DNA of 64,000 bases from Powellomyces hirtus (lineage: Eukaryota; Chytridiomycota; Chytridiomycetes; Spizellomycetales; Powellomycetaceae). The translations under genes were made by a program, and so were the position numbers. The stretch covers positions 496,001 to 560,000 of the forward strand of contig JAHLKG010000010.1 in assembly GCA_025526995.1 (NCBI GenBank). The letters run 5' to 3'. Numbering within the stretch: the first letter of the stretch is position 1; every line of letters starts with the position of its first letter. Positions 1 through 64,000 of the stretch are shown here, piece by piece. The notes below the pieces were generated by a model that saw only the letters and a program-made list of their open reading frames with translations, ran no database searches and was not told the DNA's origin.

Positions 1-1
1 C

Positions 2-1996
2 GTAGCAGGAGTGGAAGCGCAAACGGAGACTGTGTGGCGACAGGCCAACCGATATGGTGTACCACGAATTGCCTTCGTCAATAAGATGGACCGAAACGGC
101 GCTAGTCTCGGGCGGACGGTTGCCTCAATGGGGAAGCGACTCACGGGATGGGGCCGACCTCTTGTATGTCAATGGCCAGTCGTTCGCGACGGCACGAGTA
201 AACTTAGTGGCCCCGGGTCAGGAGGGCCTGCGTTTGAAGGCGTTGTCGACGTAGTCACAATGGAAATCCTTGACTGGCATCAGGAAAAGACCGGAAGTGT
301 GGTAACGCGGAAGCCAATCACAACCGACGACAGTTTGTATACCGAGGTTCACGCGGCACGAGAAGCCCTGGTGGAAGCGTTGTCTGATATAGATGAGAAA
401 ATCGTGGACGCTTTCATCGAATGCGATGGCGATCACTTGAAACTTCCGGCTGCGGAGCTTCGGAACGCACTGCGGAGAGTCACGTTGAGTGGGAAGGGAA
501 TCCCCGTCTTTTGCGGGGCTTCGTTTAAGAACATTGGCGTTCAGCCGGTACTGGACGCCGTTGTGGACTATCTTCCGTCCCCAGCAGACAGACCCGCGCC
601 CCATGCGGTTGGACCGAATGGAACCGAAGTTCCGTGTCTTCTCAGCGACAAGAATGTCTGCGCGCTAGCATTCAAGATCACTCAGGATGCCAAGCGGGGC
701 CCACTCGTTTTTGTCCGCGTCTACTCGGGCGCATTAGAGCGCGGAATGACCCTCGTTAACTCAAAGTCAGGAACGAAGGAACGCGCATCAAAAGTCCTGC
801 AAATGTACGCCGACGACTATGAGGAAATCGAACATGTAACCGCTGGCAACATTGCTGCCGTTTCGGGCCTCAAGGAAACGCGAACAGGCGACACACTACT
901 CTCATCCCGCGACCCACGCAAACTGTGTCTCGACACAATCACGATCCCACCACCGGTCTTTGTTCGGTCCTGCGAACCTGTCACGTCGGTCGACGAACGC
1001 GCCTTAGCGCCCGCGCTTAAAGCGCTGGTCCGCGAGGACCCTTCCATCCATATCTCCTATGACGAGGAAACAGGTCAGACCCTCCTCAGCGGGATGGGTG
1101 AACTCCACCTTGAAATTACTGCGGATCGATTGGAAGAAGTCCATCGCGTAAATTGCAAAATGGGCAAAGTCCAGATCAGCTATCGCGAGACAGTGCATTT
1201 CACATCCCCGCAGGAATTTTCTGAAGCCTTCACATATGACAAACAAACATTTGGCAAGCGATCCAAGGTGAGGGTCTCCCTCCACATCGAACCAGTCTTG
1301 AACGTCGACCCAGGCGATGAGGAGCTCATCTCCATTGCTTCCACTGGCCAACAACACGCAAGCGGTGGAAACGAAATCATCTGTAATCTGAAACGCTCAG
1401 ACTTTGTGTTCGCGGGCGTCTTTAACCCAGCCGGCGGCCAACCAAGTCTGTCACCATACGCGCCTATACTGGAGATGCAGGCGGCCATCAAGGCGGGAAT
1501 CGTAGGTGCGCTCGGTCGCGGTCCTCTGCTGGGGTTTCCGCTGACGAATTTGCGAGTCACGTGCACCGCGGTCGAGCTCTTTGGTCCGGAACTCTCCACT
1601 CCCGCCGCTCTCCGCGCGGCAGCATCCACCTGCCTGCAATCACTCATCCGCACTGCGGATGCAACCAAACTTCTCGAACCCATCATGGATATATCTGTTC
1701 GGGTTCCTGATAAATACGTTGGCACCATCACGAAAGACGTCTCCGGGACAAGGCGGGGACACATTGTATCTCTTGGTGCCGACCATCAGGATGCGGATGA
1801 CATCACGGCTGGCGAGGACGATTATGCGCATCGTACAGTTGAAGCCACAGTGCCACTCGCCCAGCTCGTTGGATATGCGAGCGCGCTCAGAGGGTTGACT
1901 GCCGGTACCGGCGACTTCACGATGGCGTTGAAGGGATATGGCTACATGCAGGCGGACCGCCAAGCTGAGGTCGTTCAGGAAATTAGAGGCTACTGA
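2..1996 (+). CDS. MEF2: Mitochondrial elongation factor G2 (ribosome-recycling GTPase), 5'-truncated by window edge
   Basis: The frame is open from base 2, so the gene starts left of the window; 664 residues are visible. It opens inside the EF-G GTPase domain (AGVEAQTETVWRQA, then the G4 motif NKMD at visible residues 27-30). Domain II follows (RGPLVFVRVYSG), then domain III (SGMGELHLE), the domain IV region and the C-terminal domain V (LRGLTAGTGDFTM). The REDPS motif before SGMGELH, and RRGHI rather than RRG-V in domain V, resemble GFM2/MEF2 more than the translocase GFM1/MEF1. Family knowledge: EF-G2mt acts with mitochondrial RRF to split ribosomes after termination. No intron is needed in the visible part. 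The mitochondrial targeting peptide would lie outside the window. Assignment to EF-G is firm; the MEF2 paralogue is likely. Confidence 0.9.
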   Translation, partial: VAGVEAQTETVWRQANRYGVPRIAFVNKMDRNGASLGRTVASMGKRLTGWGRPLVCQWPVVRDGTSKLSGPGSGGPAFEGVVDVVTMEILDWHQEKTGSVVTRKPITTDDSLYTEVHAAREALVEALSDIDEKIVDAFIECDGDHLKLPAAELRNALRRVTLSGKGIPVFCGASFKNIGVQPVLDAVVDYLPSPADRPAPHAVGPNGTEVPCLLSDKNVCALAFKITQDAKRGPLVFVRVYSGALERGMTLVNSKSGTKERASKVLQMYADDYEEIEHVTAGNIAAVSGLKETRTGDTLLSSRDPRKLCLDTITIPPPVFVRSCEPVTSVDERALAPALKALVREDPSIHISYDEETGQTLLSGMGELHLEITADRLEEVHRVNCKMGKVQISYRETVHFTSPQEFSEAFTYDKQTFGKRSKVRVSLHIEPVLNVDPGDEELISIASTGQQHASGGNEIICNLKRSDFVFAGVFNPAGGQPSLSPYAPILEMQAAIKAGIVGALGRGPLLGFPLTNLRVTCTAVELFGPELSTPAALRAAASTCLQSLIRTADATKLLEPIMDISVRVPDKYVGTITKDVSGTRRGHIVSLGADHQDADDITAGEDDYAHRTVEATVPLAQLVGYASALRGLTAGTGDFTMALKGYGYMQADRQAEVVQEIRGY

Positions 1997-2636
1997 ATCA
2001 CTTCAGGAAGCCTGGTGGTTTCTTTAGGGGCTTGTCAAATATTTGTATATACAAAGTTACATTACAATGTGCTGATACGAATACTAATATCATACCAAAA
2101 CACAGATTTCATACTTCCTACCATTACTATCTACATGCCTTACCAGGCGAACGCCGTACCTCTCTGGCACTTCCTACTCATAGGTTGTCACGCAGGTATT
2201 CAACAAGAGCCCTCAGTCGGGTGCTGTTTCGCCCAAGATCACTAGCCCAGCGCGACTGCGAATGCCAGTCTAATCTGACATCAGCTCCGCCGGGCACTTG
2301 GCGACATTGGATCGCGATGTCGTCCGTGAAGCCCCACACAGCCGTTGTAAATTCTGGAAAATTGTTCGATCAAATGTGAGAGGTCCAGACAATGGACAGT
2401 CCATCGGCGGTACAACGGTAAGCGAGTCGGTCCTTACCAAGATGCCAGAAGGCACTTTCTCCTCTCGTAGCGAACGTAATGATTCGTGGGTCCTGAATGT
2501 TTAATTCAATCCAACGGGTAATATGCTCTTTGAGTTGGTCAAATGATACCGCAAACTATAGCACGCCATAGAAATGGAAGTGTGTTAGATGTGCCATGGA
2601 CGCACGAAAGCGTAAAGAACGCATAGTCGGTTCCCC
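1997..2636. other. Intergenic, no supported gene
   Basis: This is the 3' flank of the EF-G2 gene. Short open frames are present on both strands, but none shows a domain, compositional bias or splice pattern that I can defend. Confidence 0.5.
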
Positions 2637-3038
2637 TCATTCGCTAACCGTAACATCCAGATCGTCCGCGCATCGTATCCTCGTCTTCTCCTCACGCCCA
2701 TCCACGCAACGGACTATTGAGGTTTCCCGACCATTTCCCGTTTCGAGTATCGGGAAATTGAGCCACTGCGGTGCTTTCAATGCTGCCCTGATTCGGATAT
2801 ACAACAGCAAGACCAAGTAAAGGCGGAGGATACGGCTTATCCAGATGACAAAGCTTGCGGCTATGAAACGACGTGAGGCACAGTTGACTAAAGGCTCGAG
2901 TATTGTTGTAACCAAACCTGTTATCCGTGCGACCAAATAGACTGTGCCGAAACTTAATAGTGCGGCGAGCGCTCCGACCGTGTGTCTGCGCTGCAGCGAG
3001 AGCAGGAACGTCGCGCCGGGGATTAGTAGATCGGCACG
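2637..3038 (-). CDS. Possible last exon of an unrecognised small membrane protein
   Basis: On the minus strand an open stretch of 133 codons ends at 2637. Its upstream side is preceded by TTTTTCAG, a good fungal splice acceptor, so coding would begin at 3038 as a 3' exon. The protein has three hydrophobic stretches (near GATFLLSL, ALAALLSFGTVYLVARITGLV and FVIWISRILRLYLVLLLYI), followed by a polar tail ending in DDLDVTVSE. I do not recognise the family. No convincing upstream exon is visible between here and the IFT27 start, which would have to be divergent and very close. It could be chance hydrophobic coding; transcript data would decide. Confidence 0.3.
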   Translation of the reverse strand, partial: RADLLIPGATFLLSLQRRHTVGALAALLSFGTVYLVARITGLVTTILEPLVNCASRRFIAASFVIWISRILRLYLVLLLYIRIRAALKAPQWLNFPILETGNGRETSIVRCVDGREEKTRIRCADDLDVTVSE

Positions 3039-3321
3039 CTGAAAAACGTAGCGTCAGAGGCTGTAGCGGCTCATTAGATAATTGAAAGCAGTACCATGCT
3101 CCTAGCTTCTGAAGGTTATCTTCAAAGGGTAGACAGGAGGGTAGGTTGATAACGAATGGGCACGGACAGACAGCGTGAACGCTGAAGCGTTAGAAGCCAC
3201 GTTTGCGGTTTTGTCACACTCGCCGTTGGTCGTTGTTCCGTAAGCTGTTCGACGCGTCGGCCGCGTTGGTTTTTTCCTGGAAGCAGCTTGCCTGACCCGA
3301 GCAGCACCCGATACATACACA

Positions 3322-4264
3322 ATGACCATCACTGGAAAACTGGTACTGCGAACTAAATGTGTTGTGCTAGGTAAGTAATACCGTTTCACTCCCAAACGTG
3401 ACGCTGGCACGCCTTCAGCGTGCTCACTCGCTATGTCGTAGGGAACTCTGGCGCTGGGAAAAGCGCGATCGTGCAGATGTTCCATAGCGACGGCGCGCAG
3501 TATCCGAAGACATATGCTATGGTATGGAACAACAACGCTCATCAATACCTGCAAAGTTCTGAACGACCCCTGAATGTGGTCTTTGTGCTAGACTATCCAC
3601 TGCGATGTGTGCGTCAAGGTGGTCAACATTCCCGACACCAATGTGTCTGTAGAGTTGTTCATCCACGACTTGGCAGGGTATGACGCATTTCAGGAATACT
3701 GGCCACGATATGTGAGTACACGCATGCCCGCGTGGACCTCTGACAGGCCGCTCCGCTGATTGTTGTTTTCCTTGCGATCGTTCATAGTTGGACGGAGCGA
3801 CCTCATTTCTTCTCGTATACGACGTGACCAACGTCGAATCATTCAAAGCGACATCTAAATGGCTGCATCTCGTTCAAAAAGCGCGAGGCGCAAAGGACAA
3901 AGATGCGATCGGCCCTGGCGTACTAGTAGCCACAAAAATTGATCAGACGCTGCGCCGTGCCATAACAACCAAGCAGGGCGAGGAGCTCGCCAAAGCTTTG
4001 GGACTGATGTACTTCGAGTGTTCGGCGGTGAGTGTTGCGGAATCGTGCACACCGTGCGTAACAAGCCTGAACCTTTACCCATTTCAGGCCGGGAACACGG
4101 ACGTGGATGCGCCTTTTTATTACGTGTCCAGCGCATTCTACGATCTGTACGAGGAGAACCTTAAAAACGTCAGGAGAATCGCTGGGGTGCCCGATGAACA
4201 ACCGGCGACTTCCTTGGCGCTCGACAAGTTGAAGCCACGACAGCAATCAGGCGACTCGCTCTAA
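3322..4264 (+). CDS. IFT27: Intraflagellar transport protein IFT27 (RabL4-type small GTPase), five exons
   Basis: Proposed exons: 3322-3370, 3442-3521, 3592-3711, 3788-4027 and 4088-4264 (221 residues). All four introns are GT-AG and 60-76 nt long (5' sites GTAAGT, GTATGG, GTGAGT, GTGAGT). The spliced product has the P-loop GNSGAGKS, a DLAG switch II lacking the usual catalytic Gln, G4 as TKID, G5 as ECSA, and the IFT27-typical DAPFYY...FYDLYEEN end. Spacing from the P-loop to the PDT motif matches vertebrate IFT27 without gaps, which fixes intron 2. Family role: with IFT25 it forms a peripheral IFT-B subcomplex for cargo transport in flagella. The last intron is 60 nt with no stop, so an unspliced read-through would stay in frame. 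Confidence 0.9.
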
Positions 4265-5130
4265 GCAGTTCAACTCTCCAAAGAGTGCGCAACAAGGACT
4301 GCATATATGTAATTAACCCAAAGACACACACGAAGTTTGATGCTCCCTTCCGCTCTTTGTTCTGACAAAAAGACGCAGAGGCGGCCTACAACTACTCTGC
4401 ATCAAGATGAGATGTACCACCGATATGTAGACTCCCCACTCCATATTGCAGTTTGAAAAAACCGGTGCAGGAAGCGAATTTAAGGTGGTAATGAGTATGT
4501 TCCCAATCGACCCAACGGGAGCGGATTATACTTGGCTATTGAGATGCCAGGATCCGTGTTGTTCGGGGGTAACGGCAGTTGTGCATCTATTTCCTTTGTT
4601 CTTCATGGTTGATCTCAGCTGCAATCATGCCTGCCTCTTGCAGTAGGGAAGGGTGTGAGACGCTCTCTGCCTTCCCTGCGCACTAGGAAAGATGAAGGCA
4701 TTGATCGTTGTGAGATGAGAATGGAGGCTCGCATCAACAGGCCACTCAACAGTTGAAAAAGAGGCAGGCTACGCCACAACAAGCCTCAGCTCACGTGAGA
4801 GTCCACTTTCGGGGTCCGCACCGAGCTTCAGAACTTCATGAGGTATACGGCACGAGTTGAAGCGTGGCACATGCCCATCACACGAATGACATTTATCAAT
4901 GGATTGTGGTTCTGGATGCTGAAGTGTGAAAACCCACGGAAGAGAACGTCATCAGGGTTGGCTTAGTGGGAATCGACTTGTCAAGACCCTCGCTGGGCGG
5001 AAGGGACGCGCGCAGCAGATTGATTCACGTGCGTGCATCACGAGCGATCTTCCTGTTTTCCCTTTCGGCAAGTGTTCCTGTTTCCTCCGTCGAATTCCCA
5101 GAACCATCCGACAAGTCAAGCGCTCGGGCG
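4265..5130. other. Intergenic between IFT27 and the Yos9-like gene
   Basis: This holds the 3' flank of IFT27 and presumably the promoter and 5' leader of the next gene. An open frame runs in from 4966 in frame with the Yos9-like gene, but the segment before 5131 does not look like a mature secretory N-terminus. I see no repeat or RNA gene. Confidence 0.5.
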
Positions 5131-6751
5131 ATGCGGCTTCTACCGCTGCCACTGCTGGTAACAAGTTTCTTGCACCCCTTGGTGAGCTTTTCACCATCAC
5201 TCGCCAGCAGTTCCCCTTCACCACCGCGTCCGTCTTCTCCGCGACCGAACCATTTGCGTCATGCGTTTGTCTACGCTGATGGGATCACCGTCCCCGGCTT
5301 TCGGATAGTCATGGCCTCTGACAAGCTAATGCTCTCTAGTGAGGAGCTCGCTGAGCGCAAAAAGGTGCTCTTCCTGATTGGAGACGTTCTGCGAACGAAT
5401 CTGAGAACATTGCTAACTTTGCGTGTGCCCATACAGGATACCAACATGCTATTCCTCCCAGTGCGCGCTACACGTGGCGGCCGCAGCCCCTCAGCACATA
5501 GTTATTTGTGTCAGATTCCGACATCGCCGTCAACTGCAATTGCTGCACACCTCTTCGGGGATAGTGAGGAAGCCTACCAGAGCCGTCTTTCTCGCTCTTT
5601 AGCTGCTTTGAAGGGACTGGAGAAGGAGTGTATTACTTATGTAAGCTCTTGGAAGTCGGAGGCAAATCGAGTCAACGAGCTCAAAGCGTCATGCTTAAGT
5701 TACTCACGATTTTCCTGGGGTTTATAAGTCTCAAGGATGGTGGTCCTATGAGTTCTGCCACATGTCGCATGTACGGCAATTTCACCGTCCAGCGCACAAT
5801 CCTGCAGCTGGGTCTAAGAGTCCCGCCATCCTGCATTACATTTTAGGGAGACACCCAGCAAGCTCGGCCTCACCATCGCACAACTCTTTCTCATCCGCAG
5901 CCCTCGTCGAGTTCGATGATGAGGGCCGGAACTTCCTCCGTTTTCGGTGGTCAGATGGCACGCCTTGCGAACTTACGAGTCAATGCCGGCAGATTGAAAT
6001 ACAGTTTCATTGCTGTGCTACGGACCATGTTTCCTCCGTTCGTGAAATGGCTGTATGTAATTACGTCATGATCGTTCATACATCCCGCGTTTGCGACCTT
6101 CCTTGGTTCAGAGGGGCTACTGAAAACGTTCCTTCCCAAGAAACTTCTCGCGCAACTGAAATTGTTTGTCGACCAGTAGTCGAACCACCGTACCATGCCC
6201 CCACATTGGTCTCGGCATCCAATCCCTCTTTCATTCCCATTATCCGGAAAATGAAAGAAACAGAATCCGGTGACCGCTCATTCGATAAGCCCGCAGCGAG
6301 CCGCTTGACGGATCCGCCGCTTGTTCCGAAGCCCGACAATGCTTTCCCGCGGAATGCTCCACTGGAAGTGGCGGACGCGCTATATGACGATGAGTATGAC
6401 CCGGTACAAGATCTACTGGACTCAGTTCTGCAACAACAGCCGCTGGGCGGTTACGATGACTATTACGACAGTGAATACGACAACGACGACGCGTACATTG
6501 GACGCGACCTTCCATTACGCCAGCAGCAACAGCAAAAGGAACCAAATCCTTCGTCCCACAAACGCGTTCCCAGCGAAGATGGATCAAGACCTTCATCTAC
6601 AGATGATTTGGATCCGCTGGATGAGCGTCACTGGGCTGACGAAGAGTACGACTTTGAAGACTGGGCGAACTTCCATCGCTACTACCGTGACAATCCAGAT
6701 GATGAGGATGAAGATGCGTATGATAATAAGCCCAAGGGCAGTTCGACCTGA
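5131..6751 (+). CDS. YOS9: OS-9/Yos9-type ER lectin with MRH domain, three exons
   Basis: Proposed exons: 5131-5364, 5437-5640 and 5729-6751 (486 residues). Both introns are GT-AG, of 72 and 88 nt; the first has a GCTAAC branch site and contains no stop. I chose the ATG at 5131 because it starts a clean signal peptide (MRLLPLPLLVTSFLHPLV). The MRH/PRKCSH domain lies near residues 145-245: the WW motif and EFC, Gln in VRQFH, Arg in FRWSDGTPC, Glu in IEIQFHC and Tyr in CNYVMIVHT match the four mannose-binding positions, with paired cysteines. A long acidic, low-complexity tail follows. Family role: recognition of trimmed N-glycans on misfolded glycoproteins and delivery to the Hrd1 ERAD ligase. 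No HDEL-type end is present. Confidence 0.88.
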
Positions 6752-7179
6752 TCATTCTAAAGCTGACCAGATCCTGGCCTCTTCTGTTGTTCCGTGGTCC
6801 ACATAGGAGGGGCCTCCGAGCTGATTGATTATACATGAACTGGAACTACATCTGTGCGTGTCGGCTTGCCATCGACTGCCATACTTGATGACTCAACAAA
6901 CGTCTGATGTAATTGAAAGCCGGAAGCAGCTCATTCGACAAAGTACTTGGTTGGCACCTTCCTCGTGCAGGTCACTGCAATTATGGAAAGTGCTTGCATG
7001 TTACCAAAAAATGCTTGTCTTCTCATTGGTGTATGAAGCAAGTTGATTGCACCACCAAGATCAGTTGACTGTCAAGGTTGCCTTTATGCTCTACGTGTTG
7101 ATTAAACAGGGCCATAAATCTTTAAAAAAGAATGCATTGTGTTTCACGTTTTCCAAGGAATTAAACCAGTAATGTCTGC
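6752..7179. other. 3' flank of the Yos9-like gene, then retroelement boundary
   Basis: AT-rich non-coding sequence with no supported gene. From 7180 onward the sequence aligns with the family B LTR, so the boundary of host DNA and retroelements is about 7179. Confidence 0.5.
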
Positions 7180-7521
7180 TGTGAGGTGTCTATTTGTTCA
7201 AGGCGGGAGATGTATAGTTTGACCATTTGGAAGTGTGAATGAGAAGTTGGAGAAGGGAAGAGAAGTGATATTTCAAATTGGGATGTTAATGTATTGATGG
7301 ATTCATTATCCCTCAATGGGAGGTACTTTCTTGCCCGTTATATATGAGGTTCTCTGACTCCAATCTCTCTAGCTAACTTGTGAAGAACGGGGAGATGTTC
7401 TAGAGATCTATGGCAGTGCAGCAGCAGTGTAGCTGTGCAGTACTGAGACCGCAGGGTATACTTACAGAGCTGAGACTTGCAGAGAGTGCTTATGAGGGAT
7501 ATGGTAATTGCTTATGAGACG
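7180..7521 (-). repeat. Old family B LTR, left part, interrupted by gypsy A1
   Basis: Starts TGTGAGG and follows the B LTR (compare 18953-19376) with many substitutions, through the shared blocks TATATATGAGG, GAACGGGGAGAT and CAGTACTGAGACCGC. It stops at AGACG, where A1 begins. The missing continuation is found inverted at 35009-35045. Confidence 0.75.
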
Positions 7522-7796
7522 TGTAATGAGGCGTGGCTTGCCAGCCTAAGCCTAGATACGTGCCGGGAAGGGCCCCGCGCGAGATGGATGCTAGCGTCAG
7601 CATCCCGAAGGGTACTAGACATTAGGGATGGCCACGGATGGCCATCATGTGACCGGGACCGCCCCACGGTCCAGAAGAAAAGTAGGAATACTCTGACGAG
7701 GGCGTATTCAAGACGGAGAGATCTTACAGTAGAATTAGACATAGGGAATTCTGGAATAGAAGACTAGACTCTGGCAACGGACCTAGTATTATTACA
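7522..7796 (+). repeat. Gypsy A 5' LTR, 275 bp
   Basis: Begins TGTAAT and ends ATTACA (6-bp inverted ends) and is directly followed by the PBS. It has the same length as the copies at 34415-34689 and 35046-35320. By eye it differs from the latter at about a dozen sites, all transitions, many in CpG/TpG contexts. Confidence 0.92.
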
Positions 7797-7808
7797 TGGT
7801 AGCACCAC
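7797..7808 (+). other. Primer binding site, initiator tRNA-Met 3' end type (gypsy A)
   Basis: TGGTAGCACCAC lies immediately after the LTR terminus. The TGGTA start fits a tRNA ending in TACCA, the class used by Ty1 and Ty3 (initiator Met). The same 12 bases follow the B LTRs. Confidence 0.8.
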
Positions 7809-7824
7809 CCCGTAGACGACAACA

Positions 7825-9036
7825 ATGGCACGTAGCACCAGAAACAGCCCAATGGCAGTAGGAGAACCCGAAGTCGACACACCGACCGACAACCCCGTCA
7901 CAATGTTGGCTGCACAATTGGCGGAGACCCAACGTCTACTGCAGGAACAGATCGCAATGGGAGAGGCCCGCTTCGAAGCCCTTCTCTCAAGGATTTCGAC
8001 TCCAGTCCAACCAGCGGTTGCAACACCGCACGTCGATATCATCCTGGCGGAAGAAAACCGCGCACGAATGCAAGCCGAGAAGGAACGCCGTGAGAACCTT
8101 TGCAAGCAGCTGACACACTTCAACGGAAAAGGAAACAGCGAAGAAATGGTGTTGAAGGTCAATGAGTTCTTGAAGGTCCACACGCGCTACCTTGAGGCAA
8201 CCGACTTCAGGACGGACCACCGGGACGTCGACCACATCTCGGGGTACCTCAAGGAAACCGCCGACAAATGGTGGCAAATGCTCAGAGATGCCGGCGACCA
8301 GCCCACGACATTGGAAGAATTCATGAGGATCCTTCGCATCTGCTTCTACCCCGCCAACTTACAAAACACCGCAGAAGCAAAGATGAAGCGGCTGGTTTTC
8401 ACTAATAGCATATCGGAGTATATCGCCAAGTTCAATACCCTTCGGGCCCAGATCGCGACGCTCGACGACAAGGAGCGGCTTACCCCAAGGCAAGAGCGTG
8501 ACTATTTCTTGACGGGATTCTTGACCAACCATGTCGGCCAGCGCATTTGGGACCACTGCTATGCCGCAATCATGAGGAATAATGGCGCCGAGATCCCGAT
8601 CACCGAGCTACAGAACAAAGCCCTACTATGCTACAGGATTCGAGGCTATGCGGACGATGTCGTGCAGGTAACCCCCAACGGAAGGAGACGTCAGTACGCT
8701 GCAGTCCAGCCGGCTCAGGTACATCGAGGGAACTATCAAGCACGAGACAGGGGACGCCACACCCCCTATGGCTCTGGTTGTCCCATGCACGGTACGGACA
8801 ACCACCAAGGGATCTCAGACCGCGAGCGCGTCATCTATAACGAACGTCATGAACGCAACGAATGTTTCAACTGCGGAGGCAAGGGGCACTATGCCCGTGG
8901 GTGCTCAGCAGGTAAAGGTAAGAACGGTGAGCATAGAACGTTTGCCGCCCCTGTAGAGATCACCGAAGAGCCCGGGGACGACGCGGTCAGCAACGGGGGC
9001 TCAGTCAACAGCTCGGATTTTTGCCCCGGGTGCTGA
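7825..9036 (+). CDS. gag: Gag polyprotein of gypsy A1
   Basis: Intact 403-codon frame starting 28 nt after the LTR. It carries a coiled-coil-like N-terminal part (residues about 30-100), a capsid-type central region with WWQML and FLTGF, a basic linker, and one CCHC zinc knuckle (CFNCGGKGHYARGC) at residues 347-360 for RNA packaging. It ends 16 nt inside the pol frame (overlap 9021-9036), so pol is probably reached by a -1 ribosomal frameshift, perhaps at the T run 9018-9022. This is one of the few undamaged retroelement proteins in the window. Confidence 0.9.
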   Translation: MARSTRNSPMAVGEPEVDTPTDNPVTMLAAQLAETQRLLQEQIAMGEARFEALLSRISTPVQPAVATPHVDIILAEENRARMQAEKERRENLCKQLTHFNGKGNSEEMVLKVNEFLKVHTRYLEATDFRTDHRDVDHISGYLKETADKWWQMLRDAGDQPTTLEEFMRILRICFYPANLQNTAEAKMKRLVFTNSISEYIAKFNTLRAQIATLDDKERLTPRQERDYFLTGFLTNHVGQRIWDHCYAAIMRNNGAEIPITELQNKALLCYRIRGYADDVVQVTPNGRRRQYAAVQPAQVHRGNYQARDRGRHTPYGSGCPMHGTDNHQGISDRERVIYNERHERNECFNCGGKGHYARGCSAGKGKNGEHRTFAAPVEITEEPGDDAVSNGGSVNSSDFCPGC

Positions 9037-12000
9037 ACGTTTGCACCGTCTCAGTACCCCAACCCCGGATGCAAGACAAGATCCCCACGGACAGGCCGGG
9101 ACCCCGCATCCACAGGAAGACATTTGTGGTTCACGGGAAGATACAAAGGCACTTTGCCCGCATCCTGATCGATACCGGGTGTAACACCTTGATCATCAGC
9201 GACACTTGGGCAGCCAAGCACGGCCTCCGGACCTACACCTCTCCAACTCCGCTGGAGGTCCGATGGGGCGATAGAGCGGGAAACTATGGTGCAATGAAGA
9301 TGACCTGTGGGGACCTCTTGGTGTTCACCGAGGAGAAGATTACCTACCGGGAAGGCACCGTACCGTTTGTGGTCGCACCGATCAGGGTCGATGTCATACT
9401 CGGCTTGCCGTTCATATTGGGATTGGACGTTCAAGGGCTTTTCGATCAAGAAGGCTTCCCAACAATGACATTTTACCACGACGGCCAGACCCTCAGCCTT
9501 CGAGCCAAATCGACTACTCGCCATTGGGAAGCACCGTCCGCGTGCGCCGCCCGCCTGCTCTCCCCACGAGAGATACGGCCCCGCAGTTCCAGCCGGCGAA
9601 GCCAGCACTCAATGCAGAGGGAATCTACACGGCCAAGCAATGGAAACGCTTGATGAAGAAGGGCGAGATCACCGGAGTCTTCGAGGTACACATTGTAGAT
9701 GCGATTTCAGTTGTAGAGGCTCAATTCGTACGGACGGTCGACGCCAAGAAGAGGGCGATCTTGGAGGAGCGACGCCACACCAAAGCCAAAGCCAAGGCGG
9801 CAGATCAAGAGGACCCGCTAGAGGCGCTGGCGGCTGACCATCCACTCCAAACAACCCTAGAGAAATACGTCACGACGTTATTCACCGAGCAGTCAGGCAT
9901 GCCTCCGGATCGAGGCAAGGACAATTTCACCATTTGGCTCAAACCCGGCTCAAAGCCCATGATGCAGCCACTCCGACATTTGAGCCCGGACGAATTGGAC
10001 GAGCTCGGCCAGCAGATGCAGCGCTTAATGGACAAGGGTTGGATCTCACACTCTCGCAGCCCGTGGGGCGCACCCGTCCTATTTGCCCCAAAGAAGGACG
10101 GCGGCTTACGCTGCTGCATTGACTACCGGGCACTGAACAAGATGACCCACAAGGATGCCACGCCACTTCCGAACCTCTTGGAACTGCGCAACAGACTTGT
10201 CAACATGCAGGTATTTACCGCGATCGACATCCGCGACGCGTATCACTGCATCATGATTCGACCGGAAGATAGGGAGAAAACAGCGTTCCGAACACGTTTT
10301 GGACACTTCGAATACAATGTTCTACCTTTCGGCTTAACTAATGCATCTGCTACATTCCAGCGACTCACCAACAAACTCTTGGGCGACAAGTACAACGCCT
10401 ACGTGATCTCATACCTCGACGACATTCTCATATTCAGCACCGACATGAATTCGCACATTCAGCACGTTGACGAGATCCTCAAGACCTTGACGGAACATCG
10501 CCTTCACGTGAAACCCAGTAAATGTCAATGGGCTGTTGACGAAGTCGAGTTCTGCGGCCACCGAGTCGGCAAGGATGGCCTGAGTATCGCCCCCTCCAAG
10601 GTGACCGCGGTCCGGGAACAGCCTTGCCCGACCAACTCCCTGGAGCTCCTTAGCTTCATGGGCCTCGTCAACTATGTCAAGGAATACATTCCCGAGTATG
10701 CACAGATTGCCCTGCCACTAACGAACTTGCAATCCGGCAACCGCCCATGGCAGTGGGGTGATGAGGAAGATCGAGCGTTCAATCGCTTAAAGGAATTATG
10801 CTCCTCGGCACCCACCCTAGCATACTGCAACCCAGCGCTCGACACCTACTTGTTCACGGACGCATCGGGCTACGCTTACGGCGGATGGCTGGCACAGCCG
10901 GCCAAAGGGGATTTCCCTTACCCTCACCCACTACCAACCACCAAATCGGGCTTAGCCAACCTTCCGCAACTTTGCCCGGTGACATACTACTCCCGCAAGA
11001 TGCAACCCGCCGAGACCCGATACCCCGTGCATGAACAAGAACTGCTGGGACTAGTCAAATCCATACGCGCCAACCGCCATTACCTCATCGGCCGCCCATT
11101 CCACGCGTTTGTTGACCACAAATCCCTGATCTACCTCCAGGAACAACCCCACCTGTCACGTCGCCAAGCAGGCTGGGTCGAGTTCCTCCAACAGTTTGAT
11201 TTCTCAGTGGAATACCTCCCCGGCACATGGAATTCGATTGCTGACTTCCTCAGTCGCGACCCGACTTACGCCCCCAAGTGTGCAACCTGCCAGGCCAAGA
11301 TCGACGTGGTCACCGCCATTGTGCAGACGGAGAAGCCCGTCACGACGCACATGCCGACTGATGCGGACTGGACCCAAGCGCTCGCATCGGATGATTTCGG
11401 CCAAAACATCTTACTAACCATCAACAGTCCACCGGAGAACCTATCCGGCCATGCACGCCGATTCCGGACAGTGGACTCCCCTCCGCACCGATTCTTGATG
11501 TACCATGACCGTCGGTACGTCCCCGACAGCTTGCGGGGGCCACTCCTTCAAATTCATCACGACTCCCTCGCGAACGGTGGTCACTCCGGTGTCCAACGGA
11601 CGCTCGCCAAACTTCTGGAGTCGTACTACTGGCCCCACATGGAACGTGATGTGTACCAATATGTCCGCACCTGCCCTACCTGCCAACGTCACAAGCGAAC
11701 CGCGCCGATCGGTTTCCTCCGCAGCTTACCGATCCCCGACGCTTGTTGGCAACAATTTGGCATGGATATATTCTTCCCCACGTCAGGCTCTAAGGGGTGG
11801 GGAACCTCGGGTAGAGTCCGACGTGACGAAGAACCCTCCGCACCAAACCAGCGAGAGACTGACCAAGACGGCAGACGCCGTACTCCTCATCGTTGACTAC
11901 CTTTCATGCCGCATGATACTCCTACCTACTAACACACGCGCTACAGCTCAGGAGACGGCTCAACTCTTTCTGGAACAGGCATTTCGCCACCCGGGGTTAC

Positions 12001-12959
12001 CCCACACCATCGTGAGCGATCGGGATCCCAAGTGGCTATCAGAATTCTGGCGGTACCTCATGCGGGCACTCGACGTCAAGCAAGAACTCTCGTCGGCACG
12101 ACACCAACAGACCGACGGCAAGGCGGAGAATGCCATCAAGACAATCAAGGGAATCATGGGCCCCTTTCTCGACTATGCCGGCTCCAACTGGAAGAGTTTA
12201 CTCCCCACACTCGAGTACAACTACAACCGAAAGCCGCAGACGTCGACGGGACTATCCCCTTTCGAGATCGACCTAGGCCGCGTTCCCCGGGTACCAAACC
12301 ATTGGGTAGCACCTAACCCCGGAGAGATGATAAGGCAATCGGCACGAACCGCCGTGGAGAGACGGGTTAAGGAATTCGCCGACGTGAGTCGCATCGTGCA
12401 GCAACGGCTCCGAGACGCACAGGACCAGCAGGCAAAGTACTATGACCGCAAGAAGCACACGGAAGCGTACCGAGAGGGTGACAAGGTCTTACTCCATCGT
12501 GAGGGTATCGCGATTACCAGCGTCACCACAAGGAACAAAAAGCTGGCTGAGCAATGGATTGGGCTATTCACAGTACGCGGCAAGGGGCCGCATCCTGACA
12601 CCTACGAGCTCGAACTACCCAAGGAGTTCACCGGGTTGCACCCAGTTTTTCATGTCAGCATTCTGAGACGGTACCATGATCCGGGCGGTACCCCGTACAC
12701 ACAGGTCACCGCTCCACCTGAGCCCGAGAAGGACGAAGACGGTCAGGAGACCTACCAAGTGGACAAGATCCTAAATGCCAGATGGCACAGGAACACCGAG
12801 CAGTTCTTAGTCAAGTGGACAGGTTACGACAGCACCCAGAACACGTGGGAGCCGTATGCACACGTGAAGGGGACAACCGCACTGGAAGAATGGCTCCGGG
12901 AGCACCCCGGAGAGGACCGCGGCCAAAGGGTAGCAGCCAGGCGACGTAAGAGAACCTAG
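9021..12959 (+). pseudogene. pol: Pol of gypsy A1 (PR-RT-RNase H-IN-chromodomain) with two frameshifts
   Basis: Three pieces: protease with IDTG at about 9170-9180 (9021-9590), RT/RNase H/integrase zinc finger (to about 11800), and integrase core to chromodomain (to 12959). RT keeps YLDD at 10411-10422. Integrase has an HHCC finger, then D (IVDYLS), D (SDRDPKW) and E (TDGKAEN), then a GPY/F-type module (WIGLFTVRGKGPHPDTYEL). The C-terminal chromodomain (YQVDKIL...FLVKWTGY...TWEP) has all three cage aromatics. Compared with A2, A1 lacks one base near 9587 and has one extra base near 11798. The two shifts restore the original frame at the end. It is not translatable as one polyprotein. Confidence 0.9.
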
Positions 12960-13151
12960 ATAGCGAGCTGTACCGTAAATTAACAAGAGATATGCTACTT
13001 GAGGTAGAGGACCTTATAGCGCAAGATCTCGGCATCGTTGGACGATGGCCGAAGGCTGCTGGGCAGCATACCTTGCTGGGCAAGATGCCGGCATCGTTGG
13101 ACGATGGCCGAAGGCTGCTGGGCAGCATACCTCACTGGGTGAGATGCCAGG
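12960..13151 (+). repeat. Start of the gypsy A 3' tandem-repeat tail
   Basis: After the pol stop, two copies of a unit containing GCATCGTTGGACGATGGCC and GGGCAGCATACCT occur at about 13030-13145. The same units, on the other strand, fill 36725-37374. The tail is cut by the B1 LTR after CCAGG. Confidence 0.8.
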
Positions 13152-13569
13152 TGTGAGGAGCCTATGTTTCAAGGCGGAAGAGGCTTTTGTAGTTCGAGCA
13201 ATGGAAGAGGAATGAGAGGATTGAAAGGTAAAGAGGAGTGATTTCGATTGAAGAGAGATTGATGGGAGGTTGACATGTTGTTGGATGATGATCTCTACGG
13301 GGGCTTCCTTCTCGTTTATATATGAGGTTCTCGGGTTCTTAGTCTCTAACTAACTTGTGGAGAACGGGGAGATCATCTAGGGACTATGGCAGTGCAGCGA
13401 TGGCAGTGTAGCTGTGCAGTACTGAGACCGCGGGGTAAACTTGTGGGGAGTTCTGCTTATGAGGGATTGGGTAATCGCTTATGAGGCGCATCTGCCTTAA
13501 CTTGGGATGTGGCCTTTTACTAGCCGAAAGATAAGTAAAGTATAAATATGCCATGATGGCCATCTCACA
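13152..13569 (-). repeat. Gypsy B LTR (3' LTR of B1)
   Basis: On the plus strand it runs TGTGAGGAG to ATCTCACA, so the ends form TGTGAG/CTCACA. It matches 18953-19376 along its length and contains a TATATA box-like stretch (13318-13323). Confidence 0.92.
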
Positions 13570-13851
13570 CCCCCCTTTGCCTCTTGGGCTTTGGTGCAGG
13601 AGGCATGAGGTTGCTGAGCCGCAGGTCAAGCTCCCATGCGGTCGTCAGCTGCTGGCTTGCCATAGGTTAAGCTCCCATATGGTGTCAGCTCCTGGTGCAG
13701 CGCTTAGGCTTACACTGGCTTCAATCTCTCCGTCGAGTAGATTGGTACATCAAAACCCCGTCGGGCTCGGTAAAGTTCGGCTTATAGCCAGGACAGGGAG
13801 CGGCTCCTAAGCGGCTTTCATCCTTTGAACAGGGAGCTAATGCTTTGTTCT
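13570..13851 (-). other. B1 3' untranslated region with polypurine tract
   Basis: Lies between the pol stop and the 3' LTR. The bases next to the LTR read AAAGGGGGG on the element strand, the likely plus-strand primer. Unlike in families A, D and E I find no convincing antisense gene here. Confidence 0.6.
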
Positions 13852-16800
13852 CTATCTAAGCGGGAGAGGGGGATTGTTGACTCGCCATATCTCGAACGCC
13901 TCCGTGTCTTTGAGATTGGCTTCGGGCTGCCAGGAGGGTTCGGGCCAGCCGATGTATTTGGTTAGGAACATTCGGTGGCGGGTTCGGCCTCGGCCGGTTA
14001 CCGTTTCGTCGAGGATTGCTTCGACTGGATACTCGAGTTCCCCTTCGATGAGGACCGGCTCTGGCGGAGGTGGCATTTGGTCTCGGAGCGGATGCGTAGG
14101 GGGCACATGCTTCCGCAGTATGTTAACATGGAAATAGGGCCAGATCGCCTTGAGAACCGTTTGGGAAAGGTCTAAGTGATATGTGTCTGGATGAGGTCCT
14201 TTGGCCGAAATGGTAAACGGTCCGATCCACTTGGGCGTGAGATTGGCTGGTTTAACTTGGTCGAAGTTGATTGCAAGTTGTTTGCGATTGAGATCGACGA
14301 GATCGCCTATTTCGAAGGCAATGGGGGTGCGGCCTTGGTTGAAGTATTGCTCATAACGGTCTTGCTCGTCGTGAAGAGCTTGTTGGACCGTGAGATTGAT
14401 TTCGGTAGCTCGTTCCTGGTACAGTCGAACAAGAGCTCGGTTTGGCGGTGTCATTTGAGCAAGTTTTTCTGGATTGGTATTCCAGCCTGGAGGGCGTGGC
14501 ATTCGGTTCAACTCAATTTCGAATGGAGCAAGGCCATTGAGATGGCGTCGGGGCATCGAATTGAGGCAGAACTCGACCAATGGTAGAAATTCACGCCAGT
14601 TGGATCCGCTATAATCAAGGTATTTGCGGGTGACGAATTTGGCAACTTGGATCATTCTTTCTACTCGGCCGTCAGTTTGTTGATGTCGTGCCGTAGCGAA
14701 CTCGTGTTTGACGCCGGTTAACTTGGCAAAGGCGGAGAAAAGGTCTGCCAATAACCTGGGTTCTCCATCTGATATTATGAGGAGAGGTATGCCGGTATGT
14801 TTCCAAACTTGGCTTAGGATGAGCGTCATTAACTCGTTTGTAGAGAGAGTGCTTTCCGCAGGGACGAGATGTGTTCAGCTGGATAAGTAGTCGACAATGC
14901 AGATGATAAAGGGGCGCTCGAGACTTCCTCAAGGTCTTGGTAACTCGAATAGGTCGAATCCATGAGTATGGTTAACTGTGGATGGTATTGGGAGTGGTCT
15001 TAGGAGGCCATTGCGTGGTGGGCGCGAAAACGAGCGGCATTTGGCGCAGGTTCGGACGAAAGAGCGAATGTCTTGCTGCATCTTGGGCCAGAAGTATCGA
15101 CGCAACATTTTAGCATAAGTGACTAATGGCCCTTGATGTCCGCCGTTAGGAAGCTCATCGTGGAACTCTCGGAGAACGTGTGGTCAGATTGTATACGGGA
15201 CGTAAAGCCGTTCGCCTTCGTATGTGATGATTCCATCGGGTCGTATGGCGAATCTGCGATAATGACCGGGGCGCTCATGCTCTGGTTTTTCGAGCATTTC
15301 AATGATGTGGAGCGCATATTCATCTTGAAGCAATTCATGTTTCCATTGTTCGAATCCGAATGTAGTCGGAAATGGGTGCTTGTTGGTATTCATATACGCT
15401 GTAACCATCAGTCGTTTTTGACATTCAATGCATCGTGGTGCATATGTAGGGTTTCGCGAGAGCAGGTCGGCGATGGTGTTGAATTGGCCGGGAAGATATT
15501 GGATTGAGAAGTCAAATTCTTGCAATGTTTCAACCCATCCGGCTTGGCGTTTACTCAGGTGTGGTTGCGTTTGCAGGTGAACGAGTGATCGATGATCAAC
15601 AAGAGCGATAAAGGGCCGATTGATAAGGTAAAACCGATTCGTTTTAAGGAACTTCACGAGGGCTAGTAGCTCTTGCTCATGTACCGGGTATCGGGTCTTG
15701 GCTCCATTCATCTTGCGCGAAAAGAAGAGTACTGGTCGAATCTTGGGCAGTTGCTCCATAGCTCGTACTTGGTGAGTCGGTAAAGGCATAGGGAGAGATT
15801 CTCCATTGATAGTTTGTCCTAACCATTCCGAGATGGCATAACCAGATGAATCGGTGTGGACATAGATTGGTTGATCGGGATTGAAGGTCGCTAGGACCGG
15901 AGCGCTTGTGATAGCAGCCTTGAGAGCGTCAAAAGCTTTCTGCTCCTTGGTCGTCCATTCGAAAGCGCTTTTGACGCTTTGTAAAGCTGATAGTGGTGCC
16001 GCAATTTCGGCATACCGTTCAATGTAATCAAGAAAGTAGTTTGTCAGTCCAAGAAATTGCTGAATGTGTCGAGTGGTCCGAGGGATTGGCCAATCTCGAA
16101 CGGCTGCGACCTTGCTATCCGCAATTCGCATGCCATTGATACTGAAGAGATGGCCGCAGAAGTCAATTTCCTTTTGGCCCCATTGACATTTGGCAGCATT
16201 AACATAGAGCAAATGATCTTGTAATTGCTGAAGGACTTCGGCTACGTGTTGCTGATGTGTAGTCGGATCAGGCAAGAAGATAAGAATGTCGTCGAGGTAG
16301 CAGATGATGCAAATATCGTAAAGGTCGCCTAAGACTTGATTCATGAGTCGTTGAAAGGCGCCAGGTGCATTGCAAAGCCCAAAGGGCATGACGACGTATT
16401 CGAAAAGTCCAAATCTTGTGCGGATGGCCGTTTTCTCGCAATCTTCCGGAGCGATGAGCAGTCAATGGTATGCGTCCTTCAAGTCAATGAGCGTGTAGAG
16501 ACGGACGCCGAGAAGCTGATTGCGCATTTCTCGAAGATTGGGAAGTGGAGTGCGGTCCTTAATTGTGACGGCATTTAGTCCACGATAGTCTCAACAGACG
16601 CGAATTCCGCCCGTTTTCTTGACAGCGAAGACCACTGATGCTCCCCATGGTGACTTCGAATGTTGAATCCATCCTTTTGAGAGAAGATGGTCTAGTTGTT
16701 TTTGTAGTTCGCTCAGTTGATCTTGTGATATGGGACGGAGGACTTGAAAGACCGGTTTCGACCCGGGAATGATATCAATATGAAAGTTATTCTCACCCCG

Positions 16801-17610
16801 ATCGGGGGGAAGCTCTTCGGTCTCTTTGAAGAGCATATTTTCGAATTGTTGAAGGATTGAATCGAGGAACTTAGGCCAAGAAGGATTAGTCTCAGCTTTG
16901 TTGTCTTTCGTGATAGAGCGTATATGGACTGCAAATGCTTCTCGATATTGCTTATGTCGAAGTTGTTTGTTGAATCGTTTCGTCGAGATAGTGGCAATAC
17001 CCTGGAAGGGCTTCTGTCCCTCACGCTCAATGCTCTTTGCAGCTCCGCGAACGGTGAACGTTTGAGCCTTCTTGATGAATGAGTCAGGACTTTGAGTGTG
17101 TCGCTTGGATGGAAGAGATGCACAATTAAAGGGTTTTCCATCTAGGGTGAACAGGATGCGATGCGGTTGTTTGACAGTAATACAGGTGAAGGTACCAATT
17201 GCTTCGAAGAATGGAAGTCCCAAGATAAGAGGGATTCCAATAGGCGCAATTTCGAAATGGAAAGAAGCAACAGAGTCGTAGTTTTGCGAGACATTATTGA
17301 AGATTTGGATTGATTGGGTGGTAAGGGATGTGATTCGGATTGTTTGGCCAGCACCGGCAGTATTGATGTCGTATGGCTTATCGAGAGGTTTCTTCTCGAG
17401 TTTCCGTTCATCTGCTACACGGTCTTGAACAACCATAGTGTTGCAGCCGGTGTCCAAGAGAGCTATGATTGGTTCGGTGCCCATTTTGACTCGGAAGACC
17501 CAACTGGGTGCACTTGAAGCTTTACCAGCTTGAAGTCGGGTTTGGAGATTTGTTCGTCGAATAAATGTGGGATTGCCCTTAGGGCTTTCAGGTGGTTTAT
17601 TGCACGTCAT
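13852..17610 (-). pseudogene. pol: Pol of gypsy B1 (PR-RT-RNase H-IN-chromodomain) with several stops
   Basis: Protease has LLDTGCNT. RT is interrupted by TGA at 16591-16593 (a Trp codon in B2) and by another TGA in the DAYH motif (Arg codon in B2). YLDD is intact. RNase H follows, then a TGA at 15184-15186 and further stops before the integrase core. The last open piece (14829-13852) holds the integrase D and E region (TDGRVER), the GPF module (WIGPFTISAKGPHPDTYHL) and a chromodomain (EYPVEAIL...FLTKYIGW...SWQP). Most stops are explained by C-to-T change in CGA codons. Not functional. Confidence 0.9.
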
Positions 17611-17672
17611 CCATGGTATATCGGATTCAGGAAAGATAGTATGTCCTTTACTGGGCTGAGAGGAACCGATTT

Positions 17673-18874
17673 CTACTCCCAGCCGTCCAGAAAATCCTGT
17701 TCTTGTTTGTCGGTTTCGTCTTCACTAATTCGGTTGATTTGTCGGACGGGATAGTTGCTAGCGCTGGCTTGTTCTTCAAGAGTTTCACCATTGACGTCCC
17801 ATTTGGCGAAGCAATCTTGGATGGTGTGGTTCGTTTGTCCACATCGTTTGCAAAGCATTGCACTTCCCCGCTTTGTTGGAGTTTTGGGAGGTCCTGGAGT
17901 CCTGGGGAATGCTGGTCTGCGTGTAGGAGTTTGTTTGGGGGTTGTACTTGGGGTTGGCAGGCCAGATCTCTTCCTTGGTGTCTGCGGAATGGATTGTTTG
18001 GATGTTTGTGTTTCAGTCGTTGTCCTTCGAGGAGTAACCGGTACGGGTTGTTGAAAGGTACGTCGAGGAGTGCGAGAGGGGGCTTGTTTGATGCCCGAGT
18101 AAGGATGGAATCGGGCAGGGGCCTTGGCTTGTGCTCGTGCTGGAGTAGTAAGGTAGCCATCGACCAGATTGCGGAAGGCTGCTGCGTTTCGGACGCAGAT
18201 TACGGCCAGGGGCCAAGTGACGGCTTGTCCAATGGTGAGTCTCATCGTCATGAAGTTTTGAAGAGCTTGGACCAGGTAAAGACCGTAAGTCAAGTTACGG
18301 AGAAGTCCCGAGCGGAAGATGTCGATCATCTCGCTTTCCAGTAGAAGTCGTTCCGTAGCATTGCCATTGGCACGAACAGCGATCGTTTCGAGATGTCGAT
18401 ATCGTTCCAATTCGCGGATGTAATCTTCAAGCGATTTCCAAGCGAGAGGGCCGCCATTTCTTGATGTAGACGGTTGGTGACATTGCGAGGCATCCAGCGT
18501 TGATAGAACTGGGTGGCCCACCAGGCGGCAACGCCTTCGGCAGGAGCGGCAGGCTGAATGCGGAGATTGTTCATGATAGCAATGTGCCAGGCGACGACTG
18601 AAGGGTCCATGTTGGTGATGGCGTACTCGTCGAAATAGTTTAATTCGTTGTAAGCGATGCCTGTATAAGCCGTGATGAAATGGTTGCATGCCCTGACATT
18701 CGTAGTGACAAAGAGGTTGATTAGTTCCATATCATGCTCGCCAGAGAAGTATGGAATCGTCTTTGTATTGGCGACGAGAGTTGTATGCAAGGTGATTTCG
18801 CTAAGTCGATCACCGTCCTGCAGGGCAGGGCCCACGGCAGGGAAAGTCCAGGCGGCAGGTCCGGGTGCAGCCAT
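17673..18874 (-). pseudogene. gag: Gag of gypsy B1, one frameshift
   Basis: N-terminal 145 codons (MAAPGPAAWTFP...) then a one-base loss near 18435 relative to B2, after which the second frame continues as LEDYIRELERYRHLETIA. It ends in a proline/threonine-rich linker, a CCHC knuckle (CKRCGQTNHTIQDC) and a DFLDGWE terminus, all shared with B2 gag. Confidence 0.88.
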
Positions 18875-18940
18875 CGTAGATTACTGTGTTTTCAATCAAG
18901 GAAAGAGCAAGAAGAAGTGAGTTCTGACAGGAAAGACGCT

Positions 18941-18952
18941 GTGGTGCTACCA
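18941..18952 (-). other. Primer binding site of B1
   Basis: Minus-strand TGGTAGCACCAC directly after the 5' LTR, identical to the A1 and B2 sites, initiator tRNA-Met 3'-end type. Confidence 0.8.
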
Positions 18953-19376
18953 TGTGAGGAGCCTATGTTTCAAGGCGGAAGAGGCTTTTTGTAGTTCAAG
19001 CAATGGAAGAGGAATGAGAGGATTGAAAGGTAAAGAGGAGTGATTTTCGATTGAAGGGAGATGGATGGGAGGTTGACGTGTTGATGGATGATGACCTCTA
19101 CGGGGGGTTCTTTCCTTCTCGTTTATATATGAGGTTCTCGGGTTCTTAGTCTCTAACTAACTTGTGGAGAACGGGGAGATCATCTAGGGACTATGGCAGT
19201 GCAGCGATGGCAGTGTAGCTGCACAGTACTGAGACCGCGGGGTAAACTTGTGGGGAGTTCTGCTTATGAGGGATTGGGTAATCGCTTATGAGGCGCGTCT
19301 GCCTTAACTTGGGATATGGCTTTTTACTAGCCGAAAAATAAGTAAAGTATAAATATGCCATGATGGCCATCTCACA
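18953..19376 (-). repeat. Gypsy B LTR (5' LTR of B1)
   Basis: TGTGAGGAG...ATCTCACA on the plus strand, 424 bp, directly abutting the PBS at 18952. This is the best reference copy of the family B LTR in the window. Confidence 0.92.
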
Positions 19377-19379
19377 CGC

Positions 19380-20000
19380 AATCCTTGGGTTATTCCTGCA
19401 TAGCGGTCTTCCGGTGGTATGCGGGGTATAGTGCGTGGTCCGTGATGGTTTTGGGATGTAATTCAGATACAAATCGTTGTTGATCTTTGACTTCACCGGA
19501 TATCCTTCATGCGGCAGTGTATGGCCATGGTGGTTTGTTGAGGATGCCCAAACCGTCAGCTCACACTCCTTGTTGGGCAAAAAGTTCTCGGGAATGTTTT
19601 AGCAATTTTGGATAATCGACGCACATTCCGAGTAGTTGTTGGTACCAGAGCGAGTTTTTCAATACTGGTGTAACAAGGGTCATGGTGGCACCATCAGCAC
19701 TGACTTTGGCAATAAGTTGCAGTATGAGTTCCCATGGCAGGTTGGCCCAACAGTTCTCGGTCCTCCAGTCGTGTGTAAACGCGTTTCGGCACACCGCGGA
19801 TGGATCATCGTATGCGATAGTGCAGTAGCGGTAGACCAAGCGGTTCTGTTTTGTAGCAAACAGGTCAATCGTGTGGCCTTGCGGACCACCCCACCGTCCC
19901 ATGTTGAGTTGGGCAAAAACGTTGGGATGTAATTGCCAGTTGTTTCAGTCGTACAAGGCGATTTAAACTTCAGACGTAAGGAACTTGTTCTCCGGGCATG
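19380..20000 (-). pseudogene. Pol remnant with a DIRS/Ngaro-like RNase H-type domain
   Basis: Residues reading WQLHPNVFAQLN, then HTIDLFATKQN, WANLPWELI, GATMTLVTPV and SLWYQQLL match the block pattern (W-L-P, HT-DLFA, NPPW-LI, WY-LL) of the RNase H-associated region in DIRS/Ngaro-type and some fungal retroelement polyproteins. A stop lies just before it. It directly follows the F gag with no protease or RT between, so either F lost them or this is a different element. Family placement is from pattern memory only. Confidence 0.5.
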
Positions 20001-20203
20001 CCGTGTTTGTTTTTTCGGTAATAGGATCAGGCGCCCGGCTCTTATTCTCCTCGGGCGTCGTGTTTGGGTTTTCTACTTTTTTCGTTGTTTTATTGCTGGT
20101 TAGTGTGTCAATAGACACAGGGCAGAGCGTGGGCGGCGTAGAAGCATGAGGGCGTTCGGGTGTCCCAATGTTGTCATTCTCAAATGTGGCATTGTCCTGA
20201 ATG

Positions 20204-21619
20204 TCATCTGACCATTGCCGCCGGACCCAGGCGGTCTGCTAGGTCTGGGAGGCAAAATCCTTGGGCGAAATGTCCGGTGTCTCCGCAGTTGTAGCATTTG
20301 CCAGCGGAGTTTGTTGCTCCAATTGCTTTGGCAGATGCTGTGTTCTGCGGCAGGGCAGGGGACGTCAATGACTTCTGGGCTTGCAACAGTTGACCCAGTA
20401 GGACCGTCATCTGCTGCAGGGCTTCCTCTACGGTCGGTTTTGGCTGCTGGTGCTGGCACCATTGGGATGTGGCGGTTGCACAGGGTATGGCCAGGCTTGG
20501 GGTCTGTTCCATGCTCCTCCTTGGCGCCAGGCATCCTCCCATCGGTAGGTTTGCTCCTCACAGCGGTATGGCTGTTGGGATCGCCGTCTGTCCATGAGGA
20601 ATACCTCTATGTCTTTGTGTTCCTCCTGCATCAGCGCCATTGTCGACTCACCATCTTCTGCCAGGAAGATTGGTTTGCCAGGATTCTTGCGGCTGGCACT
20701 GGTCAGGCGGAGTTCCTGTTTAATCGAGGCCAATTCCTTCCCTAGGGACGTCGTCGTCTCTTGCGCAGCCGACCGAGCGGCTTCTTCGGCAATCTTCTTG
20801 AGATCCAATTCTTGAATGCGTCGGTGGGAAGACAAGTCACCGTCGTCCATTCCTTGCTCGTGTTGTTCGTAGACCTTGTCAACGAGATCATCAAATGTGA
20901 TGGTTGCTTTGTCCCAACGTTTGCCTTTAACCGTGATAGACTTCATGGACGGCTTCTGATGACCTTCTAGGAAAGCGTACTTCTTTTCTTGGTCGTTCAG
21001 TTGTGACACTGTCGGTAATGCTTTGTTCAAGGACCGGAGTCAGATGGCAAAGGCTCTGGATGTCTTTTGTGGTTTCTTCTTTAGGGTGAGTACTGCCATG
21101 CGGCGGTCCATACTGGTCTGCTTGGTGCCGAACCATGCGACGAGTGCTTCAAGAAATTCGTCAAATGTTTCGTAACAGTCGACTTCCATGTATAGCCAGG
21201 TCAGAGCTGTGCCGGTAAATTGCTTGTTAGAGAGAGAGATACTTGAGAGCATCGTCCCGATTGGCGAGGTGCCCTTGGCGCACAGCCATTTCGACCTCTC
21301 TGCTTAGGCGAGAACAGAATTCTTGCACATCCACATCTTCACCGTCCAGCTTTTCGTTATTGGGTAATTCTAGCGTCCAGAGGGCTTGGGAGAGATCTCT
21401 CATGAAGCTCTGGTTGTTTACGGGTTGTGCCATACTGATGCGTTTGGTGTAGAAGATGAACTGCTCGTTTACGTCGTTGTTCAGGAATTCAGGATGCTGC
21501 GCGGGTGTGTGGAAGATATCGGTTTCTTCCTTGTTGGTTGTTGTCTGTCTACCGGGTGTGCTAGGGATTTGGTTTGGCTGCTCTTGCGCAGGGGATTCTC
21601 CGGGTAGTTCGGGATGCAT
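20204..21619 (-). pseudogene. gag: Gag of element F, several frameshifts
   Basis: Four overlapping minus-strand pieces (21619-21227, 21252-21040, 21030-20428, 20542-20204) read as one capsid-type protein: a SLSNKQFTGTALTWLYME block and FDEFLEALVAWFG, typical of retrotransposon gag, then a charged coiled-coil region, then a knuckle CYNCGDTGHFAQGFC. At least three shifts separate the pieces. Confidence 0.7.
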
Positions 21620-21870
21620 TATCGGCCGTTTGTTGGCCGATGATTTTGCTTTGCGCTGAAATTCAGGTGCAGCCTTCCATGGTGCTGTAGTAAGACCATC
21701 TGAGGTCTTAGCTTGTGTAGATGCTCATAGAGAGCAGGTAAATGCTGAACGCTCCAGGTTGGAGTCAGGCCGCACTTGAAGCGGGATGGTGTATACGTTT
21801 CCAGAGATGTCATTGGCCTCCTGCCTAAGACGTTTTTCTCCTTAGCGTGTGAGTCTGAACTTCTTCTCGG

Positions 21871-21883
21871 CTGAGCCCCCAAA
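21871..21883 (-). other. Primer binding site of element F, tRNA-Pro-like
   Basis: Minus-strand TTTGGGGGCTCAG follows the LTR end TTTCACA. The TGGGGGCTC core is the same as in retroviral tRNA-Pro sites, unlike the other families here. Primer identity is inferred from that similarity only. Confidence 0.5.
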
Positions 21884-22147
21884 TGTGAAAGGGTCCTGGT
21901 CGGTTGGTGTTTTAGGCACAATATATGCTGTATGGCGCCTTGAGTGCCAACGTGGCTTTTGGATGAGTTTGGCTAAGGACCCTGGGGTCCACCCATTTAT
22001 ATACTTGTGCGTTGCGATAACAGAGAATGCGGCACGTGCCGTCCAGTCTCTCTACATCTGGCGTCACACACAAGAGTGATACAAAACACGTGTACCTAAC
22101 TAACTAACTAACTAACTAAAAGACCCTTAAATATTGTTCCTTTCACA
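21884..22147 (-). repeat. Element F LTR, 264 bp
   Basis: Plus-strand TGTGAAAGG...CCTTTCACA, a perfect 9-bp inverted terminus. One side abuts the PBS, the other abuts family H LTR sequence. It includes a run of TAAC repeats near 22096-22119. Confidence 0.75.
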
Positions 22148-22562
22148 GGAGTCTGTATCTCTGCCTGTAGGTGCCCGATCCCCAGACTGTGGGAGGCATT
22201 TAATAGCCCGGGTTCTGCGGCAGTCACGGAAGTTTGGTTGAGTTAGATGATGCCACAGCTGACCGAGTTGTGGCAGGTTACATCCTGAGGCAGTGTTGTT
22301 TGACATGAGCCTCTGCCAAGGATCTTGGCAATGCTCAGAACAGTTTCAGAGTGCCCACAGAAATCTCAGCATTGCTTGGCACTGCTCAGCCAGGGTCTGC
22401 CAAGACCAGGCACAGCTACCCCAAGGGATCCGGCATCCTTGGCAGTGTACAGATAGTCTCTTATATAAGGCGAGTGATCCCTGGTCCCTCCCTCTCAATC
22501 ATATGACAGTTTCCACACACAAACAACACATTGCAGAGCTTCCTGATTATACCTATTCAACA
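22148..22562 (+). repeat. Copia H LTR, plus orientation, 5' tip replaced by F
   Basis: From GGAGTCTGTATCTCTGCC to CCTATTCAACA it matches the reverse complement of 23228-23647 with scattered substitutions. The first few bases (TGCT) are missing where F's LTR ends. Confidence 0.75.
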
Positions 22563-22589
22563 GAAGGGTAGTTTGTTGTACTCAAATCA

Positions 22590-23203
22590 GCTGTGCGGAG
22601 TGCAGAATGTGGTGTACTGCTTGTGTTCTTCCTTGTTGGGGATTTGCCAGAATCCCTGATGTAGATCCATTGTTGTGAACTACCATTTTCCAGCCAGGTA
22701 GTCAATGGTAGTGTCACCGTGTGGCAATGGGTACTTGTCCGGGATGGTTTGCTTGTTCAGCTCTCTGTAGTCTGTGATGAATCCTAGTCCTCCTCCTGGT
22801 TCTTTGACTAATGATACTGGGGCCGTCCATGGGGATCGGGATGGCTGAATGACTTCATCTTTAAGCATTGTGTTGACATGGTCCCTGAGTAGCTCTTCTT
22901 TGACCATTCCTGCATGCTGTGGTGGGCAGCAGATAGGTCGGGTTTCCTTCATAATAGCCATGTGGTGTTCATAGGAATGTTTGACCATGTGGGAATCTTG
23001 AGGTCAAATGCTTCAGCGTATCTCATTAGCATGCACTTGAGCATGGTCTGCTCCTTTGGTTCCAATGGGGGAGCTCCAATTTCTTTAAGGTTTCCCTCCC
23101 AGATCCATGGGCCGGTTCGGATGACTGTCCATCTTCCAACGGGGTGGCTGGTTCTGCAGGATCCTTTCCAATGTGCAGGCCATCCTGCGCATCTTTTCAC
23201 CAA
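22590..23203 (-). pseudogene. Gypsy-type reverse transcriptase fragment between inverted H LTRs
   Basis: Minus-strand pieces carry SYEHHMAIMKETRPI, then DEVIQPSRSPWTAPVSLVKE, FITDYRELNKQTIPDKYPLP, and after a TAG stop FTTMDLHQGFWQIP. These are the first RT blocks of Ty3/gypsy pol. The fragment ends before the YxDD box. Frameshifts and stops are present. It is unrelated to copia H although H LTRs flank it on both sides in opposite orientation. Confidence 0.75.
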
Positions 23204-23227
23204 GCTGTTAACCTTCCTATCTCTTCC

Positions 23228-23647
23228 TGTTGAATAGGTATGACAGGGAAGCTTTGTAATGTGTTGATCATGTGTGGAAAGTGTCTTATTATACTAGAGG
23301 GAGGGGCCAGAAATCACTGGTCTTTTATAGGAGACTATCTGTACACCGCCAAGGATGCCAAGTCCCTTGACATGGCTGTGCCTGGTCTTGGCAGACCCTG
23401 GCTGAGCAGTGTTGAGCAATGCTGAGTTCTCTGTTGGCGCTCTGAGGCTGTTCTGAGCATTGCCAAGATTTTTGGCAGAGGCTCAGCTCAAAAAACCCAG
23501 CCTCAGGATGTAACCTGCTACAACTGGGTCAGCTGTGGCTCCATCTAACTCTAACAAGGCTCTTTGGCTGCCACACAAACCAAGCTATTCAACGCCGCCC
23601 ACAGTCTGGGGACCGGACATCTATAGGCAGAGATACAGACTCCAGCA
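23228..23647 (-). repeat. Copia H 3' LTR, 420 bp
   Basis: Element-strand TGCTGGAGTCTG to TATTCAACA. It is preceded by the purine run GTCTGAGTGGGAG just after the pol stop, the expected polypurine tract. Confidence 0.8.
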
Positions 23648-23654
23648 CTCCCAC

Positions 23655-25048
23655 TCAGACAACAGACTTGATTACCAGGCCCAGCTTCTCACGCAGCTTT
23701 GCAAACTGGGGGCTGGGCAACGGCTTGGTGAGCAGATCGGCTGCCATGTCCTTGGTGGGGCAATACTCTAGGTCCACATGTTGATTGGCAATGGCCTCAC
23801 GGATGAAGTGGTGCCTGATGTCAATGTGCTTGGTCCTGGCATGGCTTGTGGGGTTTTTGGCAAGTGCTATGCAGCCCTGGTTGTCCTCATAGATTTTGCG
23901 AGGCAATCCCTGGGGATACCCTAGCTCAATCAGTACCTGCCTGAGCCAAATTGCCTCTTCGCAGGCCTGAGTGAGTGCCATGTACTCTGCCTCAGTGCTG
24001 GACAGAGCCACAGTGGGCTGGCGCTTGCTTTGCCAGGCTACAGGGCCTCCAAACATGAAGACAAAGCCAGTGGTGGAGCCCAGTCCAAGTCAGAGTACCC
24101 TTCCAAGTCTGGGGTTGTGCTGAAGGATCCTCCCAGGTTGAGAAGAGTGTCCAGGGTGCCTGACACATAGTGCAGAATGCGCTTTACAACTTGCCAGTGT
24201 CCAGGCCCAGGGTTGGCCATGAACTGGCTCACACTGCCTGCAGAAGCTGCGAGATCGAGCCTAGTGCCAACCATGCCAAAGATTAGGCTGCCAACAGCAC
24301 TCCGGTGGGGTTTGCTTGCCATCTGGGCCCTCTCCTCATCGCTTTGGGGCTCCATGGCCTTGGTCAAGCGAGGGGAGGTCTCCATTGGTGTGCTGACTGG
24401 TTTGCAGTTGTCCATGCCAAAGCTGGCAAGCATCTTCTGGAGATAGTGCTTCTGAGAGAGCCACAGGCGACGGCTGAGACGGTCCTTGGTAATCCCGACT
24501 CCGAGAAACTGGCCCAGAGTGCCCATGTATGTCATCTTGAAATGCTTGGAGAGCTCAGTCTTGATGTGGTTGATCTTCACCATGGATTTGCACGCCAGAA
24601 TCATGTCATCCCCATAGACCAGCAGATAGAGGGCGCTCTTGGGGTCTTGAGCATGCAGGGTGTAGATGCAATTGGCAGCATTGCTCTGCAAAAAGCCCAG
24701 CTGCTTGAGGCGGGCACCGAGAAGCTGATCCTCCTGCCCAGCAATGGCAAAGCCCTCAGGCTGCTCCATATAAATCTCTTCCTCAATGTTGGGGTTAAGG
24801 AATGCTGTCACAGCATCCATCTGCTCCAGTTCCATGTCCCCAATGGCTGCAATAGCCAGAACTGTCCTGACAGAGCAGAACTTGGCCACAGGAGTGAAGG
24901 TCTCCCCATAATCAACTCCCTCTCTTTGAGAGAAGCCTTTGGCAACCAGACAGGCCTTGTGGCGCTGGAGCAATCCATCTGCTGCCCGCTTGATCTTGAA
25001 GACCCACTTGCACTTGATGGACTGACAGCCTGCAGGCAAGGGAATGAG
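23655..25048 (-). pseudogene. pol: Copia H reverse transcriptase and RNase H
   Basis: The RT piece (25039-24038) has KCKWVFKIK, GFSQREGVDY, AVTAFLNPNIEEEIYMEQPEGF and YGDD in place of the usual YVDD. The LYGLKQSPR block is deleted between EDQLLG and LKQLGFLQ. RNase H follows after a frameshift (23655-24056): SKRQPTVALSSTEAEYMA, YEDNQGCIALAKNP and ADLLTKPLP, ending at the normal copia C-terminus. Non-functional because of the deletion and shift. Confidence 0.85.
25024..25048. repeat. Left copy of a 25-bp duplication flanking the inserted C LTR
   Basis: GAC(A/G)GCCTGCAGGCAAGG... occurs here and at 25561-25585 with one mismatch. It comes from the H pol target. Confidence 0.75.
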
Positions 25049-25549
25049 TGTTGAGATGTCTTGACATCTTCAAACAGGAACTCAGCATACCAGATAGGTT
25101 GCTAGCTTGTTGTCAAGACTTGCAGAGGGTCTGAAGGTGCTTCCCAAGATAGGGAAGGTCACCTGTAGTGTTTGCCAGAGTGTACTAGACAAGTAGAGTG
25201 TGTTGGACTGTTATTGTATTGGTTGGGGATGCCCAGAGGGCATCCTTTTATAACAATTTGGATCATAGTACATGTGTAGTGACAATCTAACTGTGCCCTA
25301 GCTTGGCCAAGACGGCCCTGGCCTGGCCTAGTATTGTTCCCAATCATAGGGATGTCTTTTTGCCTTTTCTTGGCGCTTATATCAGCACTCCAGACGTGCT
25401 TTAGGCCTTCTCAGGCCCTCTTCAGCTATTCTGGATTGTTCTAGACCATTCTGGATCATTCCAGACCATTCTAGACACAAGCGGATGTCCTCCCACATGT
25501 CCTGTGTGCTCTAAGTCCTCCCAGAGGCGCCCACAGGTAGATTCCAACA
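25049..25549 (-). repeat. Copia C LTR, minus orientation, inserted in copia H
   Basis: Plus-strand TGTTGAGATG to ATTCCAACA matches the C LTRs at 26557-27036 and 31245-31682 in reverse. Its upstream side carries an extra CTCCCACTCAC (25550-25560), the reverse complement of the C polypurine tract, so the inserted DNA was PPT plus LTR rather than a clean solo LTR. Confidence 0.85.
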
Positions 25550-25560
25550 CTCCCACTCAC

Positions 25561-26556
25561 GACGGCCTGCAGGCAAGGGAATGAGATCCCAGGTGTGGTT
25601 GGCATGCAGGCTGTCGAGTTCAGTTTGAGCTGCTTGCTCCCACTGCCTTGCATCAGGGGCTTTGAGAGCAGCCTTGAGGGAGGCAGGTTTGTCCTCTCCA
25701 GGTGCAATAGCCTCAGCCAGCAATGCAGTTGCCTCAGGCAGCAGACCAGTCCCTGACTTCCAGTACTCTAAAGGGGGCTGTGCGATGCGGGTTGAGCTCT
25801 GTTTCAGGCTCCTTGCTCATAGCCACCACCCAGCTTGTCTCCCTGCTCAGAGGCATCCTCCTGCACCTCCCCTTGCTGAGGAAGATCATCTTCGGCATCT
25901 GACAGTTCATCTGCCACTTCAGGGGAACCCTGGGCAGCAGGATCTGGCCTGCCAGGACCTCCAGTGAGGGACTCCTCATCAAACCGGACGTCTCTGCTCT
26001 CAATCAGCTTGCCAGCAGCCTCGTCCCAGAGTTGATAGCCCTTTGTAGTCTGGCTGTAGCCCAGGAAGATGCATCTGGTGGCATTTGGACCAAGCTTGTG
26101 CTGGTTCTGCTTGAGAATGGAAGCATAGACTGTGCAGCCAAAGATGCAAAGGTGCTGAATGTATGGACAAGTGCCTGTCCAGATCTGCCAGGGTGTGGCC
26201 TTGTTATGGAGAGCTCGAGTGGGGCTTCGGTTCCTCAGGTATGCAGCTGTCATGAGTGCTTCACCCCCAAACTTGTAGGGAAGGCCAGCTTGGAGCAGCA
26301 GGCATTGCGCCATCTCAACCAGCGTCCTGTTCATGTGCTCTGCAACACCATTCTGCTGAGGTGTGGCAACAGAACTGAGCTGGTGTCAGATGCCCAAAGA
26401 CGGAGTGAAGTTTGAGAACTCCTTGGACAGGTATCTTCACCAGGGTCAGACTGGAGGACCTTGAGTGAGCATCCTGTCTCTGTTGCACCCACTGCAGCAA
26501 AGATCTTGAAGCTGGCAAGTGTCTCTGCCTTGGTCTTGAGCAGATAGGGGACAATG
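25561..26556 (-). pseudogene. pol: Copia H integrase C-terminal part
   Basis: Minus-strand NRTLVEMAQCLLLQAGLP, AAYLRNRSPT, CTVYASI and the GYSQTTKGYQLWD block with SRDVRFDEE identify a copia integrase from the catalytic E region to the linker before RT. Upstream codons (toward 26556) are frame-shifted. The next part of H resumes at 31683 beyond copia C. Confidence 0.8.
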
Positions 26557-27036
26557 TGTTGGAATCTCCCTGTGGGCGCCTCTAGGAGGACTTAGAGCAT
26601 GCAGGACATGTGGGAGGACATCCACTTGTGTCCAGAATGGTCTAGAACGATCCAGAATAGCTGGAGAGGGCCTGGGAAGGCCTAGAACACGTCTGGAGCG
26701 CTGATAGAAGCGCCAAGAAAAGGCAAAAAGACACCCTGTGATTGGGAACAATACTAGGCCAGGGCAGGGCCGTCTTGGCCAAGCTAGGGCACAGTTAGAT
26801 TGTCACTACACATGTACTATGATCCAAATTGTTATAAAAGGACGCCCTCTGGGCATCCCCAACCAATATAATAACAGTCCAACACACTCTACTTGTCTAG
26901 TACACTCTGCCAAACACTACAGGCGACCTTCCCTACCTTGGGAAGCACCTTCAGACCCTCTGCAAGTCTTGACAACAAGCTAGCAACCTATCTGGTATGC
27001 TGAGTTCCTGTTTGTAGATGTCAAGACGTCTCAACA
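26557..27036 (+). repeat. Copia C 5' LTR, 480 bp
   Basis: TGTTGGAATC to GTCTCAACA. It contains a segment of about 42 bp near its end (ACAACAAGCTAGCAACC...) that the 3' LTR lacks. Confidence 0.9.
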
Positions 27037-27050
27037 GGTTATGAGCCCTG
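27037..27050 (+). other. Primer binding site of copia C, tRNA-iMet anticodon-loop type
   Basis: GGTTATGAGCCCTG follows the LTR. It is complementary to an initiator tRNA anticodon arm (GGGCTCATAACC, CAT being the anticodon), the half-tRNA priming mode known for Drosophila copia and yeast Ty5. Confidence 0.8.
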
Positions 27051-27203
27051 ACACAGCTGTCTGAACATTACTGCCTCCACCTCTGACCATTGAACGAGCT
27101 ATTGTCTGGACTGGACTGGACTCAAGTGGATTTTCTGGAGCAGGTTTTGACCACTTGCGGTTGAACACTGGGACTATCCCATTTTGCCACACTCTTTGCA
27201 CAA

Positions 27204-30200
27204 GATGGCTGGCGACTCTGACATTCGAGTGTCCATTGAGAGGTTCACTGGGGAGAACTTTCACCTTTGGAAGTTGAAAATGAAGATGCTGTTGATTGAG
27301 AAGAGACTTTGGGATGCCATTGACATCAAGGACGGCTCTGGAACTGCCAAGGCCACCAACACAGCATCAGACAACTGGATACGTCGAGATGAGAGAGCTC
27401 TGGCTCTGCTGATCATGTCTTTGAATGATGAGCAATTGACGATGTTCATGAGGCCGAATCTGCCCTTGAAGCATGGGAGAAGCTCAGGGAGGTGCATGAG
27501 AAGAAGGGGGTTGCCAACAGACACTTCCTGAGATGTCGGTTCCTCACTGTGACAATGGACCCGACTGATTCCATGACCATCCACATCAACAAGATCAAGA
27601 GGATGACCCAGGAACTTGCTGCCATTGGAGCTCCTGTTTCTGAGGAGGACCATGTGTTCGTTCTCCTTGCTCTCTTCCCTTCCTGAAGCCTTTGACACCC
27701 TTGTGATGACTCTGGAGTCGACCAGTGAGAAGCTGGACTTGGCTTTTGTGACATCCAGGCTGTTGCAGGAGGAAATGAGGTGTGCAGATGGAAAGAAGAA
27801 CTCTGGAAAGGCAGCAAAAGCCTTCTCCACACAAGCTGATGCCAAAGGGAATGCTCAGAGGACCAACAAGGCTGGGGGAAAGCCAGATTGGAAGAAGGAG
27901 GCGGTCTGTCACTACTGCAACAAGAAGGGCCACATCAAGAAGGAATGCCACAAGAGGGCAGCAGACGAGAGGAAGGGCCTAAACCAGGCCAACTCGATTC
28001 AACAGACACCTGGAGGCTTTGCTTTCACCACCATTGGGACTCAGATGCCATCCCTGACATCCAACACTTGGATTTTGGACTCAGGAGCCTCTCAGCATAT
28101 GACTGGCCGCAGAGAGCTGTTTGGGGACTATGAGAAGATGTCTCCTGTCGCCATTGAGATGGCAGACAATCACACATTGGAAGCTGTGGGGCATGGAATG
28201 CTTCACACATGGGTGATCAACACAGAGGGGAAGACAGTGCCCCTGCAAATCCAGAACTGCTGGAACGTCCCCAAGATGACCAAGAACCTCCTATCACTGG
28301 CTCGCCTTGCCAAAGCTGGAGCTTGTTTTGAAGTGGGACCACAGGCTGCTCGGATCATTGCAAAGGATGGGACAGCTTTCCTTGCCAAAGAGAACCAATT
28401 TGTCTACACATTCGAGACAACACATGGGCAGGCAAATGCTGGGATTGCCCACAACGTTGGAAGGGACACATCAAGTCAGGACTTGTCCCTATGGCATCAG
28501 AGACTCGGCAATTTAAATGTTGCAGACATTGAAAGGCTCACCAAGCTTGCCAAGGGCATTCAAACCAGTGGGAGCTTGAGCATTTGTGACACTTGTGCAC
28601 TCAGCAAAGCAAGCAGAGCGCCATTCCCAAAGGCACAGGCCTCCAGTGCGTCAGAGAAGCTGGGATTGATCCACACAGATGTCTGGGGACCAGTTGAACC
28701 ACCCACAATCACTCGATATTGCTAGTTCGTCACATTCATTGATGACAAGACGAGATATTTCCATGTTTGCCTTATGAAGACCAAGGGAGAAGTTGCTAGG
28801 CACTATCAGGAGCTGGAAGCAGGACTCGTCCCCCTACATGGAAAGCAGATCAAAGCTGTCAGATCCGACCCAGGAGGCGAGTACATGAGCAACTTGCTAA
28901 GGGACCACTTCAAGGAGAAGGGCACACAGCATCAGAGGAGTTCAGTAAATACTCCACAGCAAAATGGTGTTGCTGAACAAGCCAACCGTACCCTTGTGGA
29001 GATGGGGAGATGTTTGTTAAAGCAGGCAGGCTTGGACAAGCGTTTCTGGGGAGAAGCAATCATGACAGCAGTCTATCTGAGGGACAGATCTCCCACGGTT
29101 GCATGCCCCAAGATGCCTTATGAGATGTTCCATGGTATCCCACCATCTCTGGGACATTTGAGGACATTTGGATGCATTGCCTATGCCTACATTCAACCCA
29201 ACAAGCGCCAGAAGCTGGATGATACTGCCGTCAAGTGCATCATGCTGGGATATGGCTCCCACAGCAAGGAATACTGGCTTATGGATGTACACAGTAAAAA
29301 GATCCTGTTCTCCAGAAGTGTCAAATTCGATGAGAAGAGCTTCATTCCATCCCTCCAGTCTGCTCACGCGCCCCAAGTGCCTGCTGAGAGCCTGGAAGTG
29401 GGAATTGGGCCTGAAATGAGGCTGCAGGATGTCAGTGACGAGCTGCAGGATGTCAGTGACGACTCTGAGGACACAGACGTGTCAGAGGGAGAGGACAATG
29501 TGAGGGAATGGACCCCTGAGCCGTACTCTGACTATGAGAGTGCTGCAGAGCCTTCTCCAACCCCCAAAAGACTCAGGAAGCCACCAGGAGAGTGGTGGGA
29601 CGCTTCAAGCAATGCTGCAAATGTTGTTGCAGTTGCCTATGCTGTCTCCTTTGTCACAAACGAGCCCAAAAACAAGCTACAAGGAAAGCCAGACCATGCC
29701 AGATGCTTCACAATGGCGTCAGGCTGCTCAGGAAGAGATGGATGCTCTTGCCAAGAATGGGACATGTCAACTTGTGGATCTGCCAACGGGCAGAAAAGCT
29801 ATTGGATGCAAGTGGGTCTTCAAACGAAAGCTGAAGGACACAGGAGAGCTTCACAGACACAAAGCACGACTTGTTTCCAAAGGATTCTCTCAGAGAGAGG
29901 GATTGGACTATCAGGAGACATTCGCTCCCGTTGCCAAGTTTGGTCCCATGAGACTGCTGTTCTCCATCATTGCCACAGACGACTTGGAGGCACATCAGAT
30001 GGATGTGAAGACAGCATTCTTGCAAGGAGATCTGGACTATGTGATCTACATGCGCCAACTGGAGGGCTTTGAGGATTCCAAGCATCCAGGACGGGTCTGC
30101 AAGCTTGGGAGACCCCTCTACGGCCTCAAGCAATCAGCAAGGCGTTTCCACCACAAGATTGACCACAAACTGAAATCTATGGGCTTTGTGCAGTCGACGG

Positions 30201-31237
30201 CAGAGCCTTGCATGTACTACAGGAGCCAGAATGGGACTACAGAGTCTGATCTATGTGGATGACCTCATTGTGGCCTCATCAAGCAAGGAACAGCTGGGGG
30301 ATGTCAAGAAGGAGCTGAGGCGAGCTTTTGAGATGACAGACCTTGGAGAGCTGAATTACTTCCTTGGGATTCACATCAGATGGAGCAGAAGCACCCGCAC
30401 CATCTGGTTGTCTCAGAAGAAGTACGTTGAAGAGGTTGTTTTGAAATTCAACATGGGAGATGCCAAGGTTCATGCCACACCTATGGAACATGGACTGCAC
30501 CTCAGAAACAACATGGCACCTCAGAACGAGACGGACGAGCTGGAGATGAGCTCTGTGCCATACAGGAATGCAGTGGGCAGTTTGATCTTTGCCATGCTAG
30601 GAACATGCCCTGACATTGCTGCTGCAGTTGGAATTGTGTCCAAGTACCTTGCAAAGCCTGGAAAGGAGCATTGGAGTGCTGCCAAGCGGATCATCAGATA
30701 CCTGAAGGGCACAAGCAAACTTGGAATCCTTCTGGGAGGCAAAGAGAATGCCTCTGAGCCTAGGAACCTGGTTGGATACTCGGATTCCGACTATGCTGGA
30801 TGTTTCGACACAAGGAGATCAACCACTGGATTCATCTTCATGTTCAACGGGCCTATCACCTGGCAATCCAAGCGGCAGACCACTGTAGCTCTTTCAAGCA
30901 TGAAAGCAGAGTACATGGCACTAGCCCAGTGCACCAAGGAAGCTGTTTGGCTTCGTCTGCTTGCAAGGGAGCTCGGATTCAACAGGATGGACCCACAATA
31001 CTCTTTGAGGACAACCAGGGTGCCATTGCTCTTGCTAAGAACCCGACACTGCATGCCAGCACCAAACACATTGAAGTGAGGTACCACTTTATCAGAGAAG
31101 CACTAGGACGCTTGGAGATTGCATTAGAGTATCTCTCGACTCAGGACATGGTTGCAGACATCTTGACAAAACCACTGGCTAGGGATCAGTTCTTGAAACT
31201 GAGGGACGCCTGTGGGATCACAAAACATGTTTTGTGA
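27204..31237 (+). pseudogene. gag-pol: Copia C gag-pol with at least five disruptions
   Basis: Gag starts MAGDSDIRVSIERFTGENF; shifts occur near 27470 and 27680. The zinc knuckle CHYCNKKGHIKKEC and protease LDSGASQHMT follow, then the GAG-pre-integrase HHCC. TAG at 28723-28725 precedes the integrase core (FIDDKTRYF, RSDPGGEY, NGVAEQANRT). Shifts occur near 29650, 30240 and 31005. RT keeps YVDD (IYVDDLIVAS); RNase H ends ADILTKPLARDQF. The stop is at the edge of the polypurine tract, so no room exists for an extra 3' gene. Confidence 0.9.
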
Positions 31238-31244
31238 GTGGGAG

Positions 31245-31682
31245 TGTTGGAATCTACCTGTGGGCATCTCTGGGTGGACTTAGAGCACACAGGACATGTG
31301 GGAGGACATCCACTTGTGTCCAGAATGGTCTAGAACGATCCAGAATAGCTAGAGAGGGCCTGGGAAGGCCTAGAACACGTCTGGAGTGCTGATATAAGCG
31401 CCAAGAAAAGGGCAAAAAGACACCCTGTGATTGGGAACAACACTAGGCCAGGCCAGGGCCGTCTTGGCCAAGCTAGGGCACAGTTAGACTGTCATCACAC
31501 ATGTACTATGATCCAAATTGTTATAAAAGGACGCCCTCTGGGCATCCCCAACCAATATAATAACAGTCCAACACACTCTACTTGTCTAGTACACTCTGCC
31601 AAACACTACAGGCGACCTTCCCTACCTTGGGAAGCACCTTCAGACCCTCTGCAAGTCTTGCAGATGTCAAGACGTCTCAACA
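31245..31682 (+). repeat. Copia C 3' LTR, 438 bp
   Basis: TGTTGGAATC to GTCTCAACA directly after GTGAGTGGGAG. It is about 42 bp shorter than the 5' LTR owing to one missing block near the end. Confidence 0.9.
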
Positions 31683-32435
31683 CAATGAAGAGGACAAAAT
31701 AGTGAGCTCCTCCAATTGTGAGCGTCCACATTGGCCCACAGATATCTGAATGCACCAGTTCCAAGACTTCTGAAGCCCTGGATTAGTGCTCTTTAGGGAA
31801 AGGCAGCTCAGTGACCTTGCCTAGAGCACAGGTTGAGCAGGGAGCAGTTTCCAGCACTCCTACTGCTCCCATGCCCTGGACCAGGCCCTTCCTGGCCATA
31901 AGCTGGACACTCTGATGGTTGAGATGCCCCAGGCATCGGGCCAGGGCTCCAGAGTTGCTGCAATTGTGCTGATGGCAACAGCATGGCACTGGGCAGCAGC
32001 ATCCCGAGGTTGTCCCAGGGCATAATGCCCCTCCTGACTGTCCCAGCTGAGAGCAAGCGCACCCTTCCTGGTCCTGATTTTGCATCTTCCCCCAACAAAC
32101 TGGATGTTGGCTCCTGCTCCCTCCAGCTGAGCAACTGACAGAAGGTTTCTCTCGAGTTTTGGCACAATCCAGACATCCTTGAAGGTGCAGGTGGTCATCT
32201 TGCCATTAGGGAGAGCTGTCTGGATGGTTGCTGTGCCCTTCTCAGTCGCCTCCACTGTCCTGTTGTCAGCCAGATGCACCCTAGCAATGTTGAGAGGTTG
32301 CAAGTTGCTCAACCAGGCTCTGTTGCTGGTCATGTGCTGTGATGCACCCGAGTCATTGATCCAATGGCCATCCCTGGGACTCAGATGCCATCCCTGACAT
32401 CCAACACTTGGATTTGGACTCGGGAGCCTCTCCAC
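31683..32435 (-). pseudogene. pol: Copia H protease and GAG-pre-integrase region
   Basis: Minus-strand INDSGASQHMTSNRAWL (protease), VHLADNRTVEA, VPKLERNLLSVAQLE, then shifted frames ending CSTCALGKVTELPFPKEH (integrase zinc-finger cysteines). This is the N-terminal side of H pol, continuing into 26556 across copia C. Confidence 0.8.
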
Positions 32436-33240
32436 ACATGACTGGTCACAGACAGCTATTTGGGGACTAACAGAAGATGTCTCCTGTCACCATTGAGATG
32501 GCAGATAATCACACATTGGAAGCTGTGGGGAATGGGATGCATCACACATGGGTGATCAACACAGAGGAGAAGACAGTGCCCCCGCACATCTAGAACTGCT
32601 GGCATGTCTCTAGAATGACCAAGAATCTCCTATCACTGGCTTGCCTTGCCAAAGCTGGAGCTAGGTTTGAACTGAGACCAGAGGCTGCTTGCATCTCTGC
32701 AAAGGATGGGACAGCGTTCCTTGCCAGAGAAAACCAATTTGTTTAAACCTTCAAGACAACACATGGGCAAATGCTGGGATTGCCCACAACAATGGAAGGG
32801 ACACAGCAAGTCAGGACTTGGGCCATTTGAACATTACAGACATTGGACAGCTCACCAAGCTTGCCAAGGGCATTCAAACCAGTGGGAGCTTGAGCATTTG
32901 CAAGACTTGTGATATCAGCACAGCCAGCAGAGTGCCATTTCTGAAGGCACACGGCCTCCAGAGCATTACAAAACTGGAATTAATCAACACAGATGTTTGG
33001 GGACCTGATTAACCACCCACATTCTTTGCATGCTGCTACTTTGTCACCTTCATTGATGACAAGACCAGATACTGCAACGTTTTCCTGATGAAGACTAAGG
33101 GAGCAGTTGCTAGACACTATTGGAGCTGGAAGCATCACTTGTGCCCCAGCATGGGAAGCAGCTCAAAGCTGTTAGGTCTGACCCAGGAGGCAAGTACATG
33201 AGCAATTTGCTTGGGATCACTTCAGAGGAGTTCTGTGAAC
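32374..33240 (+). pseudogene. Decayed copia C-like fragment (protease to integrase)
   Basis: Plus-strand sequence from GGGACTCAGATGCCATCCC onward parallels copia C 28035-28945 with many substitutions, deletions and stops (protease region, SGSLSICKTC, NTDVWGP, VRSDPGGKYMSNLL). It abuts the 5' side of copia H. Confidence 0.8.
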
Positions 33241-33331
33241 AAGTTGTTGTAACTAGAGGAAAAATGTTGATTCTTATTTACCTGGGCAGACAGGGCCTGC
33301 TTGGTAGCACCATACTGGAGTCCTTTGTTTG

Positions 33332-33393
33332 TGTAATAATATCAGGTCTGTTGCCAGAGTCTAGTCTTCTATTCGGGATTTCCCTATGTCTAT
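33332..33393 (-). repeat. Truncated gypsy A LTR fragment
   Basis: TGTAATAATATCAGGTCTG... through CCCTATGTCT matches the first about 62 bases of a reverse A LTR (compare 35046). Confidence 0.7.
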
Positions 33394-33905
33394 GCTTTGG
33401 GCTTCTCATCGGTGAAACGGCCATAGGATGACCACCGATATGAGGCTTTTTGTACTTTTTGGATTGTTGATGGGAAGTTGATGTAGCGAGAGGATTTGAA
33501 CTAGTCAATAAAGTCTTTTTCAACTTTTCCATCCGATGGTCGAGGTTTTCGTCGATTTCCATCTTCAACATCTGCAGGATATGCACGACTATGTCAGTCG
33601 GCACTCTGGACAATTCTGACGCCGGTTCTGCATGAATTTCTCCAGGATTCATCTCATCCACATCAGCATCTGCGTCATGGGAATCATGGTAGATCAAGGC
33701 ATCGATATTAACATCTCCTTCAGCGTCAGGACCTTGTTCGGCTTGTCGTGCGGCTTGACGGGCTTGTTGGCGGTTCTGCACTCCTTGAATGGGAGATCTA
33801 GCAGTAATACTTTCTTGGCACTTGAATTTGACAGAAGACTGGTGATTTCAGGTTTTTACGAAGGAGAATGATTCGAATTTGACTGGTGTTCTCAGGGCTC
33901 ATAAC
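33394..33905 (-). pseudogene. Copia gag N-terminal fragment with reversed PBS
   Basis: At 33892-33905 the minus strand reads GGTTATGAGCCCTG, the half-tRNA PBS, followed by an ATG-AGC-CCT-GAG start like that of copia D. An open stretch then carries RQQARQAARQAEQGPDAEG, an acidic segment and a helix (DIVVHILQMLKMEIDENLDHRMEKLKK). I read it as the start of a copia gag, possibly family E. No LTR is evident on its 5' side. Confidence 0.5.
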
Positions 33906-34414
33906 CTAATGGAGATATTGGCATTTCCAGTACTTTGTTGGAATTGCAGAAGATTGGCCAAATTCAAGGACACCCTCTGGTATACTTCGTAAAGGGGTTT
34001 ACAGAGCTCTTCTATAATGCAGATGATGGTGTTTCGTTGTCAGATGCATGGAGATGTAATGTATGTGAATATATTTCTATGTCTTAAGTCTTATTGGTAA
34101 TGTTTTGCTTGTCAAGTGGTCTTATCTATGTTTTCTTCAATCACATGATTCCATGTGATCATTTTCAGCTTTTAGCAGTATCAGTATCACGGTCACGTGC
34201 GCTAGTCAGAGAATTCAGATGAGGATCTAATGTAAGGACTAGTTGTTGAGTACGCAAGTCTCAACATTCCAATATTGTCATCCTCGCTGTGAAGACTCTC
34301 ATCTGCAAAAGCCTGTGTCGGTGCAGGCGCAGTGTTTGTTCCGGACCTGGTCCAAACGGGGCTACGGGACAACAGCATGATTGAGTATGCAACAACAAGA
34401 AGAAGGATACAGGA
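33906..34414. other. Unassigned retroelement debris, possibly copia E leader/gag start
   Basis: A 59-codon minus-strand frame (34379 to 34202, starting MLLSRSPVWTRSG) lies downstream, in element sense, of the E-type PBS at 34725-34738 and is separated from it by a solo A LTR. It may be the E gag N-terminus. The rest shows nothing I can support. Confidence 0.35.
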
Positions 34415-34689
34415 TGTAATGAGGCGTGGCTCGCCAGCCTAAGCCTAGACACGCGTCGGGAAGGGCCCCGCACGAGATGGATGCTAGCGTCAGCATCCTG
34501 AAGGGTACTAGACCTCAGGGATGGCCACAGATGGCCATCACGTGACCAGGACTGCCTTGCGGTCCAGAAGAAAAGTAGGAATACTCTGACGAGGGCGTAT
34601 TCAAGACTTAGAGATCTTACAGTAGAATTAGAGATAAGGAATTCCCGAATAGAAAACTAGACTCTGGCAACGGACCTAGTATTATTACA
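34415..34689 (+). repeat. Solo gypsy A LTR
   Basis: 275 bp, TGTAAT...ATTACA. Flanks CAGGA and CAGTA agree at four of five bases, so it is probably a true insertion reduced to a solo LTR. It is more diverged from the A1 LTR than is 35046-35320. Confidence 0.88.
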
Positions 34690-34724
34690 CAGTATACTTG
34701 TCGTTTCAGTGTTGAGCGGGCAAA

Positions 34725-34738
34725 CAGGGCTCATAACC
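34725..34738 (-). other. Primer binding site of a copia E 5' end
   Basis: Minus-strand GGTTATGAGCCCTG directly after the E LTR terminus CACAACA; anticodon-loop tRNA-iMet type. Confidence 0.75.
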
Positions 34739-35008
34739 TGTTGTGTGTCGGTCCGATTGAGGTATAGTACAAGAGAAGGAAGCTAGCTCGACACTCTCTA
34801 TGACAAGGGTGCTTTTTGTTATGTTATTGTTGTTAAGTCTGAACGGTGGGTGATGGAAGATCTATGCGAAGAAAAAAAGGAAAAGTAGCTGTGCAAGCTA
34901 TCTGAGCATATGCGGTTAAATGGATTATAGAGCATGGAGCAGAGGTGGTGTGGAGTCTTGAGGCGCTGTCAATTTGACAGGTTTGTTTTGCAAGTCCAAA
35001 ACCCAACA
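34739..35008 (-). repeat. Copia E LTR (5' LTR), inserted in a B LTR remnant
   Basis: Plus-strand TGTTGTGTG to ACCCAACA. It resembles 47533-47790, including the AAGCTAGCTCGACACTCTC block. The next bases (35009 on) are family B LTR. Confidence 0.78.
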
Positions 35009-35045
35009 GTAAAAAGCCATATCCGGAGTTAAGGCAGACGCGCCT
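35009..35045 (+). repeat. Family B LTR fragment ending CGCCT at the A3 boundary
   Basis: GTAAAAAGCC...AAGGCAGACGCGCCT matches the B LTR. CGCCT is the reverse complement of AGGCG, the expected target next to A1 (observed AGACG). Confidence 0.75.
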
Positions 35046-35320
35046 TGTAATAATACTAGGTCCGTTGCCAGAGTCTAGTCTTCTATTCCGGAATTCCCTA
35101 TGTCTAATTCTACTGTAAGATCTCTCCGTCTTGAATACGCCCTCGTTGGAGTATTCCTACTTTTCTTCTGGGCCGCGGGGCAGTCCCAGTCACGTGATGG
35201 CCATCCGTGGCCATCCCTAATGTCTAGTACCCTTCGGGATGCTGACGCTAGCATCCATCTCGCGCGGGGCCCTTCCCAGCGCGTATCTAGGCTTAGGCTG
35301 GCGAGCCACGCCTCATTACA
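35046..35320 (-). repeat. Gypsy A 3' LTR of A3, 275 bp
   Basis: Plus-strand TGTAATAATAC...CTCATTACA, followed by CCCCCCTT, the reverse of a polypurine tract. Closest to the A1 5' LTR among the A LTRs here. Confidence 0.9.
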
Positions 35321-35735
35321 CCCCCCTTAGATTCGCGACTATCTCTCAGGCTCGAATCTCTTCAGCGAGGCGAAGCTTGCCTAAGCCGAACGGCTGCGGT
35401 TGAACGGATGCTGATGTGGTTGTGGGAAGATGAGGCTGGGGAGGCGGCCCTGGTGCGGGTCGCATCGCGGTAGTCTCCGGCGGGTAGTCTCCGCCCTTCG
35501 TAGGGCGCGAATTTGTTGAAAAGTCTATTTTCTTGTCGCAGGGGCCCTAAATGACTCACAACTAGTTTTCTCCATGCAAAATCTGATAAGTAACATCTGC
35601 TGCGCTTCGTAGGGAATGAAACACTGACACCTGAATTGCCGAGCGTTCCCAGCCAGGACGAGCCTTCAAAAGGCGCTGCCCGCTAAGTTCCCCCTCGCTT
35701 CTTTCTTTCTTCTGTAACTAACAACAGAAACAACA
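35321..35735 (+). promoter_or_regulatory. Region upstream of the antisense RING gene, possible promoter/leader
   Basis: About 415 bp between the LTR and the ATG at 35736. It ends in a pyrimidine-rich stretch (CTTCTTTCTTTCTTCTG) and an A-rich leader (AACAACAGAAACAACA) before the start, as is common in fungal genes. No protein-coding signal is seen here. Confidence 0.4.
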
Positions 35736-36314
35736 ATGGACGTCGACCGCAACAACTCCCCGTCCCCCGACACCACCACCACCACCACCACGGCTAAACA
35801 CCGTAGCAACCAACAGCTGCAGAAGGCAGCCGCTAAAAAGGTCCAGCTTGCCGGGGTGAGTGAAGTCTTGACTGTTCCCGTCGCTCACGGTAATCCCCTT
35901 ACGCCATCTCACAGGAGCCAACCGTCCACTCCAATTCGACCCCGGAGGTCGCGGTCGCAACCAGCACCTGCTGGAAATGCGGCCTGCACAAGGGTGGCAA
36001 GATGTTCCTCGGGGAATGCCACCACATGATTTGTCGGCCATGTATCATGGCCTTGGCCGACGCCACAGTACGTTCCCGCTGGTTATGAGGCTTTCCGGTG
36101 TTGTTTGGTACTCATTCCCTCTCTCTCTCCTTCCCTTCTGTAGGACACTGGCCCTCTGGGCCAGTTTGTATGTGGTGTCGACCGGTGCGGGAGGACGCTG
36201 CACTTTGGTGCAATCCCGGTCTGTTGCGTCCATGACGCCTGCCCCTCCGCCGTGGCGGCCCTCCGCTGGCTCCCCTGCGCCCATGTCAACTGCATGGCGC
36301 ACATTCGCGCATAA
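35736..36314 (+). CDS. Antisense RING-type zinc-finger protein in gypsy A, three exons
   Basis: Proposed exons: 35736-35855, 35915-36067 and 36144-36314 (147 residues). Both introns are phase 0 with good fungal sites (GTGAGT...CTCACAG, 59 nt; GTACGT...TCTGTAG, 76 nt). Residues 1-40 are polar with a Thr run. Exon 2 holds a RING core: CWKC, then ECHHMICRPC (C-x-H-x2-C-x2-C). Exon 3 adds VCGVDRC, PVCCVHDAC and LPCAHVNC. A further Cys-rich stretch (LRCGMGKCCHGAKC, about 36373-36468) may be a fourth exon, but no canonical donor avoids the TAA at 36312. The gene is antisense to A3, between the pol side and the 3' LTR. A ubiquitin-ligase role is only suggested by the fold. Confidence 0.65.
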
Positions 36315-36724
36315 GTCATCTCTTCGCGTCGATTATACGCTTACCTTACCGGCTGATCCATTCTTCTTATAGCGAAATGAACATTGCGAATTTCACTCCG
36401 CTCCGATGCGGCATGGGGAAGTGCTGCCACGGGGCGAAATGCCTCTTCTCATTCACTTGTATCAACTAGTTGGTCCCCCCCCTTCTTCCCTTTTTCTTGT
36501 ACATAATTTCATCCTCTTGCTCCCTTGGGGCCTGGCCCTCGGGCCGTAATCAAATTCAGTACCAAAAATCTCATCGCTGTACTTGCCTTCTCATCGCTGT
36601 GCTCCTTTGAGCCATGTAGCATTTCGTATGCGTCCGCTGTGTCAAATGTCACTCGGCTTCCTCCCGGATATGGTGCTCATGGTAGATGCCCTGCATCACA
36701 CTTCCCCGTTGGGGAGACCACTCA
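36315..36724. other. 3' region of the antisense gene
   Basis: Contains the possible extra Cys-rich exon (36373-36468) ending in a TAG, then pyrimidine-rich non-coding sequence. No other feature is seen. Confidence 0.4.
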
Positions 36725-37374
36725 GCGATTCCCCAGCCATCGTCCAACGATGCTGGTATCTCACCTAGTGAGGTCTACTGCCTCGCAGTCTTTGGCTTAT
36801 CGCCCAGCGAGATGCCCAGCAGCCTTCGGCCATCGTCCAACGATGCCAGCATCTCACCTAGTGAGGTCTATTGCCTCGCAGTCTTCGGCCATTGTCCAAT
36901 GATGCCGGCATCTCACCTCGTGAGGTCTACTGCTTTGCAGTCTTCGGCTCATCGCCCAGCAATCCCGGCATCTTGCCCAGCAAGGTATGTCGCTCAGCGA
37001 CCTTCGGCCCATTGTCAAACGATGCCAGTATCTTGGCCGAAGCCCTTCTCTTCCCCTTCACGTGGGTATGTACTACGGCCATGTCCCCGCGGGTCTCGAG
37101 GTACGCTGCCATGCAAATCTGGTGCCGGTCACGTTGCATCAGCAGCCGGTCGATGCCCAGCATCACCCTTCTCACCCAGTGAGGTATGCCGCCCAGCGGC
37201 CTTTGGCCCATCGTCAAACGATGCCGGTATCTTGGCCGAAGCCCTTCTCTTCCCCTTTGCGTAGGTATGTACCACAGCCATGGTCCCCGCGGGTCTCGAG
37301 GTACGCCGCCATGCAAATCTGGTGCCGGTCACCTTGCATCGGCAAGCCGTCGGCTCATTGCCCAGCAATCCCGG
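36725..37374 (-). repeat. Tandem-repeat array of the gypsy A 3' region
   Basis: Units of about 60 bp built around CATCGTCCAACGATGC and CATCTCACCTAGTGAGGTC recur from 36735. A longer block (TCGTCAAACGATGCC...GGTGCCGGTCAC) occurs twice, about 37014-37135 and 37212-37335. The same units stand in A1 at 13030-13145. The array ends at CCCGG, where a B LTR starts. Confidence 0.8.
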
Positions 37375-37405
37375 TGTGAGATGGCCATCATGGCATATTT
37401 ATACT
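37375..37405 (+). repeat. Gypsy B2 5' LTR, first 31 bases
   Basis: TGTGAGATGGCCATCATGG...ATACT, the start of the B LTR in sense orientation. It is interrupted by D1 and resumes at 43584 with the duplicated ATACT. Confidence 0.88.
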
Positions 37406-37645
37406 TGTTAGCACGTACAGACTCTGTCATTGAGTCACAACTGCGCCATCGCAGGGCGTATCACGCGATCACGTGAACCCACGTGATCAACTCCGATATA
37501 AGTAGTTTTCCTTCCATACTTAATATATCGGTGGGACTTTTCTCTTTTTCTCCAAATAGAGCGGGATTAAGTTACTTTGTTGTTCTGCTCAGTCAACTAC
37601 CCTAAAGCTTCCTCAACTATCTACTCAGATACTCTCAGACCAACA
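37406..37645 (+). repeat. Copia D1 5' LTR, 240 bp
   Basis: TGTTAGCACG to AGACCAACA. All D LTRs in the window have the same length. A TATAAG box-like motif lies near 37497, downstream of a palindromic double E-box. Confidence 0.93.
37467..37488. promoter_or_regulatory. Palindromic double E-box in the D LTR
   Basis: GATCACGTG-AACC-CACGTGATC is a perfect 9-bp inverted repeat with two CACGTG E-boxes. It is conserved in every D LTR (one copy has AGCC as spacer). CACGTG is the classic bHLH site (Pho4, Cbf1, MYC types), so it is a plausible activator or boundary element. Confidence 0.6.
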
Positions 37646-37660
37646 GGTTATGAGCCCTGA
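37646..37660 (+). other. Primer binding site of D1; gag start codon inside it
   Basis: GGTTATGAGCCCTGA is complementary to the tRNA-iMet anticodon arm. The ATG at 37650-37652, which begins the long gag-pol frame, is the part that would pair with the CAU anticodon of the primer. Confidence 0.75.
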
Positions 37661-40600
37661 AATGGTAGGCAACGAAACGAGCCCCCGGTACACTCGTAGT
37701 ATGTTAAGACGCCTAACGGGTCGTCAGACCCCAGGGTCCAATACGCTACAACGAGCCGTAGAATGTGCAGCAAAGAAAAGCGCACAAGTGCCTGGTGAAC
37801 GGACATCACCAAGCAATGGAGGGAAATCTGCCGGTGACGATACACTGGCAGAGCCAACGTCTTTGAGTGTCGACGCCAACGAGAGCTACCACACATTGGA
37901 AGGGCGTACCCGAAACATCGACCGACACGATGGCAAGGTCGATACCCGTCCCCTATCAAGCAGTACGGATGATCGCAGAACGATCAACTACAGTATTCCA
38001 GCGGCATTCCCAAGTGGGGAATCAGCGAACACCTTGCATGTCCGCCCGCGTGAGGCGGACATGGATAGGATAGATCGGCTTGAGAATTCTCTAGCCCAAC
38101 TAACGGAAATGCTCCAAATGAAATGGCGCATGGATCAGGATGTGAACATCCCGGTCAACCCTCAGGTACGTACGGCGCAACGGCGTGTACGCACACCATC
38201 ACCCACTTGCAACGACGGGTTTGCTGCACCGTGGACAGAGAACAATCAGGAGATTGGAGCTCAACAGGAATACCAACGTTCTCCATTCGAACGCCGCCCT
38301 ACATCACCGACATCGAGCATACACAGCGTGACGACCAAAATCGTCGACAGTCGAGGTGCGAAAGCTTTCGTGGATGGAACGCTGAAAGATATTAGATCTT
38401 ACAACGGGGAAGCCAATATGGTCAAACTTCGAACGTTCATCGACAAGATTGAGACAGTTGTGAAGTACGAAATGGTTCCGCCCGAGTTTCTCGTGGATTT
38501 TGTGGCTACGAAACTCACAGGATGGGCATACACTTGGTGGCAGTCGCTGTCACCAAATAAAAGGAACGCAATTACGACGTGGCATGACTTTGAAGACGTT
38601 GATTCAGGAAGAACCAACACCAGTCTTAGGGTCCGCCCTCCTGGCGCGGTTTGCGCCACAAAACCACACTAGGGATTTGCTGCAGAAATTACGGGAATTG
38701 CGTCCCAAAGGCCGCATGGATGAGTACATCACTCAGTTCAACATGCTGGCACTTTCTCTGCCGAGAACACCGGATTACGTCCTTCAGGATTACTTCATCA
38801 ACGCGCTTACACCAGACCTTGCGGCCTTGGTTCAGGCTAATGAAGAAAACATAACTGATTTGAGCAGTTTACAGGCCGCTGCATCCAGGATCGCCGCCAA
38901 CATGGCTAAGAAACCTAGCGGGACCTCAACGGATACGCGACCAGGTGCCGCACACACTGACGCCTCTAAGAAACAAAAGGGTGGCAAGACCCATGGGGAG
39001 AAGTCAACGAACGGCAAGAAGGACAAGGAATCTACTCCATCAAACAAAGGCCAAACCCAAAAGTCGGGTTGTTGGGCCTGTGGAGACCCTAAACACCGAA
39101 CACAGGAGTGCGAAGTGTTAAAGAAGTTCAAATCCGAGTTGGAGAAGAACAAGACAAAGCAGTCGTCTGATGGTGCTGTTAGTACAAATGCTGTGGAAGC
39201 ATTACACGTCTGGGTCCGCCAAGAACAACCGTATGAAGCCCTCATCGACTCTGGTGCTACGGACCACATGACACCTCACAAAGCAACCTTGGATCACTCA
39301 ACCGTGTACAGTGATGTCAGAGCTGTTATGCTTGCTGACAAAACATCACTACCCTCTACAGTTCGAGGTACGGTACGAGTAGAAGTTAACGACTATCCGA
39401 ATCCGCTCGAGTTGGGCAGAGTCCTGCATATGCCAGGATTACGACGAGATCTCATATCGGTAGCGAAATGCAACGATCAAGGCGTTGACGTGCTCTTCAA
39501 ATCGAATGGAGATGTCATTTTCACGCGAGACGGCAAAGATATTGCCAAAGGCGTACGCCGCAACAACGCATATTACCTGCAAGGTACGCTGCTGTCTGAA
39601 AGTCTGTGCTCAGATTCAGAAGCATGCACTGTCGAAGTCTCTCCTACACTCGCTCATGCTCGTCTTGGACACGTTGGCAAACACGTCCTGGAGAAGATGG
39701 CATCGGTTACGGACGGTTGGTCCGTAGTGGGGGATCTAAATGACTTCAAAGATTGTGAAGCCTGCGTGCTAGGAAAAGCCGCTCGTCTTCCATTCTCCCT
39801 TGGAAATGTTGAAGCCAGGGAGATCTTGAGCTGATTCATTCAGACCTACAGGGACCATTTCGTATCCCTGGTTATGAAGGATCACGCTATTCACTGGAGT
39901 TCATTGAACACACATCCAGATACGTGACTGTTTTCCCTATTCCTTCAAAGGACTCAGCAGTCATACTCGACAAGTTTCTCATCTACAAGGCTTGGATTGA
40001 CAAACAGACTGACCGACAAATCAAGATTCTACGTACGGATCGAGGCACCGAATACTTTGGCGAGGCTCTAGAGTACCTATTGGAAAATGGTATCACTCAT
40101 CAAAAGTCCGCGGCCTATTCGAGTCACCAAAACGGGATTGCCGAACGATGGCATCGCACAGCGCTGGACAGGGTCCGCGCCACCTTTGCAGATACAAAAC
40201 TACCCCAAAGATTCTGGCCTGCTCTACTGGTAGCGGCTGGATACATCTATTCCCTCACATACAACCGCATCAACAAGAAGACGCCGCATGAAATACTGTT
40301 TGGCCGGCGTCCTGATGTCGCCCATCTTCGGCGTATCGGTTGCGTGGCGTATTCCGTTCTAACAAGCAAAGGACAAGATAAAATGGGAAATCAAGCGAAG
40401 AAGGCTTACTTGGTAGGCTATGCTCAACCCACAGGTACCAAGGGGTATCTAGTATGGGATCTGATCACTGACAAGGTCAAAGTGTCACGAGACGTGATCT
40501 TCAAAGAAGACTTGGGACTCGAACCCAAATATCAGCAGGACCCAGCCCATCTTGACCTTCTAGATGAGGAGAGTCAGGAGGATGACGTCGAATACACTGT

Positions 40601-43181
40601 GGAGGCGATTATCGACAAGCACCGCAGTAAGGTGCACACAAAAGAGTACTTGGTTAAGTGGGAGGGATATCAAGAACCTACGTGGGAGTCCCGACTTTCA
40701 CTACTCGATACTACCGCATTGGATGACTGGGAAAATCGAGTCGCCGCGTACGATGTCGGCACACGACGAAATGACCCCATCACTGCATACGCCGCCCGCG
40801 CGCGGACTCAAGCAACGATCAACGAAGACGCCATGACATGGAAGCACGCGATGAAAACCCCTCAGAAGGAGGAATTTCTCAAGGCTGCACGCATCGAGTA
40901 CCAATCCCTGGTCGACAACGGCACATGGGAGCTCACCAAGCGTCCACGTAACAAGCGCGTGATCGGCACAACATGGGTTTTTCGAACGAAGGTCAATCCC
41001 GATGGCACCTTTACCAAGTTCAAAGCCAGAGCAGTGGCTCAAGGCTTCTCTCAACAACCCGGTTGCGACTTTGGTGATACATACTCACCGACGCTACCAT
41101 TCACAGCGCTACGCCTCTTCTTGGCGTATTGTGTTCAGCACGGGCTGGACATCCACAGTATGGACGCTGTCACCGCCTTCCTTAACAGTGATATTGATAA
41201 GGATATCTATATCGAGCAGTTTGAGGGATTCGAAGATCCGGATCACCCCAAAGGCAATTGGGTCCTGAAGCTACTGAAAGCTCTCTATGGCCTGAAGCAA
41301 TCACCTCTTCTTTGGTATGAGACCTTGAAGACTGCACTGTTGAAGCTCGGCTACGAAGCGGTTTCCGTATGCCCGTGTATCTTTTTCAAGTATGCGACAG
41401 ATGACCGTACACCTCCGTCGAACGACAATTTGGTCCTTATTCTCGTCTTCGTCAACGACCTGCTTATTGCAGCAAAGGATCCGGAGATTCTGGCGAACAG
41501 CAAAATGGATTTACATTCGAAGTTCAAGTTTACAGAACAAGGTCGCGTCACTGGTCACCTTGGTCTCGTCTACAAGTATGACTTCGAGTCTCCGGTTCGT
41601 ACCCTCGAAATCTCAAATGTCAAGTACATCGACGACGCTCTTGAACAATTCGGCATGAGCGACTGCCATCCTGTCTCCACTCCGTACGCCGTGTCAGCGC
41701 GTAACAAACAACCGGAGGATTCGACCCCATTCACGAATCTGAAAATGTATCAGGAAGCAGTGGGGGTCCTCACTTGGGCCTCCATTACATGGCGATGGGA
41801 TATTGCCACTGCAGTCGGTTACGTTGCGCGCCGCGTTGCCGCACCTACCAACTCCGACTGGAACAACGTTAAACGCATTTTCCGCTATTTGAAGGGTACT
41901 CGCGGTTATGCCCTCAAGTTTACATCCGAAAGAAATGATCCGCGTGGCTTACGCGTATTCACGGATGCGGATTATGCAGGAGAACTCACCGACCGGACGT
42001 CCACTACAGGTATTTTGGCCCTTTACAGTGGGTTTCCTGTTCTGTGGAAAAGCAGCAAGCAGAAGTGCACCGCCCAAAGTACAACCGAAGCGGAGTATAT
42101 AGCTGCCAGTACCGGCCACAACGAAGCCAAATGGCTACGCCAACTCTTGGCGGAAGTTTTGGGACCTCAACCGGATTACAAATCTCGACCGGTCCCTCTC
42201 CATGTCAATAATCAGAGGGCCGGGGCCTTGATTCAGTCTAAAGCTATCAACCAACGCACCAAACACATCGACGTTTGGTACCATGCTATACGCGATTCGT
42301 TCGCGAAGCAAATTATCAAAATCATCGACACCAATACGGACGATCAACTGGCGGACATCTTTACAAAGCCTTTTCCCACTGTGAAACATAAGGACACTGT
42401 CCTGAGGATTACGAATGGGACTCTTATATTTGATGAAAGGATACGCAATGAGGGCGCGTCTACGGAAGCACACCGAGCTCAAGTGTTACTCGCTGAATGT
42501 CAGGAGAACTACTCACAACACTGGCTTACCTTGGCTACTACACCGCAATTGCGGAACCCGAAGCAATGCCTCCCAAGGAGGATGGGCCTGCCCCTCCTCC
42601 ATCATCCTCATCGCTTGAGGGTGAGCGTCGGCTTGAAGAACCCGATGGTCCCTCCAACTCCTCGGCTGCCCCCTCCTCCTCCTCCTCTTCCTCATCATTA
42701 TATGGAGCTTCACGCTCCAGGATGTCCCACATCCTTTTCACCTCCGCTACAGACTTCTTGTCCGCAGCCCTCTTCTTCGCCTGGGCCGCATCCTTGCCCT
42801 TCCCAACCGCCAGCTTCCGGCTCCGCCGGTCCTCTAGTATGGACCTCAGTCCATCAAGCGTCCCGGTCGCCCGTGCGCGACCCAGAGGCGTACCAGACCT
42901 CGCCCGGTCCTTCACCCGGTCTTTCGCCTGCTCAATGTGACGTTCCAGGACCCCTTGACGGTCCTTGCGGTGGAACTGTCGGGCATGCGCTGCCGACATC
43001 GTTCGAATCTCCGCTCGGGACAACCCCGCAGCGGGTGCGCCTCCCTGTGGCGCAGAGGGCACCACTGACGACGGCACAGCAGGAGCTGTGGTCGTCGCAG
43101 GAGCAGTTACCGGCGGTCCCGTCTTTCTCGCCGTCTGCTTCGCTTTGCCCGAACCTGACAACTACACTGGCACATAGTTAG
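37650..43181 (+). pseudogene. gag-pol: Copia D1 gag-pol with chromodomain, two frameshifts
   Basis: Three pieces joined by an extra G near 38630 and a lost base near 39826 (both by comparison with D2). Order: gag with knuckle CWACGDPKHRTQEC, protease LIDSGATDHMT, integrase HHCC and DDE (RTDRGTEYF, QNGIAERW), GTKGYLVWD block, chromodomain (YTVEAII...YLVKWEGY...TWES, about 40585-40745), RT, RNase H (ADIFTKPFP). The RT motif reads FVND instead of FVDD (41448-41459). The frame stays open about 230 codons past RNase H into the antisense gene; I regard that tail as non-coding in sense. Confidence 0.9.
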
Positions 43182-43227
43182 AGCTTACGCCTCATTTGCG
43201 CGGATCTCATAGACGTACCCTAGCCAT
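42538..43227 (-). CDS. Antisense spliced gene of copia D1: H3-tail-like basic/acidic protein
   Basis: Exon 1 is 43227-43219 (ATG GCT AGG), the intron 43218-43162 (57 nt, GTACGT, branch CTCTAAC, TGTAG), exon 2 43161-42538; 210 residues. The N-terminus, MARLSGSGKAKQTARKTG, contains the histone H3 stretch KQTARK. An Ala/Pro/Thr/Val linker (residues about 19-50), a long charged helical region (RQFHRKDRQGVLERHIEQAKDRV; SVAEVKRMWDILERE), then an acidic tail with a Glu run and a Ser/Asp/Gly end follow. No cysteine cluster. Without exon 1 the frame is closed by TAG right before exon 2 and the first ATG would be residue 58. Function unknown; nuclear or chromatin role is inferred only from composition. 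Confidence 0.7.
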
Positions 43228-43343
43228 TCCTCGTATTCTTCAAAATGTAATAAATGGGGGTGTTTGGGGGTGTGCGCGGGGCTGTGTAGTAAAAGTAGAT
43301 AGAGCAACTCTCTCACTGCCAGACTGACAGGTCTGAGTGGGGG

Positions 43344-43583
43344 TGTTAGCACGTACAGACTCTGTCATCGAGTCACAACTGCGCCATCGCAGGGCGTATC
43401 ACGCGATCACGTGAACCCACGTGATCAACTCCGATATAAGTAGTTTTCCTTCCATACTTACTATATCGGTGGGACTTTTCTCTTTTTCTCCAAATAGAGC
43501 GGGATTAAGTTACTTTGTTGTTCTGCTCAGTCAACTACCCTAAAGCTTCCTCAACTATCTACTCAGATACTCTCAGACCAACA
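43344..43583 (+). repeat. Copia D1 3' LTR, 240 bp
   Basis: TGTTAGCACG to AGACCAACA, preceded by the purine tract GAGTGGGGG and followed by the ATACT target copy. Confidence 0.93.
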
Positions 43584-43981
43584 ATACTTTACTTATCTTT
43601 CGGCTAGTAAAAGGCCACATCCCAAGTTAAGGCAGACGCGCCTCATAAGCGATTACCCAATCCCTCATAAGCAGAACTCCCCACAAGTTTACCCCGCGGT
43701 CTCAGTACTGCGCAGCTACACTGCCATCGCTGCACTGCCATAGTCCCTAGATGATCTCCCCGTTCTCCACAAGTTAGTTAGAGACTAAGAACCCGAGAAC
43801 CTCATATATAAACGAGAAGGAAAGAACCCCCCGTAGAGGTCATCATCCATCAACACGTCAACCTCCCATCCATCTCCCTTCAATCGAAAATCACTCCTCT
43901 TTACCTTTCAATCCTCTCATTCCTCTTCCATTGCTTGAACTACAAAAAGCCTCTTCCGCCTTGAAACATAGGCTCCTCACA
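43584..43981 (+). repeat. Gypsy B2 5' LTR, continuation after D1
   Basis: Starts with the duplicated ATACT and runs to CCTCACA, then TGGTAGCACCAC. Matches the B1 LTRs in reverse complement. Confidence 0.9.
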
Positions 43982-43993
43982 TGGTAGCACCAC
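43982..43993 (+). other. Primer binding site of B2
   Basis: TGGTAGCACCAC immediately after the LTR, as in A1 and B1. Confidence 0.8.
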
Positions 43994-44059
43994 AGCGTCT
44001 TTCCTGTCAGAACTCACTTCTTCTCGCTCTTTTCTTGTTTGAAAACACAGTAATCTACG

Positions 44060-45274
44060 ATGGCTGCACCCGGACCTGCTGCCTGGACTTTCCCTGCCGT
44101 GGGCCCTGCCCTGCAGGACGGTGATCGACTTAGCGAAATCACCTTGCATACAACTCTCGTCGCCAATACAAAGACGATTCCATACTTCTCTGGCAAGCAT
44201 GATATGGAACTGATCGACCTCTTTGTCACTACAAATGTCAGGGCATGCAACCATTTCATCACGGCTTATACAGGCATCGCTTACAACGAATTCAACTACT
44301 TCGACGAGTACGACATCACCAACATGGACCCTTCAGTCGTCGCCTGGCACGTTGCTATCATGAATAATCTTTGTGTGCAACCTGCCGCTCCTGCCAAAGG
44401 CGTTGCTGCCTCGTGGGCCACCCAGTTCTATCAACGCTGGATGCCTCGCAACGTCACCAACCGTTTGCACCAAGAAATGGCGGCCCTTTCACTTGGAAAC
44501 TCGCTTGAGGATTACATCCGCGAACTAGAACGATATCGACATCTCGAAACGATCGCAGTTCGTGCCAATGGCAATGCTACCAAACGACTTCTGCTAGAGA
44601 GCGAAATGATCGACATCTTCTGCGCAGGACTTCTCCGCAACCCAACTTACGGTCTTTACCTTGTCCAGGCCCTGCAAAACTTCATGACAATGAGGCTTAC
44701 CATTGGCCAAGCCGTTACCTGGCCCCTAGCCGTGATATGCGTCCGAAAAGCAGCAGCCTCCCGCAATCTGGTCGACGGTTATCTCACCACCCCCGCACGA
44801 ACGCAGGCCAAGGCCCCTGCCCAATTCCACCCTTATTTGGGCATCGAACAAGCCCCATCTCGTACTCCACAACGTACATTTCAACAGCAGACTCCTCGAA
44901 AACCAATCACGGAAGAACAACGAGTATCAAAGCCATTTGTTCCGCAGACACCAAAGAAAAGATCCGGCGTACCAACTCCTCTCACGACCCCTCAGAGGAC
45001 CCCCACACGGAAGCCAACATCTTCCGGAATTCCCAAGACACCCACAAAGCGAGGAAACGCTATGCTCTGCAAGCGATGTGGACAAACCAACCATACTATT
45101 CAAGACTGCTTCGCCAAGAGAGATGTTAACGGTGAAACAATCGAAGAAGTCGCCACTAGTAGCCGAAACCGAGACAGGCGGACCAATCGGATCAGCCAAA
45201 TCAGTGAAGTCATAGACAACGATAACGACAAAGAGGAAGACGAATCCCAGGATTTTCTGGACGGCTGGGAGTAG
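44060..45274 (+). CDS. gag: Gag of gypsy B2, intact
   Basis: 404 codons from MAAPGPAAWTFP. The capsid-like region includes NHFITAYTGIAYNEF and LEDYIRELERYRHLETIA; a Pro/Thr/Lys-rich linker precedes a single CCHC knuckle (CKRCGQTNHTIQDC, residues 337-350); the C-terminus is DFLDGWE. The pol frame lies -1 relative to gag and is open across the gag stop, so a -1 frameshift is the likely expression mode. B1 has the same protein with a frameshift. Confidence 0.9.
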   Translation: MAAPGPAAWTFPAVGPALQDGDRLSEITLHTTLVANTKTIPYFSGKHDMELIDLFVTTNVRACNHFITAYTGIAYNEFNYFDEYDITNMDPSVVAWHVAIMNNLCVQPAAPAKGVAASWATQFYQRWMPRNVTNRLHQEMAALSLGNSLEDYIRELERYRHLETIAVRANGNATKRLLLESEMIDIFCAGLLRNPTYGLYLVQALQNFMTMRLTIGQAVTWPLAVICVRKAAASRNLVDGYLTTPARTQAKAPAQFHPYLGIEQAPSRTPQRTFQQQTPRKPITEEQRVSKPFVPQTPKKRSGVPTPLTTPQRTPTRKPTSSGIPKTPTKRGNAMLCKRCGQTNHTIQDCFAKRDVNGETIEEVATSSRNRDRRTNRISQISEVIDNDNDKEEDESQDFLDGWE

Positions 45275-45336
45275 ATATCGGCCCCTTTCAGCCCAACAAG
45301 GGACATCTCATACTCCCTGAGTCCGACATTCCCTGG

Positions 45337-47532
45337 ATGACATGCAACCGACCACCCGAGAAGACCAAGAGCAATCCTACGTCCATTCATCATACAAATC
45401 TCCAAACCCGACTTCGACCCGGCAAGGCCTCAAGTGCACCCAGTTGGGTCTTCCGAGTCAAATTAGGCAACAAACCAATCATAGCCCTACTCGACACCGG
45501 CTGCAATACCATGGTAGTTCAGGACCGTATGGCTGAAGAACGCAATCTCAAGAGAAGACCCCTGGACGATCCTTATGACATCGACACTGCGGGAGCCGGT
45601 CAAACGATTCGAATTACATTGCTCACAACTCAATCGATCCAAATCTTCAATAACGCTTCACAAAACTACGATTCCGTTGCTTCCTTTCATTTTGAAATCC
45701 CACCTATCGGAATGCCGCTCATCTTAGGACTCCCGTTCTTCGAGGCCATTGGAACGTTCACTTGTGTTACTGTTGAGAGACCACACCGCATCTTGTTTAC
45801 CTTGGATAAACCTTTCAACTGTTCATCGCTCCCATCCAAGCGACACGCTCAGAACCCTGATTCATTCATCCGAAAAGCCCAAACCTTTACGATCCACGGA
45901 GCTGCCAAAGTGAATGACAAAAACTATTTCAGGGTATCGCCGCCGTCTCATCAAAGCGGTTCAACAAACAACTCCGACACAAACAATACCGAGAAGCATT
46001 CGCAGTTCATATACGCTCCACGACGGAAGGGAACAAAACCGGGACCAATTCTTCTTGGCCCAAATTCCTTGACTCAGTCCTCCGGCGATTTAAGGATACT
46101 CTTTTCAAGGAAACTGATGAATTACCTCCCGATCGCGGTGATAACAACTTCCATATCGACCTCATTCCTGGATCGAAACCGATCTTCCAAGCTTTACGTC
46201 CCATATCACAGGACCAATTGAATGAATTACGGAAACAACTAGATCATCTACTGTCGAAAGGATGGATACAGCACTCAAAGTCCCCATGGGGCGCCTCCGT
46301 AGTATTTGCCGTCAAGAAAACTGGCGGAATTCGTGTCTGTTGGGATTATCGTGGATTGAATGCCGTTACCATCAAAGACCGCACTCCACTCCCCAATCTT
46401 CGAGAGATGCGTAACCAACTTCTTGGCGCCCGCTTTTACACGCTCATCGACTTGAAGGATGCATACCATCGACTGCTCATTGCTCCGGAAGATCGCGAGA
46501 AAACGGCCATCCGCACAAGATTTGGACTTTTCGAATACGTTGTCATGCCCTTTGGGCTTTGCAATGCACCTGGCGCCTTTCAACAACTAATGAATCAAGT
46601 CTTAGGCGACCTTTACAATATTTGCGTCATCTGCTACCGCGACAACATTCTTATCTTCTTGCCTGATCCGACTACACATCAACAACACGTAGCCGAAGTC
46701 CTTCAGCGATTACAAGATCATTCGCTCTATGTTAACGCTGCCAAATGTCAATGGGGCCAAAAGGAAATTGAATTCTGCGGCCACCTCTTCAGTATCAATG
46801 GCATGCGAATTGCGGATAGCAAGGTCGCAGCCGTTCAAGATTGGCCAATCCCTCGGACCACTCGACACATTCGGCAATTTCTTGGACTGACAAACTACTT
46901 TCTCGATTACATTGAACGGTATGCCGAAATCGCGGCACCACTATCAGCTTTACAAAGCGTCAAAAGCGCTTTCGAATGGACGACCAAGGAGCAGAAAGCT
47001 TTTGACGCTCTCAAGGCTGCTATCACAAGCGCTCCGGTCCTAGCGACCTTCAATCCCGATCAACCAATCTATGTCCACACCAATTCATCTGGCTATGCCA
47101 TCTCGGGATGGTTAGGACAAACTATCAATGGAGAATCTCTCCCTATGCCTTTACCGACTCACCGAGTACGAGCTATGGAGCAACTGCCCAAGCTTCGACT
47201 GGTACTCTTCTTTTCGCGCAAGATGAATGGAGCCAAGACCCGATACCCGGTACATGAGCAAGAGCTACTAGCCCTCGTGAAGTTCCTTAAAACGAATCGG
47301 TTTTACCTTATCAATTGGCCCTTTATCGCTCTTGTTGATCATCGATCACTCGTTCACCTGCAAACGCAACCACACCTGAGTAAACGCCAAGCCGGATGGG
47401 TTGAAACACTGCAAGAATTTGACTTCTCAATCCAATATCTTCCCGGCCGATTCAACACCATCGCCGACCTGCTCTCGCGAAACCCTACATATGCACCACG
47501 ATGCATCGAATGTCAAAAACAACTGATGGTTA
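45337..47532 (+). pseudogene. pol: Pol of gypsy B2 (PR-RT-RNase H), frameshifted, truncated
   Basis: Protease with LLDTGCNT and LILGLPFFEAIGTF; a frameshift between about 45910 and 45950; then RT from ELRKQLDHLLSKGWIQHSKSPWGASVVFA and RNase H through the HEQELLALV, DHRSLVHLQTQPHLSKRQAGW and LSRNPTYAPRC blocks. The catalytic box reads YRDN (46635-46646) where B1 has YLDD, so RT is dead. The frame runs into the E LTR and stops at 47561. Confidence 0.9.
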
Positions 47533-47790
47533 TGTTGTGCGTAGGTCCGGTTAAAGGGTAGTGCAACAGAGAAAAGCTAGCTCGACACTCTCAATGACAA
47601 TGGAATGATTGTGTTGTTGTTTTTGTGTAAACGATGGGTGAAGGAGAGCTACACTACGAAGAAGAAAGGTGGCTGTGCAAGCTATCTAAGCATTCGCGGT
47701 CAGATGAAGCACCATTGCGCAGCGGGGGTCACGTGGAGTCTTGGAGCGCTGTCGATTTGACAGGTTTATCTCAAAAGTCCAATCTCAACA
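47533..47790 (-). repeat. Copia E 3' LTR, 258 bp
   Basis: Plus-strand TGTTGTGCG to ATCTCAACA. It shares the GCTAGCTCGACACTCTC block and ends with 34739-35008. Confidence 0.8.
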
Positions 47791-47814
47791 CTCCCCCGAC
47801 TTTGGAGACCAAAC

Positions 47815-48255
47815 ATGCCACAAAACGGTCGAGCTCCGAAGTGTCCCGTTTGTCTTTTTCGAGATGCCGAATTCTGTGGGGACTGCGGGCACCTGCTGTG
47901 CTTCCGGTGTTTGAAGTACATTTGGGTGACACCTGACGATGCCGCACGCAGATGTGTTATCTGCAGGTGAGGAAGGAGCCCCGTTGTGCTGGTTTCAGGG
48001 TACTGATATCTCGCATTGCACAGAAAAGAGTGGATTAACCTCTTTGAAGGGGAAGCAACGAGAAGGCGGTGTGACAGGTGTTACGAAAGAAAAGACTGTC
48101 GGACGCCGCACGCCTGTGGAGAAAGAAACCCCTGTTTTCTGTGTGAGAGCTGTTCACGGGGTCTGGTGCATCGAAGTGGAGAAATACGTTGCCCAAAGTG
48201 CAACAAGTCGGACCGTCGATTGAGATGGTGGTTGCGGCGGGTGTATTTCAACTAG
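47815..48255 (+). CDS. Antisense tandem RING-finger protein in copia E, two exons
   Basis: Exon 1 is 47815-47966, exon 2 48024-48255 (127 residues); intron 47967-48023, 57 nt, GTGAGG...TACTGAT...GCACAG. Exon 1 encodes a C3HC4-like RING: CPVC, then CGDCGHLLCFRC, then CVIC. Exon 2 encodes a second Cys cluster: CDRC, KDC, HAC, CFLCESC and CPKC, followed by a basic Trp/Arg-rich end (RLRWWLRR). It starts 25 nt from the 3' LTR and its stop is 18 bp from the stop of the convergent pol gene. RING pairs suggest an E3 ubiquitin ligase or an RNA/chromatin-binding zinc protein; the substrate is unknown. Only one copy is visible. Confidence 0.72.
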
Positions 48256-48273
48256 ACTTATAACGGGTGTATA

Positions 48274-48532
48274 TCAGTGAGATTTGGCGTAATCTGATTT
48301 CGTTTGGAGTCCAGTTCGATGTCGCAGATCATCAAGTAATGGGCGAGGTAGCGGTTTCGTCAGGGCGTCAGCCAGCATGAGCTTGGACTCAATGTACTGT
48401 AGGTGAATGCGCTCGTTACCGACGAGGTCTCGCAGGAAGTGATAACGGACATCGATGTGTTTGGTTCGTTGGTGATGCGTCGGATTGGCGGCAAGCTTGA
48501 TAGCGGCCTGATTGTCCTCATAGATGAGAACT
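48274..48532 (-). pseudogene. pol: Copia E RNase H C-terminal fragment
   Basis: Minus-strand YEDNQAAIKLAANPTHHQRT, KHIDVRYHFLRDLV and ADALTKPLPRPLLDDL, ending with a natural TGA at 48274-48276. Truncated upstream by the D2 LTR. Confidence 0.88.
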
Positions 48533-48772
48533 TGTTAGCACGTACAGACTCTGTCATCGAGTCACAACTGCGCCATCGCAGGGCATATTACGCGATCACG
48601 TGAACCCACGTGATCAACTCCGATATAAGTAGTTTTCCTTCCATACTTAATATATCGGTGGGGACTTTTCTCTTTTTCTCCAGTAGAGCGGGATTAAGAT
48701 ACTTCGTTGTTCTGCTCAGCCAACTACCCTAAAGCTTCCTCAACTATCTACTCAGATACTCTCAGACCAACA
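48533..48772 (+). repeat. Copia D2 5' LTR
   Basis: 240 bp, TGTTAGCACG to AGACCAACA, with the palindromic double E-box. Nearly identical to the LTR at 54470-54709. Confidence 0.93.
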
Positions 48773-48787
48773 GGTTATGAGCCCTGA
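48773..48787 (+). other. Primer binding site of D2 overlapping the gag ATG
   Basis: GGTTATGAGCCCTGA, anticodon-arm type. The gag-pol ATG is at 48777 within it. Confidence 0.75.
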
Positions 48788-51700
48788 AATGGTAGGCAAC
48801 GAAACGAGCCCCCGGTACACTCGTAGTATGTTAAGACGCCTAACGGGTCGGCAGACCCCAGGGTCCAATACGCTACAACGAGCCGTAGAACGTGCCGCTA
48901 AAAAGAGCGCACGAGTGCCTGGTGAATGGACATCACCAGACAATGGAGGGAAATCTGCCGGTAACGATACACTGGCAGAGCCAACGCCTTTGAGCGTCGA
49001 CACCAACGAGGGCGACGACGCATTGGGAGGGCGTACCCGAAACATCGACCGACGCAATGGCAAGGTCGATACCCGTCCCCTATCAAGCAGTACAGATGAT
49101 CACAGAACGATCAACTACAGTACTCCAGCGGCATTCCCAAGTGGGGAATCAGCGAACACCGTGCATTTCCGCCCGCGTGAGGCGGACGTGGATAGGATAG
49201 ATAGGCTTGAGAATTCTCTAGCCCAACTAACGGAAATGCTCCAAATGAAATGGCGCATGGATCAGGATGTGAACATCCCGGTCAACCCTCAGGTACGTAC
49301 GGCGCAACGGCGCGTACGCACACCATCATCCACTCGCAACGACGGGTTCGCTGCACCGTGGACAGAGTACAATCAGGAGATTGGAGCTCAACAGGACTAC
49401 CAACGTTCTCCATTCGAACGCCGCCCTACATCACCGACATCGAGCATACACAGCGTGACGACCAAAATTGTCAACAGTCGAGGTGCGAAGGCTTTCGTGG
49501 ATGGAACGCTGAAAGATATTGGATCTTACAACGGGGAAGCCAATATGGTCAAACTTCGAACGTTCATCGACAAGATTGAGACAGTTGTGAAGTACAAAAT
49601 GGTTCCGCCCGAGTTTCTCGTGGATTTTGTGGCTACGAAACTCACAGGATGGGCATACACTTGGTGGCAGTCGCTGTCACCAAATAAAAGGAACGCAATT
49701 ACGACGTGGCATGACTTTGAAGACGTTGATTCAGGAAGAACCAACACCGGTCTTAGGTCCGCCCTTCTGGCGCGGTTCGCGCCACGAAACCACACTAGGG
49801 ATTCGCTGCAGAAACTACGGGAATTGCGTCCCAAAGGCCGCATGGATGAGTACATCACTCAGTTTAACATGCTGGCATTTTCTCTGCCGAAGACACCGGA
49901 TTACGTCCTTCAGGATTACTTCATCAACGCGCTAACACCAGACCTTGCGGCCTTGGTTCAGGCTAATGAAGAAAACATAACTGATTTGAGCAGTTTACAG
50001 GCCGCTGCATCCAGGATCGCCGCCAACATGGCTAAGAAACCTAGCGGGACCACAACGGATATGCGACCAGGTGCCGCACACACTGACGCCTCTAAGAAAC
50101 AAAAGGGTGGCAAGAACCACGGGGAGAAGTCAGCGAACGGCAAGAAGGACAAGGAATCTACTCCATCAAACAAAGGCCAAACCCAAAAGTCGGGTTGTTG
50201 GGCCTGTGGAGACCCTAAACACCGAACACAGGAGTGCGAAGTGTTAAAGAAGTTCAAATCCGAGATGGAGAAGAACAAGACAAAGCAGTCGTCTGATGGT
50301 GCTGTTAGCACAAATGCTGTGGAAGCATTACACGTCTGGGTCCGCCAAGAACAACCGTATGAAGCCCTCATCGACTCTGGCGCTACGGACCACATGACAC
50401 CTCACAAAGCGACCTTAGATCACTCAACCGTGTACAGTGATGTCAGAGCTGTTATGCTTGCTGACAAAACATCACTACCCTCTACAGTTCGAGGTACGGT
50501 ACGAGTAGAAGTAAACGACTATCCGAATCCGCTCGAGTTGGGCGGAGTCCTGCATGTGCCAGGATTACGACGAGATCTCGTATCGGTAGCGAAATGCAAC
50601 GATCAAGGCGTTGACGTGCTCTTCAAGTCGAATGGAGACGTCATTTTCACGCGAGACGGCAAAGAAATCGCCAAAGGCGTACGCCGCAACAACGCGTATT
50701 ACCTGCAAGGTACGCTGCTGTCTGAAAGTCTATGGTCAGATTCAGAAGCATGCACTGTTGAAGTCTCTCCTACACTCGCTCATGCTCGTCTTGGACACGT
50801 TGGCAAACACGTCCTGGAGAAGATGGCATCGGTTACGGACGGTTGGTCCGTAGTGGGGGATCTAAGCGACTTCAAAGATTGTGAAGCCTGCGTGTTAGGA
50901 AAAGCCGCTCGTCTTCCATTCTCCCTTGGTAACGCTGAAGCCAGGGAAATCTGTGAGCTGATTCATTCAGACCTACAGGGACCATTTCGTCTCCCTGGTT
51001 ACGAAGGATCACGCTATTCGCTGGAGTTCATTGAACACACATCCAGATACGTGACTGTTTTCCCTATTCCTTCAAAGGATTCGGCAGTCATACTCGACAA
51101 GTTTCTCATCTACAAGGCTTGGATTGAGAAACAGACTGACCGACAAATCAAGATTCTACGTACGGATCGAGGCACCAAATACTTTGGCGAGGTTCTAGAG
51201 TACCTATTGGAAAATGGTATCACTCATCAGAAGTCCGCGGCCTATTCGAGTCAGCAAAACGGAATTGCCGAACGATGGCATCACACGGCGCTGGACAGGG
51301 TCCGCGCCACCTTTGCGGATACGAAACTACCTCGAAGATTCTGGCCTGCTTTACTGGTAGCAGCTGGATACATCTATTCCCTCACGTACAACCGCATCAA
51401 CAAGAAGACGCCGCATGAAATACTGTTTGGCCGGCGTCCTGATGTCGCCCATCTCCGGCGTATCGGTTGCGTGGCGTATTCCGTCCTAACGAGCAAAGGA
51501 CATGATAAAATGGGGAATCGAGCGAAGAAGGCTTACTTGGTAGGCTATGCTCAACCCTCAGGTACCAAGGGGTATCTGGTTTGGGATCCTATCACTGACA
51601 AGGTCGAAGTGTCACGAGACGTGATCTTCAAAGAAGACTTGGGACTCGTACCCAAATATCAGCAGGATCCAGCACATCTTGACCTCCTAGATGAGGTGGG

Positions 51701-53357
51701 TCAGGAGGATGACGTCGAATACACCGTGGAGGCAATTATCGACGAGCGCCGCGGTAAGGCGCACACGAAAGAGTACTTGGTTAAGTGGGAGGGATATCAA
51801 GAACCTACGTGGGAGTCCCGACTTTCACTACTCGATACTACCGCATTGGATGACTGGGAGAATCAAGTCGCCGCATACGATGTCGGCACACGACGAAATG
51901 ACCCCATTGCTGCATACGCCGCCCGCGCGCGGACTCAAGCAACGATCAACGAAGACGCCATGACATGGAAGCAAGCGATGAAAACCCCTCAGAAGGAGGA
52001 ATTTCTTAAGGCTGCACGCATCGAGTACCAATCCCTGGTCGACAACGGCACATGGGAGCTCACCAAGCGTCCACGTAACAAGCGCGTGATCGGCACAACA
52101 TGGGTTTTTCGAACGAAGGTCAATCCCAATGGCACCTTTAACAAGTTCAAAGCCAGAGCAGTGGCTCAAGGCTTCTCTCAACAACCCGGTCGCGACTTTG
52201 GTGATACATACTCACCGACGCTACCATTCACAGCGCTACACCTCTTCTTGACGTATTGTGTTCAGCACGGGCTGGACATCCACAGTATGGACGCTGTCAC
52301 CGCCTTCCTTAACAGTGATATTGATAAGGATATCTATATCGAGCAGTTTGAGGGATTCGAAGATCCGGATCACCCCAAAGGCGATTGGGTCCTGAAGCTA
52401 CTGAAAGCTCTCTACGGCGTGAAGCAATCACCTCTTCTTTGGTATGAGACCTTGAAGACTGCACTGTTGAAGCTCGGCTACGAAGCGGTTTCCGTATGCC
52501 CGTGTATCTTTTTCAAGTACGCGACAGACGACCGTACACCTCCGTCGAACGACAACTTGGTCCTTATTATGGTCTTTGTCAACGACCTGCTGATTGCAGC
52601 AAAGGATCAGGAGATTCTGGCGAACAGCAAAATGGAGCTACATTCGAAGTTCAAGTTTACAGAACAAGGTCGCATCACTAGTCACCTTGGTCTCGTCTAC
52701 AAGTATGACTTTGAGTCTCCGGTTCGTACCCTCGAAATCTCAAATGTCAAGTACATCGACGACGCTCTTGAACAATTCGGCATGAGCGACTGCCATCCTG
52801 TCTCCAGTCCGTACGCCATGTCAGCGCGTAACAAACAACCGGAGGATTCGACCCCATTCACGAATCTGAAAATGTATCAGGAAGCAGTGGGGGTCCTCAC
52901 TTGGGCCTCCATTACATGGCGATGGGATATCGCCACTGCAGTCGGTTACGTTGCGCGCCACGTCGCCGCACCTACCAACTCCGACTGGAACAACGTTAAA
53001 CGCATTTTCCGCTATTTGAAGGGTACTCGCGGTTATGCCCTCAAGTTTACATCCGAAAGAAATGATCCGCGTGGCTTACGCGTATTCACGGATGCGGATT
53101 ATGCAGGAGAACTCACCGACCGGACGTCCACTACAGGTATTTTGGCCCTTTACAATGGGTTTCCTGTTCTGTGGAAAAGCAGCAAGCAGAAGTGCACCGC
53201 ACAAAGTACGACCGAAGCGGAGTATATAGCTGCCAGCACGGCCACAACGAAGCCAAATGGCTACGCCAACTCTTGGCGGAAGTTTTGGGACCTCAACCGG
53301 ATTACAAATCTCCACCGGTCCCTCTCCATGTTGATAATCAGAGCGCTGGGGCCTTGA
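48777..53357 (+). CDS. gag-pol: Copia D2 gag-pol polyprotein with integrase chromodomain, frameshifted in RNase H
   Basis: One 1526-codon frame, the longest in the window. Gag with knuckle CWACGDPKHRTQEC (residues about 474-487); protease LIDSGATDHMT (about 531); integrase HARLGH...CEAC finger (about 667-715), catalytic D (HSDLQGP), D (RTDRGTKYF) and E (NGIAERW); GTKGYLVWD block; chromodomain at about 980-1033 with cage residues Tyr (EYTVE), Trp (VKW) and Tyr (EGY); RT with KAFLNSD-type blocks and FVND at 52575-52586 (FVDD in D3); RNase H DADYAGELTDR. A one-base loss near 53239 shifts the last part, which resumes as GHNEAKWLRQLL in the next frame. RT is probably inactive (Asp to Asn). Confidence 0.92.
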   Translation: MSPEMVGNETSPRYTRSMLRRLTGRQTPGSNTLQRAVERAAKKSARVPGEWTSPDNGGKSAGNDTLAEPTPLSVDTNEGDDALGGRTRNIDRRNGKVDTRPLSSSTDDHRTINYSTPAAFPSGESANTVHFRPREADVDRIDRLENSLAQLTEMLQMKWRMDQDVNIPVNPQVRTAQRRVRTPSSTRNDGFAAPWTEYNQEIGAQQDYQRSPFERRPTSPTSSIHSVTTKIVNSRGAKAFVDGTLKDIGSYNGEANMVKLRTFIDKIETVVKYKMVPPEFLVDFVATKLTGWAYTWWQSLSPNKRNAITTWHDFEDVDSGRTNTGLRSALLARFAPRNHTRDSLQKLRELRPKGRMDEYITQFNMLAFSLPKTPDYVLQDYFINALTPDLAALVQANEENITDLSSLQAAASRIAANMAKKPSGTTTDMRPGAAHTDASKKQKGGKNHGEKSANGKKDKESTPSNKGQTQKSGCWACGDPKHRTQECEVLKKFKSEMEKNKTKQSSDGAVSTNAVEALHVWVRQEQPYEALIDSGATDHMTPHKATLDHSTVYSDVRAVMLADKTSLPSTVRGTVRVEVNDYPNPLELGGVLHVPGLRRDLVSVAKCNDQGVDVLFKSNGDVIFTRDGKEIAKGVRRNNAYYLQGTLLSESLWSDSEACTVEVSPTLAHARLGHVGKHVLEKMASVTDGWSVVGDLSDFKDCEACVLGKAARLPFSLGNAEAREICELIHSDLQGPFRLPGYEGSRYSLEFIEHTSRYVTVFPIPSKDSAVILDKFLIYKAWIEKQTDRQIKILRTDRGTKYFGEVLEYLLENGITHQKSAAYSSQQNGIAERWHHTALDRVRATFADTKLPRRFWPALLVAAGYIYSLTYNRINKKTPHEILFGRRPDVAHLRRIGCVAYSVLTSKGHDKMGNRAKKAYLVGYAQPSGTKGYLVWDPITDKVEVSRDVIFKEDLGLVPKYQQDPAHLDLLDEVGQEDDVEYTVEAIIDERRGKAHTKEYLVKWEGYQEPTWESRLSLLDTTALDDWENQVAAYDVGTRRNDPIAAYAARARTQATINEDAMTWKQAMKTPQKEEFLKAARIEYQSLVDNGTWELTKRPRNKRVIGTTWVFRTKVNPNGTFNKFKARAVAQGFSQQPGRDFGDTYSPTLPFTALHLFLTYCVQHGLDIHSMDAVTAFLNSDIDKDIYIEQFEGFEDPDHPKGDWVLKLLKALYGVKQSPLLWYETLKTALLKLGYEAVSVCPCIFFKYATDDRTPPSNDNLVLIMVFVNDLLIAAKDQEILANSKMELHSKFKFTEQGRITSHLGLVYKYDFESPVRTLEISNVKYIDDALEQFGMSDCHPVSSPYAMSARNKQPEDSTPFTNLKMYQEAVGVLTWASITWRWDIATAVGYVARHVAAPTNSDWNNVKRIFRYLKGTRGYALKFTSERNDPRGLRVFTDADYAGELTDRTSTTGILALYNGFPVLWKSSKQKCTAQSTTEAEYIAASTATTKPNGYANSWRKFWDLNRITNLHRSLSMLIIRALGP

Positions 53358-54061
53358 TTCAGTCCAAGGCTATCAACCAACGCACCAAACACATCGACGT
53401 TCGGTACCACGCTATATGCGATTCGTTCGCGAAGCAAATTATCGAAATCATCGACACCAATACGGACGATCAACTGGCGGACATCTTTACGAAGCCTTTT
53501 CCCACTGTGAAACATAAGGACACTGTCCTCAGGATTACGAATGGGACTCATATATTTGATGAAAGGATACGCAATGAGGGCGCGTCTACGGAAGCACACC
53601 GAGCTCAAGTGTTACTCGCTGAATGTCAGGAGAACTACTCACAACACTGGCTTACCTTGGCTACTACACCGCAATTGCGGAACCCGAAGCAATGCCTCCC
53701 AAGGAGAATGGGCCTGCCCCTCCTCCATCATCTTCATCGCTTGAGGGTGAGCGTCGGCTTGAAGAACCCGATGGTCCCTCCAACTCCTCGGCTGCCCCCT
53801 CCTCCTCCTCCTCTTCCTCATCATTATATGGAGCTTCACGCTCCAGGATGTCCCACATCCTTTTCACCTCCGCTACAGACTTCTTGTCCGCAGCCCTCTT
53901 CTTCGCCTGGGCCGCATCCTTGCCCTTCCCAACCGCCAGCTTCCGGCTCCGCCGGTCCTCTAGTATGGACCTCAGTCCATCAAGCGTCCCGGTCGCCCGT
54001 GCGCGACCCAGAGGCGTACCAGACCTCGCCTGGTCTTTCACCCGGTCTTTCGCCTGCTTGA
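53358..54061 (+). pseudogene. pol: Remainder of D2 RNase H after the frameshift
   Basis: Frame-shifted continuation: KAINQRTKHIDVRYHAIC and ADIFTKPFPTVKHKDTV, then an open proline-rich tail to a stop at 54061. In D1 and D3 that tail is longer. I do not think the tail is translated as pol, because substitutions favour the opposite strand. Confidence 0.7.
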
Positions 54062-54353
54062 TGTGACGTTCAAGGACCCCTTGACGGTCCTTGCGGTGGA
54101 ACTGTCGGGCATGCGCTGCCGACATCGTTCGAATCTCCGCTCGGGACAACCCCGCAGCGGGTGCGCCTCCCTGTGGCGCAGAGGGCACCACTGACGACGG
54201 CACAGCAGGCGCTGTGGTCGTCGCAGGAGCGGTTACCGGCGGTCCTGTCTTTCTTGCCGTCTGCTTCGCTTTGCCCGAACCTGACAACTACACCGGCACA
54301 TAGTTAGAGCTTACGCCTCATTTGCGCGGATCTCATAGACGTACCCTAGCCAT
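53664..54353 (-). CDS. Antisense spliced gene of copia D2 (H3-tail-like protein)
   Basis: Exon 1 54353-54345, intron 54344-54288 (57 nt), exon 2 54287-53664; 210 residues. Donor, branch site and acceptor are as in D1. Versus D1, I count 11 substitutions in exon 2: 8 silent and 3 replacing (Ser-Phe, Arg-Gln, Glu-Lys) in this frame, but 9 replacing or stop-forming in the sense frame. KQTARKT is unchanged. This copy shows that the sense frame can be closed (TGA at 54059) while the antisense one stays open. Confidence 0.7.
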
Positions 54354-54469
54354 GCCTCGTCTTCTTAAATTGTAATAAATGGGGGTATGTGGGGTGTGTG
54401 CGCGGGGCTGTGTAGTAAAAGTAGATAGAGTAACTCTCTCACAGACAGACTGACAGGTCTGAGTGCGGG

Positions 54470-54709
54470 TGTTAGCACGTACAGACTCTGTCATCGAGTC
54501 ACAACTGCGCCATCGCAGGCCGTATTACGCGATCACGTGAACCCACGTGATCAACTCCGATATAAGTAGTTTTCCTTCCATACTTAATATATCGGTGGGG
54601 ACTTTTCTCTTTTTCTCCAGTAGAGCGGGATTAAGATACTTCGTTGTTCTGCTCAGCCAACTACCCTAAAGCTTCCTCAACTATCTACTCAGATACTCTC
54701 AGACCAACA
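54470..54709 (+). repeat. Copia D LTR shared by D2 (3') and D3 (5')
   Basis: 240 bp; preceded by GAGTGCGGG and followed not by a PBS but by ATAACAGCTCTGAC, the inverted end of D3's gag-protease segment. Confidence 0.92.
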
Positions 54710-56388
54710 ATAACAGCTCTGACATCACTATACACGGTTGAGTGATCCAAGGTCGCTTTGTGAGGTGTCATGTGGTCCGTAGCGCCAGAGTCGATGAGGG
54801 CTTCATACGGTTGTTCTTGGCGGACCCAGACGTGTAATGCTTCCACAGCATTTGTGCTAACAGCACCATCAGACGACTGCTTTGTCTTGTTCTTCTCCAT
54901 CTCGGATTTGAACTTCTTTAACACTTCGCACTCCTGTGTTCGGTGTTTAGGGTCTCCACAGGCCCAACAACCTGACTTTTGGGTTTGGCCTTTGTTTGAT
55001 GGAGTAGATTCCTTGTCCTTCTTGCCGTTCGCTGACTTCTCCCCGTGGTTCTTGCCACCCTTTTGTTTCTTAGAGGCGTCAGTGTGTGCGGCACCTGGTC
55101 GCATATCCGTTGTGGTCCCGCTAGGTTTCTTAGCCATGTTGGCGGCGATCCTGGATGCAGCGGCCTGTAAACTGCTCAAATCAGTTATGTTTTCTTCATT
55201 AGCCTGAACCAAGGCCGCAAGGTCTGGTGTTAGCGCGTTGATGAAGTAATCCTGAAGGACGTAATCCGGTGTTTTCAGCAGAGAGAATGCCAGCATATTA
55301 AACTGAGTGATGTACTCATCCATGCGGCCTTTGGGACGCAATTCCCGTAGTTTCTACAGCGAATCCCTAGTGTGGTTTCGTGGCGCGAACCGCGCCAGAA
55401 GGGCAGACCTGAGACCGGTGTTGGTTCTTCCTGAATCAACGTCTTCAAAGTCATGCCACGTCGTAATTGCGTTCCTTTTATTTGGTGAGAGCGACTGCCA
55501 CCAAGTGTATGCCCATCCTGTGAGTTTTGTGGCCACAAAATCCACGAGAAACTCGGGCGGAACCATTTCGTACTTCACAACTGTCTCGATCTTGTCGATG
55601 AACGTTCGAAGTTTGACCATATTGGCTTCCCCGTTGTAAGATCCAATATCTTTCAGCGTTCCATCCACGAAAGCCTTCGCACCTCGACTGTCGACGATTT
55701 TGGTCGTCATGCTGTGTATGCTCGATGTTGGTGATGTAGGGCGGCGTTCGAATGGAGAACGTTGGTAGTCCTGTTGAGCTCCAATCTCCTGATTGTACTC
55801 TGTCCACGGTGCAGCGAACCCGTCGTTGCGAGTGGGTGATGGTGTGCGTACGCGCCATTGCGCCGTACGTACTTGAGGGTTGGCCGGGATATTCACATCC
55901 TGATCCATGCGCCATTTCATTTGGAGCATTTCCGTTAGTTGGGCTAGAGAATTCTCAAGCCTATCTATCCTATCCACGTCCGCCTCATGCGGGCGGACAT
56001 GCACGGTGTTCGCTGATTCCCCACTTGGGAATGCCGCTGGAGTACTGTAGTTGATCGTTCTGTGATCATCTGTACTGCTTGATAGGGGACGGGTATCGAC
56101 CTTGCCATTGCGTCGGTCGATGTTTCGGGTACGCCCTTCCAATGCGTCGTTGCCCTCGTTGGCGTTGACGCTCAAAGGCGTTGGCTCTGCCGGTGTATCG
56201 TTACCGGCAGATTTCCCTCCATTGTCTGGTGATGTCCATTCACCAGGCACTCGTGCGCTCTTCTTAGCGGCACGTTCTACGGCTCGTTGTAGCGTATTGG
56301 ACCCTGGGGTCTGCCGACCCGTTAGGCGTCTTAACATACTACGAGTGTACCGGGGGCTCGTTTCGTTGCCTACCATTTCAGGGCTCAT
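54710..56388 (-). pseudogene. gag: Inverted gag and protease start of D3
   Basis: Minus-strand frame from ATG at 56388 (inside the reversed PBS, 56378-56392), identical in layout to D2 gag. One TAG at 55354-55356 replaces a Gln codon of D2. The knuckle CWACGDPKHRTQEC and protease LIDSGATDHMT are intact. It ends at AGAGCTGTTAT, the point where pol continues at 56633 on the other strand. Confidence 0.9.
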
Positions 56389-56392
56389 AACC

Positions 56393-56632
56393 TGTTGGTC
56401 TGAGAGTATCTGAGTAGATAGTTGAGGAAGCTTTAGGGTAGTTGGCTGAGCAGAACAACGAAGTATCTTAATCCCGCTCTACTGGAGAAAAAGAGAAAAG
56501 TCCCCACCGATATATTAAGTATGGAAGGAAAACTACTTATATCGGAGTTGATCACGTGGGTTCACGTGATCGCGTAATACGCCCTGCGATGGCGCAGTTG
56601 TGACTCGATGACAGAGTCTGTACGTGCTAACA
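56393..56632 (-). repeat. Copia D LTR in reverse orientation inside D3
   Basis: 240 bp, plus-strand TGTTGGTCTGAG to GTGCTAACA. Left: reversed PBS of the inverted gag. Right: GTTATGCTTGCTGAC, the pol continuation. Confidence 0.92.
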
Positions 56633-59600
56633 GTTATGCTTGCTGACAAAACATCACTACCCTCTACAGTTCGAGGTACGGTACAAGTAGAAGTAAACAA
56701 CTATCCGAATCCGCTCGAGTTGGGCGGAGTCCTGCATGTGCCAGGATTACGACGAGATCTTGTATCGGTAGCGAAATGCAACGATCAAGGCGTTGACGTG
56801 CTCTTCAAGTCGAATGGAGACGTCATTTTCACGCGAGACGGCAAAGAAATCGCCAAAGGCGTACGCCGCAACAACGCGTATTACCTGCAAGGTACGCTGC
56901 TGTCTGAAAGACTATGGTCAGATTCAGAAGCATGCACTGTTGAAGTCTCTCCTACACTCGCTCATGCTTGTCTTGGACACGTTGGCAAACACTTCCTGGA
57001 GAAGATGGCATCGGTTACGGACGGTTGGTCCGTAGTGGGGGATCTAAATGACTTCAAAGATTGTGAAGCCTGCGTGCTAGGAAAAGCCGCTCGTCTTCCA
57101 TTCTCCCTTGGAAATGTTGAAGCCAGGGAGATCTGTGAGCTGATTCATTCAGACCTACAGGGACCATTTCGTATCCCTGGTTATGAAGGATCACGCTATT
57201 CACTGGAGTTCATTGAACACACATCCAGATACGTGACTGTTTTCCCTATTCCTTCAAAGGACTCAGCAGTCATACTCGACAAGTTTCTCATCTACAAGGC
57301 TTGGATTGAGAAACAGACTGACCGACAAATCAAGATTCTACGTACGGATCGAGGCACCGAATACTTTGGCGAGGCTCTAGAGTACCTATTGGAAAATGGT
57401 ATCACTCATCAAAAGTCCGCGGCCTATTTGAGTCAGCAAAACGGGATTGCCGAACGATAGCATCGCACGGTGCTGGACAGGGTCCGCACCACCTTTGCGG
57501 ATATGAAACTACCTCGAAGATTCTGGCCTGCTTTACTGGTAGCAGCTGGATACATCTATTCCCTCACGTACAACCGCATCAACAAGAAGACGCCGCATGA
57601 AATACTGTTTGGCCGGCGTCCTGATGTCGCCCATCTTAGGCGTATCGGTTGTGTGGCGTATTCCGTTCTAACAAGCAAAGGACGCGATAAAATGGGGAAT
57701 CGAGCAAAGAAGGCTTACTTGGTAGGTTATGCTCAACCCTCAGGTACCAAGGGGTATCTGGTATGGGATCCTGTCACTGACAAGGTTGAAGTGTCACGAG
57801 ACGTGATCTTCAAAGAAGACTTGGGACTCGAGCCCAAATATCAGCAGGATCCAGCACATCTTGACCTCCTAGATGAGGAGAGTCAGGAAGATGACGTCGA
57901 ATACGCCGTGGAGGCGATTATCGACGAGCGCCGCAGTAAGGTGCACACAAAAGAGTACTTGGTTAAGTGGGATGGATATCAAGAACCTACATGGGAGTCC
58001 CGACTTTCACTACTCGATACTACCGCATTGGATGACTGGGAGAATCAAGTCGCCGCATACGATGTCGGCACACGACAAAATGACCCCATTGCTGCATACG
58101 CCGCCCGCGCGCGGACTCAAGCAACGATCAACGAAGACGCCATGACATGGAAGCAAGCGATGAAAACCCCTCAGAAGGAGGAATTTCTTAAGGCTGCACG
58201 CATCGAGTACCAATCCCTGGTCGACAACGGCACATGGGAGCTCACCAAGCGTCCACGTAACAAGCGCATGATCGGCACAACATGGGTCTTTCGAACGAAG
58301 GTCAATCCCGATGGCACCTTTAACAAGTTCAAAGCCAGAGCAGTGGCTCAAGGCTTCTCTCAACAACCCGGTCGCGACTTTGGTGATACATACTCACCGA
58401 CGCTACCATTCACAGCGCTACGCCTCTTCTTGGCGTATTGTGTCCAGCACGGGCTGGACATCCACAGTATGGACGCTGTCACCGCCTTCCTTAACAGTAA
58501 TATTGATAAGGATATCAATATCGAGCAATTTGAGGGATTCGAAGATCCGGATCACCCCAAAGGCGAATGGGTCCTGAAGCTAATGAAAGCTCTCTACGGC
58601 CTGAAGCAATCACCTCTTCTTTGGTATGAGATCTTGAAGACTGCACTGTTGAAGCTCGGCTACGAAGCGGTTTCTGTATGCCCGTGTATCTTTTTCAAGT
58701 ACGCGACAGATGACCGTACACCTCCGTCGAACGACAATTTGGTCCTTATTATGGTCTTTGTCGACGACCTGCTGATTGCAGCGCAGGATCATGAGATTCT
58801 GGCGAACAGCAAGAAGGAGCTACATTTGAAGTTCAAGTTTACGGAACAAGGTTGCGTAACCAGTCACCTTGGTCTCGTCTACAAATATGACTTCGACTCT
58901 CCTGTTCGTACCCTAAAAATCTCAAATGTCAAGTACATCGACGACGCTCTCGAACAATTCAACATGAGCGACTGCCATCCTGTCTCCACTCCGTACGCCG
59001 TGTCAGCGCGTAACCAACAACCGGAGGATTCGACCCCATTCACGAATCTGAAAATGTATCAGGAAGCAGTGGGGGTCCTCACTTGGGCCTCCATCACATG
59101 GCGATGGGATATCGCCACTGCAGTCGGTTATGTTGCGCGCCGTGTCGCCGCACCTACCAACTCCGACTGGAACAATGTTAAGCGCATTTTCCGCTATTTA
59201 AAGGGTACCCGCAATTATGCCCTCAAGTTTACATCCGAACGAAATGATCCGCGTGGCCTACGCGTATTCACGGATGCGGATTATACAGGAGAACTCACCG
59301 ACCGGACGTCCACTACAGGCATTTTGGCCCTTTACACTGGGTTTCCTGTTCTGTGGAAAAGCAGCAAGCAGAAGTGCACCGCCCAAAGTACGAGCGAAGC
59401 GGAGTATATAGCTGCCAGTACCGGCCACAACGAAGCCAAATGGCTACGCCAACTCTTGGCGGAAGTCTTGGGACCTCAACCGGATTACAAATCTCGACCG
59501 GTCCCTCTCCATGTCAATAATCAGAGGGCCGGGGCCTTGATTCAGTCTAAAGCTATCAACCAACGCACCAAACACATCGACGTTCGGTACCACGCTATAC

Positions 59601-60487
59601 GCGATTCGTTCGCGCAGCAAATTATTGAAATCATCGACACCAATACGGACGATCAACTGGCGGACATCTTTACGAAGCCTTTCCCAACTGTGAAACATAA
59701 AGACACTGTCCTGAGGATTACAAATGGGACTCATATATTTGATGAGAGAATACGCAATGAGGGCGCGCCTACGGAAGCACACCGAGCTCAAGTGTTACTT
59801 GCTGAATGTCAGAAGAATTACTCACAACACTGGCTTACCTTGGCATCTACACCGCAATTGCGGAACCCGAAGCAATGCCCCCCAAGGAGGATGGGCCTGC
59901 CCCTCCTCCATCATCCTCATCGCTTGAGGGTGAGCGTCGGCTTGGAGAACCCGGTGGTCCCTCCAACTCCTCGGCTGCCCCCTCTTCCTCCTCTTCCTCA
60001 TCATTATATGGAGCTTCACGCTCCAGGATGTCCCACATCCTTTTCACCTCCGCTACAGACTTCTTGTCCGCAGCCCTTTTCTTTGCCTGGGCCGCATCCT
60101 TGCCCTTCCCAACCGCCAGCTTCCGGCTCCGCCGGTCCTCTAGTATGGACCTCAGTCCATCAAGCGTCCCGGTCGCCCGTGCGCGACCCAGAGGCGTACC
60201 AGACCTCGACCGGTCTTTCACCCGGTCTTTGGCCTGCTCGATGTGACGTTCAAGGACACCTTGACGGTCCTTGCGGTGGAACTGTCGGGCATGCGCCGCC
60301 GACATCGTTCGAATCTCCGCTCGGGACAACCCCGCAGCGGGTGCGCCTCCCTGTGGCGCAGAGGGCACCACTGACGACGGCACAGCAGGAGCTGTGGTCG
60401 TCGCCGGAGCGGTTACCGGCGGTCCCGTCTTTCTTGCCGTCTGCTTCGCTTTGCCCGAACCTGACAACTACATCGGCACATAGTTAG
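56633..60487 (+). pseudogene. pol: Pol of D3 (integrase-chromodomain-RT-RNase H) with one in-frame stop
   Basis: Continuous with D2 pol from VMLADKTSLPS. TAG at 57458-57460 replaces the Trp of ERWH in the integrase near the catalytic Glu. The chromodomain (YAVEAII...YLVKWDGY...TWES, about 57900-58060) keeps its cage residues. RT has FVDD at 58757-58768, the only D copy here with both aspartates. RNase H is in frame to ADIFTKPFP and beyond. Confidence 0.9.
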
Positions 60488-60533
60488 AGCTTACGCCTCA
60501 TTTGCGCGGATCTCATAGACGTACCCTAGCCAT
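59847..60533 (-). CDS. Antisense spliced gene of copia D3 (H3-tail-like protein)
   Basis: Exon 1 60533-60525, intron 60524-60468 (57 nt), exon 2 60467-59847; 209 residues, one Glu fewer in the acidic run. The replacing differences from D1 that I see are few (Ala-Ser near residue 89 and two Ser-to-Pro in the tail), while most base changes are silent in this frame. The N-terminal KQTARKT is identical. It stays open although D3 gag-pol has two stops and an inversion. Confidence 0.7.
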
Positions 60534-60649
60534 TCCTTGTCTTCTTAAATTGCAATAAATGGGGGTATGTGGGGTGTGTGCGCGGGGCTGTGTAGTAAAA
60601 GTAGATGGAGCAACTCTCTCACTGCCAGACTGACAGGTCTGAGTGGGGG

Positions 60650-60889
60650 TGTTAGCACGTACAGACTCTGTCATCGAGTCACAACTGCGCCATTGCAGGG
60701 CCTATTACGTGATCACGTGAGCCCACGTGATCAACTCCGATATAAGTAGTTTTCCTTCCATACTTATAATATCGGTGGGACTTTTTCTCTTTTTCTCCAG
60801 TAGAGCGGGATTAAGATACTTCGTTGTTCTGCTCAGTCAACTACCCTAAAGCTTCCTCAACTATCTACTCAGATACTCTCAGACCAACA
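60650..60889 (+). repeat. Copia D3 3' LTR
   Basis: 240 bp; preceded by GAGTGGGGG. Next base onward is gypsy A pol (GATACGGCCCCGC), so this LTR marks an insertion in A2 whose left half is not here. Confidence 0.92.
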
Positions 60890-63800
60890 GATACGGCCCC
60901 GCAGATTCCAGCCGGCGAAGCCAGCACTCAATGCAGAAGGAATCTACACGGCCAAGCAATGGAAAAGTTTGATGAAGAAGGGCAAGATCACTGGAGTCTT
61001 CGAGGTACACATCGTAGATGCAATTCCAGTTGTAGAGGCTCAATTTGTACGGACGGTCGACGCCAAGAAAAGGGCAATCTTGGAGGAACGCCGCCACACC
61101 AACGCCGAAGCCAAGACGGCAGATCAAGAGGACCCGCTAGAGGCACTGCCGGCCGACCACCCACTCCGACCGACCTTAGAGAAATACGTCACGACGCTAT
61201 TCACCGAATAGTCAGGCATGCCTCCGGACCGAGGCGAAGACAATTTCACCATTTGGCTCAAACCCGGCTCAAAGCCCGTGATGCAGCCACTCCGGCATTT
61301 GAGCCCAGACGAATTGGACAAGCTCGGCCAGCAGATGCAGCGCTTAATGGACAAGGGTTGGATCTCACACTCTCGCAGCCCATGGGGCGCGCCCGTCATA
61401 TTTGCCCCAAAGAAGGACGGCGGCTTACGCTGCTGCATTGACTACCGGGCACTGAACAAGATGACCCACAAGGATGCCACGCCACTTCCGAACCTCTCAG
61501 AGCTGCGCGACAGGCTTGTCAACATGCGGGTATTTACCGCGATCGACATCCACGACGCGTACCACTGCATCATGATCCGACCGGAAGACAGGGAGAAAAC
61601 AGCGTTCCGAACACGTTTTGGACATTTCGAATACAATGTTCTACCTTTCGGCTTAACTAATGCACCTGCTATATTCCAGCGACTAACCAACAAGCTCTTG
61701 GGCGATAAGTACGACGCCTACGTGATCTCATACCTCGACAATATTCTCATATTCAGCACCGACATGAGTTCGCACATTCAGCACATCGACGAGGTTCTCA
61801 AGACCTTGACGGAACATTGCCTCCACGTCAAACCCAGCAAATGTCAATGGGCGGTTGACGAAGTCGAGTTCTGCGGCAACCGAGTCGGCAAGGATGGCCT
61901 GAGTATCGCCCCCTCCAAGGTGACCGCGGTCCGGGAACGACCTCGCCCGACCAACTCCCTGGAGCTCCTTAGCTTCATGGGCCTCGTCAACTACGTCAAG
62001 GAATACATTCCCGAGTATGCACAGATTGCCCTGCCACTAACGAACTTGCAATCCGGCAACCGCCCATGGCAGTGGGGTGACGAGGAAGATCGAGCGTTCA
62101 ATCGCTTAAAAGAATTATGCTCCTCGGCACCCACCCTAGCGTACTTCGACCCGGCGCTCGACACCTACTTGTTCACGGACCCATCGGGCTATGGCTACGG
62201 TGGATGGCTGGCACAGCCGGCCAAAGGGGATTTCCCTTATCCTCATCCACTACCAACCACCAAATCGGGCTTAGCCAACCTTCCGCAACTTCGCCCGGTG
62301 ACATACTACTCCCGCAAGATGCAACCCGCCAAGACTCGATACCCCGTGCATGAACAAGAACTGCTGGGACTAGTCAAATCCATACACGCCAACCGCCATT
62401 ACCTCATCGGCCGCCCATTCCGCGCGTTTGTTGACCACAAATCCCTGATCTACCTCCAGGAACAACCCCACCTGTCACGTCGCCAAGCAGGCTGGGTCGA
62501 GTTCTTCCAACAGTTCGATTTCTCAGTGGAATACCTCTCCGGCACATGGAATTTGATCGCCGACTTCCTCAGTCGCGACCCGACTTACGCCCCCAAGTGT
62601 GCAACCTGCCAGGCCAAGATCGACGTGGTCACTGCCATTGTGCAGACGGAGAAGCCCGTCACGACGCACATGCCGACCGATGCGGACTGGACCCAAGCGC
62701 TCGCATCGGATGATTTCGGCCAAAACATCTTACTAACCATCAACAGTCCCCCGGAGAACCTATCCGGTCATGCACGCCGATTCCGGACAATGGACTCCCC
62801 TCCGCACCGATTCTTGATGTACCATGACCGTCGGTACGTCCCCGACAGCTTGCGGGGGCCACTCCTTCAGATTCATCACGACTCCCTCGCGAACGGTGGC
62901 CACTCCGGTGTCCAACGGATGCTCGCCAAACTTCTGGAGTTGTACTACTGGCCCCACATGGAACGTGATGTGTACCAATATGTCCGCACCTGCCCTACCT
63001 GCCAACGTCACAAGCAAACCACGCCGATCGGTTTCCTCCGCAGCTTACCGATCCCTGACGCTCGTTGGCAACAGATCGGCATGGATATATTCTTCCCCAC
63101 GTCAGGCTCTAAGGGGGGGGAACCTCGGGTAGAGCCCGACGTGACGAAAAACCCTCCGCACCACACTGGCGAGAGACTGACCAGGACGGCAGACGCCGTA
63201 CTCCTCATTGTTGACTACCTTTCATGCCGCGTGATACTCCTACTTACTAACACATGTGCTACAGCTCAGGAGACGGCTCAACTCTTTCTGGAACAGGCAT
63301 TTCGCCACACGGGGTTACCCCACACCATCGTGAGCGATCGGGACCCCAAGTGGCTATCAGAACTCTGGCGGTACCTCATGTGGGCACTTGACGTCAAGCA
63401 AGAACTCTTGTCGGCACGACACCAACAGACCGACGGCAAGGCGGAGAACGCCATGAAGACGATCAAGGGAATCATGGGGCCCTTTCTTGACTATGCCGGC
63501 TCCAACTGGAAGAGTTTACTCCCCACACTCGAGTACAACTACAACCGAACGCCACAGATGTCGACGGGACTATCCCCTTTCGAGATTGACCTAGGCCGCG
63601 TTCCCCGGGTACCGAATCAATGGGTAGCACCTAACCCCGGAGAGATGATAAGGCAATCAGCACGAACCGCCGTGGAGAGACGGGTTAAGGAATTTGCCGA
63701 CGTGAGTTGCATCGTGCAGCAATGGCTCCGAGATGCACAGGACCAGCAGGCAAAGTACTACGACCGCAAGAAGCACACGGAAGCATACCGAGAGGGTGAC

Positions 63801-64000
63801 AAGGTCTTACTCCATCATGAGGGTATCGCGATTACTAGCGTCACCACAAGGAACAAAAAGCTGGCTGAACAATGGATTGGGCCATTCACAGTACGCGGCA
63901 AGGGCCCGCATCCTGACACCTACGAGCTCGAACTACCCAAGGAGTTCACCGGGTTGCACCCAGTCTTTCATGTCAGCATTTTGAGACATTACCATGACCC
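60890..64000 (+). pseudogene. pol: Gypsy A2 pol (RT-RNase H-integrase), 5'-truncated, runs off the window
   Basis: Parallels A1 from 9571 onward. It is open in one frame from the protease/RT linker except for TAG at 61209-61211 (Gln in A1), and it lacks the two A1 frameshifts. The RT box reads YLDN (61731-61742) instead of YLDD, so RT is inactive. RNase H (DHKSLIYLQEQPHLSRRQAGW), integrase HHCC, D-D-E (VDYLSCR, SDRDPKW, TDGKAEN) and the start of the GPF module (WIGPFTVRGKGPHPDTYEL) follow. The chromodomain and 3' end lie outside the window. Confidence 0.9.

Follow-up and report, generated by a model that had tools for sequence, protein, structure and literature searches.

The window analysed here, 64,000 nucleotides of a Powellomyces hirtus contig, contains three copies (D1, D2 and D3) of family D, a Copia-type LTR retrotransposon with an RVT_2 pol and a chromodomain integrase (Table 1). 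A Pfam search of the D1 pol returned rve, SH3_retrovirus, Chromo and RVT_2 domains, with rve preceding RVT_2, which is the order of Ty1/Copia elements. RVT_2 was the sole reverse-transcriptase family in that search, a Gypsy-type reverse transcriptase being absent; the gag part of D2 matched Ty3_capsid and Retrotrans_gag, and the chromodomain follows the integrase as it does in the chromoviruses of the Ty3/Gypsy type. This chromodomain matches solved chains that include the CDY/CDYL, Polycomb and HP1 chromodomains, and it appears to have three aromatic cage residues (Y, W, Y), which we presume to be equivalent to those of HP1. No Chromo domain was found at E ≤ 0.01 in four other Copia-remnant frames of the window (24038-25069 and 25804-26385 on the minus strand, 28726-30072 and 29504-30262 on the plus strand).

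Opposite the 3' part of each element, between the conserved pol and the 3' LTR, lies a long frame antisense to gag-pol, the location expected of the antisense accessory ORFs of LTR retrotransposons (the aORF-3R class). The original prediction placed these frames at 42538-43161, 53664-54287 and 59847-60467, and we find them at exactly those positions, with 207, 207 and 206 codons; in all three copies the frame is preceded by ATGGCTAGG and a 57-nt phase-0 stretch of the form GTACGT...CTAAC...TAG, as had been proposed. D1 and D2 differ at 11 sites; 8 of these leave the antisense protein unaltered and 9 alter or stop the sense frame, so that the original hand count was exact, and D1 and D3 differ at 16, of which 13 are silent in antisense and all 16 change the sense frame. 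The only gap is 3 nt long, consistent with the claim that a whole codon is the sole length change. An AATAAA-like signal was absent from the 400 nt past the antisense stop. The gag-pol genes had also been described as broken, which is correct for D1-D3, where gag and pol lie in pieces in the list of open reading frames, and incorrect elsewhere in the genome, where open gag-pol frames of 1873-1874 codons occur with no stop within the match.

Table 1. Features of the D1 element and of the antisense genes, in positions of the window; residue numbers are those of exon 2.
Feature	Position	Strand	Remarks
5' LTR of D1	37406-37645	+	99.2% identity to the D1 3' LTR
Sense pol frame of D1	39813-43181	+	Continues through the antisense gene; Pfam
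Chromo domain of D1 pol	~40593-40740	+	Pfam, E 1.7e-7
RVT_2 of D1 pol	~40917-41687	+	Pfam, E 5e-54
Antisense exon 2, 207 codons and TAG stop	42538-43161	-	Open in D1, D2 and D3
Acidic disordered tail, residues 152-207	42541-42708	-	Weak selection; predicted disorder
Basic core, residues 49-149, three predicted helices	42715-43017	-	AlphaFold2; distant relatives match here
HRKDRQxVLERH signature, residues 64-75	42937-42972	-	Common to distant relatives P0003 and P0004
H3-like word KQTARK (residues 8-13), then T14	43123-43140	-	Family-wide conservation
Apparent phase-0 intron, 57 nt (GTACGT donor, CTAAC branch site, TAG acceptor)	43162-43218	-	Signals kept across copies
Branch site CTAAC	43177-43181	-	Complement GTTAG includes the sense gag-pol stop
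Antisense exon 1, ATG GCT AGG (Met-Ala-Arg)	43219-43227	-	ATG in 64/64 aligned copies
3' LTR of D1	43344-43583	+	240 bp
Two CACGTG palindromes in the D1 LTR	43408-43423		Between the sense TATA-like ATATAAG and the antisense gene
TATA-like ATATAAG in the D1 LTR	43434-43440	+	Sense direction
Antisense gene in D2	53664-54353	-	ATG begins at 54353
Antisense gene in D3	59847-60533	-	ATG begins at 60533

Copies in the genome

The organism's own assembly (29.26 Mb in 60 contigs) was searched for the antisense gene. The protein search yielded 127 matched pieces, which merged into about 114 places, and the best 40 of 114 candidates from the DNA search all span the full 690 bp of the gene. When pol ends were examined in turn, the antisense gene adjoined 99 of 103, in 91 cases at exactly 101 bp; these ends were RNase H matches of at least 84% identity that reached residue 155 or beyond of a 160-residue query, drawn from the best 150 of 530 search candidates. 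The antisense gene is a fixed component of family D. In the Copia family next in identity (~41-45%), no relative of it was detected at E ≤ 0.001.

In the LTRs, the first 28 bases (GAGTGGGGG-TGTTAGCACG...) are identical in 45 of 54 copies, and CACGTG is present twice in 46 of the 54 and three times in 2 more. The CACGTG pair is a candidate two-way promoter.

For the analyses below, 90 loci out of the ~114 places were collected and reduced to 64 distinct copies, which were aligned, by collapsing places that had been fetched twice or were identical including their flanks. Codon tests (pN/pS) used 59 of these, leaving out L012, L014, L023, L081 and L082 as frameshifted or strongly rearranged, and the control on pol was run with 51 of 54.

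Predicted protein and its H3-like word

The product is predicted to have a basic core of three helices, preceded by a disordered tail and followed by an acidic one. In the AlphaFold2 model, exon-2 residues 1-48 are disordered and residues 49-149 fold into three helices, with good confidence starting at residue 71 (pLDDT 78-89 over residues 71-150, 54-62 over 41-70 and ~40 in the acidic tail), and the calculated charges are about +4.5 for the N-terminal tail with exon 1, +14 for the core and -13 for the acidic tail. No Pfam family, bZIP included, scored above cut-off for the product, nor was there a convincing fold match pointing to a function. A profile search among 5.8 billion sequences found two distant relatives, P0003 (ENA set, 225 aa, E 0.007) and P0004 (JGI set, 209 aa, beginning mid-frame, E 0.02), which have in common the HRKDRQEVLERH signature and a similar core followed by an acidic stretch. 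They are 47% identical to each other over 117 residues and score 12-16 standard deviations above shuffles when compared with the window protein; P0003 searched back into the genome gave 106 matches, every one of them in a family D antisense gene.

Residues 8-13 of exon 2 read KQTARK, the same sequence as residues 4-9 of histone H3. A degenerate search of the genome found 87 sites that could encode this word, 82 of them in family D antisense genes; of the other five, three lie on the same strand within 200 bp upstream of histone-fold matches and two are unassigned, and the reversed pattern gave 5 sites. K8 and R12 are unchanged in all 64 copies, K13 in 63/64, T14 in 63/63, A11 in 62/64 and T10 in 61/64, and Q9 varies in 7 copies. 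With CpG-aware rates, residues 6-14 carry 11 replacements against 36.8 expected (ratio 0.30), with 3 against 15.0 in ARKT (ratio 0.20), and the remainder of the N-terminal tail (residues 15-54) carries 83 against 144.8 (ratio 0.57). The H3-like window is clearly constrained, though it is not the most constrained stretch, ranking 27 of 199 at the same rates. One trait of an H3K9-type histone mimic, an H3-identical word round a lysine that is kept by selection, is found here.

It is about as likely as not that the product is a nucleic-acid-binding accessory factor in which the H3-like word is a plain basic motif for nuclear localisation or binding, and its likeness to H3 a coincidence. The charges of the core and of the acidic tail favour that reading, as do the middling rank of the motif window and the lack of KQTARK in P0003 and P0004, although P0004 begins mid-frame. 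Shuffling points the same way, since a match of at least six residues to the H3 tail arose 64 times when the whole protein was shuffled 20000 times and 45 times in 20000 shuffles of the tail alone, counts that have to be read in the knowledge that the likeness was noticed post hoc. On the other side, constraint on the word exceeds that on the remaining tail and is strongest within its ARKT core. Taken with the chromodomain of the integrase, the H3-like word suggests a chromatin link for the antisense protein.

Splice signals of the antisense gene

The conservation of spliceosomal intron signals claimed in the original prediction extends across the 64 aligned copies. The ATG of exon 1 is invariant, the donor GT is kept in 63/64 copies, and a CTAAY branch site (CTAAC in 51, CTAAT in 13) and an acceptor AG (TAG in 62, GAG in 2) are present in 64/64. 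Exon 1 reads Met-Ala-Arg in 58/64, with silent variants GCC, GCG, GCA and AGA; otherwise its third codon is AAG (3 copies), AGT (2) or a TAG stop (1). Intron lengths are 57 nt (46 copies), 58 (15), 56 (2) and 61 (1), so that 17/64 are off by 1 nt and one by 4 nt, and exon 2 is a multiple of 3 in 59/64. Judged loosely, by the presence of ATG, GT, AG and no fewer than 198 open codons, the spliced gene is kept in 47/64.

If unspliced, the frame opened by the ATG would run for just 6 codons before a stop in 61/64 copies (range 2-11). Translation could instead begin within exon 2, either at its first in-frame Met, which is codon 55 in 51/64 copies and would give ~153 residues, or at a non-AUG codon, and the product that a gene caller assigned to a metagenome contig (P0001) does start at the equivalent of Met55. 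We regard such an unspliced gene as unlikely, because a stop codon lies directly before exon 2 in 62/64 copies, the ATG of exon 1 is kept along with the donor, branch site and acceptor, and codons 1-55 are selected as protein, with 38/57 of their internal-branch changes at third positions (p 3e-7). Together, the kept signals, the early stop of the unspliced reading and the selection on the codons before Met55 make a strong genomic case for the joining of exon 1 to exon 2.

Two observations count against the spliced gene. Changes are about as rare inside the intron as in the exon (0.31 and 0.33 per site, and 0.67 in short flanks), a degree of conservation beyond what a neutral intron would need, and no intronless (spliced) retrocopy was found in the genome within 3 mismatches. 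In P0002, a gene model from Powellomyces hirtus, exon 2 is reached at the acceptor, either because a splice was predicted there or because the DNA itself is joined at that point.

Selection on the two strands

The overlap has a favourable geometry, in that the third position of each antisense codon pairs with the second of a sense codon, and the third of each sense codon with the second of an antisense one. On a tree of the 64 copies, the 208 internal-branch changes fall 40/44/124 at antisense positions 1/2/3 (binomial p 1e-14 for thirds), or 24/19/63 when CpG sites are excluded, leaving just 44/208 at sense third positions; changes on terminal branches fall 126/178/257. Sorted by frequency, variant sites common to at least three copies are distributed 31/38/66 over the antisense positions, those common to two copies 12/18/20, and singletons are flat (51/53/45).

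These changes were compared with a null model in which each was moved randomly among sites with the same base and CpG state (1000 simulations). On internal branches, silent antisense changes number 120 against 70.6 expected (z 7.7; reached in 0/1000 simulations), silent sense changes 44 against 67.9, and sense replacements 160 against 135. Antisense stops are mildly depleted (2 vs 5.6 expected on internal branches, 12 vs 16.7 on terminal), and sense stops are not (4 vs 4.2 and 7 vs 10.1).

In bins of pairwise divergence of <2%, 2-5%, 5-8% and >8%, pN/pS is 0.22, 0.33, 0.35 and 0.48 for the antisense frame, 1.34, 1.08, 1.02 and 1.05 for the sense frame, and 0.43 (11 pairs), 0.23, 0.26 and 0.67 for pol as a positive control; for pairs 2-8% apart the three values are ~0.34, ~1.05 and ~0.25. 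In pol, 293/454 internal changes are at sense third positions, and the method therefore detects known constraint on the right strand. These codon patterns show purifying selection on the antisense protein, comparable in strength to that on pol. The original prediction had read selection on the antisense protein, with the sense frame free to change, from a count between two copies, and proposed that a genome-wide ratio near 1 in the antisense frame would speak against it; the third-position excess and the antisense values of 0.22-0.48, against 1.02-1.34 in sense, now uphold it over many copies. Presence in most copies and conservation close to that of the element's own proteins (0.33-0.35 vs 0.23-0.26 for pol in the 2-8% bins) are further traits of the aORF-3R class. 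The acidic tail is little constrained, and selection on it is weak: codons 155-207 give a pN/pS of 0.73-0.90 in pairs >2% apart and 0.44 in closer pairs.

It is very improbable that the antisense RNA alone matters, for example by giving rise to small RNAs that restrain the element, with the protein as a by-product. Antisense transcripts have been considered as triggers of silencing for plant elements (PMC7264820), but a role of the RNA predicts no codon-phase selection, and silent antisense changes are tolerated here.

The sense frame is stop-free in 56/64 copies, compared with 51/64 for the antisense frame, and in 50/64 its stop codon, with its last base at 43181, falls within the complement of the branch site. 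Strong sense constraint persists in pol until ~42430 and fades afterwards; over 42430-42537 internal changes have no phase (16/17/20), and terminal changes still favour those silent in sense (41 vs 27.5 expected). Because sense stops are near expectation, sense amino acids drift freely and constraint fades after ~42430, we conclude that pol continues into a largely unconstrained tail that overlaps all of exon 2. The idea that the antisense frame is open merely through conservation of this overlapping gag-pol tail, which draws on the persistence of the sense frame in most copies, is refuted at the protein level by the phase counts, the sense pN/pS and the excess of sense replacements over the matched null, and we give it practically no credence.

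Discussion

Family D very probably carries a real accessory gene, which lies on the opposite strand and would be transcribed from the 3' LTR region, spliced and translated into a protein of ~210 residues. An antisense promoter in or beside the 3' LTR would drive its transcription, the host would splice the antisense RNA after codon 3, and the product would be basic, its three-helix core set between a flexible H3-like tail and an acidic one. The intron would persist through retrotransposition because it is an intron only in the antisense RNA and never in the sense genomic RNA that is reverse transcribed, which is without splice signals there. The protein would most likely work in the nucleus as an accessory factor, aiding its own element through an action on chromatin or the integration complex. 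Several observations weigh against this explanation: the sense frame is stop-free slightly more often than the antisense frame, antisense stops are depleted only mildly, the inside of the intron changes as slowly as the exon, the acidic tail is little constrained, and no intronless retrocopy within 3 mismatches, no Pfam family or convincing fold match and no AATAAA-like signal in the 400 nt past the stop were found.

To our knowledge, descriptions of antisense genes in LTR elements are few, and what these genes do is not known. Grande of maize and RIRE2 of rice, two elements with such genes, are Gypsy elements. Together with Retand of Silene, also a Gypsy element (PMC11963269), they carry the plant antisense aORFs gene23 (Grande), that of RIRE2 and ORF4 (Retand) (PMC7264820, PMC11963269), which as described in those reports resemble the family D gene in place, orientation, presence in most copies and conservation near that of the other element proteins. 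The Grande gene23 product is described as nuclear (PMC7264820, PMC11963269), and the Retand products are described as carrying TRP28 (PF04195) (PMC7264820, PMC11963269); the family D gene differs in having no Pfam match and in sitting inside a gag-pol run-on.

The closest parallel in fungi bears on the novelty that the original prediction saw in a spliced antisense gene of a fungal copia element. An antisense gene has already been described in a fungal LTR element, namely brtn of Boty from Botrytis and Sclerotinia (Zhao et al. 2011), which likewise sits downstream of pol and before the 3' LTR (PMC7264820, PMC8365987, PMC4227169), so that the claim of novelty has to be amended. Boty, whose hosts are given as Botrytis cinerea and Sclerotinia, also has a CHROMO domain (PMC4227169), and thus shares with family D an extra antisense gene in the same place as well as a chromodomain in the element. 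Compared by description, the two differ in that brtn is placed in BcGypsy1 (PMC8365987), whereas the family D pol is of the Copia type (RVT_2). A survey of fungal LTR elements reports chromodomains in Gypsy elements and, in the portion of its text considered here, names none in Copia (PMC3248453). On antisense genes of Copia retrotransposons in chytrids, the literature searched offered one paper, which deals with introns. The features that set the family D gene apart are its Copia-type pol, its nesting in the gag-pol frame and its H3-like motif.

A further likeness is to HBZ of HTLV-1. Antisense transcripts of HTLV are reported to be spliced, the major HTLV-1 form having its ATG in exon 1, and HBZ, a protein of ~206 residues that regulates the provirus, is translated from such a 3' LTR antisense transcript (PMC3185765). 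For the family D gene, genomic signals and selection speak for a comparable layout, with an intron after a start codon in exon 1. It differs in having no bZIP or other Pfam domain and an exon 1 just outside the LTR, and in being a gene predicted from DNA.

Returning to the accessory protein that we favour, a more specific and rather doubtful version of its role would be a histone-code handshake, in which the element encodes both partners, a chromodomain integrase and an antisense, spliced mimic of an H3K9-like tail (KQTARKT). If this were true, a host H3K9 methyltransferase could methylate the decoy tail, and the methylated tail could be bound by the integrase chromodomain or by host HP1-type readers; the outcome would be tethering or assembly of the integration complex, or the drawing off of silencing factors from the element. 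The automethylation sites of G9a/GLP offer a precedent, as they too are short H3-resembling words with a lysine followed by a threonine, and are described as methylated and bound by HP1, with phosphorylation of the next threonine blocking binding (PMC9768651). In that account methylation and HP1 binding have been shown for G9a/GLP, whereas the family D word is known through its sequence and the selection upon it.

The finding has several implications for the biology of such elements. With ~100 copies of the antisense gene in one genome, selection on it can be measured codon by codon, and with exon 2 wholly inside the gag-pol frame, family D provides a clean test case of an opposite-strand overlap in which one frame is constrained. 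If the gene is spliced only in antisense RNA, this would be an elegant means by which a retroelement could retain an intron that reverse transcription would not remove. The combination of an H3-like word with a chromodomain integrase may also provide a concrete and cheap test of whether a retrotransposon can mimic a chromatin mark of its host.

Within the putative 57-nt intron of the minus-strand antisense gene, the interior evolves as slowly as the exon, at 0.31 changes per site, and the short flanks accumulate 0.67. Where the antisense frame is interrupted, the first stop falls most often at codon 53, an arginine codon (CGA), in 6 of the 64 aligned copies from across the genome, a position fitting CpG decay.

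In a Powellomyces hirtus gene model, P0002, part of a DNA polymerase B is fused with the opening 80-odd residues of exon 2, and the exon-2 portion begins at the acceptor; the DNA polymerase B part is without a match in the source genome assembly. The H3-like word of exon 2, KQTARK, is also encoded at two sites outside family D, away from histone-fold matches.

Pfam matches show that family D combines a Ty3-type gag (Ty3_capsid, Retrotrans_gag) with a Copia-type pol in which a chromodomain sits after the integrase; such a combination is unusual among Copia elements. DNA and protein searches of the genome located antisense-gene copies at regular intervals on two contigs, C28 and C26, a spacing that looks like the product of tandem duplication of 12-kb blocks containing family D.

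Coordinates of features in the window and in the source genome assembly
Feature	Location	Position	Spacing
Intron interior	window	43168-43212	
Antisense codon 53	window	43003-43005	
Pol domains (D1 pol frame, +)	window	39813-43181	
Gag and pol domains	window	48687-53357	
KQTARK outside family D	C2	1880451	
KQTARK outside family D	C5	731589	
Antisense-gene copies	C28	93947, 106017, 118087	12,070 bp
Antisense-gene copies	C26	173176, 185376, 197575	about 12,200 bp
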